Assembly: GCA_030550025.1 (NCBI GenBank)
Contig: JAUQQC010000006.1
Span: 62,001 to 126,000 of the forward strand
Source of the DNA: Acidobacteriota bacterium
GTDB taxonomy: Bacteria > Acidobacteriota > Blastocatellia > HR10
DNA length: 64,000 bases
Direction of reading: 5' to 3'
The position numbers and the translations under genes were made by a program. Below are positions 1 through 64,000 of the stretch, piece after piece (positions within the stretch are counted from its first letter, which is position 1; every line of letters begins with the position of its first letter). Below the pieces are notes generated by a model. That model did not search any database, had not been told where the DNA came from, and saw nothing but the letters and a program-made list of their open reading frames with translations.

Positions 1-469
1 CGCCCACTCGGACCCCACGACAGTTCACCAGCGAGAGCACGAGCAGACATGCGATGGCTGCGATCTTGTTCCCTCGCTCCGAGAGGGGAAGGAAATGGCC
101 GAGGTAAATGGCAAATCCAGCCGCGAGCGCCGCAATCGAACCCGTCTTGATCACCAGAAACTGCGTCCAGCCGTAGAGGAATCCCCAGAGCGGGCCATAC
201 GCGAGGCGCAAGTAGACATATTCGCCACCGACGCGGGAGAACGCTGCCCCTAACTCCGCATAGGTGAAGGCGCCCAGGAGCGACAATCCTCCGGCCAGAA
301 GCCACACGGCGAAGACCAAGCCCGGTGCCTCCACCGCTCGCGCGATCGTGTTCGGGACGATGAAAATGCCCGTCCCGATGATCGTCCCCACGATGATCGA
401 GCTGGCCTCCTTCAGACCGAGCCCGCGTTGCAACTTCTCCTCATCGAGTGTCGGCATGGGAGCGGCCAT
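1..469 (-). CDS. APC-family amino acid permease, N-terminal part
   Basis: This gene runs off the left edge, so only about 156 N-terminal residues are visible. After a short charged N-terminus, the first membrane segment carries the motif VGTIIGTGIF at about residues 26-35. That glycine-rich pattern is the substrate-binding TM1 signature of the APC (amino acid-polyamine-organocation) family, and at least three further hydrophobic segments follow. The protein should be an inner-membrane amino acid transporter, but the substrate cannot be told. The ATG at 469 follows a GGAGGGAAG ribosome site. It lies 14 bases after the M28 peptidase gene and is probably the last visible gene of that operon, perhaps importing amino acids that the peptidase releases. 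Confidence 0.85.
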   Translation of the reverse strand, partial: MAAPMPTLDEEKLQRGLGLKEASSIIVGTIIGTGIFIVPNTIARAVEAPGLVFAVWLLAGGLSLLGAFTYAELGAAFSRVGGEYVYLRLAYGPLWGFLYGWTQFLVIKTGSIAALAAGFAIYLGHFLPLSERGNKIAAIACLLVLSLVNCRGVRVG

Positions 470-483
470 CTTCCCTCCTCCTC

Positions 484-2562
484 TCAGCGACGCTCTTTTA
501 GCCTCACCCATCCCTTCGCCACCAACTCGTTGACGAACGCTTCGACGTCCGCCAGCGTCACGTTCTCGAATTCGGCGAATGCGGCCCAATAAATGTGCGC
601 GAGGCTTCGTTCTCCATCGATCAGGTTCTTGATGAGCATCGCGAGCCTCGGCTCCACCTGCGGGGACCTATACTCCAGCCATGCGCGAAATCCTGGTCCA
701 AGCGGGAGCACGCGCGTGGGGATGAGCTGATGGAGGCGTAACTCTTCCGCCTCCGGTTCCAATTCCTTCGGCGCGACGCCGAGCATCCGACACATGCGCT
801 CATACTCCTCGGCCAGAAGCCGGACCGCCGCTTCTTGAAGGACGAAGAGATTCCATGTGAAGCCGGATTCGTATTTGAGCGTGGCGACGGAGTCGGACGT
901 TCCTTCAGTGAGCGCGAGCTTCGCGAGCGAGGCGAGGATGCGACTCTCGTGCTCGTAGGCCTGTTGCACGATGTGGTACGCGCGTTTGAAGCGCGCGTGG
1001 ACGTTCTCGCGGGTGCTCTCGGCGATCCACCGCAACGCCCGCGCTTCGGCTTCCCCGAGGCGTTCCGCTCCCCCGGCGCGCACCTCGGCCAGGAGTTTCG
1101 GAAGATCGCGCGCCGTCACACCGGCCAGGAAAAGAGCGCACGCGGCGCCCAGGAAAACCATTCGCTTGAGCGCCGTCGGATCCAGATGTTCGACCCGGTC
1201 ATCGCTTGTGTGGATGTATCGGAGCGAAGGCGCTGCTAAGCTGATCGAAGGGACGCCGATGCCATTCGTCTCGAAGACGAGATGATCCGAGATCGGCGCA
1301 TATGGCCAGAACTGTACGGCGAAAGGATCGCGCGTCCCCGTCGGCGCGACAAAGAGCGGCGAAGGCGCGCGTGCGACCGGCGCCAACTCCGAGGCCAAGC
1401 GCGCGATCGCCCGCAGGACGTCGTCAGCGAACGTCCCCATCCAGCTCGGTTGTTGGATCGCGATGAAATCCGTGCGCCCGTGCCGATCTCCGCCCGCTTG
1501 GTCCAGGTTGATGTTGATCAGGAGGCGCCGCGCCTCTTCGGGATGGGCGAAGAAATAGCGATATGTGCCCTCGATCTCCGTCACCCACCAGAAGCGGATC
1601 GTCCGAAGAGGCGGGGCGATCTTCCCCTGGCGGATAAGCGTCAGAAGGACGCGCGCGATCTCCAAAAGGGCGGCGCTGCCGGAGGCATTGTCGTTCGCTC
1701 CCGGTGGCGGATGATCGAGATGGGCCGTGAAGACGATGTCTTGATCGCGGATGCGCGTGCCGGGGATTTCCGCGAGGACCATTTTCATCTGTCCAGGCCA
1801 CTGCATCTCCACGCGCAAGTGGACGCGAGCGCGGAGTCGTTCCCCTCGTGCCAGGCGCTGCGCGAGCGCTCGACCGCGAGCTGGCGAAAGCATGAAGGCA
1901 AATCCCTTCGTTCCTTCTCGCGCGCGCTCTGGAGAGAGCTGTCCCCAGGCGATGGCTTCTTCGGATGGCGCGATGCCGAAGAATGCGCTCTGCGCATACG
2001 AGAGGATGCCCACGGCCCCGCGTTCGGCGATCGCCAACGGCTCGACCTGATGCGGCGGACCACTGGCCAGCACGATCTTGCCCCGTACGTCCACGCCGCG
2101 ATAATCGGCGGCGCTCGTCCCCGCGCCAACGGAGATGAGCTCAGCCTCCACATCGGCATCACGGCTGTACTGAGCGACGGAGAGCGGGATCTCAGCGGCG
2201 TCGGCGAGCAGGATGGGCTCCGGATCGAGCACCCAGAGCTCTCCGCGTTGCACGTTCCACGAGGGAATATCGGCGGGAAAACTGAGGATGCGCACATCGG
2301 TCAATCCGATGGCGCGCGCGCGTTCGGCCACGATCTCAGCCGCGCGAGCGAATCCCGGGGAGGCCGGATACCGAGCGAGCGCCGCCAGCGCCGTCGTCGT
2401 CTCCAAGACGCGCTCGCCCGATGCTTCGGCGAGAAGCTGGGTGACGAGGTCCGACGGCAGCAATGACGTTTGTGGCGCAGCCGTAAGGGGAGTTGTGAGG
2501 TTCACCAGGACGAAGAGGCTGAGAAAAGGGTGTGCTCGATGCGTCCCACGAATGCGCTTCAT
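484..2562 (-). CDS. Secreted M28-family zinc peptidase with PA domain
   Basis: The protein has 692 residues. A signal peptide ends near the TAAPQ at about residue 30, a protease-associated (PA) domain lies at about 130-215, and an M28 metallopeptidase domain follows. The metal-binding pattern HLDHPPPGANDNASG is at about residue 279, followed by the Glu-rich TEIEGTY, by NLDQAGGD and by a late HTSDD. These fit the co-catalytic two-zinc aminopeptidases. The ATG at 2562 overlaps the upstream isocitrate dehydrogenase stop as ATGA, which fixes the start and shows translational coupling. A longer reading from 2661 would overlap that gene by 100 bases and lose the signal peptide. It probably releases amino acids from peptides outside the cytoplasm. 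The C-terminal 200 residues are not assigned. Confidence 0.88.
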   Translation of the reverse strand: MKRIRGTHRAHPFLSLFVLVNLTTPLTAAPQTSLLPSDLVTQLLAEASGERVLETTTALAALARYPASPGFARAAEIVAERARAIGLTDVRILSFPADIPSWNVQRGELWVLDPEPILLADAAEIPLSVAQYSRDADVEAELISVGAGTSAADYRGVDVRGKIVLASGPPHQVEPLAIAERGAVGILSYAQSAFFGIAPSEEAIAWGQLSPERAREGTKGFAFMLSPARGRALAQRLARGERLRARVHLRVEMQWPGQMKMVLAEIPGTRIRDQDIVFTAHLDHPPPGANDNASGSAALLEIARVLLTLIRQGKIAPPLRTIRFWWVTEIEGTYRYFFAHPEEARRLLININLDQAGGDRHGRTDFIAIQQPSWMGTFADDVLRAIARLASELAPVARAPSPLFVAPTGTRDPFAVQFWPYAPISDHLVFETNGIGVPSISLAAPSLRYIHTSDDRVEHLDPTALKRMVFLGAACALFLAGVTARDLPKLLAEVRAGGAERLGEAEARALRWIAESTRENVHARFKRAYHIVQQAYEHESRILASLAKLALTEGTSDSVATLKYESGFTWNLFVLQEAAVRLLAEEYERMCRMLGVAPKELEPEAEELRLHQLIPTRVLPLGPGFRAWLEYRSPQVEPRLAMLIKNLIDGERSLAHIYWAAFAEFENVTLADVEAFVNELVAKGWVRLKERR

Positions 2563-3563
2563 GCCTCCAGCTCCGCCAAGATCGCCTCGGTGAATTCCGT
2601 CGTCGTCGCCGTCCCACCCACATCGCGCGTGCGAATCTGTCGCTCGGCGAGCACCCGACACAAGGCCGCATAAATGCGGTCGGCCGCATCCGCTTCCCCG
2701 ATGTGGCGCAGCATCATCAAGGCTGACAGCAGCATCGCCGTCGGATTGGCCAGATTCTTGCCGGCGATGTCCGGTGCGCTCCCATGTACGGCCTCGAAGA
2801 CGGCGATTGTGTCTCCGAGGTTCGCCCCGCCAACGACCCCCAATCCGCCGACGAGTCCAGCTGCGAGATCAGAGATGATGTCGCCATAGAGATTCTCCAG
2901 GAGCAAGACGTCGAACTGCTGCGGATTCATCACCAGTTGCAGACAGGCGTTATCCACGATCTTCTCCTCGATCTCGATCTCAGGATAGTCGCGCGCGACG
3001 CGCCGGAAGCAGTCCAAAAAGAGCCCATCCGAGAGCTTCATGATATTGGCCTTGTGCACGGCCGTCACTTTCCGCCGGTTCTCTCGGCGTGCGTACTCGA
3101 AGGCGAAGCGCGCGATGCGCGTCGAGGCGCGCTCGGTGATGATCTTGAGCGACTCGACGACGCCCGGCACGACGATGTGCTCCAGCCCCGAATAGAGATC
3201 CTCCGTGTTCTCGCGTACGACGATGAGGTCAACGGAGCCGAAGCGCGTGGGGACGCCGGGCAGGCTCCGCACCGGGCGAAGATTGGCATACAGGTCCAAT
3301 TCCTTCCGCAGGCGCACATTGACGCTCGCGAAGCCCTCGCCGATGGGCGTCGTGATCGGCCCTTTGAGAGCGACGCGATTGCGCTCGATGGATTCCAATA
3401 CCGCGAAGGGAAGCGGATCGCCATAGCGGTTGAGCGCTTGCATCCCCGCGATGTGTTCCTCCCACTCGATGGGGACGCGGGCCGCTGCGAGGATCCGAAC
3501 AGTGGCCGCCGAGACTTCCGGCCCGATGCCGTCTCCCGGGATCAGTGTGATCGTATATGCCAT
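2559..3563 (-). CDS. NAD-type isocitrate dehydrogenase
   Basis: This 334-residue member of the isocitrate/isopropylmalate dehydrogenase family begins MAYTITLIPGDGIGPEV. The substrate motif RENTEDLYSGLEH at about 115-128 and KANIMKLSDG at about 166-175 are of the isocitrate type; isopropylmalate enzymes have a different sequence there. The metal-binding NLYGDIISDLAAG lies near 222-234 and the nucleotide loop HGSAPDIAGKNLANP follows. The short length and loop resemble NAD-dependent IDH3-like enzymes rather than the E. coli NADP enzyme. It oxidises isocitrate to 2-oxoglutarate in the TCA cycle. It lies 18 bases after the amidohydrolase gene and overlaps the M28 peptidase gene by 4 bases. Homoisocitrate dehydrogenase is the main alternative. 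Confidence 0.88.
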   Translation of the reverse strand: MAYTITLIPGDGIGPEVSAATVRILAAARVPIEWEEHIAGMQALNRYGDPLPFAVLESIERNRVALKGPITTPIGEGFASVNVRLRKELDLYANLRPVRSLPGVPTRFGSVDLIVVRENTEDLYSGLEHIVVPGVVESLKIITERASTRIARFAFEYARRENRRKVTAVHKANIMKLSDGLFLDCFRRVARDYPEIEIEEKIVDNACLQLVMNPQQFDVLLLENLYGDIISDLAAGLVGGLGVVGGANLGDTIAVFEAVHGSAPDIAGKNLANPTAMLLSALMMLRHIGEADAADRIYAALCRVLAERQIRTRDVGGTATTTEFTEAILAELEA

Positions 3564-3581
3564 CGTCTTCGTTCGCGCTCC

Positions 3582-4973
3582 TCAGCGGTTTTTCACCTCA
3601 TTGCGCGGGACCTCGATCACTCGACCATCTTTGATGACCAGGACGACCTGGCGCAGCGCTTCCGGATCGAGCAACGGATCGCCGTCCACGACGATCAAAT
3701 CCGCAAGCTTGCCGGGTTCGATCGTCCCCAGCTCTCGCTCCCGCCCAAGCGCTTCCGCACCCATGCGCGTGGCCATCTGGATGACTTCGATCGGGGAAAT
3801 CCCCATGCTCGCGTAGAGCGCCAGTTCTTTGTAGAACCGACCATGTGGGATGAGGTCCGATCCCGTATCGGGTCCGAGCGCGATCTTCACGCCGAGCAGA
3901 CGCGCGCGCGTGAGGCCGCGAAAGGCCTCTCGCAATGTGCGCTTCGGATCGTATCCTCGCGCTCGCCATTCGAGCACGTTGCGGCGCCAGAGGGCCGCCC
4001 GCTGTGCGAGCGCTTGTAGGATCTCAGCCGGGAGCCGATTGTACAGCGGCGGCTCGATCAGGTCTTCGTCGGTTTTCTCCAGCGGATCCACGCGTTGCGC
4101 TTGAATCTGATAGAGCGTCGGCACGAGGATGATGTTGCGGCGAGCCATCTCCAGAAGCAACCGGTCATCGTAGGCGCGCAGTGGGGCCATGTGTTCGATC
4201 GTGTCCGCGCCGGCCATCACGGCTAAACGCACGGCCTCATCGTAGGGAGCATCCACATGGACGGCGACCTTCACCCCCGCGCGATGGGCTTCAGTGACGA
4301 TCGCTGAGAGTTCTTCGAGCGTGGGAAGCGGGCGTTGGCGCGTCAGTCTCACCTTCACGAAATCGATGCCTTTAGCGATCTGCTCTCGGACTTTCCGTCG
4401 CGCCTCCTTCACGCCGTCGTATTCGAGGAAGAGGGGGGACGAAGGCTGCGCTGGGTCTCTCTTGACGAACTGCGGCCCGGAAGCGAAAAGCCTCGGCCCG
4501 TCGGCTTCGATCTGTTCCCGCAGCTTGAGGACGAGTTCACTAGATCCGCAATCGCGCAGGCTCGTCACCCCGGAGAGGAGATCGAGTCGGGCGTTCTGCA
4601 GGATGACGTGCCGAAGCTTCTCCGGCGTGTCGGTGAACTCGGCGTCTCGCTCCCCAAGCCCGAGTCCCTCCAAATGCGCGTGCGCATCAATGAGCCCGGG
4701 GAGGATGAATTTCCCCTGCACGTCAATCACGTTCACGCCGGTGGGAATTCGCACGCGCCCCAGTCGTCCCACGGCCTTGATCTTATTGCCCGCGATGAGG
4801 ATGACCGGATTCTCGAACGGCAAAGGGGTATTGCCATCAATGAGCCATCCCCCGACGAGCGCCAGCGTGATCTCGGCTTCCGCTTCGTCGTTGGCGCGGA
4901 GGCGTTCCGACAGCGGGAGGCCACCGAACACAAGAAGCGCGAGAGTGAGAAGGAGTCGTGCGCGCATGCTCAT
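3582..4973 (-). CDS. Secreted metal-dependent amidohydrolase
   Basis: The protein has 463 residues, with a signal peptide over about residues 1-27 and a complete amidohydrolase barrel. Visible ligands are HAHLEG after the first strand, a candidate carbamylated lysine in FVKVRL, the histidines in VAVHVDA and TIEHMAP, and the aspartate of GPDTGSD. The C-terminal IEPGKLADLIVVDGDPL is typical of imidazolonepropionase-like and prolidase-like secreted amidohydrolases, so it probably cleaves a cyclic amide or a dipeptide. The ATG at 4973 overlaps the stop of the upstream MNT/HEPN remnant as ATGA. Longer readings back to 5390 would cover that gene and lack a signal peptide. Substrate unknown. Confidence 0.85.
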   Translation of the reverse strand: MSMRARLLLTLALLVFGGLPLSERLRANDEAEAEITLALVGGWLIDGNTPLPFENPVILIAGNKIKAVGRLGRVRIPTGVNVIDVQGKFILPGLIDAHAHLEGLGLGERDAEFTDTPEKLRHVILQNARLDLLSGVTSLRDCGSSELVLKLREQIEADGPRLFASGPQFVKRDPAQPSSPLFLEYDGVKEARRKVREQIAKGIDFVKVRLTRQRPLPTLEELSAIVTEAHRAGVKVAVHVDAPYDEAVRLAVMAGADTIEHMAPLRAYDDRLLLEMARRNIILVPTLYQIQAQRVDPLEKTDEDLIEPPLYNRLPAEILQALAQRAALWRRNVLEWRARGYDPKRTLREAFRGLTRARLLGVKIALGPDTGSDLIPHGRFYKELALYASMGISPIEVIQMATRMGAEALGRERELGTIEPGKLADLIVVDGDPLLDPEALRQVVLVIKDGRVIEVPRNEVKNR

Positions 4974-5431
4974 GATTCCGGCAAATGGCTCTCCACCATG
5001 CGAACCGCGAGTCCTGCCCCTTCCATCGCCCAGCGAGCATCGTCCACGCCGCACCCTTTGGTAGGAGGGAGATCGAGGTCTCCGTAGAAGGAGAGCTCGC
5101 GCTCCTTCCGAAGCCATTTCGGGATGACCGCCAATTCTTCGACGCGCTCGCGGACGGGTTCCAGAAACCGGTCGCATCGTCCCGGAATGGGGCCACTCGC
5201 GTCGTGCCAGAGCGGAGGCTCGATGCCCACCGGTCGCAGCGGGCCTTTCAGCGCCGACTCCACGGTCTCCTGGGTCTTGCGGACAACGTCCGCATCGGAT
5301 TCCGGCGTCGCCGTCCCGCGGGCTGCCGAGCCGAGGACGGTCGTGATGAGGCGTTCTTTGTAGACATCCGCGGCTTCTTCGAGAAGCCAAGGGAGGAGTC
5401 CATCAAAGGGAGCGCGCGTTGAAAGTTTCAC
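4970..5431 (-). pseudogene. MNT-HEPN toxin-antitoxin remnant fused by internal deletion
   Basis: The 153 residues read as two halves of different proteins. The first third, including WLLEEAADVYKERLITTVL and GSAARG with ESDAD shortly after, has the GS-x(n)-DxD active-site motif of minimal nucleotidyltransferases (MNT). Directly after this the chain turns into the C-terminal half of a HEPN protein, with VRKTQETVESALKG, a Trp-His-Asp and RKERELSFYGD. Intact MNT and HEPN partners are normally two separate genes of about 100-130 residues each, acting as antitoxin and toxin. Here the end of MNT, including its third catalytic acid, and the start of HEPN are missing, but the frame is kept. The GTG at 5431 has a GGAGCAGG site; an ATG at 5485 is the alternative. 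Activity is doubtful. Confidence 0.6.
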
Positions 5432-5510
5432 AACACCTGCTCCCGGCGCCGCGTGGCGCTCAAGCTGTGTCCTTCCCTCGTGCATGGCATCGCTATTGTA
5501 CAGCAGGCTT

Positions 5511-5519
5511 TGCTAAAAT
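5511..5519 (+). promoter_or_regulatory. Extended -10 promoter upstream of the CDF exporter
   Basis: TGCTAAAAT is an extended -10 element (TGn plus TAAAAT). It would start RNA near 5526, ahead of the small reading frame at 5549 and the CDF exporter at 5804. No good -35 box lies at the usual distance, which extended -10 promoters do not always need. Confidence 0.4.
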
Positions 5520-5548
5520 AACCAGTCCTTCGAGCGAGGAGGGAGCGC

Positions 5549-5770
5549 ATGAATCGTGCGCGACCGCGGGAGGAGGGTGAGCGATCTCGCGCTCGATTTG
5601 CCGCCGCGCCGGCGGGATGTTTCCGCCGCTTGAGATCGAGGCTCGCCCTCGCGCCCGTCGGAATGAGCCCTCGCGCTCGCGTCGAAGGACAGTGGCGTCT
5701 GGCGGATATTCCGCCGCGCTTTCCGACGGAGTGGCGTCAGGCGCTTTTCGCGCGGCGCGGAGCCGAGTAG
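5549..5770 (+). CDS. Possible small Arg-rich leader protein
   Basis: This 73-codon reading frame is the only candidate in the 370 bases between the MNT/HEPN remnant and the CDF exporter. It starts with ATG after GAGGAGGGAGCGC, a strong ribosome site, about 23 bases after the predicted transcription start, and it ends 33 bases before the exporter. The product is rich in arginine and proline and matches no family I recognise. The same stretch holds a perfect hairpin (CGGCGG and CCGCCG around a 7-base loop), so it could be an untranslated leader instead. I saw no consensus of the NiCo or Mn riboswitches that precede some metal exporters. Confidence 0.3.
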   Translation: MNRARPREEGERSRARFAAAPAGCFRRLRSRLALAPVGMSPRARVEGQWRLADIPPRFPTEWRQALFARRGAE

Positions 5771-5803
5771 GATTCGAGCGTTCTTTGGGTATGGAGGAAG
5801 AGC

Positions 5804-6679
5804 GTGCTTCCGAAGCGAGATGGCGCACGGCCATTGTTTCACGTCTTCCTTCTGACGAGCGGCTACATGGTCGTTGAGGCCGTCGGGGGGTGGCTGACCA
5901 ATAGCCTCGCGCTTTTGGCTGATGCCGGGCATATGCTCACGGACGTCGCGGCGTTGGCCTTGGCTCTGGGCGCGATGTGGATGTGCGAGCGAAGCGCGCC
6001 GCCAGAGAAGACCTATGGCTACTATCGGCTCGAAATCCTCGCGGCGTTGCTGAACGCCGTCATCCTGATCATCATCTCCTTGGCCATCTTCCACGAGGCT
6101 TACGAGCGCATTCAGCGACCGCCGCATGTGCGGGGGGCGGAGATGATGCTGATCGCGCTCGGAGGGCTCGTCGTCAACGGAGTCGGGGCCGCGCTCTTGC
6201 ATCGGGCGCGCCATCGGAGTTTGAACGTGCGGGGCGCCTTCTTGCATGTCGTGAGCGATGGGATGGGCTCGATCGGTGCGTTGCTGGCCGGAGGGCTCAT
6301 TTGGACGAAAGGGTGGTACCTCGCTGATCCCGCCATGAGCTTCCTGACAGGCGGATTGATCATCGTGTGCGCGTGGCGATTGCTCAAGGAGGCGGTCAAT
6401 ATCCTGATGGAGGCGACGCCCGCGCACATTGATATTGCGGGCGTGGAGCGCGTGATTCGCAGCGTCCCAGGGATTCAAGATGTCCACGATCTGCACGTCT
6501 GGACGATCACCTCGGGGAAGGATGCCTTGAGTGCGCACGTCATTTTGGCGGAGGACCATGTCTCGCCGAAGGAAATCCTCCAAGGGATCCGGGCGCGGCT
6601 GAAGGAAATCTACGGCATCGAGCACGTGACGATTCAGATCGAGACGCCGGATTTCGAGGAGGAGGAGATTCATTTCTGA
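5804..6679 (+). CDS. CDF-family divalent metal cation exporter (CzcD/ZitB-like)
   Basis: The 291-residue inner-membrane protein has six hydrophobic segments. Two metal-site motifs are visible: ADAGHMLTDVAAL in the second helix and HVVSDGMGSIG in the fifth. These are the His/Asp pairs of the zinc-type cation diffusion facilitators, which export Zn, Co or Cd in exchange for protons. The soluble C-terminal domain, with DVHDLHVWTI near residue 228, is the dimerising ferredoxin-like fold of the family. The start is a GTG at 5804 after GGAGGAAG. The tail EEEEIHF is acidic. It is followed by the tmRNA gene, which has its own promoter. The metal is inferred from the family only. Confidence 0.9.
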   Translation: MLPKRDGARPLFHVFLLTSGYMVVEAVGGWLTNSLALLADAGHMLTDVAALALALGAMWMCERSAPPEKTYGYYRLEILAALLNAVILIIISLAIFHEAYERIQRPPHVRGAEMMLIALGGLVVNGVGAALLHRARHRSLNVRGAFLHVVSDGMGSIGALLAGGLIWTKGWYLADPAMSFLTGGLIIVCAWRLLKEAVNILMEATPAHIDIAGVERVIRSVPGIQDVHDLHVWTITSGKDALSAHVILAEDHVSPKEILQGIRARLKEIYGIEHVTIQIETPDFEEEEIHF

Positions 6680-6689
6680 GCGAGATGCA

Positions 6690-6719
6690 TTGACCGCTTT
6701 CAGCGGTCGGTGATACAAT
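6690..6719 (+). promoter_or_regulatory. Sigma-70-type promoter of ssrA with palindromic spacer
   Basis: TTGACC (6690-6695) and TACAAT (6714-6719) are separated by 18 bases, and the predicted start lies a few bases before the tmRNA 5' end at 6732. A perfect inverted repeat, GACCGCT-TTC-AGCGGTC at 6692-6708, runs from the -35 box into the spacer. It may be an operator or the terminator hairpin of the CDF gene. Confidence 0.7.
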
Positions 6720-6731
6720 CGCTTGTGGTCT

Positions 6732-7089
6732 GGGGGTGACATGGGTTCGACGGGGGTCAAGAGGCGACGGGGTGCATGCCGGGTACCGTGCCGGCCCGAA
6801 AGAGGCACGGAAAAAAACAACTGCCAACGCGCAGTACGCTCAGGCCGCGTGAAGACGGCCTCGCTCCTCCTCACCTCGCCCGCGGGTGAGGGATGGGGCG
6901 CCGACCCAGACGGGCTCGGTCAGGGCGATCGATCGGCGCGCCCTGGCGACACCGGGATGCCGATCTAGTCGCGTGAGGCGCGCGTCGCCTCGCCTCCTCG
7001 CGCGGCGAATCGTCGAGAGGCGACTAAGCATGTAGAGCCTCGCGCCGGAAGGCCCTCGGACAGCGGTTCGATTCCGCTCACCTCCACCA
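6732..7089 (+). ncRNA. ssrA: Transfer-messenger RNA (tmRNA)
   Basis: The 5' end GGGGGTGACATGGGTTCGAC and the 3' end GGTTCGATTCCGCTCACC plus TCCACCA are hallmarks of one-piece tmRNA. The first seven bases pair with CACCTCC at 7079-7085, leaving A and an encoded CCA, and the GGTTCGATTCC T-arm is present. The gene is 358 bases long, the usual size. tmRNA with SmpB rescues stalled ribosomes and adds a degradation tag. A reading frame for the tag lies at 6823-6852. It sits alone behind its own promoter between the CDF exporter and the coiled-coil protein gene. Confidence 0.95.
6823..6852 (+). other. Proteolysis tag reading frame inside tmRNA
   Basis: Starting from the GCC at 6823 the codons give ANAQYAQAA followed by TGA. 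This fits the usual form of a tag that starts with Ala-Asn and ends in Ala-Ala. The antepenultimate residue is Gln where most bacterial tags have Leu (ALAA). The resume codon is inferred from the pattern; reading further upstream in frame would add Lys-Lys-Thr-Thr. Confidence 0.6.
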
Positions 7090-7113
7090 TTTTCATATCT
7101 TGGGTCGGCGATC

Positions 7114-7569
7114 ATGTTCGACGATCTTTTCTCCTCATCGCTCAAGAGTGCGGAGGAGCGGGCCTCCAAGTTAGAGCGGCTGGCCGAGATTCAAGATGAG
7201 CTGCAACGGCTCATTGACGTGCGGCGGCGCTTGATGGAGCGACTCGCGCGCATGCGGAGCGAATTGGAAGGGCATCGTCGGGAGAGCCTCGACATCCGCA
7301 TGCGAACCATGGATTTGGTGAATCGCATCCGGCGACGACTGCAGGAGTCCCCTGGCAGCTCGATCACTCCGGAAGAGGAGCGCATGCTCGCCGAGCTGGA
7401 AGCCTGGCAACAGCGCTTGGAGCGAGACATCACCGATCTGGAACACCGCGTGAAGGTCGCGGCCTTCGAGGCCGAGAGCCTGGAGGTGACGTTGAGCGAA
7501 TTGCGCGAGCAGGCCGACGCCATTGCCGCCGAGCTCGAGCAAGAGGAGGGATTCTCCGAGAAGCATTAA
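7114..7569 (+). CDS. Coiled-coil protein of unknown function
   Basis: This 151-residue protein consists almost wholly of charged heptad-like helix, with long stretches rich in Glu, Arg and Leu from about residue 12 to 145. A short break around PGSSITPEEE at about 89-98 suggests two helices forming a hairpin. It has no signal peptide, membrane segment or catalytic motif that I recognise. It starts 24 bases after the end of tmRNA and lies 6 bases before rph, so it is probably co-transcribed with rph and the genes behind it. The resemblance to zinc-ribbon or SMC-like coiled coils is only compositional; no cysteines are present. Confidence 0.7.
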   Translation: MFDDLFSSSLKSAEERASKLERLAEIQDELQRLIDVRRRLMERLARMRSELEGHRRESLDIRMRTMDLVNRIRRRLQESPGSSITPEEERMLAELEAWQQRLERDITDLEHRVKVAAFEAESLEVTLSELREQADAIAAELEQEEGFSEKH

Positions 7570-7575
7570 AGGCCG

Positions 7576-8361
7576 ATGAGTGAGACGGCATTGCGTCAGG
7601 ATGGACGTCGCCCGGACATGCTGCGCCCGATTCGGATTCTCCCCGATTTCCTGAAGTTCGCTGAAGGTTCGGTCTTGATCGAGTGTGGCGATACGAGAGT
7701 TATTTGCGCGGCGAGCGTGGAGGAACGCGTCCCTTCGTTCCTGCGCGGCACAGGGAGGGGGTGGATCACCGCCGAGTACGCCATGTTGCCGCGCGCGACC
7801 GAGACGCGAACGCCGCGCGAGACGGCGCGCACGCAGCCGTCCGGGCGCACGCAGGAGATCCAGCGATTGATCGGGCGGAGCCTCCGCGCCGTCGTGGATT
7901 TGGATAAGCTCGGCGAGCGGACGATCCTCCTCGATTGCGATGTCGTTCAAGCTGATGGGGGGACGCGGACGGCTTCGATCACGGGTGCTTTCGTCGCCTT
8001 GGTCTTCGCCCTGCGGCGGTTGTACGAGACGGGGGCGATCGCCGAATGGCCCGTGCGCGATTATGTCGCTGCCGTCAGCGTGGGAATCGTCGACGGCCTG
8101 CCGATGCTTGATCTGCGATATGAGGAGGATAGCCGAGCGGCCGTGGATATGAACGTCGTGGGCACGGGCGACGGACGGTTCGTGGAGATTCAGGGGACGG
8201 CCGAGAGCGAACCGTTCACCGAGGAGCAGCTTCAACAGTTGCTCGCGCTTGCGCGTCAGGGCATTGCTCAGGTGATCGAGATCCAGCGGGCCGTCCTCGG
8301 GCCGTGGCCGGCGACCGCAGGTCTCTCTCACGAGGACGCCTCGTCCATTCGCGAGTTATGA
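7576..8361 (+). CDS. rph: Ribonuclease PH
   Basis: The 261-residue protein matches RNase PH along its whole length: [13 protein letters not shown] at the N-terminus, [14 protein letters not shown], the phosphate-site region [19 protein letters not shown], and [19 protein letters not shown]. The enzyme uses phosphate to trim the 3' ends of tRNA precursors in the cytoplasm. The chain is slightly longer than the usual 240-255 residues because of a short C-terminal tail. The gene ends with an ATGA overlap into the next gene, so the two are translationally coupled. The start at 7576 lies 6 bases after the coiled-coil gene, and no better ATG is available. Confidence 0.95.
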
Positions 8362-8867
8362 AGCGAGTGATCCCAATCATCCTTCCCGCGCTCATCGTCC
8401 TGCAGCAGACGGCCGAGGAGCGGCCTTTTCAAGACCCGGATGGCCGATACCAGCTCGTCTTGCGCGATCGCTGGGAGCCGGTGACGTATCAGGACGGCGC
8501 CGGGAACACAGTGACTGACATCGTCTATGGCAGCAGCGAGGAGGGGTTGCTGCGCGTGCGCCAGTTCAAGGTCGAGCCAGGGACTTCACCGCGCGCTTTC
8601 GCCGAGCGAGAGGAGGAGATCTCATTGCGCTTCCGTCCCGGGTATTTGCGTGGGACCATGGAAGCGTTCGGCGGCGTGTATCCGGAGAGCGTCGTCTTCA
8701 ATTTCGAGTTCACGCGGCGCGGACAGAAGAAGGTCGCTCGGTACTACTACTTCAAGACGGACGAGACGACCATCTATGTCTTGCAGTTTGAGGGGCGCCC
8801 GGAGGTCATCCGATCCACGCGAAATCGTCTGGATCTGATCGCCCGGAGTTTCCGGGTCCGCTCATGA
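8358..8867 (+). CDS. Small predicted secreted protein
   Basis: The 169-residue protein starts with a hydrophobic segment ([12 protein letters not shown], about residues 4-15) that looks like a signal peptide. The rest is a soluble beta-rich domain containing [16 protein letters not shown] and ending in the pattern [10 protein letters not shown]. That arrangement resembles the PsbP/MOG1-like or DUF1795-type domains seen in small exported proteins, but I cannot name a family with confidence. The ATG overlaps the rph stop by four bases, and the gene itself overlaps prmC by four bases, which fixes both ends. A role in the envelope is likely only from the signal peptide. Confidence 0.75.
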
Positions 8868-9733
8868 GGTCGGTGGGGACGATTCGTCAGGCTCTGGAGT
8901 GGGCGCGACGGCGTCTGGAAGAGGCGAGTGTCGAGGAGCCGCGACGCACGGCCGGGACATTGCTGGCGCACGCCTTGCAGAAGGATTACCTCCACGTCCT
9001 CACCCGACCGGAGGAACCGCTTTCGGAACCCATATGGATGGAGTTCGCGCGCCTGGTTGAACGACGGGTGCGGGGAGAGCCACTGCAGTACATCACCGGG
9101 CATCAAGAGTTCTTCGGACTCGATTTCCTGGTCACGCCGGACGTCCTGATCCCGCGGCCGGAGACGGAACTGATCGTGGAAGCCGTCTTGGAGCGTGCGA
9201 GGGGGGGAGAGGCGCTGCTCATTGATGTGGGGACAGGATCGGGCTGCTTGGCCGTGACGCTCGCCGTGCACCTGCCGCAGGCGCGCATTCTGGCGCTCGA
9301 CCTCTCGGAAGCGGCCTTGGCCGTCGCGCGGCGTAATGCCGAACGGCATGGGGTGCACGCGCGCATTGAGTTCCTGCTGAGCGATCTCTTCTCAGCACTG
9401 GAAGCGCTGCCGCGGCCGCCGAAAGCCGATTTCGTCGTCTCGAACCCGCCCTATATTGCCGAGGCCGAGCTGCCGACTCTTCCGCGCGAAGTCCGAGAGT
9501 ACGAGCCCCGCTTGGCCCTGGTCGCGGGACCGGAAGCCGCGAGCGTTCAACGGAGGCTCTTCACCGAAGGACCGAAGTTCCTGAAACCGGGGGGGTACCT
9601 CATCTGCGAGATGGGATACGGGCAATATCCGTCGCTCTGCGAGGCCTTGGAGCCGACGGTGTGGGAAGTGGTCGAAGTCAAGCGCGATCTTCAGGGGATT
9701 GAGCGAACGCTCGTGCTGCGGCACCGAGCCTGA
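8864..9733 (+). CDS. prmC: Release factor glutamine methyltransferase
   Basis: The 289-residue protein has the helical N-terminal release-factor-binding domain at about 1-85, with the conserved RRVRGEPLQYITGHQEFFGLDF region, followed by a SAM-dependent methyltransferase domain. The SAM loop is LIDVGTGSGCLAVTLA near residue 120 and the catalytic NPPY motif is at about 192-195. PrmC methylates the glutamine of the GGQ motif in release factors RF1 and RF2. The start overlaps the preceding gene as ATGA. prfA is not next to it here, although the two are often paired. Confidence 0.95.
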   Translation: MRSVGTIRQALEWARRRLEEASVEEPRRTAGTLLAHALQKDYLHVLTRPEEPLSEPIWMEFARLVERRVRGEPLQYITGHQEFFGLDFLVTPDVLIPRPETELIVEAVLERARGGEALLIDVGTGSGCLAVTLAVHLPQARILALDLSEAALAVARRNAERHGVHARIEFLLSDLFSALEALPRPPKADFVVSNPPYIAEAELPTLPREVREYEPRLALVAGPEAASVQRRLFTEGPKFLKPGGYLICEMGYGQYPSLCEALEPTVWEVVEVKRDLQGIERTLVLRHRA

Positions 9734-9849
9734 GCCGGGGACGGCTTTCTCCTTCCCTCGGAGAGGAAGGTGTGGGAAAATGTCTCTTTCGGGGAGCTCG
9801 CGCGAGCGAGCAGTGCTCATCGGTGAACACGATGCGTGGAGAGGTGAAG

Positions 9850-10206
9850 ATGAACGACTACGAACGCGAGTGCATCTTCTGTCACATCGTGCATGGAGAT
9901 CATCCGGCCGACATCCTCTATCAGGACGATCAAGTGGTGGCGTTTAAGGACATCAATCCTCAAGCACCGTGGCATATCCTGATCATCCCTCGCGAGCATA
10001 TGGATTCGTTGAACGACGCAGCTCCTCAAGACGAAGTCGTGCTCGGACACATGCTGCGGGTCGCATCGAAAGTGGCGAATCAGATCGGGATCGCCGAAGA
10101 AGGGTATCGCGTGGTCATCAATACGGGACCGCGGGCGGGGCAAAGCATCTTTCACCTCCACCTGCATCTCCTCGGTGGGCGCCCGTTGCGCTGGCCGCCT
10201 GGGTGA
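9850..10206 (+). CDS. HIT-family nucleotide-binding hydrolase (HinT-like)
   Basis: The 118-residue protein carries the histidine triad near its C-terminus in the pattern HLHLHLLGG, and CIFCHIVHGD near the N-terminus, as in HinT/PKCI-type proteins. These hydrolyse nucleoside phosphoramidates such as AMP-lysine. The ATG at 9850 is preceded by GGAGAGG at good spacing; an ATG at 9832 in the same frame lacks such a site. The gene stops 3 bases before dapF. A short inverted repeat (CCTTCC and GGAAGG) lies in the preceding 115-base gap and may end the prmC transcript. Confidence 0.92.
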   Translation: MNDYERECIFCHIVHGDHPADILYQDDQVVAFKDINPQAPWHILIIPREHMDSLNDAAPQDEVVLGHMLRVASKVANQIGIAEEGYRVVINTGPRAGQSIFHLHLHLLGGRPLRWPPG

Positions 10207-10209
10207 GCG

Positions 10210-11070
10210 ATGAGACGCGTGCCGTTCTGTAAGCTTCAGGCTCTGGGCAACGACTTCATCGTCGTCGCTCGTGAACACGTCTCGGAGGGAGAGATCGCCC
10301 GATGGGCGGCGCGGTGGTGTCATCGTCATTTCGGCATCGGCGCCGATGGGGTGATCGAGGTCGCCCCGTTGCCTTCCGAGTCGGAAGCGGATTTCGAGAT
10401 GCGCCTCTGGAACGCCGATGGGACGGAAGCGGAGATCTCCGGCAATGGCCTTCGCTGTCTGGCCGCGTATCTCGTGTTCACGGAGCGATGGCGAGAGCCG
10501 GTCGTGCGCATCCGAACGAAGGCGGGGGTGAAACGCCTGGAGCAGATTCGGCGCGAGGGGACGCGCTTTGAATTCCTCGCCGATATGGGGACGCCTGCGC
10601 TCTCCAGCGCCGCGGTCCCGATGGCTCTAGAGCCCGTGCGTTCGCGCGTCGTGGGGGTTCCGATTCGCGTCCACGAGCGCGAGATTCCGATCACCGCGTG
10701 TTCCTTGGGAAATCCGCACTGCGTTGTCTTCGTGGAAGACTTCGCCGTGGTAGACATTCGGCAAATGGGGGCGGCCATCGAGCGACATCCGCTCTTTCCC
10801 GAACGGACCAACGTGGAATTCGTGCGCGTTCGGGATCGTCAGAACCTCGAACTGCGGATGTGGGAGCGCGGCGTGGGGGAAACGCTCTCTTCGGGGACGG
10901 GAGCCTCGGCGGCGCTCGTCGCGGCCGTGCTCAATGGACTGGCGGAGAGGGAGGCGTGGGTGCACACTCCGGCCGGCGCGTTGCGCGTCCGGTGGCAGCC
11001 GGATGACCGCATCGTCGTCGAAGGATCAGCGGAGGTCCTCTTTTTCGGGGAATGGGTGGGGCCCATATGA
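10210..11070 (+). CDS. dapF: Diaminopimelate epimerase homologue with Ser/Ser active site
   Basis: The 286-residue protein has the two-lobed DapF fold and conserved stretches such as KLQALGNDF, FGIGADG, SLGNPHCVVF and ERTNVEFV. The usual enzyme inverts LL-diaminopimelate to the meso form with two cysteines, in (M/C)CGNG and ACG(T/S)GA. Here these read ISGNGLRC and SSGTGAS, so the expected cysteines are Ser77 and Ser228; the codons are TCC and TCG. Everything else looks intact. It could be an active variant, act on another substrate, or need a second DapF elsewhere. It overlaps the next gene by four bases and follows the HIT gene by three. Confidence 0.8.
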   Translation: MRRVPFCKLQALGNDFIVVAREHVSEGEIARWAARWCHRHFGIGADGVIEVAPLPSESEADFEMRLWNADGTEAEISGNGLRCLAAYLVFTERWREPVVRIRTKAGVKRLEQIRREGTRFEFLADMGTPALSSAAVPMALEPVRSRVVGVPIRVHEREIPITACSLGNPHCVVFVEDFAVVDIRQMGAAIERHPLFPERTNVEFVRVRDRQNLELRMWERGVGETLSSGTGASAALVAAVLNGLAEREAWVHTPAGALRVRWQPDDRIVVEGSAEVLFFGEWVGPI

Positions 11071-11315
11071 GCGGTGAAGACGTACGGTTCGTCTTGTTGG
11101 CTCGCTTCACGGCGGTCGCCGAGGCGGAGATGGTGCGGGAATTGCTCGCCCGCGAGGGGATCTCCGCCATCTTGAGTGGGACGAGCGATCCGTTGGGGGT
11201 CGTGAGCGGCGCTCAGCCGATTCGACTCCTCGTGGCGGAGTCCGATCTGGAGCGCGCGCAGTCGCTGTATCAGGCCTTCTTCCAAAAGCCGTTTTCCGAA
11301 GATCAGGCTGGGTGA
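11067..11315 (+). CDS. DUF2007-like small protein
   Basis: This 82-residue protein begins at the ATG of an ATGA overlap with dapF and ends in an overlap with the comF-like gene. The pattern, with VLLARFTAVAEAEMVRELL, then EGISAILSG, and RLLVAESDLERAQSLYQAF near the end, matches the small alpha-beta domain of DUF2007 ('putative signal transducing protein'). Proteins of that kind have a ferredoxin-like fold that may bind a small ligand, but no reaction is known. There is no signal peptide. Its position suggests only co-expression with dapF and comF. Confidence 0.75.
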   Translation: MSGEDVRFVLLARFTAVAEAEMVRELLAREGISAILSGTSDPLGVVSGAQPIRLLVAESDLERAQSLYQAFFQKPFSEDQAG

Positions 11316-12067
11316 ATTCGGAGCCGAGGAGACCGACCACCGTGGGACGATCCTTTGCGGACTTCTTGCTCAGCATGATCTTCCCCTCTCGATGCGTGCT
11401 TTGTGGAGAGCCTGTGGAGTCGCTCGCCGATGGGATCACGTGTGCGGTGTGTTGGTCGGCGCTCGATCGGCTTCCGGCAGCGCGATGCGCTCGTTGCCAT
11501 GCGCCGGTGAGCGTGCCTTCGGAGGGATGTCCGGCATGTCGGGAGATGGTGCTGGATCGCCTGCGATTCCTTGGACCTTACACTGGCGCTCTTCGTGCCC
11601 AGCTCCTCTTTTTGAAGAGGAAACCATATGTGTGTCGGCGCTTGCGCGAGGAGATTCGTGAGGAGGTAGCGGCGGAGTCGGCTTTTCGCGATGCAGAGCT
11701 GATACTCCCTGTGCCGCTCCATCCGCGGCGGCAACGCGAACGGGGATATAATCAGGCGGAGCTTTTGGCTGAGGAAGTCGCGTGCGCGCTTGGCCGTCCT
11801 CTGCGACCGGGAGTCTTACGGCGTGCGATCTACACGAAACCGCATGGAGCGGGAGCCGATGCGGTGGCCCGCGCGCGCAGTGTCGCCGGGAGCTTCGTGG
11901 TCACCTCGGCGGAGATCCTTCGAGGGAGAGTCGTACTTCTGGTGGATGATGTCTACACGACCGGAGCGACCTTGAATGAGTGCGCTCGAACGGTGCGAGC
12001 GGCCGGCGCGCGCGTCGTCTACGGATTCGCCGTCGCGCGCGCCTTAGGTTGGGCATTCGGTTTCTGA
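11312..12067 (+). CDS. comF: ComF-family phosphoribosyltransferase-like protein
   Basis: The 251-residue protein has an N-terminal zinc-ribbon with paired cysteines (CVLCGE, CAVC, CARC, CPAC) at about residues 28-78, then a type I phosphoribosyltransferase domain. The PRPP-binding motif VVLLVDDVYTTGATL lies near residue 212. Members are linked to DNA uptake and are often called ComF, but the reaction is not established. The start is a GTG at 11312 that overlaps the previous stop. The gene converges with the SurA-like gene, with only 11 bases between their ends. Confidence 0.88.
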   Translation: MNSEPRRPTTVGRSFADFLLSMIFPSRCVLCGEPVESLADGITCAVCWSALDRLPAARCARCHAPVSVPSEGCPACREMVLDRLRFLGPYTGALRAQLLFLKRKPYVCRRLREEIREEVAAESAFRDAELILPVPLHPRRQRERGYNQAELLAEEVACALGRPLRPGVLRRAIYTKPHGAGADAVARARSVAGSFVVTSAEILRGRVVLLVDDVYTTGATLNECARTVRAAGARVVYGFAVARALGWAFGF

Positions 12068-12078
12068 AAAGGGCGCGC

Positions 12079-13164
12079 TCATCGGGATTGGCCGGAGGCT
12101 GGTGGCGTCGGGAGGGCGATCGGGCGCAAGCCACCGAAGTTCGCCGGGTTCTCCAGCATCCGCTGTGCGAGCACGTTCTCGATGCGCGATTCCGCGAGCG
12201 CCAATCGGGTCACGACCGTTTGCAACACCTGTTCCCGTTGACCGCGCAGCTCCTCGGCGATCTGGGCCCGCACTTCATCGAGCGTCAGCTCGCGATCGCG
12301 CTGGATGCGGCGGACGAGTTTCAAGATGAGCCACGCGTTGCCGATGCGGATCGGCTCGGTGATATCACCTTCGCGCATCGCGAGCAAGCGCGCGCGCAAG
12401 GCTTCCGGGAATTGTTCGGTCGTCTCGGGGAAGAACCCCCACTCCCCTCCTCGGGCTGCCGTCAGCGGGTCCTCGGAGCGGCGCGCAGCGACGGTCGCGA
12501 AATCCGCTCCGCGGCGCAACTGTTCGTGAATCTCCCGAATCTTCCGTTCGGCGGCCTCGGCTCCGATGGCGTCATCGGGGACATTGTCTCTCTCCGGCGT
12601 CACCAGGATGCGCGAGAGCGCGAAGCCCCGCCGCTCCACGAACTGAGCCTTATTGGCCTTGTAAAACTCCTCGATCTCGCGGTCGGTGACTGTAATGCGT
12701 GGCGTCACTTCTCGATCGAAGAGCTTCCGGATCGCCAGTTGGCGGCGAATCTCCCGTCGGAATTGCTCTTCCGTCTGCCCCAATTCGCGGAGCGTCCGTT
12801 GAAAGCCTTCTTCGCTCAATCCCCGTTCGCGTTTAAACTGCTGCACGCCTTGGATGATCTCTTCCTCGGTGGGGAGGAGGCCCAAGCGCTCGGCCTTTTG
12901 ATAGAGGGCTTCCTGGGTGATGAGGCCTTCGAGGACTTGGAGGCGGGCGGCCGCCAGCTCGGCGGGCGTCGGCGGGGCCTGCCCTTGTTGCGCGCTGGCG
13001 CGAAGCTGTTGTTCGACGAGCCGATCCACTTCCGAGATTGTGATCTCCACGCCGTTGACGCGCGCGGCCACATCCTCAGCCGTCGCGCGGCTCTGCGGCC
13101 GATCCTTACAGGCACTGAGCATGAGGCTGATGCCGAGTGCGCTGAGAAAAGCGATTCTCCTCAT
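12079..13164 (-). CDS. SurA/PrsA-type peptidyl-prolyl isomerase lipoprotein
   Basis: The 361-residue protein has a lipoprotein signal with lipobox LSAC at about residues 16-19. A SurA-like N-terminal helical domain covers about 30-190, and a parvulin rotamase domain covers about 195-300 with FALSRILV and ARGGEWGFF. Such chaperones bind unfolded outer-membrane or secreted proteins in the periplasm. The lipid anchor is closer to PrsA than to SurA, which is soluble. The start has GGAGGGG just upstream. It is transcribed away from rpmB, which lies 89 bases upstream on the other strand, so both promoters must lie in that gap. Confidence 0.88.
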   Translation of the reverse strand: MRRIAFLSALGISLMLSACKDRPQSRATAEDVAARVNGVEITISEVDRLVEQQLRASAQQGQAPPTPAELAAARLQVLEGLITQEALYQKAERLGLLPTEEEIIQGVQQFKRERGLSEEGFQRTLRELGQTEEQFRREIRRQLAIRKLFDREVTPRITVTDREIEEFYKANKAQFVERRGFALSRILVTPERDNVPDDAIGAEAAERKIREIHEQLRRGADFATVAARRSEDPLTAARGGEWGFFPETTEQFPEALRARLLAMREGDITEPIRIGNAWLILKLVRRIQRDRELTLDEVRAQIAEELRGQREQVLQTVVTRLALAESRIENVLAQRMLENPANFGGLRPIALPTPPASGQSR

Positions 13165-13253
13165 AGCCCCTCCTGCTTGACGAGATGAGCGATCTCTGCT
13201 ACTTTCAGGGATTGACTCACGCCGAGAGTATCACATGGGGGAGAGAGCAAGCG

Positions 13254-13445
13254 ATGGCGCAACGTTGTGTCATTTGCGGCAAAGGACCGCAGTTTGGACA
13301 TCGCGTCAGCCACGCGGGCAATCGTACGAAGCATAAGTTCGAACCGAATCTGCATCGCGTGCGCGCGCGCATCAACGGTTCTGTTCGGCGCATCCGCGTC
13401 TGCACGCGGTGTCTGAAGGCGGGGAAGGTCGTCAAGGCGGCCTGA
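13254..13445 (+). CDS. rpmB: Ribosomal protein bL28, zinc-binding form
   Basis: The 63-residue protein begins MAQRCVICGKGP and continues with the bL28 core HRVSHAGNRTKHKFEPNL. It has two CxxC pairs (CVIC and CTRC), so it is the zinc-binding form of bL28 rather than the cysteine-free form that many bacteria switch to under zinc shortage. bL28 is part of the large ribosomal subunit. The ATG at 13254 gives the normal length; a reading from 13185 would add an unrelated extension. It stands alone between two minus-strand genes. Confidence 0.95.
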   Translation: MAQRCVICGKGPQFGHRVSHAGNRTKHKFEPNLHRVRARINGSVRRIRVCTRCLKAGKVVKAA

Positions 13446-13458
13446 TCCCGTCTCTCCT

Positions 13459-13836
13459 TCAGAGCGTCGCGATGGCCTCCATCTCGATCCGCGCATCGCG
13501 AGGCAAGCGCGAGACCTCGACGGTCGCTCGCGCTGGTTTCTCACCGGGGAAATACCGGGCATAGACCTCGTTCATCTTCGAGAAGTCGTTGAGATCCGCC
13601 AGGTAGACCGTCGTCTTAACCACCTTCTCCAAGGACGAACCGGCGGCCTCTAAAATGGCTCTGAGGTTCTGCAACACGCGCTCGGTCTGTTCTTCGATCC
13701 CTCCGGGGACAAGTTCGCCCGTCTCTGGATCGAGGGCGATCTGCCCGGAGACGAAGATCCATTCGCCGACTTGAACGGCCTGGACGTACGGGCCGATGGC
13801 ACGCGGAGCTCGATCGGTTGCGATCGTTCGTCGCAT
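13459..13836 (-). CDS. ridA: RidA-family enamine/imine deaminase
   Basis: The 125-residue protein shows the RidA pattern: [10 protein letters not shown] near the N-terminus, [17 protein letters not shown], and the catalytic-site arginine in [24 protein letters not shown]. RidA hydrolyses reactive 2-aminoacrylate and related enamines made by PLP enzymes, in the cytoplasm as a trimer. The conserved Arg-Ala-Thr is present. The gene starts three bases after the stop of rel on the same strand and is surely co-transcribed with it. Length is normal. Confidence 0.95.
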
Positions 13837-13839
13837 CGC

Positions 13840-16011
13840 TCACCGCTCCTCTCGTTCGACGTCGATCACCCCTTGGACAGCTCGAATGGCGCTTATGACG
13901 CGTTCGAGGTGCTTCAGGTCGGAGATCTCGACGGTGATCCGAATCTCGCCGCGCCCGTCCGACGTCGTTCGGGCGCGAGCATCGCGGATGTTCGTCTTGA
14001 TATTGGCGATCGCCGAGGTGATCTCGGCCAGAATGCCTTGCCGATCTTCGACGACCACATGCAGGGGGACGGCATAGGGTTCGCCCTCTCCCCCTCGCGT
14101 CCATTCCACCTCGACGATGCGCTCGCGGTTGACGAGCAAGGCGGGGACGTTGCTGCAACGCCGGGCGTGGACGGCGACGCCTCGCCCTCGGGTGATGTAG
14201 CCGATGATCTCCTCTCCGCGAATGGGATTGCAGCAGCGTGCCCGATAGACCATGAGATCCTCGACGCCCCGGACGCGAATAGGCGCTTCTCGTAGGCCGA
14301 GGGCTTTCTTGACCCGCTCGGTGACTTCCCCGAGCCTCGACTTCGGCTTCTCCTCCAACTGGGTGAGGACCTCGGCCGGGACAAAGCGGGTGAGGACGCT
14401 GCGCGCGGAGACCTTCCCGTAGCCGATGGCGGCCAGCACGTCCTCCGCTTTTTGGTAGCCATAGTCGGGGGCGAGCTTCTCCAGCTCCCCCTCGCCCAGC
14501 AGGTTCTTGAGCTTGAGGTGGAGTTTCTCGGCTTCTCGCTCCAAGAGCCGTCGGCCGAGTTCCATCGCCTGTAAGTGCTCCTGTTCGCGGAGCCATCGCC
14601 GAATCTTCGTGCGCGCGCGATTGGTCTTCACAAAGCGCAGCCAGTCGCGGCTCGGATGTTGACTTGGGGAGGTGAGGATCTCCACGATGTCGCCCGTCTT
14701 GATCTGATACCGGAGTGGGACGAGCCGACCGTTCACCTTCGCGCCCGCACAATGGTGGCCGATCTCCGTGTGGATAGCGTACGCGAAATCAATGGGCGTT
14801 GCTCCTTGCGGTAGCTCGATGACTTTCCCCTTGGGGGTGAAGGCGAAGATCTCTTTGGGGGAGAGGTCGAGCTTCAGGTCTTCGAGGAATTCGCGAGCAT
14901 CGCGCGCTTCTTGCTGCTCATCGAGCAGGCGACGAAGCCAGGCGATCATCTTATCCTCGGCCTGCGCGCCGAGCTTCCCCTCCTTGTACTTCCAGTGGGC
15001 AGCGATGCCCTCCTCGGCCACCCGATGCATCTCCTCAGTGCGGATCTGCACCTCGAACGATTGGCCGTTCTCGCTGACGACCGACGTGTGGAGCGATTGG
15101 TACATGTTCTCGCGCGGCGTGGCGATCCAATCCCGGAAGCGTCCGGGGATGGGATTCCAGTTCTGGTGGATGATCCCCAATGCGGCATAGCATTCGCGCA
15201 CGCTGGAGACGATCACGCGCACCGCCATCAGGTCGTAGATTTGATCGAGGGGGACCTTCTTGCGGCGCATCTTTTGGAAGATGCTATAGAGGCGCTTGAC
15301 GCGCCCCTCGATGGCGATCACGGGGATCCCCTCCGCCTCGAGCTTCGCCCGCATCCGCGCCTTCACTTCTTCCAAGTGCGCTTCCAACTGCGGGCGCTTG
15401 CGATCGATCGACTCCTTGAGTCGGCGATAGTCCTCCGGATAGAGATACTTGAAGGCGAGGTCCTCGAGTTCTCCGCGCAGGCGGCCCATGCCCAGCCGAT
15501 GAGCGATAGGGGCGAAGACATCGAGCGTCTCTTGTGCGATGCGAATCTGTTTCTCGCGGGGCAGGGGATCGAGCGTCCGCATGTTATGCAACCGATCGGC
15601 CAGTTTCACCAGGATCACTCGGACATCATCCACCATCGCCAGGACCATCTTCCGCAAGCTCTCGGCTTGGGCTTCCTCCCGCGAGGCAAAGGCGATCTGA
15701 CCGATTTTCGTCACCCCGTTGACGATATGGGCGATCTCCGAGCCAAAGTACGCCTCCAGCTCTTCGAGGGTGACCCCGCAATCCTCGATGACGTCGTGCA
15801 AGAGCCCCGCGCTGACGGTGACGACGTCCAGTCGTTGATCGGCCAAGATATTGGCGACCTCAAGCGGATGGATGAGATAGGGCTCCCCGCTGAGGCGGAC
15901 CTGCCCACGATGCTCGCGCGCCGAGAAGATGTACGCGCGGCGCAGAAGCTCCAAATCGGCCTCCGGATGATACCGTTCGACCTTCTCCAGGATGTCCTCG
16001 AACCGGATCAC
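13840..16011 (-). CDS. rel: Bifunctional (p)ppGpp synthetase/hydrolase Rel
   Basis: The 723-residue protein has the full Rel/SpoT order. An HD hydrolase domain with HDVIEDCG lies at about 50-200, then a synthetase domain with RFRDWIATP and NMYQSLHT, a TGS domain with FTPKGKVIELPQGATPIDFAYAIH, a helical and zinc-finger-like region, and a C-terminal ACT domain. The intact HD motif and the close likeness to Bacillus Rel suggest that it both makes and degrades the alarmone. The best start is the GTG at 16011 after AGGAGG; an in-frame ATG at 16140 would add 43 residues unlike the family and would overlap the terminator hairpin. Confidence 0.93.
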   Translation of the reverse strand: MIRFEDILEKVERYHPEADLELLRRAYIFSAREHRGQVRLSGEPYLIHPLEVANILADQRLDVVTVSAGLLHDVIEDCGVTLEELEAYFGSEIAHIVNGVTKIGQIAFASREEAQAESLRKMVLAMVDDVRVILVKLADRLHNMRTLDPLPREKQIRIAQETLDVFAPIAHRLGMGRLRGELEDLAFKYLYPEDYRRLKESIDRKRPQLEAHLEEVKARMRAKLEAEGIPVIAIEGRVKRLYSIFQKMRRKKVPLDQIYDLMAVRVIVSSVRECYAALGIIHQNWNPIPGRFRDWIATPRENMYQSLHTSVVSENGQSFEVQIRTEEMHRVAEEGIAAHWKYKEGKLGAQAEDKMIAWLRRLLDEQQEARDAREFLEDLKLDLSPKEIFAFTPKGKVIELPQGATPIDFAYAIHTEIGHHCAGAKVNGRLVPLRYQIKTGDIVEILTSPSQHPSRDWLRFVKTNRARTKIRRWLREQEHLQAMELGRRLLEREAEKLHLKLKNLLGEGELEKLAPDYGYQKAEDVLAAIGYGKVSARSVLTRFVPAEVLTQLEEKPKSRLGEVTERVKKALGLREAPIRVRGVEDLMVYRARCCNPIRGEEIIGYITRGRGVAVHARRCSNVPALLVNRERIVEVEWTRGGEGEPYAVPLHVVVEDRQGILAEITSAIANIKTNIRDARARTTSDGRGEIRITVEISDLKHLERVISAIRAVQGVIDVEREER

Positions 16012-16102
16012 CGACTGCTGCCTCCTCTCTCCCCGGACAACTATTCTACTGGATGGTGCTGATCTCCGACTAGCGGCGGAAGTGCCGCTCGTTTTCGAGA
16101 AT

Positions 16103-16140
16103 AAAAAAGTGGAGGAACTCACACGATGCGAATCCTCCAC
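16103..16140 (-). terminator. Rho-independent terminator of the tonB-exb-TPR operon
   Basis: On the minus strand GTGGAGGA pairs perfectly with TCCTCCAC around a 16-base loop and is followed at once by TTTTTT. It lies 28 bases after the stop of the TPR gene and separates that operon from rel. Confidence 0.85.
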
Positions 16141-16168
16141 CTTGAGGCGATCAGCCTGTCAGCCGATG

Positions 16169-17008
16169 TTACGTGGATTTTTGCGCTTGCTGCTGCTTCT
16201 GTTGCTCTTCCCGCCGCTTGTACAACTCCATCGCCCGATCGCGCGCTTGATCGGCCAAGCGGGTCAGCTCAGCGCGCACCCTCGGATCCTTCTCGACCTT
16301 CGCCTGTTCGCGGTACAGCAAGTTGATGTACGCCCACGCATCGCCGTATTCGGGATTCAGTTCGACGGCCTTGTTGAGATATTCCATGCCCTTTTGCACC
16401 AACGCCTTCACCTTCGGCGCTTCGCTCTCGGGCACGTTCCAAGTGACCGGCTGCGGCGGACGATTCACTTGATAGGGCTGCGTGATCTGGAACGACTCCT
16501 GCCAGTATCCCTGTCCAAGCGTATAGTAGATCTCGGCCTTGGCCTTATTATCGAGGCCAGGAACCTCCAATCGCTTGAGCGTCCACTCGCGGTACTGTTG
16601 CATATGCTGCTCGCGCTCTTCCTCGGTCTCGGCCATATCGGCCAGATGTTTGTGGATCACGGCCAGATAAGCGATCGCGTCGGCATTGGTCGGATTCTTC
16701 TGATGGACGTCCTCGTAGATCTTCATCGCCTCCAGAGCCAGTGACTTCTCGTTCGTGAGGTTGAACTTCGCGAACAGGCCCGCCGCATAGTAAAGTCGCG
16801 CTTGCTCCATGTTTGGGTAAAGCTCCATAGCTTCCTTGAAGAGCCGGATGGCTTCATCATAGTCGCCGCGCTCGTAAGCGACAGCCCCGTTGTTCAACCG
16901 ATCTTTCGCCTTGACCATGCGGTAGAGATCGGGCCCTTGGGTGGCTCCGAGCGTAGCCAGAACTCCGATGAAGACCACGATCGCGATGATGAGTCCTTTC
17001 TTCTTCAC
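16169..17008 (-). CDS. Membrane-anchored TPR protein
   Basis: The 279-residue protein has one N-terminal membrane segment (LIIAIVVFIGVLATLGA, about residues 5-21) and then tetratricopeptide repeats, seen clearly in AYERGDYDEAIRLFKEAMELYPN and in GMEYLNKAVELNPEYGDAWAYI. The C-terminus is a charged coil ending in Gln/Lys-rich sequence. TPR domains act as protein-binding scaffolds. It is the last gene behind tonB, exbB and two exbD genes and just before a terminator, so it probably serves the TonB energy system or an envelope process near it. No enzyme motif is visible. Confidence 0.85.
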   Translation of the reverse strand: MKKKGLIIAIVVFIGVLATLGATQGPDLYRMVKAKDRLNNGAVAYERGDYDEAIRLFKEAMELYPNMEQARLYYAAGLFAKFNLTNEKSLALEAMKIYEDVHQKNPTNADAIAYLAVIHKHLADMAETEEEREQHMQQYREWTLKRLEVPGLDNKAKAEIYYTLGQGYWQESFQITQPYQVNRPPQPVTWNVPESEAPKVKALVQKGMEYLNKAVELNPEYGDAWAYINLLYREQAKVEKDPRVRAELTRLADQARDRAMELYKRREEQQKQQQAQKST

Positions 17009-17052
17009 GATCTCCTCCCCTTCCGCGAGAATTTTGCGCTTCGTTCGGACGA

Positions 17053-17511
17053 TCAGCGCTCCGGCAAGTCATCGATCTGCAAGCCGATGGGCGTGGCCCC
17101 GGCTGCCTTCACGATGTCAATGATGCGCACGACCTCCCCATAGAGCGTGTTGCGCGGGGCCCGGATGAAGACCGAACGTTGATCCGGAGGCCGCGCCGCG
17201 ATGATCTCCCGGAGCTTCTCCCCTAATGTCTCTTCCGTCACCGGCTCGACGTTGAGCTTGAGTCCGGCCAGTCGTCCTGAGGCGTCCGCCTCCACCAAGA
17301 CGACCAGCGCCAGCGGATTCGTCACGGCGACGTTCTCCGGAGGCTTCTCCGGGATCTTCGATTCGAGCTTGCTCGGCTTGAGCGGCGTGATGGCCATGAA
17401 GATGATCAGGAGCACGAGCAGGATGTCAATGAGCGGGACCACGTTCATGTCCACCAAGGGCTTTCCGGCTTCCGGCCGCTTATATTCCTCTTTCCCGGTC
17501 GGTATCGCCAT
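17053..17511 (-). CDS. exbD: ExbD/TolR-family proton-channel subunit, second copy
   Basis: The 152-residue protein has a short cytoplasmic start, one membrane helix (PLIDILLVLLIIFMAITPL, about 26-44) and a periplasmic domain. The helix carries the conserved aspartate (Asp29) that takes part in proton flow through ExbB. With ExbB it powers TonB from the proton gradient. It is the second of two ExbD genes in the operon, 86 bases after the first, and its periplasmic part differs clearly from it. The start at 17511 fits the family; the ATG at 17568 would add an unlikely extension. Confidence 0.92.
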   Translation of the reverse strand: MAIPTGKEEYKRPEAGKPLVDMNVVPLIDILLVLLIIFMAITPLKPSKLESKIPEKPPENVAVTNPLALVVLVEADASGRLAGLKLNVEPVTEETLGEKLREIIAARPPDQRSVFIRAPRNTLYGEVVRIIDIVKAAGATPIGLQIDDLPER

Positions 17512-17597
17512 TGTCTTCCCCCTTCTGTGAGAGATCAGGGAGAGCAGAAGTGGCCGAGAGCACATCATGGCGCTCGGCCCCCCAGGCTCTCCCTGCT

Positions 17598-18041
17598 TTA
17601 TTCTTCTTGTCGTTTCGTCCTCTTGCCCGGATCAACGACCAGGCCGACGCGGTCTACGCCGGCGCTGCGAATGGCCTCGATCACCCCCACGACATTGTCG
17701 TAGCGCACTCGATTATCGGCCTTCACGTAGACGACGCGCTGGTCCAAGGGGCGAGCCTCCATCAATCGACGGATGCGCGTCTCCAGCTCGCTCTGGCTCA
17801 CCAGATCGCGCCCCACGTAAATGGTCCCGTCAATCGGGATCGCGACGACGACGGCGCTCTCTTTGTTAATGTCGGGGTCCTCATCGCCGTGCGGTGCCTT
17901 GGGCAGCGTCACGGCGATGCCCGCTTGCAGGAAGGGGGTGACGACCATCATGATGATGAGCAGCACCAGCATGATGTCGGCCATGGGGATCACGTTGATC
18001 TCGGCCATGACCCCCTTTCGCTCGCCGACTTGCATGCCCAT
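17598..18041 (-). CDS. exbD: ExbD/TolR-family proton-channel subunit, first copy
   Basis: The 147-residue protein follows exbB by only six bases. It has the single membrane helix VIPMADIMLVLLIIMMVVTPF with the conserved Asp at about residue 22 and a periplasmic domain ending in GVIEAIRSAGVDRVGLVVDP. It should assemble with ExbB and the other ExbD, either as mixed or as alternative complexes, to energise TonB. The ATG at 18041 is well placed; an internal ATG (MAEINVIP) is a possible second start. Two unlike ExbDs in one operon are common in Acidobacteriota and Bacteroidota. Confidence 0.92.
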   Translation of the reverse strand: MGMQVGERKGVMAEINVIPMADIMLVLLIIMMVVTPFLQAGIAVTLPKAPHGDEDPDINKESAVVVAIPIDGTIYVGRDLVSQSELETRIRRLMEARPLDQRVVYVKADNRVRYDNVVGVIEAIRSAGVDRVGLVVDPGKRTKRQEE

Positions 18042-18047
18042 AGGGAT

Positions 18048-18788
18048 TCAGCTCCTTTGCTTCAAATAGGGCATCAACGCGACGTCCACCAGCTCGGATG
18101 AGGAGTTCTCCATCTCCACGACGAAGGACTCCATCCGGTTGGTGAAATAGTTGAACATCCACACGGCCGGGATGGCCACGAAGAGCCCGAAGGCCGTATT
18201 CACCAAGGCTTCGGAGATACCGCCCGCCACAGCGGCAATCCCTGCCGTCTCCGCTTGCTTCAGCCCTTGGAAGGCGTTCACGATGCCGACGACTGTGCCA
18301 AACAGGCCGACGAACGGCGCCGTCGAACCGATCGTCGCCAGCTGCGAGAGTCCGCGCTTGAACTCAGCCGTCTTGATGGCGATCGCTCGTTGCAAGGCGC
18401 GTCGAGTCGCTTCGACGATCTCACCCGGAATGTCGGTCGAGAGCTGATGCGAGCGGAACTCTTGAAGCCCCGCGTTCACGACCATCGCCAGGTGGCTCTT
18501 CTTGTACTTGCTCGAAAGCGCGATGGCGTCATCCAACCGGCCCTCGCGCAAGGCCGCGGCGACCTTCGGGGCGAATTCCCGCGATTGCTTCTTCGCCGCC
18601 GAATAGGTGAGCAAGCGCTCGATCATCACGGCGATCGAATACATGGACATCAGGGACAGGATGATGATCACCACCAATCCCACCGTCCCCAATCGTTGGA
18701 GCATGGCCCAGAGGGTGAACTCTACTGCTCCCGCGCCCTCCTGCAAAAGTAGGCCCATGCCCGTGTGCGTCAGAACGCCATAGCCCAT
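18048..18788 (-). CDS. exbB: ExbB/TolQ/MotA-family proton channel
   Basis: The 246-residue inner-membrane protein has a long first hydrophobic segment (about 32-55). Two more form the MotA/TolQ/ExbB domain, with LATIGSTAPFVGLFGTVVGIVNAF at about 148-171 and GISEALVNTAFGLFVAIPAV after it. These are the proton-path helices of ExbB. It forms a pentamer around the ExbD helices and drives TonB. The gene lies between tonB (21 bases upstream) and the first exbD. The conserved threonines of both helices are present, so it should be functional. Confidence 0.93.
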   Translation of the reverse strand: MGYGVLTHTGMGLLLQEGAGAVEFTLWAMLQRLGTVGLVVIIILSLMSMYSIAVMIERLLTYSAAKKQSREFAPKVAAALREGRLDDAIALSSKYKKSHLAMVVNAGLQEFRSHQLSTDIPGEIVEATRRALQRAIAIKTAEFKRGLSQLATIGSTAPFVGLFGTVVGIVNAFQGLKQAETAGIAAVAGGISEALVNTAFGLFVAIPAVWMFNYFTNRMESFVVEMENSSSELVDVALMPYLKQRS

Positions 18789-18809
18789 ATGCCTTTCCCC
18801 TCCTTCGGT

Positions 18810-19574
18810 TCAAAGTTTGAAGTTGAAAATCAGAATGCCCGTCACTTTGATGGGCTCCCCGCTGAGGAGCGTCGGACGGAACTTCCATTGCCAAGCCGCT
18901 TCCAGAGCGGCCTGTCGCAAGAGCGGGTGGCCATCGATCACCTGCGCGGAGATGACGTTCCCCTCTTCATCAATGACGACCTCAACCTGAACGGTCCCTT
19001 GAACGCGAGCAGCACGCGCGATCGCCGGATAGACTGGCGTGACCTTCCGAATCGCGTTCCCTTGCAGCACGCCTTGCGACACGCGCCGTGGCGGCTCTTT
19101 CTTCTCCTCCCTTGGCGGCGGGGGTGGTGGTGGTGCTTCGACCGGACCCGCGACGCTCCCTAAGACCCCTCCGACGACACCACCGAGGACTCCTCCGGGA
19201 ACCCCACCCGGAACCCCTCCCGGCACGCCACCCATCGCGCTTGCAGAGACAGCGACGACGGGGAGGTTCGCCGGCGGCAGTTCTTTCGGAATCTCCTTGG
19301 GCGCGATGAATTCCGTCGGCACGACGACGACCTTCGTCGCTGCTGGGACGGCCGCGCTCGGAGGCGGCGGCGGAGGTGGGGGCGGCGGTGGTGGCGGCGC
19401 CACCAAAGCCGCCGAGATGAATTGCTCCTTCAGCTCAGGGTTCACCAGCATGATGCTCGCCACGATAGCCGTCACTACGACGAAGCAGTAAACGACCATC
19501 GTCGCGAGGAAGAACCACTTGGTCGGCGACTTTTGCTTTTGCGTCGTTGACTCGATCAGAGACCATTCAAACAT
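18810..19574 (-). CDS. tonB: TonB energy transducer with proline run and Gly-Gly-Val repeats
   Basis: The 254-residue protein has a cytoplasmic start, one membrane anchor (about 20-43), a run of 13 prolines, a Lys/Glu/Pro region and a stretch of GGVPGGV-type repeats. A second short proline run follows. The C-terminal TonB domain is at about 165-254, with PVYPAIARAARVQGTVQVEV and WQWKFRPTLLSGEP. TonB passes proton-motive energy to outer-membrane receptors such as the one at 40970-43816. It is the first gene of the operon, 85 bases downstream of the predicted transcription start. The Gly-Val linker in place of the usual Pro-Lys spacer is unusual. Confidence 0.93.
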   Translation of the reverse strand: MFEWSLIESTTQKQKSPTKWFFLATMVVYCFVVVTAIVASIMLVNPELKEQFISAALVAPPPPPPPPPPPPPSAAVPAATKVVVVPTEFIAPKEIPKELPPANLPVVAVSASAMGGVPGGVPGGVPGGVLGGVVGGVLGSVAGPVEAPPPPPPPREEKKEPPRRVSQGVLQGNAIRKVTPVYPAIARAARVQGTVQVEVVIDEEGNVISAQVIDGHPLLRQAALEAAWQWKFRPTLLSGEPIKVTGILIFNFKL

Positions 19575-19665
19575 AGGCCCCCCTCTATGTGTGATGCCGA
19601 TGGGTCAAGGGACAGAGTGTTCCCACATGCCCCAATACACTCTCACAGGCCAGCAACCGAGCGTA

Positions 19666-19694
19666 AGTATACTGGCCTTGCCTTTTTCGGTCAA
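19666..19694 (-). promoter_or_regulatory. Sigma-70-type promoter of the tonB operon
   Basis: On the minus strand TTGACC (19694-19689) and TATACT (19671-19666) are 17 bases apart, close to the ideal. The predicted leader of about 85 bases contains an inverted repeat GAGTGT/ACACTC that could be regulatory. secF ends 40 bases upstream, so tonB is not simply read through from it. Confidence 0.75.
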
Positions 19695-19733
19695 GGCCCC
19701 TCTGGTTGGTATTCGGCGTCAAGACCACGTACC

Positions 19734-21026
19734 TCAGCGAGAGGCGGTCGCGCGTCGCTCCTTCCGGCTCGGCGTCGCCTCCATCGGCTTCGGTCGAACC
19801 GCGGGCCGCCGCGCCTGCCGTTGGCTTTGCCACGTCTGCCACCAGAGCATGATCGGGCTCGCGATAGCGATCGTCGAGTAGGTCCCCACGATGATCCCCA
19901 CCAGTAGGGCGAGCGAGAATCCGCTGAGCACCTCGCCCCCGAAGAGATAGAGCGAGAGGACGGCCAGCAGCGTCAATCCCGAGGTGAGGATCGTCCGCGA
20001 GAGCGTCTGATTGATGCTGTCATTGACGATCTTCGTCAAGCCCTCGCGCCGCCGCAGCCGCAGATTCTCGCGAACGCGATCGAAGATGACGATCGTGTCG
20101 TTGACCGAATATCCCACAAGCGTCAACAGCGCCGCCACGACGTTGAGCGAGATCTCCTTCTGCACAAGCGAGAAGACACCGAGGGTGACCAAGACATCAT
20201 GGAAGACGGCGATGACCGCCGCCACGCCGTAGATCCATTCGAAGCGGAAGGCGATATAAATGAGCATACCGGCCAAGGAAGCGAGCGTGACCGAGATGGC
20301 ACGCTGTCGCAATTCCTGTCCGATCTGTGGGCCGACGATCTCCGCGCTGATCATCGCCGCGTTGCCAGCGAAGAACCGCTTGGGCAACCATTCGATCAGC
20401 GCCGTCGGCAGGCCCGATACGGCTCGCACGTCCGCGAGATCGCGCAGCAACCCCCTTTGATCCCGATCGCGATATTGGATGATGGCATCCGCATATCGGC
20501 CATATTCGAGTTCGGCCGCCGCACGCCCGGAGGCGGAGACCAGGCGCAGCGGATCTTCCTCCACAAGCAGCTCCCGCAACCGATCTCGGCTGATCGTGTT
20601 GAGGTCCACCTTTGTCGCCACTTCCGAGGGGGGATTGAAGGTGCTCAGGGCCGCCAGGATCGCGCGCTTCTCCACATCGAGTTCACTCTCTGCCGGCGAT
20701 CCCGCCCTCTGTCCGGCCTCGCGCTGCGGGAGACGAATCAAGACCTCGTTCTTGACCCCGCTGATCGGATCGCTGATCGGTTGGATGATGACTTTGCTCG
20801 GGTCGATCCCTTGCTTGCCGAGCGCTTCGCGCAAGCGATTCTCCGGTGGGGGGACGTCCTTGAACTTCACGTTCACAAGCGTCCCGCCAGCGAAGTCGAT
20901 GCCGAGGTTGAAACCACGCGTGAAGGCCGAGATGCCCCCGAGTATCAACAGCGCGAGCGAGACGAGAATGAATCTCCGCTTCAGGCGGATCCAGTCAATA
21001 TTCGGCGTCTTGATAAGCTCGTACAT
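19734..21026 (-). CDS. secF: Protein translocase subunit SecF
   Basis: The 430-residue inner-membrane protein has the first helix at about 20-37 and GFNLGIDFAGGTLVNVKF after it. The later helices carry LTLVGYSVNDTIVIFDRVRENLR, a SecF signature. With SecD it uses the proton gradient to help pull proteins through SecYEG. It is about 100 residues longer than the E. coli protein because of a large periplasmic insert between the first two helices, at about 85-200. It starts three bases after secD, and the order yajC-secD-secF is the classic one. Confidence 0.95.
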   Translation of the reverse strand: MYELIKTPNIDWIRLKRRFILVSLALLILGGISAFTRGFNLGIDFAGGTLVNVKFKDVPPPENRLREALGKQGIDPSKVIIQPISDPISGVKNEVLIRLPQREAGQRAGSPAESELDVEKRAILAALSTFNPPSEVATKVDLNTISRDRLRELLVEEDPLRLVSASGRAAAELEYGRYADAIIQYRDRDQRGLLRDLADVRAVSGLPTALIEWLPKRFFAGNAAMISAEIVGPQIGQELRQRAISVTLASLAGMLIYIAFRFEWIYGVAAVIAVFHDVLVTLGVFSLVQKEISLNVVAALLTLVGYSVNDTIVIFDRVRENLRLRRREGLTKIVNDSINQTLSRTILTSGLTLLAVLSLYLFGGEVLSGFSLALLVGIIVGTYSTIAIASPIMLWWQTWQSQRQARRPAVRPKPMEATPSRKERRATASR

Positions 21027-21029
21027 GGT

Positions 21030-22691
21030 TCAAATGCTCAAGACTTCCGGTCGGCCCCCTTGGCGTTCCAGGACCCAACTGAAGATCGCTCGCGAGACGA
21101 AGATCGCCGTGAAGAAATTCGCGATCAACCCCGCCGTGAGCGTGACGGCGAATCCCCGGATCGGTCCCGTCCCGAAGACGAAGAGAAAGAGCGCGGCGAT
21201 GATCGTCGTGAGATTCGTATCGAAGATCGTCGTGAAGGCGCGCTCGAAGCCCATGGCGACGGCCGAAGCGGGGACCTTTCCATTGCGCAACTCCTCCCGA
21301 ATGCGCTCGAAGATGAGCACATTGGCATCTACGGCCATGCCGATCGTGAGGGCGACACCGGCGATGCCCGGCAGCGTCAGCACGGCACCCACGATCTTCA
21401 TCGCGGCCAGAAGCAGGACCAGATTCAGGACGAGCCCGATGACGGCGTTCACGCCCGAGAGCCGGTAGTAAAAGAGCATGAAGATCGTAATGGCCGCCAG
21501 TCCTGCGATCGAGGCGGCAAAGCCTTGTCGGATCGAATCGGCGCCGAGGCTCGGTCCGACCGTCCGCTCCTCCAGATACGTCACGCGCGCCGGAAGAGCG
21601 CCGGAGCGCAACGTCAGGGCCAGATCTTCGGCTTCTTCTTTCGTGAAATCCCCCTCGATGCGACCCTCGTCGCGAATGGCGTCTCGGATGACGGGCGCGC
21701 TCTTGATCTCATTGTTGAGGATGATGGCCAGGTTCTTCCCGATGTTGGCACTTGTGGTTGTGTAGAAGCGTTCGGCTCCCGAGGGGCGCAGCGAGAAGAG
21801 GATCTCATAGACGGATCCCCCGGCTTGAGAGGGAACGGCCTGAGCGTTTCGCAGATCATCCCCGGTGATCACGGGCATCTTCTCGACGACGTAGTACTGC
21901 ACGGGGGGGGCCGTAGGATCGCGCCGCCGTTCGCGTGCCGGGAGGATCTCCTTATCCGGGGGGATAGTGCCGCCCAGAGCTTGTCGCGCGGCCTCCTCGC
22001 TCGGGTGCGGGCCGCTGTGGACGAGCTTCAACTCCAGGCGGGATTCGGCGCGAATGAGATTCTTCACCCGTTCGGGGTCGTCCACGCCCGGCAACTGGAG
22101 CAGGATCTGATATCCGGTCGCCGGCCCGTGTCGCGCGATCGTCGGCTCAGCGACTCCGAAGGCATTAATCCGCTGCTCGATGATCCGCATGGCCTGCTCG
22201 GTGGCCCGTTCCCGGAGGTCGCGTTGCTCCTCGTCTCTCATCTCGAAGATGAGGCGCCGTCCTTCGTTACGGGCCGTCCAGCCCGGACCGAAATCGAGCG
22301 TGATGCGGGCCTTCGCATCTTCGATCTGCGCGCTCTCCTCCAGCTCGATCTCGATCCGACCGAGCGCCGGCGACGTGGCGTTGGTGAATTTGATCCCGGC
22401 CTGCTGGAGGATCGAACGCGCCTTCTCCAGATTTCCGGCCGTGATCGAACGGATAGCATCATCGGTCTGAACCTGCAGGATCAAGTGACTCCCCCCTCGC
22501 AGGTCGAGACCGAGCTTGATATTCTCGGCGAGGTTCTTCTTGAGGCGGCTCGGCGTGAAGTTCGCGGCGATCGCTTGGGCGGTGATCCGACCCGAGGCAT
22601 CGCGGAATTGGAAGGGGCCGAGCAACAGATACAAGGCGATCGCCGTGGTGCCCCCGATCAGCAGGAAGCGATTCCGAAGCTTCCGACTCAT
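21030..22691 (-). CDS. secD: Protein translocase subunit SecD
   Basis: The 553-residue protein has an N-terminal helix, LGLDLRGGSHLILQV near residue 62, a long periplasmic part and a C-terminal six-helix RND-like domain. That domain contains the signature TLPGIAGVALTIGMAVDANVLIFERIREE, whose Asp and Arg carry protons. SecD with SecF completes the export of proteins across the inner membrane. The gene lies 35 bases after yajC and three before secF. Length is between the short Gram-positive and the 615-residue E. coli form. Confidence 0.95.
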   Translation of the reverse strand: MSRKLRNRFLLIGGTTAIALYLLLGPFQFRDASGRITAQAIAANFTPSRLKKNLAENIKLGLDLRGGSHLILQVQTDDAIRSITAGNLEKARSILQQAGIKFTNATSPALGRIEIELEESAQIEDAKARITLDFGPGWTARNEGRRLIFEMRDEEQRDLRERATEQAMRIIEQRINAFGVAEPTIARHGPATGYQILLQLPGVDDPERVKNLIRAESRLELKLVHSGPHPSEEAARQALGGTIPPDKEILPARERRRDPTAPPVQYYVVEKMPVITGDDLRNAQAVPSQAGGSVYEILFSLRPSGAERFYTTTSANIGKNLAIILNNEIKSAPVIRDAIRDEGRIEGDFTKEEAEDLALTLRSGALPARVTYLEERTVGPSLGADSIRQGFAASIAGLAAITIFMLFYYRLSGVNAVIGLVLNLVLLLAAMKIVGAVLTLPGIAGVALTIGMAVDANVLIFERIREELRNGKVPASAVAMGFERAFTTIFDTNLTTIIAALFLFVFGTGPIRGFAVTLTAGLIANFFTAIFVSRAIFSWVLERQGGRPEVLSI

Positions 22692-22726
22692 TTCACATCC
22701 CGCGCGCGGAGCTTGTCAGTGAGGGA

Positions 22727-23044
22727 TCATTTCGTCGCGGCTCGTTCGCCCTCTTCCGGGCGGGGCTGTTGCAAGCCGATGACCGCATTGCGGGCGATCT
22801 CCAAGCGCGATTGATCAGAGCGAACGACCAATGTCTCATCGCGCAGGCTGATGATCGTCCCATAGATCCCCCCGGTGGTCACGATCTTATCCCCGACCTT
22901 GAGATTGGCGATCAACTCCTGCAGCTTCTTCCGGCGCCGACGCTCCGGCAGAATGATGAGCACGTAGAAGACGAGGAAGATCAACAGCAACGGAATGAGC
23001 GAGAGGAAGGCATTTCCAGCCTGCAGAAGAATCCCGACGTTCAT
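22727..23044 (-). CDS. yajC: Preprotein translocase subunit YajC
   Basis: The 105-residue protein has one membrane segment at about residues 13-32, ending in LPERRRRKKLQ, followed by a small soluble domain with LKVGDKIVTTGGIYGTIISL. This is the standard YajC layout. YajC binds SecDF and assists protein export; it is not essential in E. coli. The gene is between tgt and secD in the common tgt-yajC-secD-secF order, with 55 and 35 bases to its neighbours. Confidence 0.95.
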   Translation of the reverse strand: MNVGILLQAGNAFLSLIPLLLIFLVFYVLIILPERRRRKKLQELIANLKVGDKIVTTGGIYGTIISLRDETLVVRSDQSRLEIARNAVIGLQQPRPEEGERAATK

Positions 23045-23099
23045 AGCTGATGCGCCCGCTGACGAGAGCCTCGCAATGATCCCTCCTTATGTCCTTCGG

Positions 23100-24257
<1,158 letters not shown>

Positions 24258-24329
24258 TCACATCTTAACTCTGGTGGGCGGAGGATGGTCAACCGCGTGA
24301 AAGGGAAAGGCCGAGCGTCGGCATCTTGC

Positions 24330-25511
24330 TCAGGCGAAGAGGCGCCGAATCTGGTAGGTCGTCGTGCGTTCGGCCGGGATGCGCCCCAGCTCGCGAATGC
24401 GCGCCTGAAATTCCTCCGGCGCCAGATACTCCCCAGCCGTCGCGCCCGCCAGCCGCGAGATGTTCTCCTCCATGAGCGTGCCGCCGTAGTCGTTGGCGCC
24501 CGCTTGCAGACAGAGCTGCGAGAGGGCGCGCCCGAGCTTCACCCAGGAGACTTGAATGTTCTCGATCCATCCCCGCAGCAGCAACCGCGCCAGGGCATGG
24601 ACTTTCAGGTGCTCCTCCACAGTCGGTCCCGGTCGCGCCTTCCCGAGCCGGTAGAGCGCGGTATTCCAAGGGACGAAGCCCAAGGGGACGAATTCCGTGA
24701 ACCCACCGGTGCGCTTCTGAATATCGCGCAGCAGCAGCAAGTGGCGAACCCAATGCTCCGGCGTCTCCACGTGCCCGTACATCATCGTGGAGGTCGAGCG
24801 GATGCCCAACTCGTGAGCCGTCGTAATGACCTCCACCCATTGGGCAGTGGTGAGCTTCTGCCGCGAGATGCGCCAACGCACCGTGTCGTCGAGGATCTCG
24901 GCCGCCGTCCCCGGCAGCGTGTCCAGACCGTTCTCCTTGAGCATGAGCAGGTAGTCGCGGAGCGCCATCCCCGTCCGTTCGACGCCGTAGACGATCTCCA
25001 TGGGCGAGAAGGCATGGACATGGATTTCCGGAACGCGCGTTTTGATCGCGCGCAGGATGTCGCGGTAGAAGAAGCCATCCAAATTCGGGGGCAAGCCGCC
25101 TTGGACGCAAACTTCGGTCGCGCCTCGACGCCAAGCTTCGGCGGCTTTCTCGGCGATCTGATCGAGCGTCAGGGCGTAGGCGTCTCGCTCTTTCGGGGTG
25201 CGGCTGAAGGCGCAGAAGCTGCAGCCGACGAAGCAAATGTTGGTGAAGTTGATGTTCCGATTGACGACATAAGTGACGATGTCGCCGACGGTCTCCCGCC
25301 GCACCTGATCAGCGACGGCCACAAGCGCGGGCAATTCCTCGCTTGTCGCGTGAGCGAGTCGAAGGCCCTCCGCCAAGCCCAGCTCGCGCCCGATCCACGC
25401 CGCTTCTAAGATTTGGGCCAGATCACGAGGCACGCGGGCGAGCGCGCGCTCCACCGACGCCTCCTGGCGCTCGATCTCCCCGATGAGGTCTGCCATGAGC
25501 TGCTCTTTCAT
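24330..25511 (-). CDS. cofH: FO synthase subunit CofH
   Basis: The 393-residue radical SAM protein has its cluster cysteines at 93, 97 and 100 (CFVGCSFC), then a TIM barrel with VQGGLPPNLDGFFY, HVHAFSPMEI and STSTMMYGHVET. This is the CofH/MqnE/MqnC superfamily. CofH joins a tyrosine-derived fragment to 5-amino-6-ribitylaminouracil, the first step to the deazaflavin FO of coenzyme F420. The adjacent, overlapping cofG makes CofH the best call; on its own a menaquinone futalosine enzyme would be an alternative. The start overlaps the cofG stop as ATGA. No other F420 gene is adjacent. Confidence 0.88.
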   Translation of the reverse strand: MKEQLMADLIGEIERQEASVERALARVPRDLAQILEAAWIGRELGLAEGLRLAHATSEELPALVAVADQVRRETVGDIVTYVVNRNINFTNICFVGCSFCAFSRTPKERDAYALTLDQIAEKAAEAWRRGATEVCVQGGLPPNLDGFFYRDILRAIKTRVPEIHVHAFSPMEIVYGVERTGMALRDYLLMLKENGLDTLPGTAAEILDDTVRWRISRQKLTTAQWVEVITTAHELGIRSTSTMMYGHVETPEHWVRHLLLLRDIQKRTGGFTEFVPLGFVPWNTALYRLGKARPGPTVEEHLKVHALARLLLRGWIENIQVSWVKLGRALSQLCLQAGANDYGGTLMEENISRLAGATAGEYLAPEEFQARIRELGRIPAERTTTYQIRRLFA

Positions 25512-26770
25512 GTGGGATACCCCTCCTCGGTCACGCGCGCGAGAACGCGCGCCGAAAGCGTGGGGGCGAGAAAGCCCGGTCGGCGAACGAACTCCGGGTA
25601 AATGGCCAGGCGCTCCCGCAACTCAAACCCTCGCGCGCGCATCTGCTCGCGCAGCCATTCGATCTGAGGCCATGGACGTTCGGGATTGATGTAATCGCGC
25701 GTGAGCGGGGAGATGCCCCCCCAATCGTTGATCCCGGCCCGAAGGAGGATGTCCAATGCCTCGGTGGCCTTTGGCGAAGGCGACCACAGCGTCGAGGGAG
25801 CATCCACAATGAGATTCGGCGGCGCCTGTATGTTCATCCTTCCGCCAAAGAGGAGGCGGGCGACGGCCACCGTGCGGGCCAGGTCTTCTACGGTCGGTTC
25901 CGGATGCGCGCGCATCGGGATGTTCGGTTTTGCCCGGAAGTTCTGGAGGATGAGTTCCTGAATGTGTCCGTACGCATCCTGCAGCGCGCGCAGTTCAAGG
26001 AGCGAATCCACGCGCTCTTCGAGCGTCTCGCCGATGCCAATCAGTAGGCCCGTCGTGAAGGGGATGCGCAATCGCCCGGCGTCGGCGATCGTACGCAGTC
26101 GAAGGCGCGGGTGTTTGTCCGGAGCGCGGAAGTGCGGTCCGCCTCGCCGTAAGAGGCGCACACTGACGTTCTCCAGCATCAGGCCCATGCTCACGCTCAC
26201 CTCCTTGAGCGCGCGCATCTCGGCTTCGGTCATCACGCCCGGATTGACATGCGGCAGCAACTCGGTCTCCGCCAACACCTGCGCGCATGCGGCGCGCAAG
26301 TAGCCGAGCGTCGTCTCCTGCCCGAGTGCCGCGAGCGTCCGGCGCATCTCGGGAAACGCCAGTTCCGGTTTGTCGCCCAGGCTGAAGAGCGCTTCCTTAC
26401 AGCCAAGCCGCTCCCCGGCCCGCGCGACCTCGAGCACCTCCTCAAGCGTCATCGTCTTCGCTTCCGGATCCCCAGGGTCCTTTCGGAACGTGCAGTAGGC
26501 ACAATAGTCGCGGCATAAATTCGTGAGCGGGAGGAAGACCTTCTTGGAGAAGGTGATCGTGCGTCCACGCTCGCGATCGCGCACTTCGGCGGCCGCCTCC
26601 AAAAGCGCCCACCACTCCTCCCCTTCGGCTTGGATGAGGAGCAGCGCGTCCTCCCGCTCCAGGCGATGGCCTGCGCGCGCTTTCTTCAGCGCGGTGAGGA
26701 ATGCGCGATAGGAGCGCTGTCCTCGCCCGCAAAGAGGCGCGTGCGCGATCTCTTCGCCTCGCCCGCTCAT
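25508..26770 (-). CDS. cofG: FO synthase subunit CofG
   Basis: The protein has about 420 residues. The radical SAM cysteines are at 86, 90 and 93 (CRDYCAYC), and motifs typical of CofG follow: CKEALFSLGDKPE, HVNPGVMTE, NVSVRLL and GINDWGGISPLT. CofG closes the deazaflavin ring to give FO (7,8-didemethyl-8-hydroxy-5-deazariboflavin). With cofH it makes the full FO synthase as two genes, as in archaea and cyanobacteria, not the fused FbiC of actinobacteria. The ATG at 26770 lies just behind a predicted promoter; the family suggests no longer N-terminus. Confidence 0.9.
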   Translation of the reverse strand: MSGRGEEIAHAPLCGRGQRSYRAFLTALKKARAGHRLEREDALLLIQAEGEEWWALLEAAAEVRDRERGRTITFSKKVFLPLTNLCRDYCAYCTFRKDPGDPEAKTMTLEEVLEVARAGERLGCKEALFSLGDKPELAFPEMRRTLAALGQETTLGYLRAACAQVLAETELLPHVNPGVMTEAEMRALKEVSVSMGLMLENVSVRLLRRGGPHFRAPDKHPRLRLRTIADAGRLRIPFTTGLLIGIGETLEERVDSLLELRALQDAYGHIQELILQNFRAKPNIPMRAHPEPTVEDLARTVAVARLLFGGRMNIQAPPNLIVDAPSTLWSPSPKATEALDILLRAGINDWGGISPLTRDYINPERPWPQIEWLREQMRARGFELRERLAIYPEFVRRPGFLAPTLSARVLARVTEEGYPT

Positions 26771-26781
26771 CGTCGACGGTA

Positions 26782-26810
26782 ACTGTATCGCACTCGGACG
26801 ACGCACGCAA
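26782..26810 (-). promoter_or_regulatory. Probable promoter of cofG-cofH
   Basis: On the minus strand TTGCGT (26810-26805) and TACAGT (26787-26782) are 17 bases apart. The predicted start is about five bases before the cofG ATG at 26770, so the message would be nearly leaderless. Confidence 0.5.
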
Positions 26811-26826
26811 ACGCTCGCCCTCCACA

Positions 26827-26856
26827 TTGTGAGACCCTCGCGCGACGCCGTAGAAT
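26827..26856 (+). promoter_or_regulatory. Probable promoter of the proline dehydrogenase gene
   Basis: TTGTGA (26827-26832) and TAGAAT (26851-26856) are separated by 18 bases, so RNA would begin near 26863. That is downstream of the in-frame GTG at 26829, which argues for the ATG at 26973 as the real start. It lies back to back with the cofG promoter. Confidence 0.6.
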
Positions 26857-26972
26857 TCGATAGGTTCTATGCGAGGATGCGGGGCGCACAGGCTACCGGA
26901 GCGACAGATGCGGAGCGCAGGGGCGTACCGGCATCCCTCGCGCATCATGGCGGGCGTTTCGAGGAGCATCCT

Positions 26973-27827
26973 ATGGACCTCTTCTTCCTGGCTCGACGCT
27001 TTGTCGCCGGCGTGGATGTCGAGAGTGCCATCCGCGTCGTTCGCGGGTTGAATGAGAGGGGATTGCACGCGACGTTGGATTTCCTTGGGGAGAATGTTCG
27101 GGATCGCGAGCAAGCCGAGAAGGCGGTCGAGGCCTACGCGGCCCTCTTGGAGCAGATCGCGGCGGTCGGCATTGATTCGGACATCTCGGTGAAGCTCACG
27201 CAGCTCGGATTGGACATCAGCGAGCTCTTTTGCGAGGAGAACATGGCGCGGCTCCTCTCTCGCGCCGCCGAATGTCGGAACTTCGTCTGGATCGACATGG
27301 AGGGCTCGGCCTACACGCAACGCACGTTGGACCTTTTCTTTCGCCTCTTTCGCACTCATCCCAATGTCGGCGTGGCCCTGCAGGCTTATCTCTATCGCAG
27401 CGAGGAGGACGCGCGTCGCCTCGCCGAGGTGGGGGCGCGCGTGCGCGTGTGCAAGGGGGCGTATAAGGAGCCGAAGACGATCGCCTATCGGCGGATGCGC
27501 GACATTCGGCGAAATTTCCTTCGGCTCGCGGAGACCTTCTTCGAGCGCGGGAGCAATCCGGCCATCGCCACGCATGATGAGCAGCTCATCGAGGCCATTC
27601 GACGCATGACGACCGAGCGGGGAATCACTCCGGATCGCTTCGAGTTCCAAATGCTTTATGGGATTCGGCCGCGCTTGCAGGAACATCTGGTCCAACAGGG
27701 CTATCGCGTGCGGGTCTACGTTCCCTTCGGGACGCATTGGTTCCCTTACTTCTCTCGTCGGCTGCGCGAGCGGAAGGAGAACATCTGGTTCGTCGTGAAG
27801 AACCTCTTCGAGTGGTCGCGGGTCTGA
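26973..27827 (+). CDS. Proline dehydrogenase
   Basis: The 284-residue protein is a single-domain proline dehydrogenase of the FAD-binding barrel type. It shows GLHATLDFLGENV near residue 30, the SVKLTQLGLDI region, FVWIDMEGS, ALQAYLYRSEED, RVCKGAYKEP and the C-terminal RVYVPFGTHWFPYFSRRLRER. The arginines of the last motif bind the proline carboxylate. It oxidises proline to pyrroline-5-carboxylate and passes electrons to the respiratory chain. The ATG at 26973 has GAGGAG at good spacing and gives the normal length; a GTG at 26829 would add 48 unrelated residues. The P5C dehydrogenase partner is not in the window. Confidence 0.9.
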   Translation: MDLFFLARRFVAGVDVESAIRVVRGLNERGLHATLDFLGENVRDREQAEKAVEAYAALLEQIAAVGIDSDISVKLTQLGLDISELFCEENMARLLSRAAECRNFVWIDMEGSAYTQRTLDLFFRLFRTHPNVGVALQAYLYRSEEDARRLAEVGARVRVCKGAYKEPKTIAYRRMRDIRRNFLRLAETFFERGSNPAIATHDEQLIEAIRRMTTERGITPDRFEFQMLYGIRPRLQEHLVQQGYRVRVYVPFGTHWFPYFSRRLRERKENIWFVVKNLFEWSRV

Positions 27828-27837
27828 AGGCGCTCGC

Positions 27838-28359
27838 TCACCAGGCGACGCGCACGATGCGGTTCGGAGGGAGGCGGACGTAGCCGCGCTCGCGCGCGAA
27901 GCGGACGATCTCGCGCAGCAGTTCGACATCGCGCCGGCAATACTGGACGACGCGCGCGACGTCTCCGGCGCGCCACCATCGGACGGCATCTTCTCCGCTT
28001 CCGCTTTTGCTCTGCCCAAGCGTCGCGCGCACGAGCGATTCGAAGGGCACTCGCCGCGCGAGCTTCCGCAGGAGATCCGCATGCAGGTCGAGCGATTTGA
28101 AGTAGAGCTTGCCGACCGGCCCATAGCCGCTCAGGACGGAAAAATCGAAGCGCTCGCCGTTGAAGGTGATGATGCGGTCGAACGTCTCCAGCTCGGCGAT
28201 CAACCGTGGCGCATCGGGCTCGAACCACGTGCGAAACCCATGGGCCTCATCCCACGTGACGGCGACCGAGAGACCGAACGCGCGGATGTTCGTCCATCCG
28301 CCCGGCACTTCGTGCGCGAGCTTCTGCGTCTCTACGTCGAGATAGATCTCGCGGTGCAT
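27838..28359 (-). CDS. DEDDy-type 3'-5' exonuclease-like RNase H-fold protein
   Basis: The 173-residue protein has the DEDD nuclease residues in order: Asp8 and Glu10 in YLDVETQ, Asp72 in NGERFDF, and Asp144 in YCRRDV, where Tyr140 makes it DEDDy. This matches the YprB/RNase H-like exonuclease fold, which removes nucleotides from 3' ends with two metal ions. It is short, with no extra domains, so the nucleic acid it acts on cannot be told. It overlaps the end of plsC by 28 bases and converges with the proline dehydrogenase gene. Translational coupling to plsC is likely. Confidence 0.8.
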   Translation of the reverse strand: MHREIYLDVETQKLAHEVPGGWTNIRAFGLSVAVTWDEAHGFRTWFEPDAPRLIAELETFDRIITFNGERFDFSVLSGYGPVGKLYFKSLDLHADLLRKLARRVPFESLVRATLGQSKSGSGEDAVRWWRAGDVARVVQYCRRDVELLREIVRFARERGYVRLPPNRIVRVAW

Positions 28360-29108
28360 GGCGATCCTGAAGCCGCCGATTCCGGAAGGGCCGAGGCGAT
28401 GGCTCGCCGAACATCCGCCATGAGGGCCTCGATGGCCGTCACGCCATAGGCCGTCGTCGGAATCGGCTCATGCACGATGACGCGGACGCGCCCGGGCCGA
28501 CAGCGCAACGGCCCCTTGGGCATCACCTCATAGGTCCCACGAATCGTCACCGGGACGATCGGCACGCCCGCCTCAAGCGCCAGGAAGAAGGCACCCTTCC
28601 GAAAAGGGAGCAACGTCCCGTCAGGCGTGCGCGTGCCCTCGGGATAAGCGAGAAAGCTCACGCCTCGCTTGAGCTTCTCGGCCGCTTGATGCAAGCTCTC
28701 GAGCGCGCGCGCGCGGTTTGAGCGATCGATCGGCGCGCACTCGATCCAATATAGACCCGGATTGAGCAGTGGCCATCGAAACAGCTCCTTCTTGGCCAGG
28801 AAGGCGAGATCCCGCTTGAGTCCGACCAGTTGAATGAGGGGATCGAGCAGGCTCTGGTGATTTGATAGGAAGAGATATGTCCGACGTGGATCGAGCCGTT
28901 CCAAACCGACGACCTCAAAGCGTACGCCGCCGAGCCGAAGTCCGATCCGAATGAAGAGCCGCGCCGGGGCATAGAGCACGCGCTTGTGACGAAGCAGCAG
29001 GAAGAGGGCAAAGAGCAGGGGAGCGACCACTGCCAGACTGAGACCCCAGAAGGCGAGCACCGCCCATCCTCTCGCTCGATCGCGTATCGCGACGCTTGCT
29101 CCTGCCAT
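28332..29108 (-). CDS. plsC: 1-acyl-sn-glycerol-3-phosphate acyltransferase
   Basis: The 258-residue protein has an N-terminal membrane segment (about 16-40) and the acyltransferase motifs. These are NHQSLLD with the catalytic His84 and Asp89, a second block ECAPIDR, the EGTR motif near 156-159, and PIVPVTIRG. PlsC adds the second fatty acid to lysophosphatidic acid on the inner membrane, giving phosphatidic acid. The ATG at 29108 lies about 20 bases after a predicted promoter start. No clear ribosome site is seen, so the start is moderately certain. Confidence 0.9.
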   Translation of the reverse strand: MAGASVAIRDRARGWAVLAFWGLSLAVVAPLLFALFLLLRHKRVLYAPARLFIRIGLRLGGVRFEVVGLERLDPRRTYLFLSNHQSLLDPLIQLVGLKRDLAFLAKKELFRWPLLNPGLYWIECAPIDRSNRARALESLHQAAEKLKRGVSFLAYPEGTRTPDGTLLPFRKGAFFLALEAGVPIVPVTIRGTYEVMPKGPLRCRPGRVRVIVHEPIPTTAYGVTAIEALMADVRRAIASALPESAASGSPCTARSIST

Positions 29109-29115
29109 GCCCGAC

Positions 29116-29143
29116 TTGAAACGCGTCGGGAATATGATAAACT
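29116..29143 (+). promoter_or_regulatory. Possible promoter of the M14 peptidase gene
   Basis: TTGAAA (29116-29121) and TAAACT (29138-29143) are 16 bases apart on the plus strand. They overlap the plsC promoter, so the two genes may share one control region. Confidence 0.35.
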
Positions 29144-29162
29144 CTTGCCCTCCGCTCGACAA
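29134..29162 (-). promoter_or_regulatory. Probable promoter of plsC
   Basis: On the minus strand TTGTCG (29162-29157) and TATCAT (29139-29134) are 17 bases apart. The -10 region belongs to an 18-base stretch at 29126-29143 that is repeated with two mismatches at the ROK gene promoter (45041-45058). Confidence 0.5.
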
Positions 29163-29206
29163 CGGGAGCTGACGGAGGATGCAACGTCACGGGAAGAGGA
29201 GGGAGC

Positions 29207-31837
29207 ATGAGACGACTTCACATTCTGTTGCTGATTCTCGGGCTCGTCGTGGGGACGATTGTCGTCCCGGCCCAAGAGGTGGTGCCATCGCCCACTTCGG
29301 TCCTCGGCTTTCAGCCGGGCGAGGATCGGCGCGTGGCCGATTGGGCGCAGATCACCGAATATTTCCGGCGGCTGGATGAAGCCTCCTCGCGCGTTCAAGT
29401 CCTGGAGATCGGACGTTCGACGCAAAATCGTCCCATCCTCATGGCCGTGATCACGTCGCCGGAGAACATGGCGCGTCTGGATCGGTATCGGGAGATCGCG
29501 CGTCGATTGGCCGATCCGCGGACGATCACCGATGAGGCGGAGGCCGAACGGCTCATCGCGGAAGGACGGGTGATCGTCGCCATCACCTGCTCGATCCATT
29601 CGACCGAGATCGTAGCGTCGCAGATGGCGATGGAGCTGGCCTATTGGCTGGCCTCGGACCCATCATCGGAGACGCGCGAGATTCTGGATCGCGTGATCCT
29701 CCTCCTGTTCCCGAGTGCGAATCCCGATGGAATTGACATAGTCGCCTCCTGGTATCGGCGCACGCTTGGAACGCCATATGAGGGGACGGCGCCGCCGGAG
29801 TTGTATCATCCCTACACCGGGCACGACAACAACCGCGATTGGTTCATGCTCACGCAGGTCGAAACGCAAGCGATCACGCGCGCGCTCTATCGGGAGTGGT
29901 TCCCGCAAATCCTCTACGACGTGCATCAAATGGGTTCGACCGGCGCACGCATGTTCGTGCCGCCATTCTACGATCCACCGAATCCGAATATTGATCCGGT
30001 CTTGCTGCGCAGCGTGGCAGTGATCGGTCATCACATGGCGTGGGCCTTGACGGCTGCCGGCTTTCGCGGGGTGGTGACCAATGCCCAATACGACACGTGG
30101 TGGGCTGGTGGGCTGCGCACGATGCCATACTACCATAACATGGTGGGGATTTTGACGGAAGCGGCGAGCGCGCGCCTGATGACGCCGATCACGCTCACGC
30201 GCGAGCAGTTGCGCGGGGCGACGCGCGGGTTGCCCAATCCCTTGGAGCGGGCGACGAATTTCCCTGATCCGTGGCCGGGCGGCGTCTGGCGACCAATGGA
30301 CATCCTGCGGATGGAATTGGTGGCGGCGCGCGCGCTGTTGCAGGTTGCGGCGCGCTATCGCGGGGAGTTCCTGCGCGATTTCTATCAACTTGGGAAGCGG
30401 GCGATCGAGCGGGGGCAGACCGAAGAACCGTTCGCTTACATCATCCCAGCCGAGCAATGGGACCCGCCAACGGCTGCGCATTTGGTGAACGTGCTGATGG
30501 CGCAAGGGGTCGAAGTCCATCGGGCGATGGAGCGCTTCGTGGCCGATGGCGTGGAGTATCCGGCGGGCAGCTTCGTCCTGCTTCTGGCGCAGCCGCTTCG
30601 CGCGCTGGTGAAGACGCTTTTGGAGATCCAGCGTTATCCGGAGCGGCGGCTTTATCCGGGTGGGCCGCCCGAACGCCCCTATGACGTCGCCGGATGGACG
30701 CTCCCGCTGCAAATGGGCGTGCGCGTCGTCGAGGTCGCGCGTCCCTTCGAGGCGCAGCTCCAGAAGGTCACCGAGGCTGTCGCGATCGTCGGTCGCGTAA
30801 GCGGTGCTCGCGATCTTGGCGGCAGGAGGGCGCAAGAAGCCGTGTGGCTTCTGGAGCCGAAGGCGAATCGCGCGTTCTCGGCGGTGAACGAACTTCTGGC
30901 CTCCGGCCTCTTCCACGTGAGTCGCCTTCCGCGTCCGCTGACGATTGAAGGGCAGAGCTATCCGGCCGGGACATTCGCCATCCGCGCCGCTGAGGGGGCG
31001 CAACGGCCTCGTCCGGTCGTGCGGCAGACGCTGGAGGATATCGCGCGTCGTCATGGGGTGGATGTTCGCGCCGTGACGCAGCAGCCGGCAGAGCTTGTGC
31101 CTCTTGAGCGGCGGCGCATCGGCCTCTACCGCAGTTGGGTGCCTTCGATGGATGAGGGGTGGACGCGCTGGGTTCTCGAACAGTTCGGCTTCTCTTACAC
31201 GACGCTGCGCGATCGCGATCTTCGCGCGGGCGATCTCCGCGCGCGCCTGGACGTGGTCATCTTGCCGAGCGATTCTCCCCGCGAGATTCGGGATGGGCAT
31301 CGCCCCGGCTCCTACCCTCCCGAGTACACAGGGGGGATCGGGAAAGAAGGCGTGGAGAATTTGAAAGCCTTCGTCCAAGCCGGGGGCGTGCTGCTCGCTT
31401 TAGGCGAATCGTCCGAGCTCATCATCGAGGAGTTCGGACTCCCGGTGCGCAACGCCTTGCGTGGCCTCTCGCCGAGCGAGTATTTCTGCCCCGGCTCCAT
31501 TCTGCGCGTGGCGGTGAATCCCGAGCATCCCGTGGCGTATGGATTGCCGGCTGAAACGGACGCATACGTCGTGGGCGGGCTCGCCTTTGAGGTAACCGCA
31601 GGTGGCGACGTCGCGCCGGAGATCGTGGCGCGGTACACGGAAGATCCGCTGCGCAGCGGGTATCTGCTTGGGCGGGAGAAGATCGCCGGGCGCGCAGCGT
31701 TGCTCGATGTGCCTTATGGGCGGGGACGCGTGATTCTTGTTGGATTCCGTCCCCAGCATCGCGGGCAGAGCTGGGGTACGTTCAAAGTGCTCTTCAATGC
31801 CCTTCTGCTCGGTCCGCGCTCGCCCGAGGCTCGATGA
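29207..31837 (+). CDS. Secreted M14-family zinc carboxypeptidase-like protein
   Basis: The 876-residue protein has a signal peptide (about 1-22) and an M14 domain. The zinc ligands are the His and Glu of SIHSTE near 130 and the His of YDVHQMG near 242. Substrate-site features NPDGIDIV and GHDNNRDWF are present, and the likely catalytic Glu lies in GILTEAAS near 315. The second half includes a glutamine-amidotransferase-like fold with VVILPSDSPREI and LKAFVQAGGVLLALGES. Such long M14 proteins are common among secreted enzymes of Acidobacteriota and probably cut peptides outside the cell. The ATG follows AGGAGGGAGC. Confidence 0.88.
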   Translation: MRRLHILLLILGLVVGTIVVPAQEVVPSPTSVLGFQPGEDRRVADWAQITEYFRRLDEASSRVQVLEIGRSTQNRPILMAVITSPENMARLDRYREIARRLADPRTITDEAEAERLIAEGRVIVAITCSIHSTEIVASQMAMELAYWLASDPSSETREILDRVILLLFPSANPDGIDIVASWYRRTLGTPYEGTAPPELYHPYTGHDNNRDWFMLTQVETQAITRALYREWFPQILYDVHQMGSTGARMFVPPFYDPPNPNIDPVLLRSVAVIGHHMAWALTAAGFRGVVTNAQYDTWWAGGLRTMPYYHNMVGILTEAASARLMTPITLTREQLRGATRGLPNPLERATNFPDPWPGGVWRPMDILRMELVAARALLQVAARYRGEFLRDFYQLGKRAIERGQTEEPFAYIIPAEQWDPPTAAHLVNVLMAQGVEVHRAMERFVADGVEYPAGSFVLLLAQPLRALVKTLLEIQRYPERRLYPGGPPERPYDVAGWTLPLQMGVRVVEVARPFEAQLQKVTEAVAIVGRVSGARDLGGRRAQEAVWLLEPKANRAFSAVNELLASGLFHVSRLPRPLTIEGQSYPAGTFAIRAAEGAQRPRPVVRQTLEDIARRHGVDVRAVTQQPAELVPLERRRIGLYRSWVPSMDEGWTRWVLEQFGFSYTTLRDRDLRAGDLRARLDVVILPSDSPREIRDGHRPGSYPPEYTGGIGKEGVENLKAFVQAGGVLLALGESSELIIEEFGLPVRNALRGLSPSEYFCPGSILRVAVNPEHPVAYGLPAETDAYVVGGLAFEVTAGGDVAPEIVARYTEDPLRSGYLLGREKIAGRAALLDVPYGRGRVILVGFRPQHRGQSWGTFKVLFNALLLGPRSPEAR

Positions 31838-31857
31838 ACGAGGGCTCAGGCGATCCC

Positions 31858-33474
31858 TCAGCGCCCAGGTCGAATCGTCGGGTAGCGGATGCCGAGTTGA
31901 TCGAGATAGGTGTCGTATTTCTCGGGATTGAAGCGGAACCGCTCAAGCTGCGGCCGAAATCGCTCCATCTTCTCTCGATTGAGATGAATCGGAGGGGGCG
32001 TCCCTTCGGGAATGAGCGAGACCCACGACTGCTCCTTCGTCTGCTCGCGGAAGTAGGCCCACGCCGCTTGCACCAACTCCGGTTGCGTGAGGAAGTCCAA
32101 CGCCGTGAGGGCGATGGCTTTCGCGCCGGCGGTCGCACCCTTGTGCGCGATGGGCGTAGCCATGCTCACAGCGTTCGCCCAATGATGGCCCGGAAGGCCG
32201 GGAATATTTCCCGGAAACCGCAAGTAGACCGTCGGCACATTCCAAGAGATCTCACCGATGTCGTCCGATCCCGCGCGCATGGCATCGCCTCCGGCTTCGA
32301 GCCGACCGACTTCGGTCCGAAGGCCCACGGGTTCGGCGCCGATCTCTTTCTGCAACGCCTTCGCTAACGTCTGATCGGCTTCGCTCCAGGCGGGCATGCC
32401 GACCCGCTCGATGTTCTTCTGCAACACCTCGGCCACGACTTTGTTGAAGTGGGTGGGCCAGGTGGCAGCGAGGATGCGTTCGGTGACCTCCGTATCGGTC
32501 ATCAGTGCGGCCGCGCGCGCGATCTTCCGTCCGATCTCATGCAGCTGCTTGATGCGCGCGTAGTCCGTCTCGCGGAAGTAGTACCACACGGTCGCGCGAT
32601 CGGGGACGACATTGGGCTGATCGCCTCCTTCCACGATGATGTAGTGCGACCGATGTTGGGGACGAAGATGCTCGCGTCGGAAATTCCACGCGACGTTCAT
32701 CAGCTCGACGGCATCCAGGGCGCTGCGCCCGCGCCAGGGCGCTCCCGCACTATGCGCCGCTTCGCCGCGAAAGGTGAATTGCGTGGAGACCAAACCCGTG
32801 TTGGTCACGCCGTAGGCCGTGCTGAAGCCATCGCTGATGTGCGCGCCGAGGACGATGTCTACATCCTTGAAGAGGCCGGCGCGCACGAAGTAGTTCTTAC
32901 TCCCGAGCAATTCCTCGGCGACGCCGGGATAGAGCTTGAGCGTTCCCGAGAGCCGATGCTGCTCCATGAGCCGCTTGAGTGCCAAGGCGGCCGTGACGAT
33001 CACGGCTTGTCCGGCATTGTGCCCTTCGCCGTGTCCGGGGGCGCCCTCGACGATCGGATCGTGATAGGCGACGCCCGGCTTCTGTGACGCACTAGGGATG
33101 GCATCAATGTCAGCGATGAAGCCGATCACCGGCCGACCGTGTCCCCAACTCGCCACCCACGCCGTTGGAATGCCGGCGACGCCGCGCTCGACGCGAAAGC
33201 CCTCTCGCTCCAAAATCCCGGTCACGTATCGCGAGGTCTCGAACTCTTGAAAGCCCAATTCAGCGAAGCTGAAGATCATATCCACCATGACCTGGGTGAA
33301 CTTTCGCATGCCCTCGATCGCTGTGAGCAGCTCCTGCTTGTAGGCCTCGATCTGAGCGGGCGGCGCGGTCCCGCGTTCCAGAGCACGAGGGTTGGTCCGA
33401 GGGGATCCCGGCCACAAGCTCGCCGTGCTCAGGGTGAGGACGAGAAATCGTTTCGCCCACTTGTTCATCGTCAT
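31858..33474 (-). CDS. Secreted M20-family amidohydrolase (AbgB-like)
   Basis: The 538-residue protein has a signal peptide at about 1-25 and an M20 metallopeptidase domain. Metal-site motifs are GHGEGHNAG near 150 and GVAEELLGSKNYF, with a dimerisation domain around RGEAAHSAGAPWRGRSALD. The pattern matches the AbgB group, which hydrolyses p-aminobenzoyl-glutamate and related amides. A secreted form may act on N-acyl amino acids instead. The ATG at 33474 follows GGAGGGAGAGC; longer readings to 33858 lack a signal. It converges with the M14 gene (20 bases between stops) and is divergent from the TolC-like gene. Confidence 0.87.
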   Translation of the reverse strand: MTMNKWAKRFLVLTLSTASLWPGSPRTNPRALERGTAPPAQIEAYKQELLTAIEGMRKFTQVMVDMIFSFAELGFQEFETSRYVTGILEREGFRVERGVAGIPTAWVASWGHGRPVIGFIADIDAIPSASQKPGVAYHDPIVEGAPGHGEGHNAGQAVIVTAALALKRLMEQHRLSGTLKLYPGVAEELLGSKNYFVRAGLFKDVDIVLGAHISDGFSTAYGVTNTGLVSTQFTFRGEAAHSAGAPWRGRSALDAVELMNVAWNFRREHLRPQHRSHYIIVEGGDQPNVVPDRATVWYYFRETDYARIKQLHEIGRKIARAAALMTDTEVTERILAATWPTHFNKVVAEVLQKNIERVGMPAWSEADQTLAKALQKEIGAEPVGLRTEVGRLEAGGDAMRAGSDDIGEISWNVPTVYLRFPGNIPGLPGHHWANAVSMATPIAHKGATAGAKAIALTALDFLTQPELVQAAWAYFREQTKEQSWVSLIPEGTPPPIHLNREKMERFRPQLERFRFNPEKYDTYLDQLGIRYPTIRPGR

Positions 33475-33610
33475 GCTCTCCCTCCTCCGGCGGTGGTGGT
33501 GACGGCGGGATTGTAGGAGAAGAGGGCCCGCTCCTGTCAAGAGCGCTTGCCTGAGCGATGGAGGCCGAGGAAGAATATGCCGTACTGATCTCACGTTGGA
33601 GGGGTGGATC

Positions 33611-35362
33611 ATGAGGAGGAAACGACACGTCGCCTTCGGCGTCTGGATGAGCGCGTGGGCGCTGGTCTTCGGCGTGCTTCCCATCCGCCAAGTAGGGGCG
33701 CAGCATCCCACACCGTCCTCGGAGAGGCCGGAGCCGCAGGAATCGGTCTCGCTCGGACGCGTTCGGCCACTCATGGTCAAACGCGTGGGCGTGGACGTGG
33801 AGAAGCTGTGGTATCTCTCGCTGCAGGAGGCCATTTTGAAGGCCTTGGAGAACAACAACGAGATTCAGGTACAGCGCACCGGGGTTCAGGTGAGCGAGTT
33901 CGCGCTTCGTGCCGCTCAAGGCGCATATGATCCCATCGTCTCGATCGGCGCGCCGCCCTCGGCCGCGGCGCTGGCGGCCACGGGATTCTCCGGAGGAGCC
34001 GCCACGCAAGGCCTTGGCTTCGAATCGCGTGCGATACCGGTTGCCTCGCGCTTGCAAGCGGGGCGCGATGCCAATGCCCAGCGGAGTCGAACGTTCACGT
34101 ACAACTTCGGAATGAGCCAGTTGCTCCCGACGGGAGGGAGTTGGCAGTTCACCCTCTCGAACCAACGCACGACGACCAACTCGATCTTCGCCACGCTGAA
34201 CCCGCAGTTCTTCACAACGCTCTCGTTGGACTTCGTCCAGCCGCTCTGGCGCAACTTCCTGTGGAATCCGACGAAGCAGCAGATTCGGATTGCGAAGAAG
34301 GCGCTCGATCTCTCCGACAGCCAGTTTCGGCAGCGCGTCATCGAGATCATCACGCAGGTGCAGAGGGCCTATTACGATCTCGTCTTCGCGATTCGGAACG
34401 TCGAGATTCTGCAAGAGGCCGTCCAGCTGGCGCAGCGGCAGCATGAGGAGAACCAGGCGCGCGTGGAGGCGGGGACGCTCCCGCCGATCGAACTGCATCA
34501 ATCGCTCGCGGAGATCGAGCGGCGGAATCAGGAACTGATCGCCGCCGTGGCGCAGGTCACGGTCGCGGAGAATGCGTTGAAAGGCTTGATCCTCCCGAAT
34601 CTGAACGATCCGCTCTGGCGGGCCAATATCGTACCCACGGAAAGCATCGAATACGTGCCGCCGGCCATTGATGAGGAGAGCGCCTTGCGGGTGGCGCTCG
34701 CGAATCGTCCGGAGGTGAAGCAACTGCAGCTTCAGAAGGAACAAACGGACATCGCCGTTCGGTACTTCGCGAACCAAATGCGGCCGGCGATCAATCTGAT
34801 CGTGCGCTATGCGTCTTTCGGGCTAGCGGGAACGGAGGCTCCTCCTCCGCCGGAATTTCCCTTTTTGGCAGGTGGGGTCGCCGCGCAATTTCTCGGCGGT
34901 CCTGGACAGGCCATCGAGAACGCCCTGCGCCAGCGATTTCGCAACGTAGCCATTGGGGTGAGCATCAGTTTCCCCCTTCGGAATCGCACAGCCGAGGCAC
35001 AACTGGGACAAGCGAAGGCGCAGGCGCGTGCCTTAGATTTTCAGGAGCAGCAACTCCTTCAACGCATCGCCATCGAGGTGCGGAACGCGCTGCAGAACGT
35101 CGAAGCCGCGCGCCAGAGCATCGAGGCTGCGCGCGCTGCGCGCCTGGCCCGCGAGAAACAGCTCGAGGGCGAGCAAGAGCGATTCGCCGCTGGGATGTCC
35201 ACGAACTTCCTCGTGCTGCAGTATCAGAATCAACTTTCTCAAGCGCGCGGGGCGGAGCTTCAAGCCCTTATCACTTACAACAAGGCGATCGCCGAATTGC
35301 AGCGCGTCATGGGGACGACGCTCGACGTCTACAACATTCGTCTCTCGACGGACTCTCGGTGA
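33611..35362 (+). CDS. TolC-like outer-membrane efflux protein
   Basis: The 583-residue protein has a signal peptide (about 1-35) and the two repeated helix-rich OEP domains of the TolC family. Long heptad-like stretches include QQIRIAKKALDLSDSQFRQR, and AAQGAYDPIVSIG lies near the start of the mature domain. Members form trimeric channels through the outer membrane and periplasm, linked to an inner-membrane pump or type I secretion system. No pump gene is adjacent. The ATG at 33611 has GGAGGGG upstream. The stretch between residues 85 and 140, rich in Ala, Gly and Ser, is longer than in E. coli TolC. Confidence 0.87.
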   Translation: MRRKRHVAFGVWMSAWALVFGVLPIRQVGAQHPTPSSERPEPQESVSLGRVRPLMVKRVGVDVEKLWYLSLQEAILKALENNNEIQVQRTGVQVSEFALRAAQGAYDPIVSIGAPPSAAALAATGFSGGAATQGLGFESRAIPVASRLQAGRDANAQRSRTFTYNFGMSQLLPTGGSWQFTLSNQRTTTNSIFATLNPQFFTTLSLDFVQPLWRNFLWNPTKQQIRIAKKALDLSDSQFRQRVIEIITQVQRAYYDLVFAIRNVEILQEAVQLAQRQHEENQARVEAGTLPPIELHQSLAEIERRNQELIAAVAQVTVAENALKGLILPNLNDPLWRANIVPTESIEYVPPAIDEESALRVALANRPEVKQLQLQKEQTDIAVRYFANQMRPAINLIVRYASFGLAGTEAPPPPEFPFLAGGVAAQFLGGPGQAIENALRQRFRNVAIGVSISFPLRNRTAEAQLGQAKAQARALDFQEQQLLQRIAIEVRNALQNVEAARQSIEAARAARLAREKQLEGEQERFAAGMSTNFLVLQYQNQLSQARGAELQALITYNKAIAELQRVMGTTLDVYNIRLSTDSR

Positions 35363-35437
35363 GCGCCGCGGAGCAACAGAGGGACCTTCGCCTCTTCGGC
35401 CACTCTCGCCAAGGGGTCAGGCGCTCCGGATGGATGC

Positions 35438-38071
35438 TCACGGCTGGGCGAGGACGCGCAGGGCGTAGGGCAGACCATAGGCGTGCGTCCATCCGAAGAC
35501 GCGCAATCCGTGCGTGAAGCTCCAGATGGGGCGGCTGCCGTCGGGATTTCGAGGGAGATGACTCGCCTTTTCCAAGGCGACGAACAACTCTCGCTGTGTC
35601 CAGGAATCGTCAATGGGACGAGGCAGCGCGTCCATTTTCAACGGCTCGATTCGTCGCTTCAGTTCCTGAAGGAAGCTTGGTTCGCCCGTCAGGTCATAGC
35701 CCACGACGAGGCTGTGAATCGTCGCCAGGTAGGATTCCATGCCATGGCTGAGCGGGGGAACGTCCCGCACGCGCCGCGCGTGCCGCACAAGCGCTGCGCG
35801 CACGACGCGATCCCCTGTGAGGTCGAGGTATCGCGCCAGCGCGTGTGAGGCGTAATTCTGCGAATAGCCGTAGCGATCCATGACGAGGCTTCCGCCTTGC
35901 TCTCGCTCCTGCCAAACGAGCATCCGCGCGATCCGTTCCTTCAGCTCGCGCAAGTAGCGTTCGTCCTTCGTGGCATCCCAGACTTCGACGAGGTTCCACG
36001 CCGAGAGATAGAGCCGGCGACCGGTCAGATCGTGTTCGCCCCAGATGCGCTTGAGATAGGTCTCGGCCGTTTGGATCGCCGCGTCCAATCCCCGGTGATA
36101 CCCCGTCAGGTAATAACTGGCCAACCATCCGGCGACCCACACATGCGCGCTCAGGGCGCGCGACCAATGCTGCATACCGTGTCGGCGGCCGATGCCGAGG
36201 TACTTCGTCCCCGGCGGTTGCCGAAGCGTCTCCCAGAAGTCGAGCGCAGAATTCGTCTCCCCGTAGTATTTCGGATCAGGCGGCCAATGCGTGTTGTCCA
36301 CATCCATCGAATGGCGGCTCGCGGCTTCCGCGGCCAGATAGAACCGACGATCGCCCGTGCGGAGGAAGTGCAGCCACAACATGAAGTCCACTGCTGGTTC
36401 GTTGCACACCCAGACGTCCCATTTCTCTCCATCGAAATTCCATTTCCCATCCCCATGGTCGAACATCCCGAACCACGGTACCCATCGCTGGTTGAAGAGC
36501 CACCACTGGAATTTATAATCGAGGGCGCGCTCGAACTCAGGGAAACGCTCCGCGCGGGGCGCGAACCTCCCATAGACGCCGCTGTCGGCATACCACGTCG
36601 GGTCGGCATGGGCGACCGGAGGATCAAGGACGTAGCTCATCGTTCGCTCAATATCCACGGCCTCGCTCTTGTGGAAGTAAACGATCAACTCGCTCGTCTT
36701 CGCGAGCCCCTGCGCCCAATTCTCGACCGTCCCTTCGGAGCCGTCCTCGTATTCCAGCTCGCTCGACCATCGAGCGAAGCTCATCGGCTCCACGCGCGGC
36801 GACCAGAGGAAGGCCGTCGCCCGTCCCGGCGCTTCCCAGCGAAGCTCCTTCGGATACTCCTCGAGGAAATGCCGAATCCCGATGGCGAGGCCCCAGCGTT
36901 CGTCCGAGATGTCCATCCATCCGTCGGCGCGTTCGGCGCGGACGATTGTCCGATCGTCCACGTCCAGATGGGCGAAGAAACCCTCCAGTCGTCGGTCGGG
37001 GGTGGATTCGGGGACCGGTGGCAGGCGCGTGGGTTTTGGACCGGATTGAAGCAGCGAGATCGCACGTGCTGTCGAGACCTCGCGCGCGACCTCACGTCGC
37101 TCTCCGTCCTGCCACCATCTCCCCTCCCGATAGCTCGTTCGCATTCGCCGTCGGGGCGAGAGTTTCACCTCGAGCGCGAGCCCAGCGGCCGCGAGACGAT
37201 CATTCGGTTGCGTCCAGCCGGGATCGCCCGGCTCTTCGCGACGGATCTTCTCGCCTTGCGTGGCGACGTGCGCGTGTTCCCCTTCCTGTGGCCGATGCTT
37301 ATCGGGCACGCCCGTGTAGACGAACGTGTGCAAGACACGGAGATAGGATTTTCCCGCATAGGCGTGGATGCGCATCACGAAAGGCGCGGCCGGATTATCG
37401 GCGCGCGTGTACCGGTATTCGCCTTCGACGCGCAAGACGAGGTGAAGCGGGCCCGATCCCCTCTCGACGACCGTTCGTGTGATGACCGCGCGCGAGGGAT
37501 CCACGCCGACATCGTCCAAGAGATCGAGGAACGATCCGCGCCCGAGCGGGCCTTCAGCGATCACGTCCGACTCATCGAACCCGTTCCCCTCCACATCCAA
37601 TTGCACGCGGTGCAAGAAACCGCCTTCGCCCTTCCGCACCAAGAAGCGCAACGGCCCGGTCGTCACTTCGGCGAATCCGCGCTCGCCCTGATTGTTGATG
37701 ACGGTCACGCGTTGCGGAGGTGGCCACGCTCGTCGAACCGTCGGCCCATACTCGATGACGTATTCGTCGGAGGCTTCGGCGAAGAAGAAGACCCAGATCC
37801 ACTTCACGCTCTCGTCGGCAGGTGCCCATGTGCTCACTTCCGTGATCTGCGAAGGAAGTTCACGACCATCCGGAGCGAGGAGACGCACCTGGTCGGGCGA
37901 GTGGAGAGCGCCTTTGGGGAAGGGAAGACCAAGGAGGATCGGCGCCCCCTCCCGCGGCTGTTCCAGGCGGATACGCACGCGCGAGGGGGACGACGGAAGA
38001 GACTGTTGGTGCGAGGGGATTCCCGAAATCGCATGGGTGAGGACGAGGATCGCCGAGAGCAGTTCTCTCAT
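35438..38071 (-). CDS. Exo-rhamnogalacturonan-lyase-like (PcRGLX/YetA-type) secreted enzyme
   Basis: The 877-residue protein has a signal peptide. Its N-terminal beta domain contains LGLPFPKGALHSPDQVRLL, RELPSQITE and SVKWIWVFFF, which match the first domain of the PcRGLX/YetA-like family. The middle and C-terminal parts are rich in aromatic residues and helices, as in (alpha/alpha)6 glycan enzymes, with RHSMDVDNTHWPPDPKY and WNLVEVWDATKDERYL. The family includes exo-acting rhamnogalacturonan lyases that remove sugar units from pectin-like polymers. It is the last gene of the ROK-TBDR-PIG-L run, 33 bases after the PIG-L gene. The exact polymer is unknown. Confidence 0.72.
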   Translation of the reverse strand: MRELLSAILVLTHAISGIPSHQQSLPSSPSRVRIRLEQPREGAPILLGLPFPKGALHSPDQVRLLAPDGRELPSQITEVSTWAPADESVKWIWVFFFAEASDEYVIEYGPTVRRAWPPPQRVTVINNQGERGFAEVTTGPLRFLVRKGEGGFLHRVQLDVEGNGFDESDVIAEGPLGRGSFLDLLDDVGVDPSRAVITRTVVERGSGPLHLVLRVEGEYRYTRADNPAAPFVMRIHAYAGKSYLRVLHTFVYTGVPDKHRPQEGEHAHVATQGEKIRREEPGDPGWTQPNDRLAAAGLALEVKLSPRRRMRTSYREGRWWQDGERREVAREVSTARAISLLQSGPKPTRLPPVPESTPDRRLEGFFAHLDVDDRTIVRAERADGWMDISDERWGLAIGIRHFLEEYPKELRWEAPGRATAFLWSPRVEPMSFARWSSELEYEDGSEGTVENWAQGLAKTSELIVYFHKSEAVDIERTMSYVLDPPVAHADPTWYADSGVYGRFAPRAERFPEFERALDYKFQWWLFNQRWVPWFGMFDHGDGKWNFDGEKWDVWVCNEPAVDFMLWLHFLRTGDRRFYLAAEAASRHSMDVDNTHWPPDPKYYGETNSALDFWETLRQPPGTKYLGIGRRHGMQHWSRALSAHVWVAGWLASYYLTGYHRGLDAAIQTAETYLKRIWGEHDLTGRRLYLSAWNLVEVWDATKDERYLRELKERIARMLVWQEREQGGSLVMDRYGYSQNYASHALARYLDLTGDRVVRAALVRHARRVRDVPPLSHGMESYLATIHSLVVGYDLTGEPSFLQELKRRIEPLKMDALPRPIDDSWTQRELFVALEKASHLPRNPDGSRPIWSFTHGLRVFGWTHAYGLPYALRVLAQP

Positions 38072-38104
38072 CGCCTTCTCTCCCGCTTCGCATCCGGCTC
38101 AGCG

Positions 38105-40873
38105 TCAGCGCCCTTCCCGTCCGGCATAGAGCAGATTCACGAAGAGGCGAATGGCGCCGGGCACGCCGGCCGGAAGCTGACGAAAGAACGCGTAGCCGGT
38201 GAAGATGTACGTCCCGCGTCCATACCGAGCGCGCAAGAGTCCTCCGCGAAGGGGCGGCTCGCCCGGATCTTGCGAGGCCAGAAGCGGCGTGAACCGTTCA
38301 TCCCATCGCTCCATGAAATAGAGACCGCGCTCCTGCACCCATCCCTGAAAATCGCGCTCGGTGATGCGATTGGGCCAGTGAAAGAGTCGCTCCTCCGGCA
38401 TGAGGATCTCGACCGAGGCGTCTTCCACGCTCACGCGCCCGCGCCCGAGCGTCGCCGGATAGGGCGTGAAGTTCCCTCCGTTGAACGTCACGACGTCCTG
38501 ATTGTACTGCACGAGCAATGTCCCCCCGCGCTCGACGAATTCCAGGAGCCGCCGATTCTGCTCCCGCACATCCGCCCGCACGTCGTAGGCTCGAATGCCG
38601 AGGACGATCACGTGGAAGCGGCTCAGATCCCCACGGGCGAGCTGTTCCGGCGTGAGGACTTCCACGTCTAATCCGAGCTGCGCGAGCACGCGCGGAATCT
38701 CATCGCCCGCGCCCATGACGTACCCAATGCGCATGTCCGCTGCGGGCACGATGACGTCCACGACGTGGATGCGCACGCGCGCCGGTTGGAAGAAGGGGAA
38801 CCATCCGATCTCGCGGCGCCCAAGGAGCGTGTAGCCCTCCGCATACGACCGTCCCTGGTACTCGGCGATGGCCGTCACGTCATAGTGGCCTTCGCGCACG
38901 CGCTCGGGCGTGAGCCGGAACGTGGCGTTGTGCATCTCTCCTTCGCGCGAGAAGCTCACGGTCTGCGCTACGGGCTCGACGCGCCATCCCGGCGGCGCAG
39001 CGAGCCGAAGGGTGACGCGAGCTTCGCCGCGCACGTGATTGCGCACGCTCACGGTCACCGGGAGGGCTTCGGCGGAAGACGCGCGCATCACAACCGATCC
39101 CGGATACACGTGAACCGAGAGGGGGGGACCGATCAGGAGCGGACGATGCTCTTCGCCGTACAGAGGATCCACCACGCGCGTGCGTACGATGTCAGCGATA
39201 TCGCCGCGCATCCCGTCCACTGTATAGCGTGCGCGAACGCGCACGGGCAGTGGAGGCAGAGGCAGCGTGGCGTAGTCCGGGGCGTCGAGCCGAAGGATCG
39301 TCTCCCGCTGCGGATCTTCGCGCCACCAATACGGGCGCGTCCAAGCCGCGCGCTCAAGATCGGCTGGGATCGTCACCTGACATTGGACGAAAGCTCCCTC
39401 GTTAGGGCCCAGTGGCTTCAGATGACGCCGGAGCAGGGTGACGACGAATCCCGTCGGGGCTTCGCACGTGAGATCTTCGGGGATCACCTGCTCGCGGCCG
39501 CGATTCCACAGTCGCGCCGTCAGCGTGATCGTCTGTCCCGGAGAAGCTGTGGCGAAGGTCTCGCGCGGGCGCACAAACCCGAACATCTCGCCTTCTTGAG
39601 GACCGGACGGCGTCGAAGCATCCACAAAGGCTTCTATCGTCAAACCAAGCGCCAGAGCGATGGCGCGCACGAAGTGCGCCCTCTTCGTGCGCAGGTGAAT
39701 CCGGAGATCCTCTCGCGCCGTCGGGGAGAGCGGCGCGCGTTCGAGGCGCGCGATGAGGTCGGTGAGCACCGCGAGACCGCGCAACAAGGGACGCGCCGCG
39801 CGCTCCGGATGCTCTGGGGCAAGCGCCATCTGGGCTTCGACGACATATTGATCCACCTCGCGCAACGCAGAGCGAAGGAAGGGCACCATTTGCTCCTCAG
39901 CGCCCAATCGAGCGGCCAGCCCAGGCAGGCTCGTGTCCAGACCATCAAAGAAGCTCTCCTCTGGCTCCGACGCCGGCACGCGCGAGGCGATGAGCCGATA
40001 GTACGAATACCGATCTCCCGGTGGAACGACCACGCCGCCTGCGCCTTGTGTGAGTTGAAGGCTCAACCCCTTCATGGCCAGTTGCGCGTAGGATTGCCCG
40101 AGCACTGGATCATACGCGCCCGTGTTCAAGCGCACGGTGTACGCTTCATCGGCGCGTACGCTGACATAGAGCTTCTTCGGCGACCAGGGAAGCAAGCCTT
40201 CTCGAATCTGTTCCGGGAAGCGGTCGGGATCGCCGGCGGCCTCGAACGCTTCGCGCGCGAGGATCCCCGCCGCTTGATGATTCCCGTGTCCATCGCGCGG
40301 GGCTCCGTGAAAGCGCGCCACCACGACATCGGGACGAAAGCTGCGGATCACGCGCACCAGATCGGCGAGCGCCGGCTCGCCCCCGTTCCATTTCCGAAGC
40401 GTCTCTTCAGCCGTTTTGGAGAAACCGAAATCGGCCACGCGCGTGAAGCGCTGTCGGACGCCATAGTGCGTGTCGGCGGCCAGCAGCTCGAGCGTACGCA
40501 ACAGGCCGAGCGCATCCAGCAACTCCGGCCCGGTCTTGTTCTGCCCTCCCTCGCCGCGCGTGAGCGTCAGCAGCATCGCCTCAGCGCCCCAGCCGCGCGC
40601 GATGAGCGTGAGCATCGCCCCATCTTCATCATCTGGATGGGCCGTCACATGCAACAGTCGCGCCGTCGTCCGCAGCTTCCGCAGCGCTTGCACGAGTCCC
40701 GTCAGACCGGAATCCACAGTCGGCTTCGGAACGACCTCCATCCATGGCTCGTCAATATCCCAGGTTGAGACCAGCTGCGGGACTCCCCCAATCGCTCGGG
40801 GAGTTGATCCGAACGCCAGGAGGAAGAGGAGGAAGCCGCAGGATGCGTGGAGGGTCACCGATCGTCGTGGCAT
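38105..40873 (-). CDS. Secreted PIG-L family deacetylase with C-terminal accessory domains
   Basis: The 922-residue protein has a signal peptide (about 1-27). The PIG-L/LmbE deacetylase domain follows, with metal motif AHPDDED near 78 and the distal HGNHQAAG near 195. The PIG-L fold removes N-acetyl groups from amino sugars with one zinc. After it come NEW3-like beta-sandwich stretches and a C-terminal ThuA/GATase-like domain with VIVLGIRAYDVRADV and VERGGTLLVQYNQD. This long architecture is frequent in Acidobacteriota. It lies between the receptor and the lyase-like gene, so it may deacetylate the same imported or surface glycan. Confidence 0.85.
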   Translation of the reverse strand: MPRRSVTLHASCGFLLFLLAFGSTPRAIGGVPQLVSTWDIDEPWMEVVPKPTVDSGLTGLVQALRKLRTTARLLHVTAHPDDEDGAMLTLIARGWGAEAMLLTLTRGEGGQNKTGPELLDALGLLRTLELLAADTHYGVRQRFTRVADFGFSKTAEETLRKWNGGEPALADLVRVIRSFRPDVVVARFHGAPRDGHGNHQAAGILAREAFEAAGDPDRFPEQIREGLLPWSPKKLYVSVRADEAYTVRLNTGAYDPVLGQSYAQLAMKGLSLQLTQGAGGVVVPPGDRYSYYRLIASRVPASEPEESFFDGLDTSLPGLAARLGAEEQMVPFLRSALREVDQYVVEAQMALAPEHPERAARPLLRGLAVLTDLIARLERAPLSPTAREDLRIHLRTKRAHFVRAIALALGLTIEAFVDASTPSGPQEGEMFGFVRPRETFATASPGQTITLTARLWNRGREQVIPEDLTCEAPTGFVVTLLRRHLKPLGPNEGAFVQCQVTIPADLERAAWTRPYWWREDPQRETILRLDAPDYATLPLPPLPVRVRARYTVDGMRGDIADIVRTRVVDPLYGEEHRPLLIGPPLSVHVYPGSVVMRASSAEALPVTVSVRNHVRGEARVTLRLAAPPGWRVEPVAQTVSFSREGEMHNATFRLTPERVREGHYDVTAIAEYQGRSYAEGYTLLGRREIGWFPFFQPARVRIHVVDVIVPAADMRIGYVMGAGDEIPRVLAQLGLDVEVLTPEQLARGDLSRFHVIVLGIRAYDVRADVREQNRRLLEFVERGGTLLVQYNQDVVTFNGGNFTPYPATLGRGRVSVEDASVEILMPEERLFHWPNRITERDFQGWVQERGLYFMERWDERFTPLLASQDPGEPPLRGGLLRARYGRGTYIFTGYAFFRQLPAGVPGAIRLFVNLLYAGREGR

Positions 40874-40969
40874 ATCTCCTCCCAACGGATTTGAAGGATA
40901 GGGGGATGCCGGCGCAGCCTCTTCATACGCACTTTCCGGCATCCCCTTGATCGCTTCCGGCGATCCCGC

Positions 40970-43816
40970 TCAGAAATTCAGCTTGAACCCAAGCTGCAAC
41001 TGTCGCGACTCGAGCGCTCCCGCTCGCGGAAAGCGCGTCGGAAGCGCCGAGACGAGGCTCCCGTCGGCGTTCACCGCGACTGTCGTCGTCAAGTCCGTAA
41101 TGTTCGGATGATTGGTCAGGTTGGTGAACTCCGCGAAGAACTCGACGTTGGCCCGCTCGCCCAACCGCACGAAGCGCGAGTACCGCAGGTCCACGTTGAA
41201 GTTGTTCGGCCCGTCCACCGTGTTCCGTCCGATGAAGAGCGGGCGATCCATCAAGATGCGATCGTTGTTGAGGTCGCGATTGGCCAGGATGTTGAACGTA
41301 TCGCCGCTGTCGGCACTCACGATGAAGCTCACCTGATTATCGTTCAAGAGCGCGTTCCAGAATCGGTTCTCCACGCTCACCTTGGGCGCCAGGACGCTGC
41401 TCACGTAGAAGATGTGGCGGCGATCCGAAAGCGAATTGCCGCGATCGCGACGCCGATTGGTCGGATCCGAGAGCTGCACGTTGCTGTCGAGCACGTTCAC
41501 CTCGGGCGCGTCGTCAATGGCATGCGACCACGTATAGGAGGCGGTGAATTGGTACCCGTGCGAGAACCGCTTGATGAGCTGCACGGTGACGCCGTTGTAG
41601 TTGGAATTCCCCACGGATTCGTCCAGGAAGACGTTGTCGAACTCGGGGAAGCGTCGCGTCTGCGGATTCACGGCCGTATCGAAGACGGGGCGCCCATCGG
41701 CGAGCGTTCGGATCGGATTGATCGGGTTGATATTCCGCCGCACGGGGATACGCGTCCCTTTGGAGAAGACGTAGCTCACGACGACGGACATGTCCGGGGT
41801 GAACGCGCGCTCGATCTGCAGATTCGCGTTGCTCGAATAGAGGTTGGCGAAGTCCGGAGCGACGGCGTTCACGCTCACGCGCGGCAGGGGGAAACCGGGC
41901 GGCAACTGCTCGAGCGTCTGCGGGAAGGCGGGCGCGAATGGGCTCGTCCCGGAGACCGAGATGTCGCGGAAGCGCGGATTGCCGTTGTTCAGGATCGCCA
42001 GGCGATAGAAGTCGAGCTTCGGGAAGTCGTAGTAGAGGCCGGCGCTCGCTCGCACGACGGTCTTCCGCTCGCGCCCAATCCCATAGGAGAGGCCCACGCG
42101 TGGAGCGAAGTTGTTCTTATCCACATTGAAATCGCGCGAGATCGGAAGCGGCGAGGTCGGGTCTGCGTTCGGGACATCGTACAACTCGTAGCGCACGCCG
42201 TAGAGGAGCTTGAGGTTTTGCGCCACGCGCCAGTCGTCCTGCCAGAACGCCGAGTAGAAGAACGCGCGTTCGCTGATCTCCGGGTTCCCCAGCCGTTGCC
42301 GGAAGGTCGTATACCCTCTCGGATTCGTCCCATTGACGGCGTTCAGATAGGCGTCGATGTTCGGGAAGATATATTCGGCGAAGAGCGGCTCTCGCCGGAA
42401 ATCGCCGTAGGTCGTCATCGCGAATCCGAACTTGAAGGCGTGGCCCCCACGAATGAGCGTGAAATTGTCCACGACATCCACGCTCGTTTGGCGGAAGCGC
42501 TGCCCATCATCGGTCGGTCCGCCGAACAACGCCACGCCGGAGATCGTGATCGCCGGGCCGCGCACGGCGTTCTCCGGATTGGCCACGCGGAAGAAGCGAC
42601 GTCGCGCGTATTGGAAGCGGAGCTCATTGATGGCGCGAGCCGAGAGCGTCGAGGTCAGTTGCGTCGCTACCGAGTCGGCGGCATCAATGAAATCGGTCGA
42701 GCGCGTCACTGAGAGGAGCCCGGCCGAGAGCGCGCCGCCGATGTTGTTCGGCGAGCTGTTGCGGAAGAGGTTGTACCGCGACATCAGGCGGTGCTTCTCG
42801 GAGATCGTGTAGTCGCTCCGGACAATGAAGAAGTTGACCCGCTGCGAAGCCGGGACGACGCCGATCTGCTTGGGCGTCAACCCGATGCGCGCGGCGTTCT
42901 CCGGCGTGATGGTGATTGGACGCGGGATGTCGCGTCGCGTGAATTCGTAGGCACTGAAGTAGTGGAGCCGGTCGCGTCGGATCGGGCCGCCCAGTCGCGC
43001 CGTCACCGTATCGGCGGCGAAATCCGGCTTGGGCTGCGTGGGGCTGAGGAGCGTCGGGCGCGCCGAGAAGGACTTTCGGCGGAAGCGATACCCGGCTTCG
43101 CCGTGCAGTTCGTTCGTCCCCGAATCGGTGATGGCGTTATAGACGGTACCCGTCGTCGTCCCGAATTCCGGCGCGAAGCCGTTGTTGACGACTTGGATCT
43201 CACGAATGAACACTTCCGAGATCGGCATCAAGCGAATGCCCGCGCGATCGGCCTGCGTGTTCGTGTTGCCATCCAGCTGGTAGTTGATCCGGTCAATGAA
43301 CCCGTTCGTGTTCACCTTGCGGGGCACGCCGAATTCGGGATTGGGGCGCGCGCTCACTCCCGGTTGCAGGAGCATGAAGTTGTAGATGTTGCGGGAGACC
43401 AAGGGGAGGTTCCGCACCTCTTGCGTCGAGATCGTGCTGCCGTGCTCGATCTTCCCGATGTCGGCCACGGGGACATCGGCCGTGACCGTCACCGCCTGCT
43501 CGATTTGCCCAACCTCCAGCGTGAAATCCACGACGGCCGTCCGCCCGGCCGTCAGAACGACGCCCGAGCGCACGGCGCGTTTGAAGCCGGTGACCTCCAC
43601 GCTGACCTCGTAGCGGCCAAGCGGCAGCAACGTCGCGCGGTAAAATCCTCGCTCGTTCGTCGTCAGCGTTCGCGCGTATCCCGTGTCCATATTGACGATG
43701 CGCACGGTGGCGTTGGCGACGACTGCTCCCGAGGGGTCCAGAACGATCCCCTCGATGACGCCGTCGGTCGCCTGGGCCTGCATAAGTAGAAACGTCGCCA
43801 GAAGGATGCCCTTCAT
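40970..43816 (-). CDS. TonB-dependent outer-membrane receptor, Oar-like
   Basis: The 948-residue protein has a short signal peptide. A carboxypeptidase-regulatory-like beta domain covers about 20-100 (GVIEGIVLDPSGAVVANATV), a plug domain about 110-220, and a beta-barrel extends to a C-terminal phenylalanine (QLGFKLNF). This is the Oar-like receptor type expanded in Acidobacteriota. It brings large ligands through the outer membrane using energy from TonB/ExbBD, which are encoded at 17053-19574. The ATG at 43816 has AAAGGAGGGAGGG just upstream. It starts 13 bases after the ROK regulator, so it is in the same transcript. No SusD-like partner is present. Confidence 0.92.
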   Translation of the reverse strand: MKGILLATFLLMQAQATDGVIEGIVLDPSGAVVANATVRIVNMDTGYARTLTTNERGFYRATLLPLGRYEVSVEVTGFKRAVRSGVVLTAGRTAVVDFTLEVGQIEQAVTVTADVPVADIGKIEHGSTISTQEVRNLPLVSRNIYNFMLLQPGVSARPNPEFGVPRKVNTNGFIDRINYQLDGNTNTQADRAGIRLMPISEVFIREIQVVNNGFAPEFGTTTGTVYNAITDSGTNELHGEAGYRFRRKSFSARPTLLSPTQPKPDFAADTVTARLGGPIRRDRLHYFSAYEFTRRDIPRPITITPENAARIGLTPKQIGVVPASQRVNFFIVRSDYTISEKHRLMSRYNLFRNSSPNNIGGALSAGLLSVTRSTDFIDAADSVATQLTSTLSARAINELRFQYARRRFFRVANPENAVRGPAITISGVALFGGPTDDGQRFRQTSVDVVDNFTLIRGGHAFKFGFAMTTYGDFRREPLFAEYIFPNIDAYLNAVNGTNPRGYTTFRQRLGNPEISERAFFYSAFWQDDWRVAQNLKLLYGVRYELYDVPNADPTSPLPISRDFNVDKNNFAPRVGLSYGIGRERKTVVRASAGLYYDFPKLDFYRLAILNNGNPRFRDISVSGTSPFAPAFPQTLEQLPPGFPLPRVSVNAVAPDFANLYSSNANLQIERAFTPDMSVVVSYVFSKGTRIPVRRNINPINPIRTLADGRPVFDTAVNPQTRRFPEFDNVFLDESVGNSNYNGVTVQLIKRFSHGYQFTASYTWSHAIDDAPEVNVLDSNVQLSDPTNRRRDRGNSLSDRRHIFYVSSVLAPKVSVENRFWNALLNDNQVSFIVSADSGDTFNILANRDLNNDRILMDRPLFIGRNTVDGPNNFNVDLRYSRFVRLGERANVEFFAEFTNLTNHPNITDLTTTVAVNADGSLVSALPTRFPRAGALESRQLQLGFKLNF

Positions 43817-43829
43817 AACCCTCCCTCCT

Positions 43830-45032
43830 TTAAAGTCGTGCGACCAAATCGGCGAGTTGTCGCTCGACGAGTTGCAGGGCCGAGAAGAGAGCGCCATAGA
43901 GTTGCGCGCGATCCCTCAACGCCGAGACGACGACGACCGGTTTGGCCGGAACGGTTCGCTCAATAGCCGCTCGGATGGGGTCGATGAGCATTTCCCCGGC
44001 CAGGCTCACTCCCCCACCGAGCACGATCATCTCCGGATCGAGCACCGTAGCCAGATTCGCGACGGCTGTACCGAGGTACTCGATCGCTTCTTCCACCACG
44101 CGCCCGGCCGTGGCATCACCCCGACGCGCGGCTTCGAAAATAGCCTTGGCGCTCGAAAGCCGTGGGCGCTGCATCACGTGACGGGCACGAGCCGCCAGAG
44201 CCGGTCCGGAAGCGCGCAGCTCCAGGAATCCCAACTCTCGAAATTCCTGCCAGATCGCCTTCGGGTCCAGGAGCATATAGCCGACTTCTCCGGCCGCATG
44301 CGTAGCGCCACGATAGAGCGTCCCGTTGATGAGGAGACCAGCTCCGATCCCCGCCCCAATGGCGATGAAGATGACGTTCTGGCGCCCTTGAGCCGCGCCG
44401 CGCCACTGTTCGCCCAAGACGGCCATGTTCACATCGTTGTCCACGTGAACGGGGAGGCGCAGCGCTTCTTCCAGCAACTCGCGCAGCGGGACATCGCGCC
44501 AGCCCGGGAGATTCGGCGCGTGGCGGACGATGCCACTCTCGACGTCGGTGATGCCGGGAGCGCCAATGGCCATCGCCTTCACCTGACGCCATCGCGCGCC
44601 CGTCGTCTCAACGAGCTGGCGGCTGAGCCGGACGATCTGCTCGACGACGGTGCGCACATAAGGCGGCGCCTTTCGCGTCGGCTCTTCCGATTGCGCGAGG
44701 AGATCACCATTGAGGTCCGCCAAGGCGACGCGCACCCGCGTCCCGCCAAGATCCACTCCGAGCACATATCCGAAGCGCGCGTTGAAGCGCAAGAGCGTCG
44801 GCGGTCGTCCGCCGCGCGATTCCCCTGTGCCTTCCTCCAGGAGAAGCCCGGCGTGCATCAACTTCGCCACCAGCGCGGAGACGGCCGGCGGACTCAAGCC
44901 CGAGCGGCGCGCCAGTTCCGCCCGCGAGGTCTTCCCCAACGCCCGCACCAGCTCCAGCAGCGTGAGCATGTTCAGCCGCTTGAGGAGGCCATGATTGGCC
45001 GGAGTCACCAACTTGTGCCCGTGCTCGCCCAT
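43830..45032 (-). CDS. ROK-family transcriptional regulator
   Basis: The 400-residue protein has an N-terminal winged helix-turn-helix (about 18-75, with KTSRAELARRSGLSPPAVSAL) and a ROK sugar-kinase-like domain with DLGGTRVRVALAD near 93. It keeps the AAGEVG motif, but the next residue is Tyr instead of the zinc-binding His, and the CxCGxxGC cluster is absent. It is therefore a ROK regulator without the structural zinc. ROK repressors respond to sugars. It heads the receptor-deacetylase-lyase run and probably controls it. The ATG at 45032 is only about ten bases from the predicted transcription start. Confidence 0.9.
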   Translation of the reverse strand: MGEHGHKLVTPANHGLLKRLNMLTLLELVRALGKTSRAELARRSGLSPPAVSALVAKLMHAGLLLEEGTGESRGGRPPTLLRFNARFGYVLGVDLGGTRVRVALADLNGDLLAQSEEPTRKAPPYVRTVVEQIVRLSRQLVETTGARWRQVKAMAIGAPGITDVESGIVRHAPNLPGWRDVPLRELLEEALRLPVHVDNDVNMAVLGEQWRGAAQGRQNVIFIAIGAGIGAGLLINGTLYRGATHAAGEVGYMLLDPKAIWQEFRELGFLELRASGPALAARARHVMQRPRLSSAKAIFEAARRGDATAGRVVEEAIEYLGTAVANLATVLDPEMIVLGGGVSLAGEMLIDPIRAAIERTVPAKPVVVVSALRDRAQLYGALFSALQLVERQLADLVARL

Positions 45033-45048
45033 GACTTTGTTCGGGAAG

Positions 45049-45076
45049 ATAATAAACTTTTTCGCTCCCGTGTCAA
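45049..45076 (-). promoter_or_regulatory. Strong sigma-70-type promoter of the ROK-glycan operon
   Basis: On the minus strand the perfect TTGACA (45076-45071) and TATTAT (45054-45049) are 16 bases apart. RNA would start near 45042, giving a leader of about ten bases without a ribosome site. Confidence 0.75.
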
Positions 45077-45117
45077 GCCCCAACGTTCGAGCCTCGCCGG
45101 CGCTCGAGCGGCCTCCC

Positions 45118-45147
45118 TTTACAACGCGGCATCGCCCGCTTTACTAT
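45118..45147 (+). promoter_or_regulatory. Promoter of rimO, leaderless
   Basis: TTTACA (45118-45123) and TACTAT (45142-45147) are 18 bases apart. RNA would start near 45154, essentially at the rimO ATG at 45156, and no Shine-Dalgarno sequence is present. Confidence 0.6.
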
Positions 45148-45155
45148 GCTTGGGT

Positions 45156-46559
45156 ATGTCAAAGAAGGTGGGATGGATCAGCCTCGGGTGTCCGAAGAAC
45201 CTCGTCGACAGCGAGGTCATGATGGGATGGCTCGTGCGCGAAGGGTTCGCGCTCACGACGCGAGCGGAGGAGGCGGAGATCCTCGTCGTGAACACGTGCG
45301 CCTTCATTGATCCGGCCCGGCGGGAGTCGATTGAGACGATCCTGGAGATGGCCGAGTGGAAGGAGCGCGGGCGATGTCGCAAGTTGATCGTCACGGGATG
45401 TCTGGTCGAGCGCTACGGCGAGCAGTTGCGGCGCGCGTTGCCCGAGGTGGACGCCATCCTGGGGACGCGGGAGCTGGAGCGCATCGTTGAGGTTTGCCGC
45501 GAGGACGATGGGAAGCGTCGGCGGTGGGCTCTGCCAGTCCTCTCCTCGGAGATCGCGTCTCGATACGTGGAAGGTCCGGCGTATCCGCGGCTGTTGACGA
45601 CACCGCGCCACACGGCCTATCTCAAGATCGCCGAAGGCTGTGATCACCGCTGTTCCTTCTGCATCATCCCGAGATTGCGCGGCCCCTTTCGAAGCCGCCC
45701 GATGGAGGTCCTCCTCGAAGAGGCCGAGGCGCTGGCAGCGCGTGGCGTTCGGGAGCTGGTTCTGGTGGCGCAGGACACGACGCACTATGGCGTGGATCTG
45801 GGAATGCGAGAGGGGCTGGCGGCGCTTCTGCGCGCGTTGGCGCGCATCGAAGGGATTCGGTGGATCCGTTTCCTCTACGCCTATCCAAATCATGTGAGCG
45901 ACGCCTTGATCGAGACCGTCGCCGACGAAGAGAAGGTCTGCGCCTACTTCGATATCCCCCTGCAACACGTGAGTGCGCGTCTGCTGCGCGCCATGCGCCG
46001 CGGAGGAACGCGGCGCTCGCTCGAACGCCTGATCGAACGCATTCGGCGTCGCCTCCCGGAGGCGGCCGTGCGCACGGCGTTCATCGTGGGATTCCCGGGG
46101 GAGACGGAACGGGATTTTCGCGAGCTGCTCGACTTCTGCCGGATGGTGGAGTTCGATTACGCAGGGGCATTCCTCTATTCGGATGAGGAGGGGACGGAGG
46201 CACATGCGCGGGCGGGGAAGGTTCTCTCGTCCGTGGCGCGCGCGCGTCAGCGGCGGCTCCTTCGCGAATTGGAGCGGATCGCGCAGCGGCGGCATCGGCG
46301 ATGGATCGGGCGGACGGTTGAGGTCTTGGTCGAGGGGTATGTTGCGGCGGGTGCTCCTTCATCGGGCGATCGTGCGGCGACACCGCTTGTATTGCGAGGG
46401 CGCATGGCCACGCAAGCGCCGGAGATTGATGGTGGCGTGATCCTCGATACGGGGGAGGCGGAACACCCACCTCGGCTGGGAGAGTTCGTTCAGGCCGAAA
46501 TCCTCGATGTCCTCGGATGCGATCTGATCGGGCGAGTGCGCCATGAGAACGCGCGCTGA
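45156..46559 (+). CDS. rimO: Ribosomal protein uS12 methylthiotransferase
   Basis: The 467-residue protein has the three RimO/MiaB domains. The N-terminal domain has cluster cysteines in LGCPKN, NTCAFI and TGCL. The radical SAM barrel has CDHRCSFC, and a C-terminal TRAM domain follows. The signature KVGWISLGCPKNLVDSE marks RimO, which adds a methylthio group to an aspartate of ribosomal protein S12, rather than MiaB, which modifies tRNA. The start is the ATG at 45156; a long open reading frame before it is only antisense to the ROK gene. It overlaps pgpA by 17 bases. Confidence 0.95.
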   Translation: MSKKVGWISLGCPKNLVDSEVMMGWLVREGFALTTRAEEAEILVVNTCAFIDPARRESIETILEMAEWKERGRCRKLIVTGCLVERYGEQLRRALPEVDAILGTRELERIVEVCREDDGKRRRWALPVLSSEIASRYVEGPAYPRLLTTPRHTAYLKIAEGCDHRCSFCIIPRLRGPFRSRPMEVLLEEAEALAARGVRELVLVAQDTTHYGVDLGMREGLAALLRALARIEGIRWIRFLYAYPNHVSDALIETVADEEKVCAYFDIPLQHVSARLLRAMRRGGTRRSLERLIERIRRRLPEAAVRTAFIVGFPGETERDFRELLDFCRMVEFDYAGAFLYSDEEGTEAHARAGKVLSSVARARQRRLLRELERIAQRRHRRWIGRTVEVLVEGYVAAGAPSSGDRAATPLVLRGRMATQAPEIDGGVILDTGEAEHPPRLGEFVQAEILDVLGCDLIGRVRHENAR

Positions 46560-47091
46560 GTCAGAGCTCGTCGAGCGAGCATCGGTCCGGCCTTCTCTCG
46601 GAGACCGTCTCGCTTGGTGGATCGCCACAGGAGGGGGAAGCGGTCTGGCGCCGATCGCACCGGGGACGGTCGGCGCGTTTCTCGGCGTCGTGCTCTTTGT
46701 GGGCAGCGCTTTCGTTGGGCGCGCCCTTGGGATGAGAACCCTGGAGTGGGTCATGGTCGGCATCCTCCTGGGCATTGGCCTGTGGGCGTCTTCCCGCGCG
46801 TGTCGGAGTTTCGAGCGGGCCGATCCGCCGCAGATCGTCATTGATGAGATCGTCGGGCAATATCTGGCGCTGGCGGTCGCTTTCGAGGCCGGAGGGGAAG
46901 AGCCAAGCTGGAGCGTGATCGGCGTGAGCTTCATCCTCTTTCGCCTGTTCGATATTTGGAAGCCGTATCCCATTCGGCGAGTCGAGCGATGGGCGTCGGG
47001 CGTCGGGATCATGGCGGACGATGTGTTGGCGGGGGGGTATGCGGGACTCGCGGCCTACGTCGTCCTGCTCCTCGCGCGACGGCTCTTGTGA
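46543..47091 (+). CDS. pgpA: Phosphatidylglycerophosphatase A
   Basis: The 182-residue membrane protein has the PgpA motifs GLAPIAPGTVGAF at about 36-48, IVIDEIVGQYLAL, FRLFDIWKPYPIRRVER and GIMADDVLAGGYAGL. The acidic residues in the last three form the metal and phosphate site. PgpA removes phosphate from phosphatidylglycerophosphate to give phosphatidylglycerol in the inner membrane. It overlaps rimO and lies ten bases before cinA; pgpA-cinA is a frequent pairing. The start within rimO fits the family length. Confidence 0.93.
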   Translation: MRTRAESELVERASVRPSLGDRLAWWIATGGGSGLAPIAPGTVGAFLGVVLFVGSAFVGRALGMRTLEWVMVGILLGIGLWASSRACRSFERADPPQIVIDEIVGQYLALAVAFEAGGEEPSWSVIGVSFILFRLFDIWKPYPIRRVERWASGVGIMADDVLAGGYAGLAAYVVLLLARRLL

Positions 47092-47101
47092 GGAGGGACC
47101 C

Positions 47102-48352
47102 ATGCGACTGGAGCGACCACGCCAAGCGGAGATCATCGCCGTGGGATCGGAGCTTCTGACGCCATTTCGAGTGGATACGAATTCGTTGTGGCTCACCGAG
47201 CGGTTGAACGCGCTTGGAATCGAAGTGGTAGTGAAGACGATCGTCGGCGACGACGAGGCGCTTTTGGAGCGCCTGGTTCGCGAAGCGCTCGCACGCTCGG
47301 AGATCCTCATCCTGACTGGGGGATTGGGGCCGACCGAAGACGACGTGACGCGCAAAGCGCTCGCGCGGGCTCTTGGGCGAGGACTCATGCTTGATGAACA
47401 GGTCCTCGAGCGCATTCGGGCGCGGTTCGCCAGTCGTGGGCTCGTGATGCCGAAGATCAACGAGCGTCAGGCACTGGTCTTGGAAGGGGCGATCGTGCTG
47501 GAGAATCGGCACGGCACGGCTCCGGGGATGTTCCTCGAACATCAGGGGCGTGTGCTCGTCGCTTTGCCCGGGCCTCCTTCGGAGATGCAAGCCATGTTCG
47601 AGAGCGAGGTCGCGCCGCTACTGGAGCCTTTGGCCGGTGGGCTCAAGATCGGACGCCGCACACTACGGGTCGCCGGCATGAGCGAATCTGCGGTGGATCA
47701 CGCGATCGCGCCCATCTACACCCAGTACGCGAATCCGCGAACGACCATCTTGGCGACCACCACCGGGATCGAGATCCATCTCACGGCCGTCGGGACGACC
47801 GAGGAGGAGATCGAGGCGCGCCTCGATGAATTGTCTGATCGCATTGAGCGGGAGCTGGGCGCGCGCGTCTTCACGACTCGTGGCGAATCGCTTGAGGAAG
47901 TGATCAGGCGCCTCTGTCTGATCAAGCGCTATACGATCGCCGTCGCCGAGAGCGTGACCGGCGGCCTCCTTGCCAAGCGACTCACCGATGTCCCCGGCAG
48001 CTCGTGCTATTTTCGCGGTGGGGTCATCGCGTATTCGGACGAGGCGAAGACGGCGCTCTTAGGCGTTCCGGCCGATCAGCTCGCGGCGCACGGAGCTGTC
48101 AGCGCGGAGGTCGCCGAGGCGATGGCCCAACGGGTGAAGGCGCAGTTTGCGACGACGATGGGCCTGGCCGTCACCGGGCTCGCGGGACCCGAAGGCGGGA
48201 CGCCGGAAAAGCCCGTGGGCCTCGTCTTCATCGCGCTGGCTGACGACGTGCACGTCGAGAGCCATCGCCATTGGTTTCCGGGAGATCGCGCCCGTATTCG
48301 AGAATTGGCGGCTCAAGCGGCCCTCGCCCTGCTATACGAACGCTTGTTGTAG
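47102..48352 (+). CDS. cinA: CinA family NMN amidohydrolase/competence-damage protein
   Basis: The 416-residue protein has an N-terminal molybdopterin-binding-like domain (AEIIAVGSELLTP, LTGGLGPTEDDVTRKALA) that in CinA acts as a pyrophosphatase-type domain. The C-terminal CinA domain has VAESVTGGLLAKRLTDVPGS and AVTGLAGPEGGTPEKPVG, which deamidates nicotinamide mononucleotide in pyridine-nucleotide salvage. Links with competence and DNA damage come from Gram-positive work. The ATG at 47102 follows GGAGGGACCC. It is the last plus-strand gene here and converges with grpE, with 83 bases between them. Confidence 0.93.
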   Translation: MRLERPRQAEIIAVGSELLTPFRVDTNSLWLTERLNALGIEVVVKTIVGDDEALLERLVREALARSEILILTGGLGPTEDDVTRKALARALGRGLMLDEQVLERIRARFASRGLVMPKINERQALVLEGAIVLENRHGTAPGMFLEHQGRVLVALPGPPSEMQAMFESEVAPLLEPLAGGLKIGRRTLRVAGMSESAVDHAIAPIYTQYANPRTTILATTTGIEIHLTAVGTTEEEIEARLDELSDRIERELGARVFTTRGESLEEVIRRLCLIKRYTIAVAESVTGGLLAKRLTDVPGSSCYFRGGVIAYSDEAKTALLGVPADQLAAHGAVSAEVAEAMAQRVKAQFATTMGLAVTGLAGPEGGTPEKPVGLVFIALADDVHVESHRHWFPGDRARIRELAAQAALALLYERLL

Positions 48353-48435
48353 GACCGCGTGCTCCGATCAGGCGAGAGACGAGGAAGGAAGCGTCTCAGG
48401 AGACCAGGGCGTCACAAGGGCGAGACAGTCTCACC

Positions 48436-49155
48436 TCACGACTCGTCTCGATCCTCCGGAACCTCGCGGTGCTGCAGGTGCGGGGCATCTGATGCCGGGC
48501 GCACGGCGACTTTGACGCGCGCCGGGCGCAACAGGCGATTGCCCATCATATAGCCGCGCTGATATTCGTCCAGGATCGTACTCTCCTCGAATTCGTCGGT
48601 GGGTTCAACGGCGAAGGCCTCGTGGCGCGTGGGGTCGAAGCGGCGCCCGATCGTCTCGATAGGGCGCACGTTGAAGCGGGCGAGCAGCTCCAGGAGTCGA
48701 CGGTGGATCATGCGAAGCCCGTGCCGCAAGCCATCTATGTCGCGCACCAGTTCGGCCCCCTCTAAAGCGCGCTCGAAGTCGTCCACGATGGGGAGGAATT
48801 CGGTCAGGACTTCGGCCAGCGCGTCCTCTCGCATGTGCTCCCGCTCGCGCTCGATGCGTTTTCGGTAGTTCTCGAATTCGGCGGCCAAACGTATCAACCG
48901 ATCAGAGAGGGCTCGGTTCTCCTGCTGCCACCGGGCGATTTCAGACTCCACTTCCGCAGGTGCTGAGGTCGGTTCAGGCGATGGCTCGAGCAGCCGCTGG
49001 CCGAGATCGCGAATCGTCGCCCCGAGTTCTGCCGCTTCCGGCTCAGTGGTATCGCGCGTCTCTGACGGTCCTTCGGACGGGCACGCCGGATGCTCCGCCT
49101 CCGCGTGATCTTCGATGAAGCGGATCGGGATACGTCGCACACTTGGCTTCTCCAT
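48436..49155 (-). CDS. grpE: GrpE nucleotide exchange factor
   Basis: The 239-residue protein has a variable acidic N-terminus, a long coiled coil at about 85-135 with LAAEFENYRKRIEREREHM, and the C-terminal beta domain with GRRFDPTRHEAF and LDEYQRGYMMGNRLLRPARVKV. GrpE releases ADP from DnaK. dnaK and dnaJ are not adjacent. It has its own TTGACA promoter and a GGAGGGGAGG ribosome site. I found no CIRCE (HrcA operator) repeat upstream, so heat control, if any, is of another kind. The C-terminal 30 residues after the beta domain are an unusual tail. Confidence 0.93.
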   Translation of the reverse strand: MEKPSVRRIPIRFIEDHAEAEHPACPSEGPSETRDTTEPEAAELGATIRDLGQRLLEPSPEPTSAPAEVESEIARWQQENRALSDRLIRLAAEFENYRKRIEREREHMREDALAEVLTEFLPIVDDFERALEGAELVRDIDGLRHGLRMIHRRLLELLARFNVRPIETIGRRFDPTRHEAFAVEPTDEFEESTILDEYQRGYMMGNRLLRPARVKVAVRPASDAPHLQHREVPEDRDES

Positions 49156-49178
49156 ATCCTCCCCTCCAATGCCTTACA

Positions 49179-49208
49179 AGGGTATCACCGTGCGAACGCA
49201 GGTGTCAA
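49179..49208 (-). promoter_or_regulatory. Sigma-70-type promoter of grpE
   Basis: On the minus strand TTGACA (49208-49203) and TACCCT (49184-49179) are 18 bases apart. The predicted leader before the ATG at 49155 is about 17 bases and holds GGAGGGGAGG. Confidence 0.65.
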
Positions 49209-49345
49209 CGATGGGGCTTCCCGAGGCTACGTGTGGCACAAATCCTCCTCGGCGAGGAGAAAGGACTCTCGCTCTGCGGACTAGCACACAGTGTCGAGAA
49301 GGGGCCTTATGCTCCTTCGGAAGCGCGAGGCCCCTCGGCCGATCC

Positions 49346-49693
49346 TCACCATCGAGGAGATCGGCCCGGCCCCCGCGGGGGACGACGTCCCCCACGAGAA
49401 GGGCCACCTCCGCGATCGTACCCGAACTGATTTGAGGGACGTTCTGGCCTGGGCCGAGCTTCGTTCACAATCAGTGTACGACCTTCGTACTCCCGCTGGT
49501 TTAACTGACTGATGGCGGCTTCGGCCGCCTCGGCAGAAGCGAGTTCGACGAATCCAAATCCCCGAGAGCGTCCGGTGATCCGGTCGGTGATGACGTGACT
49601 GGAGAGCACGGGACCAAAAGGCCTGAAGAGGTCTTCCAAGTCCTCGCTCGTCACGCTATAGGGCAAATTCCCAACATACAGTTTCACAGACAT
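49346..49693 (-). CDS. RRM-domain RNA-binding protein
   Basis: The 115-residue protein is a single RNA-recognition motif with RNP2 (LYVGNL, residues 5-10) and RNP1 (RGFGFVEL, residues 44-51), followed by a short Arg/Gly-rich tail. Such glycine-rich RRM proteins occur in cyanobacteria and some other bacteria, where several are cold-induced. The ATG at 49693 has AGAGGAG upstream; an in-frame ATG at 49783 lacks a good site. A predicted promoter lies about 220 bases further up, leaving a long leader. A hairpin with GGCCGATC/GATCGGCC spans the stop codon and may stabilise the RNA end. Confidence 0.9.
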   Translation of the reverse strand: MSVKLYVGNLPYSVTSEDLEDLFRPFGPVLSSHVITDRITGRSRGFGFVELASAEAAEAAISQLNQREYEGRTLIVNEARPRPERPSNQFGYDRGGGPSRGGRRPPRGPGRSPRW

Positions 49694-49915
49694 ACGGTCT
49701 CCTCTGCGTCGTTCTTGGAAGCCACCGAAGCAGGGCGGAAGAAACACGACGGCTTCGCGCTCTGCGCGCGGGGCTTCTGACATCGGAACGGGGACCTCGG
49801 CGGATCTCGCGACCAGTCGAAGTGCCCGGTCTTTTGCCGTCAGGGCATCGAGGGCGTCAGGTCACCGACCCCTGCGACCCCTTCCGGCGGACTTCACATC
49901 CCAAACATCAACGAA
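49694..49915 (-). other. Long 5' leader of the RRM gene
   Basis: The predicted RNA start near 49915 and the ATG at 49693 leave about 222 untranslated bases. They include GC-rich inverted repeats, for example CGCGC/GCGCG near 49760. This resembles leaders of cold-shock and RNA-binding protein genes, but no known motif is recognised. Confidence 0.45.
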
Positions 49916-49921
49916 CGTTGA

Positions 49922-49950
49922 AGCATACCTGCGATGCCGTTCTGAGTCAA
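49922..49950 (-). promoter_or_regulatory. Sigma-70-type promoter of the RRM gene
   Basis: On the minus strand TTGACT (49950-49945) and TATGCT (49927-49922) are 17 bases apart. The -35 box overlaps the stop codon of mtgA. Confidence 0.65.
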
Positions 49951-50702
49951 GGTAGCGGGGGAGCTTTCGTGGTCCTCGTGGCGCGGAATCGCGCGGGGAT
50001 GACGACCTCTCGCATGCGGCGTTGAATGATCCGACGGCGGCGTTCGACGCGAGCGGGATACTTGGCCGGATTGTACGTCTCGCGGGGATTGGGGATGATC
50101 GCCGCCAGGAAAGCCGCCTGCTCCGGCGTAAGATGCGCGGCCGAGACGCCGAAATAGTGTTGTGCAGCGGCCTCTGCACCATAAATCCCATCCCCCCACT
50201 CGATCACGTTCAAATAGAGCTCCAGGATGCGCCGCTTCCCGAGAATCGCTTCCAGCTCCATCGTGATCACGGCCTCATGCACCTTGCGCACGGGATTTCG
50301 CGAGGTTGAGAGGAAGAGGTTCTTCGCCAATTGTTGAGTGATCGTCGAGGCCCCGCGCACGATCTCTCCCTCTTCAAGGTTTTCCTTGATCGCCTCTTGA
50401 ATCTGCTCCCAATCGAAGCCGTGATGGACAAAGAATCGCGGATCCTCACCCGCGAGTACGGCGCGCACAAGATGCGGTGAGAGGCGCTCGTAGGGCACCC
50501 ACACGTGCACACGCTTGGGCACCTGGCCGCGCGCTCGCGCTTCTTCAGCCCGCTGGCGCATGAGGGCCGTCATCCTCGGAGCGACCGTTCGGAAGCGAAT
50601 GACGCGAATGAGGACCGTGCTATGATAGACGAGGACGCTCAGCAGAAGCAGTGCGAGGGTTCGACGGATCCATCGTCTCCGCTTTTGGTGCGTGTGTCGC
50701 AT
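49947..50702 (-). CDS. mtgA: Monofunctional peptidoglycan glycosyltransferase
   Basis: The 251-residue protein has one N-terminal membrane segment (about 14-30) and a family 51 glycosyltransferase domain. The catalytic Glu lies in AGEDPRFFVHHGFDW near 84, RGASTITQQLAKNLFLS follows, and the second Glu region is ILELYLNVIEWGDGIYG. It polymerises lipid II into glycan strands at the inner membrane without a transpeptidase domain. The ATG at 50702 is the most likely start. An ATG at 50744 lacks a site, and the AGGAGG between them lies rather far from 50702. It is divergent from glgA. Confidence 0.9.
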   Translation of the reverse strand: MRHTHQKRRRWIRRTLALLLLSVLVYHSTVLIRVIRFRTVAPRMTALMRQRAEEARARGQVPKRVHVWVPYERLSPHLVRAVLAGEDPRFFVHHGFDWEQIQEAIKENLEEGEIVRGASTITQQLAKNLFLSTSRNPVRKVHEAVITMELEAILGKRRILELYLNVIEWGDGIYGAEAAAQHYFGVSAAHLTPEQAAFLAAIIPNPRETYNPAKYPARVERRRRIIQRRMREVVIPARFRATRTTKAPPLP

Positions 50703-50792
50703 CGGAACGGGCGCGCCTCCTACCTCGAGACGACGTTGTAGCATGAACGAGAGGAGTTCGGCAAAGGGGCTCGACGTGCCGATCCCCCGTTC

Positions 50793-50822
50793 TTGACAAG
50801 GTTTGGACTGAGGGCCTACCAT
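50793..50822 (+). promoter_or_regulatory. Sigma-70-type promoter of glgA
   Basis: TTGACA (50793-50798) and TACCAT (50817-50822) are separated by 18 bases. The start near 50829 leaves a leader of about 25 bases before the ATG at 50854, with GAGGG as ribosome site. Confidence 0.65.
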
Positions 50823-50853
50823 AGGCTACTTTGTGAGATGCGAGGGCTCGACG

Positions 50854-52338
50854 ATGCGTGAGCGCCTACATGTCATCTTCGCCGTTTCCGAAGCTGCGCC
50901 TTATGCGAAGACGGGAGGATTGGCCGATGTCGCCGGAGCGCTTCCTCGCGCGCTTGCGAAATTGGGCGTGGAGGTGAAGGTCATCCTCCCACGCTATCGG
51001 GGGGAACGCGCGGGTGCCGTCGGCCGTTGTGTGGACGAGCGCGTGAACGTCCCCTTCGCCTTCGGGACGAAGGTGGCTGCCATCTATGCCGATGAGTACA
51101 AGGGCGTCCCCTTCTACTTCGTGGATGCGCCGGAGTACTTCGAACGTCCGGGGATTTACGGCCCAAATCCGAACGAGGAGTATCCTGATAATGTCGAGCG
51201 CTACGCCTTCTTCTCGCGCGCGGTGATCGAGTGGGCGCGGCATTTGAATCCCCCCCCGGACCTCATCCACTGCAACGATTGGCAGACGGGGTTCATCCCC
51301 CTTTATCTTCGGACGGTGTATCGCGAGGAGCCGCGCCTCCAACGGACGAAGACGCTCTTCACCATTCACAACATCGGCTATCAGGGGCTCTTCTCTCCGA
51401 CGCTCCTTGAGCGGTTCGGGCTGAGCCCGGAGGTCTATCGAACCGAGGAGGGGATCGAGTTTTACGGCCAGGCGAGCGCCATGAAGGCCGGGATCGTCTT
51501 CTCGACGGCGATTTCGACGGTGAGTCGGAAGTACGCCGAGGAGATTCAAACGCCGGAGTACGGGCACGGTTTGGATGGACTGTTGCGGGCGCGCGCGGCG
51601 CGGCTGGTCGGTATTCTCAACGGTGTGGACTACGAGGAATGGAATCCGGCCACCGATCCATTCATCGTCGCGCCGTACTCACTGGAGGACATGCGCGGGA
51701 AGCGCCTCTGTAAGGCCGATCTCCTGCGAACGATGGGTCTGCCGGAGGATCTGGAGCGTCCCGTAATCGGCTCGATCTCTCGCTTGGTCGCCCAAAAGGG
51801 ATTCGATCTCGTGCGCGAGGCAGCCGATGGGCTCCTGCAAGCCGGCATCGTGTATGTTCTGCTCGGATCGGGCGCGCGTGAGCTGGAAGAATTCTTTCGA
51901 GAGTGGCAGCGCGCTCATCCGGATCGTGTCGGCATCTATCTGGGATTCCACAACGAGTTGGCGCATAAGATTGAGGCCGGAGCCGACATGTTCCTGATGC
52001 CCTCGCGATATGAGCCCTGCGGATTGAATCAGATTTACAGCTTGAAGTACGGTACGGTTCCCATCGTTCGCGCGACCGGAGGGCTCGACGACACGATCGA
52101 GCCGTTCGATCCCGCGACGCGCTCGGGGAATGGGTTCAAGTTCGTCGAATATCGAGCGGATCACTTGCTGGCCGCTTTGGAGCGCGCGCTCGAGATCTAT
52201 GCCGATCCGCTGCTGTGGCGGGCGTGCATGGAGAACGGCATGCGCGCTGATTTCTCCTGGGATCGTTCGGCCGCACAATATCGGGAGCTGTACGAGCGGG
52301 TGATCCGCTGCGAAGGACCCTTCGGGGAGCCTGCATGA
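50854..52338 (+). CDS. glgA: Glycogen synthase (ADP-glucose type)
   Basis: The 494-residue GT5 glycosyltransferase has the N-terminal ADP-glucose loop KTGGLADVAGALP, the HCNDWQTGFIPLYL region, KAGIVFSTAISTVSRKYAEEI and the C-terminal SRYEPCGLNQIYSLKYGT with RATGGLDDTI. It extends alpha-1,4-glucan chains in the cytoplasm. Length is standard. The ATG at 50854 matches the family N-terminus (RERLHVIFAVSEAAPYAKTGG); an upstream in-frame start would add seven residues. Other glg genes are not adjacent. It lies 37 bases before the thioredoxin gene and may share its transcript. Confidence 0.93.
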   Translation: MRERLHVIFAVSEAAPYAKTGGLADVAGALPRALAKLGVEVKVILPRYRGERAGAVGRCVDERVNVPFAFGTKVAAIYADEYKGVPFYFVDAPEYFERPGIYGPNPNEEYPDNVERYAFFSRAVIEWARHLNPPPDLIHCNDWQTGFIPLYLRTVYREEPRLQRTKTLFTIHNIGYQGLFSPTLLERFGLSPEVYRTEEGIEFYGQASAMKAGIVFSTAISTVSRKYAEEIQTPEYGHGLDGLLRARAARLVGILNGVDYEEWNPATDPFIVAPYSLEDMRGKRLCKADLLRTMGLPEDLERPVIGSISRLVAQKGFDLVREAADGLLQAGIVYVLLGSGARELEEFFREWQRAHPDRVGIYLGFHNELAHKIEAGADMFLMPSRYEPCGLNQIYSLKYGTVPIVRATGGLDDTIEPFDPATRSGNGFKFVEYRADHLLAALERALEIYADPLLWRACMENGMRADFSWDRSAAQYRELYERVIRCEGPFGEPA

Positions 52339-52375
52339 CGAAGGGGGAGACTTTCGGGAGGGAGGGATTTCGGAT

Positions 52376-54012
<1,637 letters not shown>

Positions 54013-54038
54013 CCGCCTTCCGACTAATCGAGCGTGCC

Positions 54039-55061
54039 TCAGACCTTCAACGCTCGAATCGTCGTTCTCCAAAACGCTTCCTCTTCCAATGGGCGCGGCG
54101 GACGTAGCCCGTAAAAGACGATTCGATCCACGAGCGAGCGATACCGTTCGCGCAACCTCTCGGCGACCTCTTCCGGAGGAGCCACGATGGCGAACGTCTG
54201 CAGCATCTCTTCGGAGACCACATCGGCCAATTCGTCCCATCGTCCGGCCGCGGCCAGCGCGCGCAGCCGCTCCGCCTGCTCGGTGAAGCCGTGCCGTTCG
54301 AGGAGGACGCGGTAAGTTGGCGTCGAGCCGTAGAAGCCGATTTGCGCTTGAGCGAAGCGTCGGCTCTCTTCCCATTCGGTCGAGTCTCGCCCCGAGGCGA
54401 TGATCACCGTTGCGACGATCTCGAACTGCGAGCGCTCTCGCCCGGCTGCGCACCATCCGGCTTCAAGCTCCGGCATCGCCAGTTCTCGCAGATATTGTTC
54501 CGAATGCAAGGGGTGCACATGCACACCATCGGCCACCTGGCCGGCCAGCCGCAACATCGTCCGATTCACCGCCGAGATGTGCACGGGGATGTCCGAATGC
54601 GGATTCGGTTCGGGCGTGAAGAACGGCGTCATCAGGTTCAGCGTGTACTGCTCACCGCGAAAATTCAACGGCGTGCCCTCGCGCCACGCCGCCCAGATCG
54701 CGCGCAACGCCGCGATGTATTCGCGCAACCACGGCGCCGGCGCCTTCCACTTCAGCCCGAATCGTCGCTCGATGTGGCCCTTCACCTGACTCCCCAATCC
54801 GAGGATCATCCGGCCTCGCGACAAACGTTGCAGATCCCACGCGATGTATGCTGTGACCATTGGGCTGCGCGGAAAGGCGACCGCGATTCCCGTCCCCAGC
54901 GTGATCCGCTCTGTATGCTCGGCCGCCAGCGCGATGGCCAAGAATGGATCTGCTCCGGTCTCGCCGAACCAGAGACCATCGAAGCCAAGGGCCTCCGCGC
55001 GCCGGGCAAGCGCCGGAACGTCTTCCAAACGAAATCGCGGCAACGCGAGGTCCACCTTCAT
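54039..55061 (-). CDS. Luciferase-like (LLM) F420-dependent oxidoreductase
   Basis: The 340-residue protein is a TIM-barrel luciferase-like monooxygenase homologue with ALGFDGLWFGETGADPFLAIALAA, LGTGIAVAFPRSPMVTAYIAWDLQRLSRGRMILGLGSQVKGH and AGQVADGVHVHPLHSE. The cofactor-binding pattern is that of the F420-dependent subgroup rather than the FMN one. cofG and cofH in the same window support this. It probably transfers hydride between F420 and an unknown organic substrate. The ATG at 55061 has GAGGAAG upstream and an extended -10 promoter about 25 bases before the leader. It is transcribed alone. Confidence 0.8.
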   Translation of the reverse strand: MKVDLALPRFRLEDVPALARRAEALGFDGLWFGETGADPFLAIALAAEHTERITLGTGIAVAFPRSPMVTAYIAWDLQRLSRGRMILGLGSQVKGHIERRFGLKWKAPAPWLREYIAALRAIWAAWREGTPLNFRGEQYTLNLMTPFFTPEPNPHSDIPVHISAVNRTMLRLAGQVADGVHVHPLHSEQYLRELAMPELEAGWCAAGRERSQFEIVATVIIASGRDSTEWEESRRFAQAQIGFYGSTPTYRVLLERHGFTEQAERLRALAAAGRWDELADVVSEEMLQTFAIVAPPEEVAERLRERYRSLVDRIVFYGLRPPRPLEEEAFWRTTIRALKV

Positions 55062-55092
55062 CGGTTCGCTTCCTCAATAATCATGAGCGGGC

Positions 55093-55101
55093 ATCATAGC
55101 A
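55093..55101 (-). promoter_or_regulatory. Extended -10 promoter of the LLM oxidoreductase gene
   Basis: On the minus strand TGCTATGAT is an extended -10 element (TGn plus TATGAT). RNA would start near 55086, about 25 bases before the ATG at 55061. A -35 box is not evident. Confidence 0.5.
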
Positions 55102-55329
55102 CAAACGTTCCAGACCGTCGAGGTTGAAGAAATTCGCTCTTCGAATTGGGCAAAATGACTCATTTGCTGAAATGATGGCAGGACATTGCGTCATTTAAGC
55201 CCAAGAGATTCCTGTTCTCGCCCGTCATCATGTATCAAAAATAGCCATCATGGTTTCCCTTCTAGGGGAATCGGTTCAGGCTAATTGGAAGAAAAAGCTT
55301 GACTTGAGTTGAAAATGCGTGCGGAGCGC

Positions 55330-55358
55330 TTGTTCTTGGGCATGGAATTTGCTTATAT
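55330..55358 (+). promoter_or_regulatory. Probable promoter of the radical SAM pair
   Basis: TTGTTC (55330-55335) and TTATAT (55353-55358) are 17 bases apart. RNA would start near 55365, which supports the ATG at 55381 as start instead of the in-frame ATG at 55309. Confidence 0.45.
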
Positions 55359-55380
55359 ACTCAGGCGAAAACGGGGCGTT

Positions 55381-56460
55381 ATGGAGATATTGGATCGAAT
55401 GGGGTGGCATCGCCGGATGAAGGCCTGGATCAAGGGGGCTTCGTATGTCCTGGGCATTTTCGGGGAAGCGATCCGTTCTTGGCGCGAGCTGCGGATGATC
55501 GTGAAGGGATTGCTCTCAACGGATCACGTCGTACTCGCGCATTTGATTGTGACGCGGCGGTGCAATCTCTCTTGCGGGTATTGCAATGAGTACGACCGCA
55601 TTTCGGCGCCGGTGCCGACGGACGTGCTGCGGCGGCGGGTGGATCGGTTGGCGGATTTGGGGGCGAGCATCATCACGATCAGTGGGGGGGAGCCACTGTT
55701 GCATCCGGAGTTGGAGGAGGTCATCCGGCATATTCGGCGGCGTGGGATCATCGCCGGTTTGATCACCAACGGATATTTGCTGACGCGTGAACGGATCAAG
55801 AAGCTGAACGAGGCGGGGTTGGAGTACTTACAGATCAGTATTGACAATGTACAGCCGGACGATGTGTCGAAGAAGAGCTTGAAGGTGCTCGATCAGAAGC
55901 TCGTGTGGTTGCGCGAGCTGGCCCGCTTCAAGGTGAACATCAACACGGTCTTGGGCAGTGGGGTTCGCAACCCCGAGGATGCGCTCACGATCGCGCAGAG
56001 GGCGGTCGAGTTGGGATTCTCGTGCTCGGTCGGGGTGATCCACGACGAATGGGGGCGGCTTCGGCCGCTCTCGGAGCGCGAGCGAGAGATCTTCCTGGCT
56101 GTGCAGAAACTTGGGAAGTGGAGCTACAGTCGGGTGAATCGGTTCCAACGGAATCTGGTCGAGGGGAAACCGAATCGGTGGCGGTGTCGAGCAGGCGCGC
56201 GTTATCTCTACGTGTGCGAGGATGGATTGGTGCACTACTGTTCGCAGCAGCGAGGGTATCCGGGAGTGCCGCTTGAAGAGTACACGCGCGAGGACATGCG
56301 GCGGGAGTATCTGACGGAGAAAGCTTGTGCGCCCTACTGCACGATCTCCTGCGTGCAGCAGGTCGCGGAGTTGGACAATTGGCGCGATCCGCAGACGCTC
56401 GGGGTTAAGGCCTGGCGGGCGCCGGTCACATCCGCGTATGAAGTGCGGCGGGCCGAGTGA
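55381..56460 (+). CDS. Radical SAM protein with SPASM-like cysteine-rich C-terminus
   Basis: The 359-residue protein has the radical SAM cysteines Cys61, Cys65 and Cys68 (RCNLSCGYC), the SAM motif [13 protein letters not shown] and a C-terminal region with six more cysteines at about 269, 279, 287, 317, 321 and 325. That spacing resembles SPASM/Twitch domains with extra iron-sulfur clusters. Such enzymes modify peptides, lipids or cofactors by radical chemistry. An N-terminal helix of about 40 residues is amphipathic and could touch the membrane. It lies 51 bases before the Tes-like gene, so the two are very likely one operon and may act on one substrate. Function not known. Confidence 0.82.
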
Positions 56461-56511
56461 GGGCAGCCGCGAGCTGGGGGACGAGGTTTTCGAGCGAAGG
56501 AGGGAGGGCCT

Positions 56512-58581
56512 ATGCATAAGCCGATCAAGTATGTGGAGAAAGCATTGACCTATGTCGCGCGCGCAGCCTGGTTTGTCTTCGAACGGTTGAATCGGATTCG
56601 GCCGAATCCGTCGTTCACGCCGAAGTGGTCGGATCGGCCGCTTTTGAAGTCCTATGAGAAGGTGAAGCCGCCGCTCGGATGGCCGCGCACGACCGATAGC
56701 CTCTGTCCCAAGTGCGTGCCGGAGATCCGACAGCAGATCCTGGATGGGAAGCTCCCGGTGGATATTCTGCGGGAGGAACCCGTCGGACAGATCAAGGCGC
56801 AAATCATCGAGCGCGATGGGAAGATCTGGATGGTGAAGGATTGCCCCAAGCACGGGCATTTCGAGGACCTCATCTCGATCGATCCGGAGTTCACGCGCCA
56901 TTTGGAGCAAGCCTATCCGGGGAGCGACATCCGCGCGCACAACGACGAGCGGCTGCATAATCACGGCTCAAGTACGATCAAGTACGGGCGTGGTGCCGTC
57001 CTCACCATTGATCTCACCAATCGCTGTAATATGATGTGCGACCCCTGCTTCATGGATGCGAATCAGGTGGGGTTCGTGCACGAGTTGAGCTGGGAAGACA
57101 TCAAGAAGTTGCTCGACGATGCGATCACGCTCAAGCCGAAGCGGCAACTCTCGGTGCAGTTCTCCGGAGGGGAGCCGACACTCTCGCCTTATTTCCTGGA
57201 TGCCATTCGCTATGCTCGCAAGTTGGGCTATAACAGTGTGCAGGCGGCGACCAATGGGATCGAGTTCGCCAAGAGCCCGGAATTCGCCCGCGCGGCGGCC
57301 GAGGCCGGTCTGCGATACGTCTATCTGCAGTTTGACGGTATTGGCAATGCGGCCAATGCCCATCGTCGCGTCGGCAATCTCTTCGACGTGAAGCTTCGAG
57401 CGATCGAGAACCTGCACAATGCCGGCGTGGAGATCATCCTGGTGACGACCATCGTCAACGGAATCAACAACGAGCAAGTAGGCCGGATCGTGCAGTTCGC
57501 CTTAGATAATCCGAAGAAGATCGCCTTCGTCGCCTTCCAGCCGGTCTCCTTCACCGGTCGCGATGAGGAGATCAGCGACGAGCGGCGCATGGCGCAGCGG
57601 TATACGCTCAGCCATCTGGCCCACGATCTGAAGAACCAGCTGGGGTTGGGCGAACCGGCGCGCGATTGGTTCCCGCTCTCGTTCGTGAGCACCTTCTGCG
57701 ATTGGTCCGACCTCGTGCACGGGCCGCAGGCGGATTGGGGGCAAGTCGGCTGCGGCTGCCACCCCAATTGCGGCGTGGGCATGGCCGTGATGGTGGACAA
57801 AGAGACGCGCGAGGCCGTCCCAGTCACGGCCTTTCTGAACGGAGATCAACTGGCCCGCGACGTGATGAAGATCAACGATGCCGCTCGTGGGAAGTGGCTC
57901 TCGATCCTCGGCATGGCGCTGGCGCTCATGAGGAATTACGATCCGTTCAAAGCGCCGAAGCATTTCAAGTTGTGGGATCTGCTGGTGAAATTCGATAAGT
58001 CCTTCGGAGCGACGGGCCGCAGCTATGGGGACGTCAGTGGCAATCGCACGCGCGAGGACATAGAACGACGACGCCGGGATCGGTGGAACTTCCTCTTCAT
58101 CGCCGGCATGTGGTTCCAGGACCTGTTCAACTACGATTTCCGGCGTACCGAGCGCTGTATCATCCCCTATGCGACGCAGGAAGGGGAGATCTCCTTCTGC
58201 GCTTACAACACGGGCATCGGCTGGCGAAAGATCGTCGAGAAGATGCACATGACGGCGACGCTCTCAAAGTGGTACGAGCAACACGGGCGGCATGAGATCT
58301 TCGCGGGCGGCAAGAGCGTGCCGCTCTCCAGCACCGCACATTCGCTCCTTGTCCGCGAGGAGCTGGTGACGCAGGATGTGCAACACGATCTGGAACGGTT
58401 GGGCATCCCCAAGAACGCCCGCGAGGAGAAACTCTGGCGGCGTCGTCTGAGCAAGGCTGAGAACGAGCAGATGGCGCGCCTCTATCGCCAGCTCGTGCTC
58501 AACGAACCGGTTGAACCTCTGGTGCAACTGAAGGGTTTGAGGAACAAGACGCCGAACGTGGGCGTCGGCGTCGGGGATTGA
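56512..58581 (+). CDS. Tes-like radical SAM protein (COG1964), candidate membrane-spanning lipid synthase
   Basis: The 689-residue protein has an N-terminal zinc/iron ribbon (Cys65, Cys68, Cys111, His114). The radical SAM motif follows at Cys172, Cys176 and Cys179 (RCNMMCDPCF), with SGGEPTLS near 218 and a later cluster of cysteines at 396, 414, 416 and 420 (CGCHPNC). This order matches COG1964, which includes archaeal tetraether synthase (Tes, MJ0619) that joins lipid tails carbon to carbon. Acidobacteriota make membrane-spanning diabolic acids and, some of them, branched tetraethers, so this role is plausible but inferred. The C-terminal 180 residues, with two further cysteines, exceed the archaeal form. 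A terminator follows. Confidence 0.7.
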   Translation: MHKPIKYVEKALTYVARAAWFVFERLNRIRPNPSFTPKWSDRPLLKSYEKVKPPLGWPRTTDSLCPKCVPEIRQQILDGKLPVDILREEPVGQIKAQIIERDGKIWMVKDCPKHGHFEDLISIDPEFTRHLEQAYPGSDIRAHNDERLHNHGSSTIKYGRGAVLTIDLTNRCNMMCDPCFMDANQVGFVHELSWEDIKKLLDDAITLKPKRQLSVQFSGGEPTLSPYFLDAIRYARKLGYNSVQAATNGIEFAKSPEFARAAAEAGLRYVYLQFDGIGNAANAHRRVGNLFDVKLRAIENLHNAGVEIILVTTIVNGINNEQVGRIVQFALDNPKKIAFVAFQPVSFTGRDEEISDERRMAQRYTLSHLAHDLKNQLGLGEPARDWFPLSFVSTFCDWSDLVHGPQADWGQVGCGCHPNCGVGMAVMVDKETREAVPVTAFLNGDQLARDVMKINDAARGKWLSILGMALALMRNYDPFKAPKHFKLWDLLVKFDKSFGATGRSYGDVSGNRTREDIERRRRDRWNFLFIAGMWFQDLFNYDFRRTERCIIPYATQEGEISFCAYNTGIGWRKIVEKMHMTATLSKWYEQHGRHEIFAGGKSVPLSSTAHSLLVREELVTQDVQHDLERLGIPKNAREEKLWRRRLSKAENEQMARLYRQLVLNEPVEPLVQLKGLRNKTPNVGVGVGD

Positions 58582-58587
58582 AATCGC

Positions 58588-58619
58588 GAGGCCCTCTTCG
58601 ATCTTTTGAGGAGGGCCTC
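58588..58619 (+). terminator. Terminator-like hairpin after the radical SAM pair
   Basis: GAGGCCCTC (58588-58596) pairs perfectly with GAGGGCCTC (58611-58619) around a 14-base loop, six bases after the stop codon. The following bases (TCCTTCTCCC) are pyrimidine-rich but not a true T run. Confidence 0.65.
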
Positions 58620-58799
58620 TCCTTCTCCCTCAAAGATAGCCATGGGGCGCTTCAAGCGAAAGGGGCGTAGATTGAGTGATCTACGCGCTCCTTTGGCGAT
58701 CGTCCTAATCCGCGTGCGCGTGCTTCCTTCTCTTCGGGGGTTCGCCCTTCTTGCTCTTGGTCTCCTGACCGTTTCTGGAATTGGCCCGCTCGCGTCCTC

Positions 58800-59447
58800 G
58801 TCAGTGGCGACATGTCGGATGAGCTGCTGCGCGCGGATGGCGACAACGTGCATGCCCGTGAACCGATGGTGCGGTAGTTGAAGCAAAGCCCTCTGCCGTT
58901 TATGTAGGTGGTCGAGCCCAAGTCGCGCCAGCACCTGTTTGAATGGGCGGAGATAGTTGAGCAAGCAAGTGGCAGCGAGCACGATTCCTGTGATGAAGGC
59001 TAGGCCCGATGGCGCTGCTTCTTTCAGTACTGGATCGTGCGGCACGCGTCGCTCGGTGCGGCGCTGACTACCTGAATGGTGTTCGTGGAGGTGTAGGAAA
59101 CGGACGGGACTGGAAAAGTCCTCCATCGCAACAGTTGGGTCGCCGACATGGCGGTGGATTGAAACAGTGTTGCCGTGATCGTGGCCGTTCATAGATCCGA
59201 ATGGGGGATCGAAAATGAGCCGTTCGACGTGCCCAACAACCATGGCCACGAGCTGGAGCACAATGATGGTCATGGGTGGTAGACGCCGGCAGTGGTCTCT
59301 TACCCGTTCGATCTGCTGGCGCTTGTCGCTCACTCCCTCTTGGACTTGGGCGATCGGCTCTCCCAGCAACGTTAGGTGGAGGAATCGCGCCGCGAATTGT
59401 GGAATCCCCAAGGGGATATTGGCTTTGGGTTTCGAGTGAACGAATGA
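58800..59447 (+). pseudogene. Relic of a DDE transposase (ISNCY/IS4-like), eight in-frame stops
   Basis: One frame reads through 216 codons with eight stops (six TAG, two TGA) and no frameshift. The pieces resemble the C-terminal half of a transposase: EPKSRQHLFEWAEIVEQ, TGKVLHRNSWV, VHRSEWGIENEPFDV, HGHELEHNDGHGW and DLLALVAHSLLDLGDR. They align in order with the pattern 'R-x-RW-x-IEN ... EHN-x-GHG ... LLA-x-x-x-H-x-x-x-L' of such enzymes. The N-terminal part and the inverted repeats are not found. It fills the 890-base gap between the radical SAM pair and the photolyase gene, and nothing else is supported there. The exact IS family is uncertain. Confidence 0.72.
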
Positions 59448-59475
59448 AGGTCACTCCGAGTGCGAAAATACAGTC

Positions 59476-60975
59476 ATGAAGGAAAGAAACGTGGCGGGGA
59501 GCATGCTCAGATCATCCCGCCCCATCATCGTTTGGTTCCGACGCGACTTGCGCGTGGACGACCACGCTGCCCTCTGGCACGCGGCTCAGGAGAACGTTCC
59601 CCTCGTTTGCCTCTTTATCGCCGACCAAGACTTGATCGCTGAGCTTCCCTCTGATGGATCGGTGTTTAATTTCCAGGCCGCTTGTCTTCAGGAACTGGAT
59701 GCTCGACTTCGGCTGCTGGGCAATCAGCTCATCGTCCGATATGGGCGGCCGGAACACGTCTTGGAACAACTCTTCCGACAACTTCGGCCGATCGCCCTCT
59801 ACTACAATCGTGACTATGAGCCTTACGCCCGCGAACGCGACGCGCGTGTTGAGGGACTCGCCCGCCGCTTTGACGTTGAGGTCCGCTCCTTCAAGGATCA
59901 CGTTCTCGTAGAGCCATGGGAAATGGCGACGAAGGCCGGCGCTCCCTATACGGTCTTCGGCCATTTCTATCGCGCCTGGACTCGACAATCCAAAGCTCTG
60001 CCCTACGGTGTCCCAAAATATTTGCCGGCCATGCCGGGGTTGACCTCAGAGCCCATACCAACAGCAGAACGCTTGAGGAAATCCGTCACTATCCCGCGCT
60101 GGGCCGTAGAGCCCGGGAGCGGCGCCGCCCACGCTCGGTGGAAGCACTTTCGCGACACCGCCTTAAGACACTACAAACAGAGGCGTGACTTTCCAGCACA
60201 TGATGAGGGTTCCAGTCGCCTGAGCCCCCACTTGCGCTTCGGCACCATCTCGATCCGACGCATTTACGCCGATGCCGTCGCCCTGATCGAGGACCCGAGC
60301 CTCGATGTGACGGAACGGATCTCCGTAGAACAGTTCATCGTCGAGCTGGCGTGGCGCGAGTTCTTCCAACACGTGCTCTGGCACTTCCCACAGACCGTAC
60401 AGCAGAGCTTCCAGGCGTGGGGCGATGCTTTCCCCTGGGAAAACCGCGAGGAGTACTTCCATGCGTGGTGCGAAGGGCGCACAGGGTATCCTCTGGTTGA
60501 TGCCGCTATGCGAGAGTTGAACACGACGGGGTACATGCACAATCGCGCGCGGATGGTCGTCGCCTCGTTTCTCGTCAAGGACCTGCACATAGACTGGCGC
60601 TGGGGCGAGCGCTACTTCCGAAGCAAGCTGCTGGACGGGGAGCTTGCTGCTAACGTGGGCAACTGGCAGTGGTCAGCCTCCGTAGGGGTGGACCCAAGAC
60701 CGCTTCGGATTTTTAATCCCATCCTGCAGTCCCGACGCTACGATCCCGATGGGACATATCTTCGCCGATGGCTGCCAGAGTTGCAGCGCCTTCCTGCTGA
60801 GCATATACACGATCCCTGGTCCATGAGCCCTCTGGAGCAAGAGCATCACGGCCTGCGAATAGGCGTAGATTATCCTCGACCTATCGTCAATCACATGGAG
60901 CGAAAACGCCGGTTCGAAGAGGCCTACAGGCAGCTCACACGAAACGAGAGGTCCAAAATGTCTCGCCCTCGCTGA
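59476..60975 (+). CDS. phrB: Class I CPD photolyase
   Basis: The 499-residue protein has the photolyase N-terminal antenna domain (IIVWFRRDLRVDDH) and the FAD-binding helical domain. The latter has SRLSPHLRFGTIS, ELAWREFFQHVLWHFP, GYPLVDAAMREL, HNRARMVVASFLVKDL and NVGNWQWSASVG. These are the residues that hold FAD and recognise cyclobutane dimers, so it should repair UV damage using blue light. A cryptochrome role cannot be excluded. The start is uncertain: ATG 59476 has no clear site, while the GTG at 59491 has AAGGAAAG and the ATG at 59503 is also in frame. Codon use is less GC-rich at third positions than in the housekeeping genes. Confidence 0.93.
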   Translation: MKERNVAGSMLRSSRPIIVWFRRDLRVDDHAALWHAAQENVPLVCLFIADQDLIAELPSDGSVFNFQAACLQELDARLRLLGNQLIVRYGRPEHVLEQLFRQLRPIALYYNRDYEPYARERDARVEGLARRFDVEVRSFKDHVLVEPWEMATKAGAPYTVFGHFYRAWTRQSKALPYGVPKYLPAMPGLTSEPIPTAERLRKSVTIPRWAVEPGSGAAHARWKHFRDTALRHYKQRRDFPAHDEGSSRLSPHLRFGTISIRRIYADAVALIEDPSLDVTERISVEQFIVELAWREFFQHVLWHFPQTVQQSFQAWGDAFPWENREEYFHAWCEGRTGYPLVDAAMRELNTTGYMHNRARMVVASFLVKDLHIDWRWGERYFRSKLLDGELAANVGNWQWSASVGVDPRPLRIFNPILQSRRYDPDGTYLRRWLPELQRLPAEHIHDPWSMSPLEQEHHGLRIGVDYPRPIVNHMERKRRFEEAYRQLTRNERSKMSRPR

Positions 60976-61029
60976 GAGGGCCGATCGGACGATGCACCGA
61001 CGATGCCTGCTAGGAAGGCGTCCTTCTCT

Positions 61030-61545
61030 TCACGGGGAATTGAAGAGCAAGTCGAGTCGGCGTTTTCGGTAGTCGAATATGTGCTGCAACTCCGGTCGCA
61101 CCCAGAACCGGTGGGCCAGATCACCGATAGGGCCAAGCGGCAACGCATAGAGCACTTCGTCCGTGATCAGCGTTCCTCCCTCCTTGGGTTCGAATCGGTG
61201 CGTGTGATGCCAGAAGCTATATGGCCCACGCAACTGGACGTCAACGAAACACCGCGGGGGATCATAGAGGGCAATATATGTCGTCCATCGGACAGGGATG
61301 CCAAGCAGTCGAATCCTGTAGTCAATCAGCGTCCCCATCCGCATAGGGACGGGAGATGGCGTGAGCAATTCAAATCCAAGCTCCGGGGGAGTGATTTGGG
61401 CGAGGTTCTCGGGGCGCTCAAAGAAGGGGAACACGATGTCCACAGGCTGTTTCACCCACTGCTGGCGGAAGAGCCGATGCAATTGCATAACATGTTCGCA
61501 CGCTTGATTTAAACCATTTTGCCGAGCTTGCTCCACGAAGTTCAC
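61030..61545 (-). CDS. SRPBCC-family ligand-binding protein
   Basis: The 171-residue protein matches the SRPBCC (START-like/cyclase) fold as found in COG4276-type proteins. It shows VDIVFPFFERPENLAQITPPELGF, a beta-strand series with RWTTYIALYDPP and FVDVQLRGPYSFWHHTHRFEP, and a final helix. The fold binds hydrophobic small molecules. Proteins of this group are often encoded next to photolyase, SDR and carotenoid genes. It overlaps the SDR stop by four bases and converges with phrB (54 bases between ends). Its ligand and any enzyme activity are unknown. Confidence 0.85.
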   Translation of the reverse strand: MNFVEQARQNGLNQACEHVMQLHRLFRQQWVKQPVDIVFPFFERPENLAQITPPELGFELLTPSPVPMRMGTLIDYRIRLLGIPVRWTTYIALYDPPRCFVDVQLRGPYSFWHHTHRFEPKEGGTLITDEVLYALPLGPIGDLAHRFWVRPELQHIFDYRKRRLDLLFNSP

Positions 61546-62285
61546 ATCGGTCGAGATCGAATGGCACTTAATCCACCGTCCACTGCGATGACCATCCCGG
61601 TGATCCAGCTCTGCGCGGGATCAAGGAGCCACTCGATGGCCGAGACCACGTCGGATGGTTCGCCGATTCGCCCGAGCGGATGCATGGCTACCGAAGCTCT
61701 GAGCAGGCTCTCGCTGCTCGTCAGCCGAGCCGTCAGCGGTGTGCGAACCAAACCGGGAGCGACAGCGTTGAATCGAATGCCGCGAGGGGCATAGGTAGCC
61801 GCAGCCGAGCGCATCAGACCGATAAGTCCGGCCTTGGCTGCTGCGATGGCTTCGTGATTGGCTAAGCCCACGTGCGAGACGACAGAAGAAACCAGGACGA
61901 CGGACCCGCCGGTCTGCATCATGGCGCGCGCCGCCGCGCGGACAACGAAGAACGCTGAGGTCAGATTCGTCTCCAACGTGCTGGCCCACTCGACGTCGGT
62001 CGTCAGGTGAGCTGGCTTGAGCAATAACGAGCCGACGCAGTGGACAACGCCCGATATCGGCCCCTGGACACGAATCGCTTCGGTGAAGAAATGCTCGACC
62101 TGATCGGATCGAGTCGCATCCACGACAACAGCATGGGCACCCAGCTCTTCAGCCAGTTTCATCAAATTGGTTTCGCTGCGGGCGCCGATGGTCAGCCGCG
62201 CGCCTTTAGCCGCCAACCTCCGGCATAGCTCCGAGCCAATCCCGCCAGTCGCGCCGAGCACAACGTAGTGCCATGTATCGGTCAC
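61542..62285 (-). CDS. SDR-family protein lacking the catalytic tyrosine
   Basis: The 247-residue protein has the Rossmann motif GATGGIGSEL at 11-20, the serine of SSVVSHVG at about 133-134, and the C-terminal GRIGEPSDVVSAIEWLL and AVDGGLS of short-chain dehydrogenases. In the active site the usual Tyr-x-x-x-Lys reads Ile147-Ala-Ala-Ala-Lys151, so the catalytic tyrosine is missing. It may bind NAD(P)H without classical catalysis or use another residue. The GTG at 62285 overlaps the tspO stop. A longer frame to 62705 would cover tspO. Both neighbours overlap it by four bases. Confidence 0.85.
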   Translation of the reverse strand: MTDTWHYVVLGATGGIGSELCRRLAAKGARLTIGARSETNLMKLAEELGAHAVVVDATRSDQVEHFFTEAIRVQGPISGVVHCVGSLLLKPAHLTTDVEWASTLETNLTSAFFVVRAAARAMMQTGGSVVLVSSVVSHVGLANHEAIAAAKAGLIGLMRSAAATYAPRGIRFNAVAPGLVRTPLTARLTSSESLLRASVAMHPLGRIGEPSDVVSAIEWLLDPAQSWITGMVIAVDGGLSAIRSRPM

Positions 62286-62779
62286 AGATTCATCCTCCAG
62301 ATGGCGAAATTCAAAGCGGCGGCGAAACTGACCCACGCCAGATAAGGGACCATGAGCCAGCCCGCCACTGAAGAGACGCGCCAGAAGAAAATCGCCGTCA
62401 AAAGAATCATCACCCAGAGCGCAAGGATCTCGGCCAGCGCCGCTGCCGGATTGCGAAGCCCGAAGAAGATCGCCGACCACGCCATATTGAGCACGAGCTG
62501 CCCGGCGAAGAGCGCGAGTTCGCGAGACCACCCGAGCTGCCGCCACACGAGCCATGCGGCCACAGCCATGCTCGCATAGAGGACGGACCAGACGGGACCG
62601 AAAACCCAGTTCGGAGGAGTCCAGTCCGGTTTGCGCAACAAGGCATACCACCCTTCGATGCGGGGAGTAGTGAACCAGGAGCCGATTCCAGCAGCCAGGA
62701 AGCAAGCTGCCAGGAAAACTCCGAGCGACGCTAGCTCATGAAGTCTACCGCTTAACCATTTCACCGCTACTCCGATCAT
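62282..62779 (-). CDS. tspO: TspO/MBR-family membrane protein
   Basis: The 165-residue protein has five hydrophobic helices. It carries the TspO motifs WYALLRKPDWTPPNWVFGPVWSVLY in the first loop and second helix, and NMAWSAIFFGLRNPAAALAEI further on. TspO proteins bind porphyrins and are linked to light, oxygen and stress responses in bacteria such as Rhodobacter. The ATG at 62779 has CGGAGG at good spacing; an ATG at 62794 is less well placed. It overlaps the upstream gene by 35 bases and the SDR gene by four, so the run is one operon. Confidence 0.92.
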   Translation of the reverse strand: MIGVAVKWLSGRLHELASLGVFLAACFLAAGIGSWFTTPRIEGWYALLRKPDWTPPNWVFGPVWSVLYASMAVAAWLVWRQLGWSRELALFAGQLVLNMAWSAIFFGLRNPAAALAEILALWVMILLTAIFFWRVSSVAGWLMVPYLAWVSFAAALNFAIWRMNL

Positions 62780-64000
62780 GGTTAGCCTCCGCACGTCGGG
62801 CGATCGCTCGTATGAGGTTTGAGAAGATCACCCGGTGAATCGGATACAACCCATACCAATAGATCAGACCGAATAATCCCCTGGGCGCGAAGAAAGCTGT
62901 CTGCACAAGGAGCGTTCGTCCGCCGGATTGCGGTTTCGCCTCCCACTGGAGCCAGGCCGAGCCGGGCAGCTTCATCTCGGCGCGTAATCTCAGCAGGCGA
63001 TCAGCCACTATATCTTCGACGCGCCAGAAATCCACAACATCCCCTACCCGCAATTGATCCGGATGACGACGCCCCCGGCGAAACCCCACGCCTCCGACCA
63101 AACGGTCCAAGGCCCCGCGTAGCCGCCAGGCCCAATCCCCATAGAGCCATCCCCGCTCTCCTCCTAATCTGGAGAAAACCTCAAAGAGGCGCTCTGGACT
63201 AGCTGCAACGATCTCACTCCTTCGCTCGATGATCATCCCCTGCTCATTTTTGAGAACAACAGGAGGCATGTCCCCTCGGCTGGAGGCTAGAGCATCGCCC
63301 CAACTGCTCTCAACGTGGTTACTGGCCAGTTCGTCGAGGGCGCGCCGAACGGCCTGCTCGTAACCAATCGGCTCAATGTGAGGAAACAAGCGCCGGGCCT
63401 TATCATCTCGCACGATGACCTCATTGCGAAGCCCTTCGATCAAGGGTCGAGCTATAGTCGCCGGTATGGGCGTTATCCAGTGCACCCAGTAAGATGAAAG
63501 TTGCGGCGAGAGAAGTGGGACCGGGATGAGCATCCGCCTGAGACCTCGAACTCGAGCATAAATCAGCATCATTTCCGCATAGGTGAGCACATCGGCTCCG
63601 CCGATCTCAATGATCTGACCGGCGCTCTCCGGAACCTCGAGCGCAGAGATCAGATACCGGATCACGTCGTCAATGGCTATAGGCTGAATGCGCGTGTAGA
63701 CCCAGCGAGGACAAATCATCACCGGCAGCCGTTCGGTCAGGTTCCGCACGATCTCAAAGGACGCGCTTCCTGAACCCACAATAATGGCCGCGCGGAACTC
63801 CGTAACGGGGATGCCCGCCCGGCGGAGGACATGCCCAGTCTCATGCCGCGACTGAAGGTGGCGAGAGAGGTTGGCTTTGGGGTCGCCTAATCCACCCAGG
63901 TAGATTAACCTCTGCACCCCAGCCGAACGGGCCGCCTCGGCGAAGTTATGAGCGGCCACACAGTCGCGCTTGTGAAAATCCCGGCTTTCGGCCATGCTGT
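62745..64000 (-). CDS. NAD(P)-binding / DUF2867 fusion protein, partial
   Basis: The gene runs off the right edge; 417 residues are visible. The first part is an atypical SDR/NmrA-like Rossmann domain that has lost its N-terminal glycine motif to the edge. It shows IYLGGLGDPKANLSRHLQSRHETG, VTEFRAAIIVGSGSASFEIVRNL and the PIAIDDVIRYL block. The second part, from about residue 260, matches DUF2867 with GGERGWLYGDWAWRLRGALDRL and the C-terminal FGLIYWYGLYPIHRVIF. The same fusion is seen next to photolyase genes in other bacteria. Reaction unknown. It heads the minus-strand run visible here. Confidence 0.85.
   Translation of the reverse strand, partial: SMAESRDFHKRDCVAAHNFAEAARSAGVQRLIYLGGLGDPKANLSRHLQSRHETGHVLRRAGIPVTEFRAAIIVGSGSASFEIVRNLTERLPVMICPRWVYTRIQPIAIDDVIRYLISALEVPESAGQIIEIGGADVLTYAEMMLIYARVRGLRRMLIPVPLLSPQLSSYWVHWITPIPATIARPLIEGLRNEVIVRDDKARRLFPHIEPIGYEQAVRRALDELASNHVESSWGDALASSRGDMPPVVLKNEQGMIIERRSEIVAASPERLFEVFSRLGGERGWLYGDWAWRLRGALDRLVGGVGFRRGRRHPDQLRVGDVVDFWRVEDIVADRLLRLRAEMKLPGSAWLQWEAKPQSGGRTLLVQTAFFAPRGLFGLIYWYGLYPIHRVIFSNLIRAIARRAEANHDRSSGEMVKR

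Follow-up and report, generated by a model that had tools for sequence, protein, structure and literature searches.

In-frame collapses of an MNT-HEPN gene pair in front of an amidohydrolase gene in a genus of Acidobacteriota

The window analysed here, a stretch of 64,000 nucleotides from an Acidobacteriota bacterium (contig JAUQQC010000006.1 of assembly GCA_030550025.1), carries on its minus strand a short open reading frame (ORF) made of pieces of a minimal nucleotidyltransferase (MNT) and of a HEPN protein. This ORF lies between a conserved promoter-like element and an amidohydrolase gene, and the features of the locus are as follows:

5486..5527, minus strand: conserved promoter-like element of 42 nt (identity among genus genomes)
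4970..5485, minus strand: collapsed MNT-HEPN ORF of 171 codons (ORF calling, Pfam and syntenic orthologues in all five genus genomes)
5288..5485, minus strand: MNT-derived part, residues 1-66, with GSxARG and SDxD motif (alignment)
5284..5292, minus strand: deletion junction, 437 nt lost relative to genome G004, breakpoint ambiguous by a few bases
4973..5287, minus strand: HEPN-derived part, residues 67-171 (alignment to relatives)
4970..4973, minus strand: ATGA overlap of the fused-ORF stop and the amidohydrolase start (sequence alignment)
3582..4973, minus strand: amidohydrolase (Pfam, PF01979)
2559..3563, minus strand: NAD-dependent isocitrate dehydrogenase (IDH; TIGR00175, 459.7 bits, cutoff 432.4), next gene of a presumed operon

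An initial annotation of this DNA had described the ORF as an MNT start joined in frame, through an internal deletion, to the second half of a HEPN protein, and this description holds on every point except the start codon. Support is best for a start at ATG 5485, common to all five genomes of the genus; the codon at 5431, where the start had previously been placed, is a GTG inside the ORF, 18 codons further on. In Pfam, NTP_transf_2 matches residues 49-125 with E 2e-4 (22.1 bits, cutoff 21), although the match covers profile positions 18-61 only; HEPN (PF05168) matches with E 0.0017 and 18.9 bits, below its 22-bit cutoff, over positions 26-113 of 117, so that the start of the domain is missing. 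Pfam support is weak for both parts, and the strong evidence is alignment to the intact neighbours found at the same locus in related genomes. When each half was searched for such relatives, separate MNT and HEPN ORFs were found in genome G002: residues 6-68 align within a 184-aa MNT ORF and residues 63-169 within the next ORF, a 139-aa HEPN, with 57-58% identity in each part by direct alignment. The chain leaves the nucleotidyltransferase (NTase) right after SDxD, the remainder of that domain being absent, and the HEPN-derived part, compared with the intact HEPN of G002, is missing ~32 residues at its start and retains the last three quarters. A search of solved structures with the fused protein gave no match at E up to 10.

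The junction falls at ~5287, between residues 66 and 67 (ESDAD/VVRKTQ), next to similar SD codons in the two genes (TCCGATG in MNT, TCGGACG in HEPN). The 437 nt lost relative to G004 appear as 407+30 in the DNA alignment. Because of a 4-nt overlap between them, MNT and HEPN are read in different frames, and 437 leaves a remainder of 2 when divided by three, which is the remainder needed for an in-frame MNT-HEPN fusion.

HEPN-MNT pairs are established toxin-antitoxin (TA) modules in which MNT adenylylates HEPN (PMC7641770). The locus resembles the type VII system MntA-HepT of Shewanella oneidensis, a module of two adjacent small genes (PMC7641770, PMC4621449), in that both parts of the window ORF are homologous to MNT and HEPN, with a GSxxRG..SDxD MNT plus a HEPN, and in that an intact pair is kept in G002. 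It differs in that the window retains one truncated ORF, not two complete adjacent genes, and no complete catalytic domain; the G002 MNT also scores far under the MntA equivalog cutoff (27.3 vs 60 bits). Judged from its sequence, the loss of the domain cores makes MNT or HEPN activity of the window ORF unlikely. The ORF is a fossil of the HEPN-MNT family and no working member of it.

We compared the locus among five genomes of the genus (G000, which is the window genome, and G001 to G004). The gene order is the same in all five: CDF transporter and tmRNA, then the MNT-HEPN slot, then amidohydrolase, IDH and a peptidase. In G002 the slot holds two complete adjacent genes, as in type VII systems, with an ATGA overlap between them and scores of 32.7 bits (MNT) and 54.9 bits (HEPN). 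G004 keeps both reading frames at nearly full length, with SDxD reading SDAG and HEPN ending four codons early. The two other genomes each carry a single collapsed ORF, as the window does: 154 codons in G003, where the NTase motif is lost, and 99 codons in G001, where nearly all of HEPN is gone and the remnant reads as the MNT start, a short piece of a HEPN helix and the HEPN tail (assigned by reading the sequence). The initial annotation had proposed a search for the same fusion in related genomes; collapses of this kind are indeed present, in shapes that differ from that of the window, so that G000, G001 and G003 retain three different subsets of the two domains.

The pair has decayed, and the three collapses are independent, because the sister lineages keep two ORFs: by dS the closest pairs are G000-G004 and G001-G002, in nine out of nine flanking genes. 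A single ancestral deletion was rejected on the same ground. Collapse thus happened at least three times in the genus and always in frame, which the initial annotation had not mentioned, and as the MNT and HEPN frames differ, each collapse also required a deleted length with the right remainder. Exact placement of the G003 breakpoint is impossible from the alignments. That the window's genome was misassembled, with two genes wrongly put together, is very unlikely, since a genome-wide search found no second copy of the missing MNT and HEPN pieces in that genome and since equivalent yet different collapses occur in G001 and G003; moreover, the joined halves have diverged from G004.

Protein constraint was measured by codon maximum likelihood over 174 columns, with a model and optimiser that we scripted ourselves instead of using a standard package. 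Evolution of the fused products is neutral: omega is 1.05 (roughly 0.65-1.85) on the collapsed branches G000, G001 and G003 taken together, where omega=1 fits (2dlnL 0.04) and values of 0.6 and 2.0 are rejected at the 5% level (2dlnL 5.46 and 5.03). The background omega (G002 and internal branches) is 0.17 and that of the G004 branch 0.57, and two omega ratios fit better than one (2dlnL 26.3, p 3e-7). On the same collapsed branches omega is 0.11 in the amidohydrolase and 0.04 in CDF; the amidohydrolase stays at 0.10-0.11 on background and collapsed branches and reaches 0.23 on G004. Pairwise dN/dS of the HEPN part is 0.74 for G000-G004 and 0.81 for G000-G003, against 0.04-0.25 in nine neighbouring genes.

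These values bear on a choice that the initial annotation had left between a fossil and a domesticated single protein, together with a proposal to look for selection by dN/dS. Kanamycin nucleotidyltransferase and GlnD/GlnE are complete enzymes. Like the window ORF, they have an NTase followed by a HEPN-like domain in one chain (PMC3710099); the window ORF differs in being unconstrained and cut short in both domains. A domesticated fusion that had taken on a new role, along the lines of kanamycin nucleotidyltransferase and other NTases fused to HEPN, would agree with the single ORF and SDxD motif of G000, and natural MNT-HEPN fusions with an inactive HEPN are described (PMC3710099). Against it stand the omega of 1.05, which leaves no sign of purifying selection, the end of the NTase part right after SDxD, and the want of a conserved architecture among relatives, the NTase motif being missing in G003 and nearly all of HEPN in G001. 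We therefore rejected a domesticated protein as very improbable, on an omega of about 1 and the different remnants in relatives, and retain the fossil.

The reading frame of these drifting sequences is nevertheless kept. Eight indels were counted by eye on the collapsed branches, from alignments of the five genomes, and 8/8 keep the frame: five small ones (3 and 6 nt in G000, 12 and 6 nt in G003, 15 nt in G001) and the three large junctions. In local noncoding DNA about 22% of gaps are multiples of three (28/118 against G004, 27/133 against G003); our coding mask is loose and reaches upstream of starts, so only the noncoding class served as control. Eight frame-keeping indels out of eight have a probability of about 1e-5 to 3e-5, or of 1.5e-4 if the null is set at 1/3, and these probabilities triple if the window's own junction is left out. 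Two indels of 9 nt, both also multiples of three, fall within or between the lineages with two ORFs (G004 and G002) and are not among the eight; neither is a second internal deletion in G001, where the two large deletions could not be cleanly separated. The G003 junction may hide several events, and the G004-G003 DNA alignment contains a compensating +1/-1 pair; G000 and G003 can be aligned without one. Frame-preserving indels are thus in excess on these branches, and at least three collapses, all in frame, point to the frame, and not the protein, as what selection acts on.

The absence of stop codons is supporting evidence. None of the three collapsed ORFs contains one, for which simulation gives a neutral joint probability of 0.010-0.016 if relaxation covers whole branches and of 0.07-0.09 if it covers half of each branch, so that the result can be supporting only. 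Stops are rare at 60-69% GC, and openness alone says little because the reading frame of the amidohydrolase, too, stays open a long way upstream of its start in every one of the five genomes. We had considered stop-free frames as the main evidence, a line weakened by the fact that GC-rich frames stay open by chance.

This is where a plain decaying pseudogene has to be weighed, that is, a useless pair undergoing random deletions whose frames stayed open by luck in a GC-rich genome. Such a history would explain the neutral protein evolution, and it gains from the rarity of stops at the local GC and from a stop-free probability of up to 0.09 if relaxation is recent; it sits poorly with 8/8 counted indels in frame vs about 22% in local noncoding DNA, with the retention of the ATGA overlap in four out of five genomes and with the strong conservation of the upstream element, although conservation is what a promoter would show anyway. 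On balance we consider it unlikely. As for selection on the frame, of six simulated losses of one or two bases at the junctions four bring translation to a stop 50 to 281 nt short of the amidohydrolase; the other two (delete-2 in G000 and in G001) meet no stop before the amidohydrolase ATG, so early termination would not follow from every change of frame.

The promoter-like element is 88-100% identical in all ten pairs of genus genomes, compared with 39-65% in the next 60 nt upstream and 50-77% in the first 60 nt of the ORF. It contains a TACAAT at 5500..5495, 9 nt before the ATG, and the MNT start is preceded by almost no Shine-Dalgarno pairing (-0.2 to -1.9 kcal/mol), which together make a leaderless or nearly leaderless start likely. 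A sigma-70 consensus scan of the region found no site; the conservation and position of the element would fit promoter activity. No copy was found elsewhere in its own genome at up to 3 mismatches, so at that stringency it is no repeated regulon motif.

Outside the genus, MNT-HEPN is absent directly upstream of the amidohydrolase in G005, G007 and G008, all of which have the amidohydrolase-IDH pair, and also from the slot in G006, whose amidohydrolase is cut by the contig end. In G005, which belongs to a sister genus in the same family, the 45 nt before the amidohydrolase ATG resemble the element in the same register (27/45); none of the other windows among the 4529 start-codon windows exceeds 23. 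Most simply, the pair was inserted between promoter and amidohydrolase; the alternative is that G005 lost it exactly, and we infer insertion from this comparison. HEPN relatives at E 1e-10 occur in 7/162 genomes of the class, 4 of them in the genus. A scan of our genome-contig collection returned a single related locus, an MNT-first pair in a Leptospiraceae MAG (L008 3423-4315) with 46% and 53% identity to the genus pair; it is closer to the genus pair than same-order pairs are, which suggests horizontal transfer. The genus MNT has ~20 extra N-terminal residues relative to that of the MAG, an extension that would agree with MNT having adopted the host gene's start codon. The HEPN-MNT pairs present elsewhere in G005 (L040 763-1682) and G006 (L061) have HEPN first. 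G007 (L062) has a similar HEPN-MNT pair, which may also be decaying, as its MNT alignment is split in two pieces and its HEPN alignment is gapped.

A precedent for such an insertion is the lysine operon of Thermus thermophilus HB8, where an MNT-HEPN module is inserted in a metabolic operon (PMC2701414). The likeness is a mobile MNT-HEPN pair in one lineage's operon that is absent from a relative (PMC2701414); unlike there, the pair of the window's genus sits between a promoter-like element and the first gene and has repeatedly collapsed in frame.

At its other end the ORF overlaps the amidohydrolase gene, as the initial annotation had noted in calling the two translationally coupled. The ATGA is present in the context GAATC-ATGA-GC; the -4 nt overlap is shared by G000, G001, G002 and G003, and G004 has an earlier TGA and an 8-nt gap, so that all five show the overlap or very short gap of a translationally coupled pair. 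Shine-Dalgarno pairing of the amidohydrolase is weak (-0.9 to -3.5 kcal/mol in four genomes, G004 left out), a value that some control genes share (-3.2, -3.3). IDH has strong pairing (-8.0 kcal/mol) and so may well be translated without coupling. For termination-reinitiation a ribosome has to finish almost at the following start codon: in two E. coli gene pairs a gap of 38 nt lowers it by 80-90%, in another pair it is lost altogether, and no more than the final 15 nt of the first gene are needed (PMC10666635). The ATGA of the window is of this kind, and a short stretch from the 3' end of the first gene would be enough here too; in the published pairs both genes are functional (PMC10666635), unlike the upstream cistron of the window, a drifting fossil.

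We consider it probable that a TA pair was inserted before the amidohydrolase and that the dead ORF has been kept as a ribosome conduit for termination-reinitiation. A type VII-like MNT-HEPN pair would have come, in the ancestor of the genus, between a near-leaderless promoter and the amidohydrolase, the first gene of a metabolic operon, and MNT would now use the promoter's start-codon position. Ribosomes terminating at the overlapping TGA would restart at the ATGA and translate the amidohydrolase, which, having itself a weak Shine-Dalgarno, may depend on this coupling. Once the pair had lost its use, its protein sequence would have drifted, and most of its length would have been deleted independently in G000, G001 and G003. 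In a frame-breaking variant ribosomes would stop long before the amidohydrolase, which would then be silent, and IDH might suffer transcriptional polarity as well; for this reason only in-frame deletions would have survived. The fused ORF would have retained both ends and an open frame, and not its product. The data suggest that only the act of translating the decayed ORF still matters.

Another possibility is a regulatory upstream cistron, in which ribosome progress senses some condition and controls the amidohydrolase operon, with a functional peptide or RNA. The position of the ORF between a conserved element and an overlapping start would suit it, and operon-coupled upstream ORFs are known (PMC9426467), but across the five genomes the middle of the ORF has either been deleted or diverged, and we regard this possibility as improbable.

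If the conduit reading is true, such ORFs would be annotated as hypothetical proteins with omega near 1 and an intact frame. The one syntenic slot offers a natural series, from the intact pair (G002) through motif loss (G004) and partial collapse (G000, G003) to near-total collapse (G001), in which protein constraint and frame constraint pull apart. We hold in even balance the broader proposal of a class of ORFs selected as a translated track and not as a protein, here arising when a mobile TA pair captured a leaderless promoter and became trapped before a host gene. Confirmation would mean that selfish genes which capture promoters can scar host operons permanently with translated remnants, and that an intact frame cannot be taken as evidence for a functional protein. 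Among titles and abstract openings of the open-access literature, with full texts mostly outside the search, none described such a case.

Some further features were seen around the slot. The tmRNA gene, at 6732-7089 of the window, encodes the tag ANAQYAQAA, as in G004, and the tag is ANVQYAQAA in G001, G002 and G003. G003 (L011) has several hundred extra bases between CDF and the element relative to the other genomes, with a long frame on the opposite strand that resembles an aldo/keto reductase. In G005 (L036 2277-4557), the genes upstream of the amidohydrolase resemble, by eye, those of type III CRISPR RAMP proteins.

Follow-up and report, generated by a model that had tools for sequence, protein, structure and literature searches.

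A diaminopimelate epimerase homologue with serine at both catalytic cysteine positions is shared by most of the Acidobacteriota

The window, a 64,000-nucleotide stretch of the genome of a member of the Acidobacteriota (class Blastocatellia), carries at positions 10210..11070 of the forward strand a gene for a 286-residue homologue of DapF, the diaminopimelate (DAP) epimerase. The gene lies in an ordinary housekeeping run, as the first-pass annotation had described, and annotation of the neighbours gives the order RNase PH, prmC, HIT, dapF, DUF2007, a comF-like gene, SurA/PPIase, rpmB, RidA and relA/spoT. The DapF profile TIGR00652 matches the product over residues 6–281 with 231.7 bits, which passes the cut-off of 114.65, and a domain search finds it to be encoded by the sole PF01678 gene of its genome, with no second DapF.

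The two catalytic motifs read ISGNG and LSSGTGAS in the translated open reading frame, and alignment with solved DapF structures places Ser77 (codon TCC, 10438..10440, forward strand) and Ser228 (codon TCG, 10891..10893, forward strand) at the positions of catalytic Cys73 and Cys217 (E. coli numbering). The double replacement that had been read from the DNA is thus confirmed. Two catalytic cysteines are one of the hallmarks of DapF as represented by TIGR00652 and PF01678; since both are replaced, by Ser77 and Ser228, the window protein is classed as a Ser/Ser variant rather than as a canonical DapF. The same alignment locates, on the forward strand, Asn168-Pro-His170 (10711..10719; E. coli Asn157 and His159), of which the asparagine is a DAP contact, and Glu219-Arg220 (10864..10869; E. 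coli E208 and R209), which are both DAP contacts.

An AlphaFold2 model of the protein (pLDDT 95.2) has the two-domain DapF fold, and its best matches in the PDB are ligand-bound, closed DAP epimerases, with a TM score of 0.90 to 9mro and 3ejx. Known DapF structures have their catalytic cysteines at helix N-termini (PMC12039745), and in the model Ser77 and Ser228 sit directly before the predicted helices 78–90 and 229–241. The model also matches the fold of the hydroxyproline enzymes, at just 11–17% identity.

When E. coli DapF is added to the alignment of the main Ser/Ser clade (107 sequences), residues N11, N64, G74, N75, N157, N190, E208 and R209 (E. coli numbering), which structural work on DapF has established as DAP contacts, are found to be 99–100% conserved, with N157, E208 and R209 at 100%. 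The window protein carries all eight, in keeping with the earlier statement that the remaining fold motifs are intact. A DAP-contact role for the active-site residues of DapF is supported in outline by published work (PMC12039745). In comparison with Cys/Cys proteins of other phyla, a complete exchange of the residue is confined to the two serine positions. Two further positions have shifted: His159 is histidine in 71% of the main clade versus 100% of the outside set, and position 82 is alanine in 93% of the clade versus lysine or arginine in 88% of the outside proteins. The column comparison found no compensating cysteine specific to the Ser/Ser clade. Cys37 and Cys83 were considered as such and rejected, the former as it is common elsewhere (99% in the Ser/Ser clade, 92% in acidobacterial Cys/Cys proteins and 44% outside) and the latter as it is general. 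Separately, the 59 acidobacterial Cys/Cys DapFs often lack DAP contacts which are retained in Ser/Ser proteins, with N157 present in 22% and G74 in 54%.

These contacts bear on the proposal, also raised in the first-pass annotation, that the protein has acquired a new substrate. DapF-like proteins that act on other amino acids do exist, such as HisR (PMC11602996) and O-ureidoserine racemase (7vdy), and the window protein could in principle epimerise a different amino acid in the same manner. However, conservation is 99% or more at the positions through which DAP is bound at its two ends, all of which are kept in the window protein, and the gene is the sole dapF of a genome whose DAP route is otherwise intact, which leaves a change of substrate highly improbable.

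The distribution of the serine pair was surveyed in 247 Acidobacteriota genomes, from which the genes were fetched and aligned, and 174 genomes could be typed at both positions. Within the Blastocatellia all 50 fetched sequences, from 29 genera, are Ser/Ser. Across the typed genomes 112 have only Ser/Ser, 58 only Cys/Cys, three have Cys/Ser and one has both forms, whilst the reverse combination, Ser/Cys, occurs in none of the 174; when counted by family code, 42 are Ser/Ser only, 25 Cys/Cys only, three mixed and three Cys/Ser. The two catalytic positions switch jointly, almost without exception, and most of the phylum shares a DapF homologue that lacks the catalytic cysteines. A sensitive domain search found that nearly all acidobacterial genomes have one DapF gene, either Ser/Ser or Cys/Cys. 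Relatives from other phyla are Cys/Cys in 57 of 59 cases, so that restriction of the Ser/Ser form to the Acidobacteriota rests on 59 outside relatives, a small sample biased to close relatives. The remaining two (L054 and L059), from the Bacillota, have alanine or glycine in place of the first catalytic cysteine and retain the second.

An error in sequencing or assembly, or decay of the gene, was considered as the cause of the loss of both cysteines, and nothing was found in favour of it. The same pair recurs in 112 genomes, the serines are encoded across the phylum by all four TCN codons as well as AGC, and dapF is under purifying selection, with a dN/dS within the genus of about 0.11–0.17. 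This explanation was rejected and its probability is negligible, as the first-pass annotation had itself argued with respect to sequencing error. The same spread of serine codons led to the rejection of codon recoding.

A number of genomes depart from the general pattern. Three divergent acidobacterial DapFs (L220 in G063, L212 in G078 and L234 in G123) have cysteine at the first position and serine at the second, and are possible halfway forms. Five genomes of genus g55 in family f29 (L188, L193, L194, L197 and L200) contain an additional, separate Ser/Ser DapF-like gene with the motifs S-G-N/D-G-x-R-I/V and ASGSS, with which L192 (f71) groups; this extra gene may have a different function. 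In G117 the typed copy is an additional, divergent Cys/Cys DapF.

The phylogeny was estimated from an alignment from which the columns surrounding the catalytic sites had been removed, with trees that are quick searches. The main Ser/Ser group forms one clade of 76 genera with an SH-aLRT support of 98, or 96 under a mixture model, which answers positively the question of whether Ser/Ser defines a clade. Two small Ser/Ser groups lie outside it, one comprising f36 and f10 and the other a Geothrix-like extra copy together with f71. As a single Ser/Ser clade is absent from the best tree, yet is not rejected when imposed as a constraint (p-AU 0.174), one to three origins of the Ser/Ser form are indicated. 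Many of the acidobacterial Cys/Cys DapFs belong to a divergent type that has one inserted residue (ERGVExET). In place of the Ser/Ser form of its congeners G124 and G211, one member of genus g81, G252 (L255/L317), carries a Cys/Cys DapF of Bacteroidota-like type, an apparent gene replacement. Such standing-in of one form for the other is most easily understood if the two share one job, and suggests that they do.

It is also necessary to consider whether the cell needs the product of DapF. In the genome of the window organism dapB, dapA and dapD are consecutive genes, with murB and murA after them. The genome also has a lysA (320 bits against a cut-off of 298) and a MurE that carries the DNPR motif and matches the DAP-adding ligase with 551 bits (cut-off 373). 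MurE and LysA normally act on meso-DAP, and the presence of lysA, a DNPR-type murE and dapB-dapA-dapD therefore indicates that meso-DAP is needed. A DapE/ArgE-like protein encoded at C4 is ambiguous between DapE and ArgE, and DapC is likewise unsettled. The opposite case, in which meso-DAP is dispensable because LL-DAP or some other diamino acid serves MurE and LysA and DapF activity is low or unneeded, can draw on the fact that LL-DAP walls occur in some bacteria; the collection of papers searched contained none on the wall composition of a Blastocatellia strain. It is nevertheless very unlikely, given the equivalog score and motif of MurE, the presence of LysA, and the expectation that an unneeded DapF would not hold its dN/dS near 0.15 together with an invariant DAP site.

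If meso-DAP is required, a bypass would have to supply it in the absence of DapF activity. To our knowledge the only well-known route to meso-DAP without DapF is Ddh, and the corresponding domain (PF16654) is absent from the window genome and from 245 of the 247 Acidobacteriota; the two genomes that have it both belong to genus g62 of family f34, where the typed DapFs are Cys/Cys. Replacement through DapL, as proposed in the first-pass annotation, does not hold: DapL yields LL-DAP, so it cannot bypass DapF, and no protein of the window genome exceeds the TIGR03542 cut-off of 364.7 (the best aminotransferase reaches 116 bits). Across the phylum DapL is absent above the cut-off from 240 of 247 genomes and present in seven. 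The genome also gave no match to a YgeA-type racemase with the E. coli protein as query. The whole-genome check that had been called for, covering a second DapF, dapL and ddh, thus found none of the three.

Taken together, the sequence and model evidence suggests that the window protein is quite probably a working DAP epimerase, the only DapF of its cell, which uses a Ser/Ser acid–base pair. We infer three things here, namely that the protein is active, that DAP is its substrate and that the serines act as acid and base; the last is probable given that none of the other known enzymes could take on the role of DapF. Of the outcomes that had been envisaged at the outset, altered chemistry is thereby the one favoured. 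The enzyme would convert LL-DAP to meso-DAP, for lysine via LysA and for peptidoglycan via MurE. The two serines are predicted to face each other across the alpha-carbon of the substrate, each at the N-terminal end of a central helix, where one of them, deprotonated or strongly hydrogen-bonded within a closed, water-free pocket, would remove the alpha-proton and the other would return a proton from the opposite face.

Several observations count against serine chemistry. The C67S and C209S variants of HisR have strongly reduced activity, with most of it lost (PMC11602996), and the thiols of H. influenzae DapF have pKa values of 6.5 and 8.5 (PMC12039745), serine being a far weaker acid and more difficult to employ as a base. 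The relaxation of His159 in the main clade likewise counts against a serine epimerase. On the other side, within the proline racemase superfamily a Ser/Cys pair catalyses 4-hydroxyproline epimerisation, with the serine assigned to one direction of proton transfer, and a catalytic serine takes part in a dehydration within that related superfamily (PMC4113996, PMC4364671). The alternative is that the Ser/Ser protein binds DAP without epimerising it, in a regulatory or structural role or in another reaction of DAP, whilst an unrelated enzyme makes meso-DAP. The poor activity of the HisR mutants and the loosened H159 both speak for this, as does the finding that some relatives became dehydratases through replacement of a single acid/base residue (PMC4113996). 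It demands, however, that most of a phylum possess an epimerase not yet described, and it sits poorly with the single-copy exchange between Ser/Ser and Cys/Cys DapF and with a full set of substrate contacts that is kept more strictly than in the Cys/Cys proteins of the same phylum, so that we regard it as rather unlikely.

An active Ser/Ser DapF would have several consequences. There is a reasonable chance, somewhat better than even, that a whole phylum runs an essential wall step on a Ser/Ser cofactor-independent epimerase with little or no dependence on thiols, possibly immune to oxidation and to cysteine-directed inhibitors. DapF of C. glutamicum is inactivated by a disulfide (PMC5296763), and by analogy freedom from such inactivation might, speculatively, be the advantage of the Ser/Ser form. 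The puzzle of cofactor-independent racemases is that a thiolate with a pKa of about 8.5 takes a proton with a pKa of about 29. A natural and ancient Ser/Ser enzyme would demonstrate that catalysis can dispense with the thiol and that much of the work falls to the closed pocket and the helix dipoles, and a phylum in which one step is catalysed by Ser/Ser enzymes in some members and by Cys/Cys enzymes in others would offer a clean test pair. It would also make the requirement for two cysteines an unsafe rule for annotating DapF, and cysteine-directed DapF inhibitors and oxidative inactivation would be inapplicable to most Acidobacteriota.

The collection of papers searched held no report of a Ser/Ser epimerase in this fold superfamily, a Ser/Ser DapF included, and the protein is best placed by comparison with four known systems. 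It resembles the DapF family (TIGR00652; Anabaena 9mro, Arabidopsis 3ejx and E. coli 4ijz) in fold, length, profile score, DAP contacts, pathway context and the location of its two catalytic positions at helix N-termini, but differs in the change of both cysteines to serine and, with the main clade, in the relaxed His159 and the alanine in place of lysine or arginine at position 82. The Ser/Cys 4-hydroxyproline 2-epimerases and Ser/Thr trans-3-hydroxyproline dehydratases (PMC4113996) share the superfamily fold and use a serine at the first cysteine position as acid/base, but they have serine on one side only and belong to a different subfamily with different substrates; no Ser/Ser pair is described for the proline racemase superfamily in the literature examined, and the window protein, with serine on both faces, a DapF-type sequence and the DAP residues, is not a member of those classes. 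The C73S (2q9h) and C217S (2q9j) forms of H. influenzae DapF contain the identical swaps singly and retain the fold, although these are engineered single mutants as opposed to a natural, conserved pair. Finally, the Cys/Thr aspartate/glutamate racemases EcL-DER and MMP0739 (PMC8142540) are cofactor-independent enzymes in which a hydroxyl residue naturally takes the place of a catalytic cysteine, whereas they belong to another fold family, carry the substitution on one side only and are described or predicted to be one-directional.
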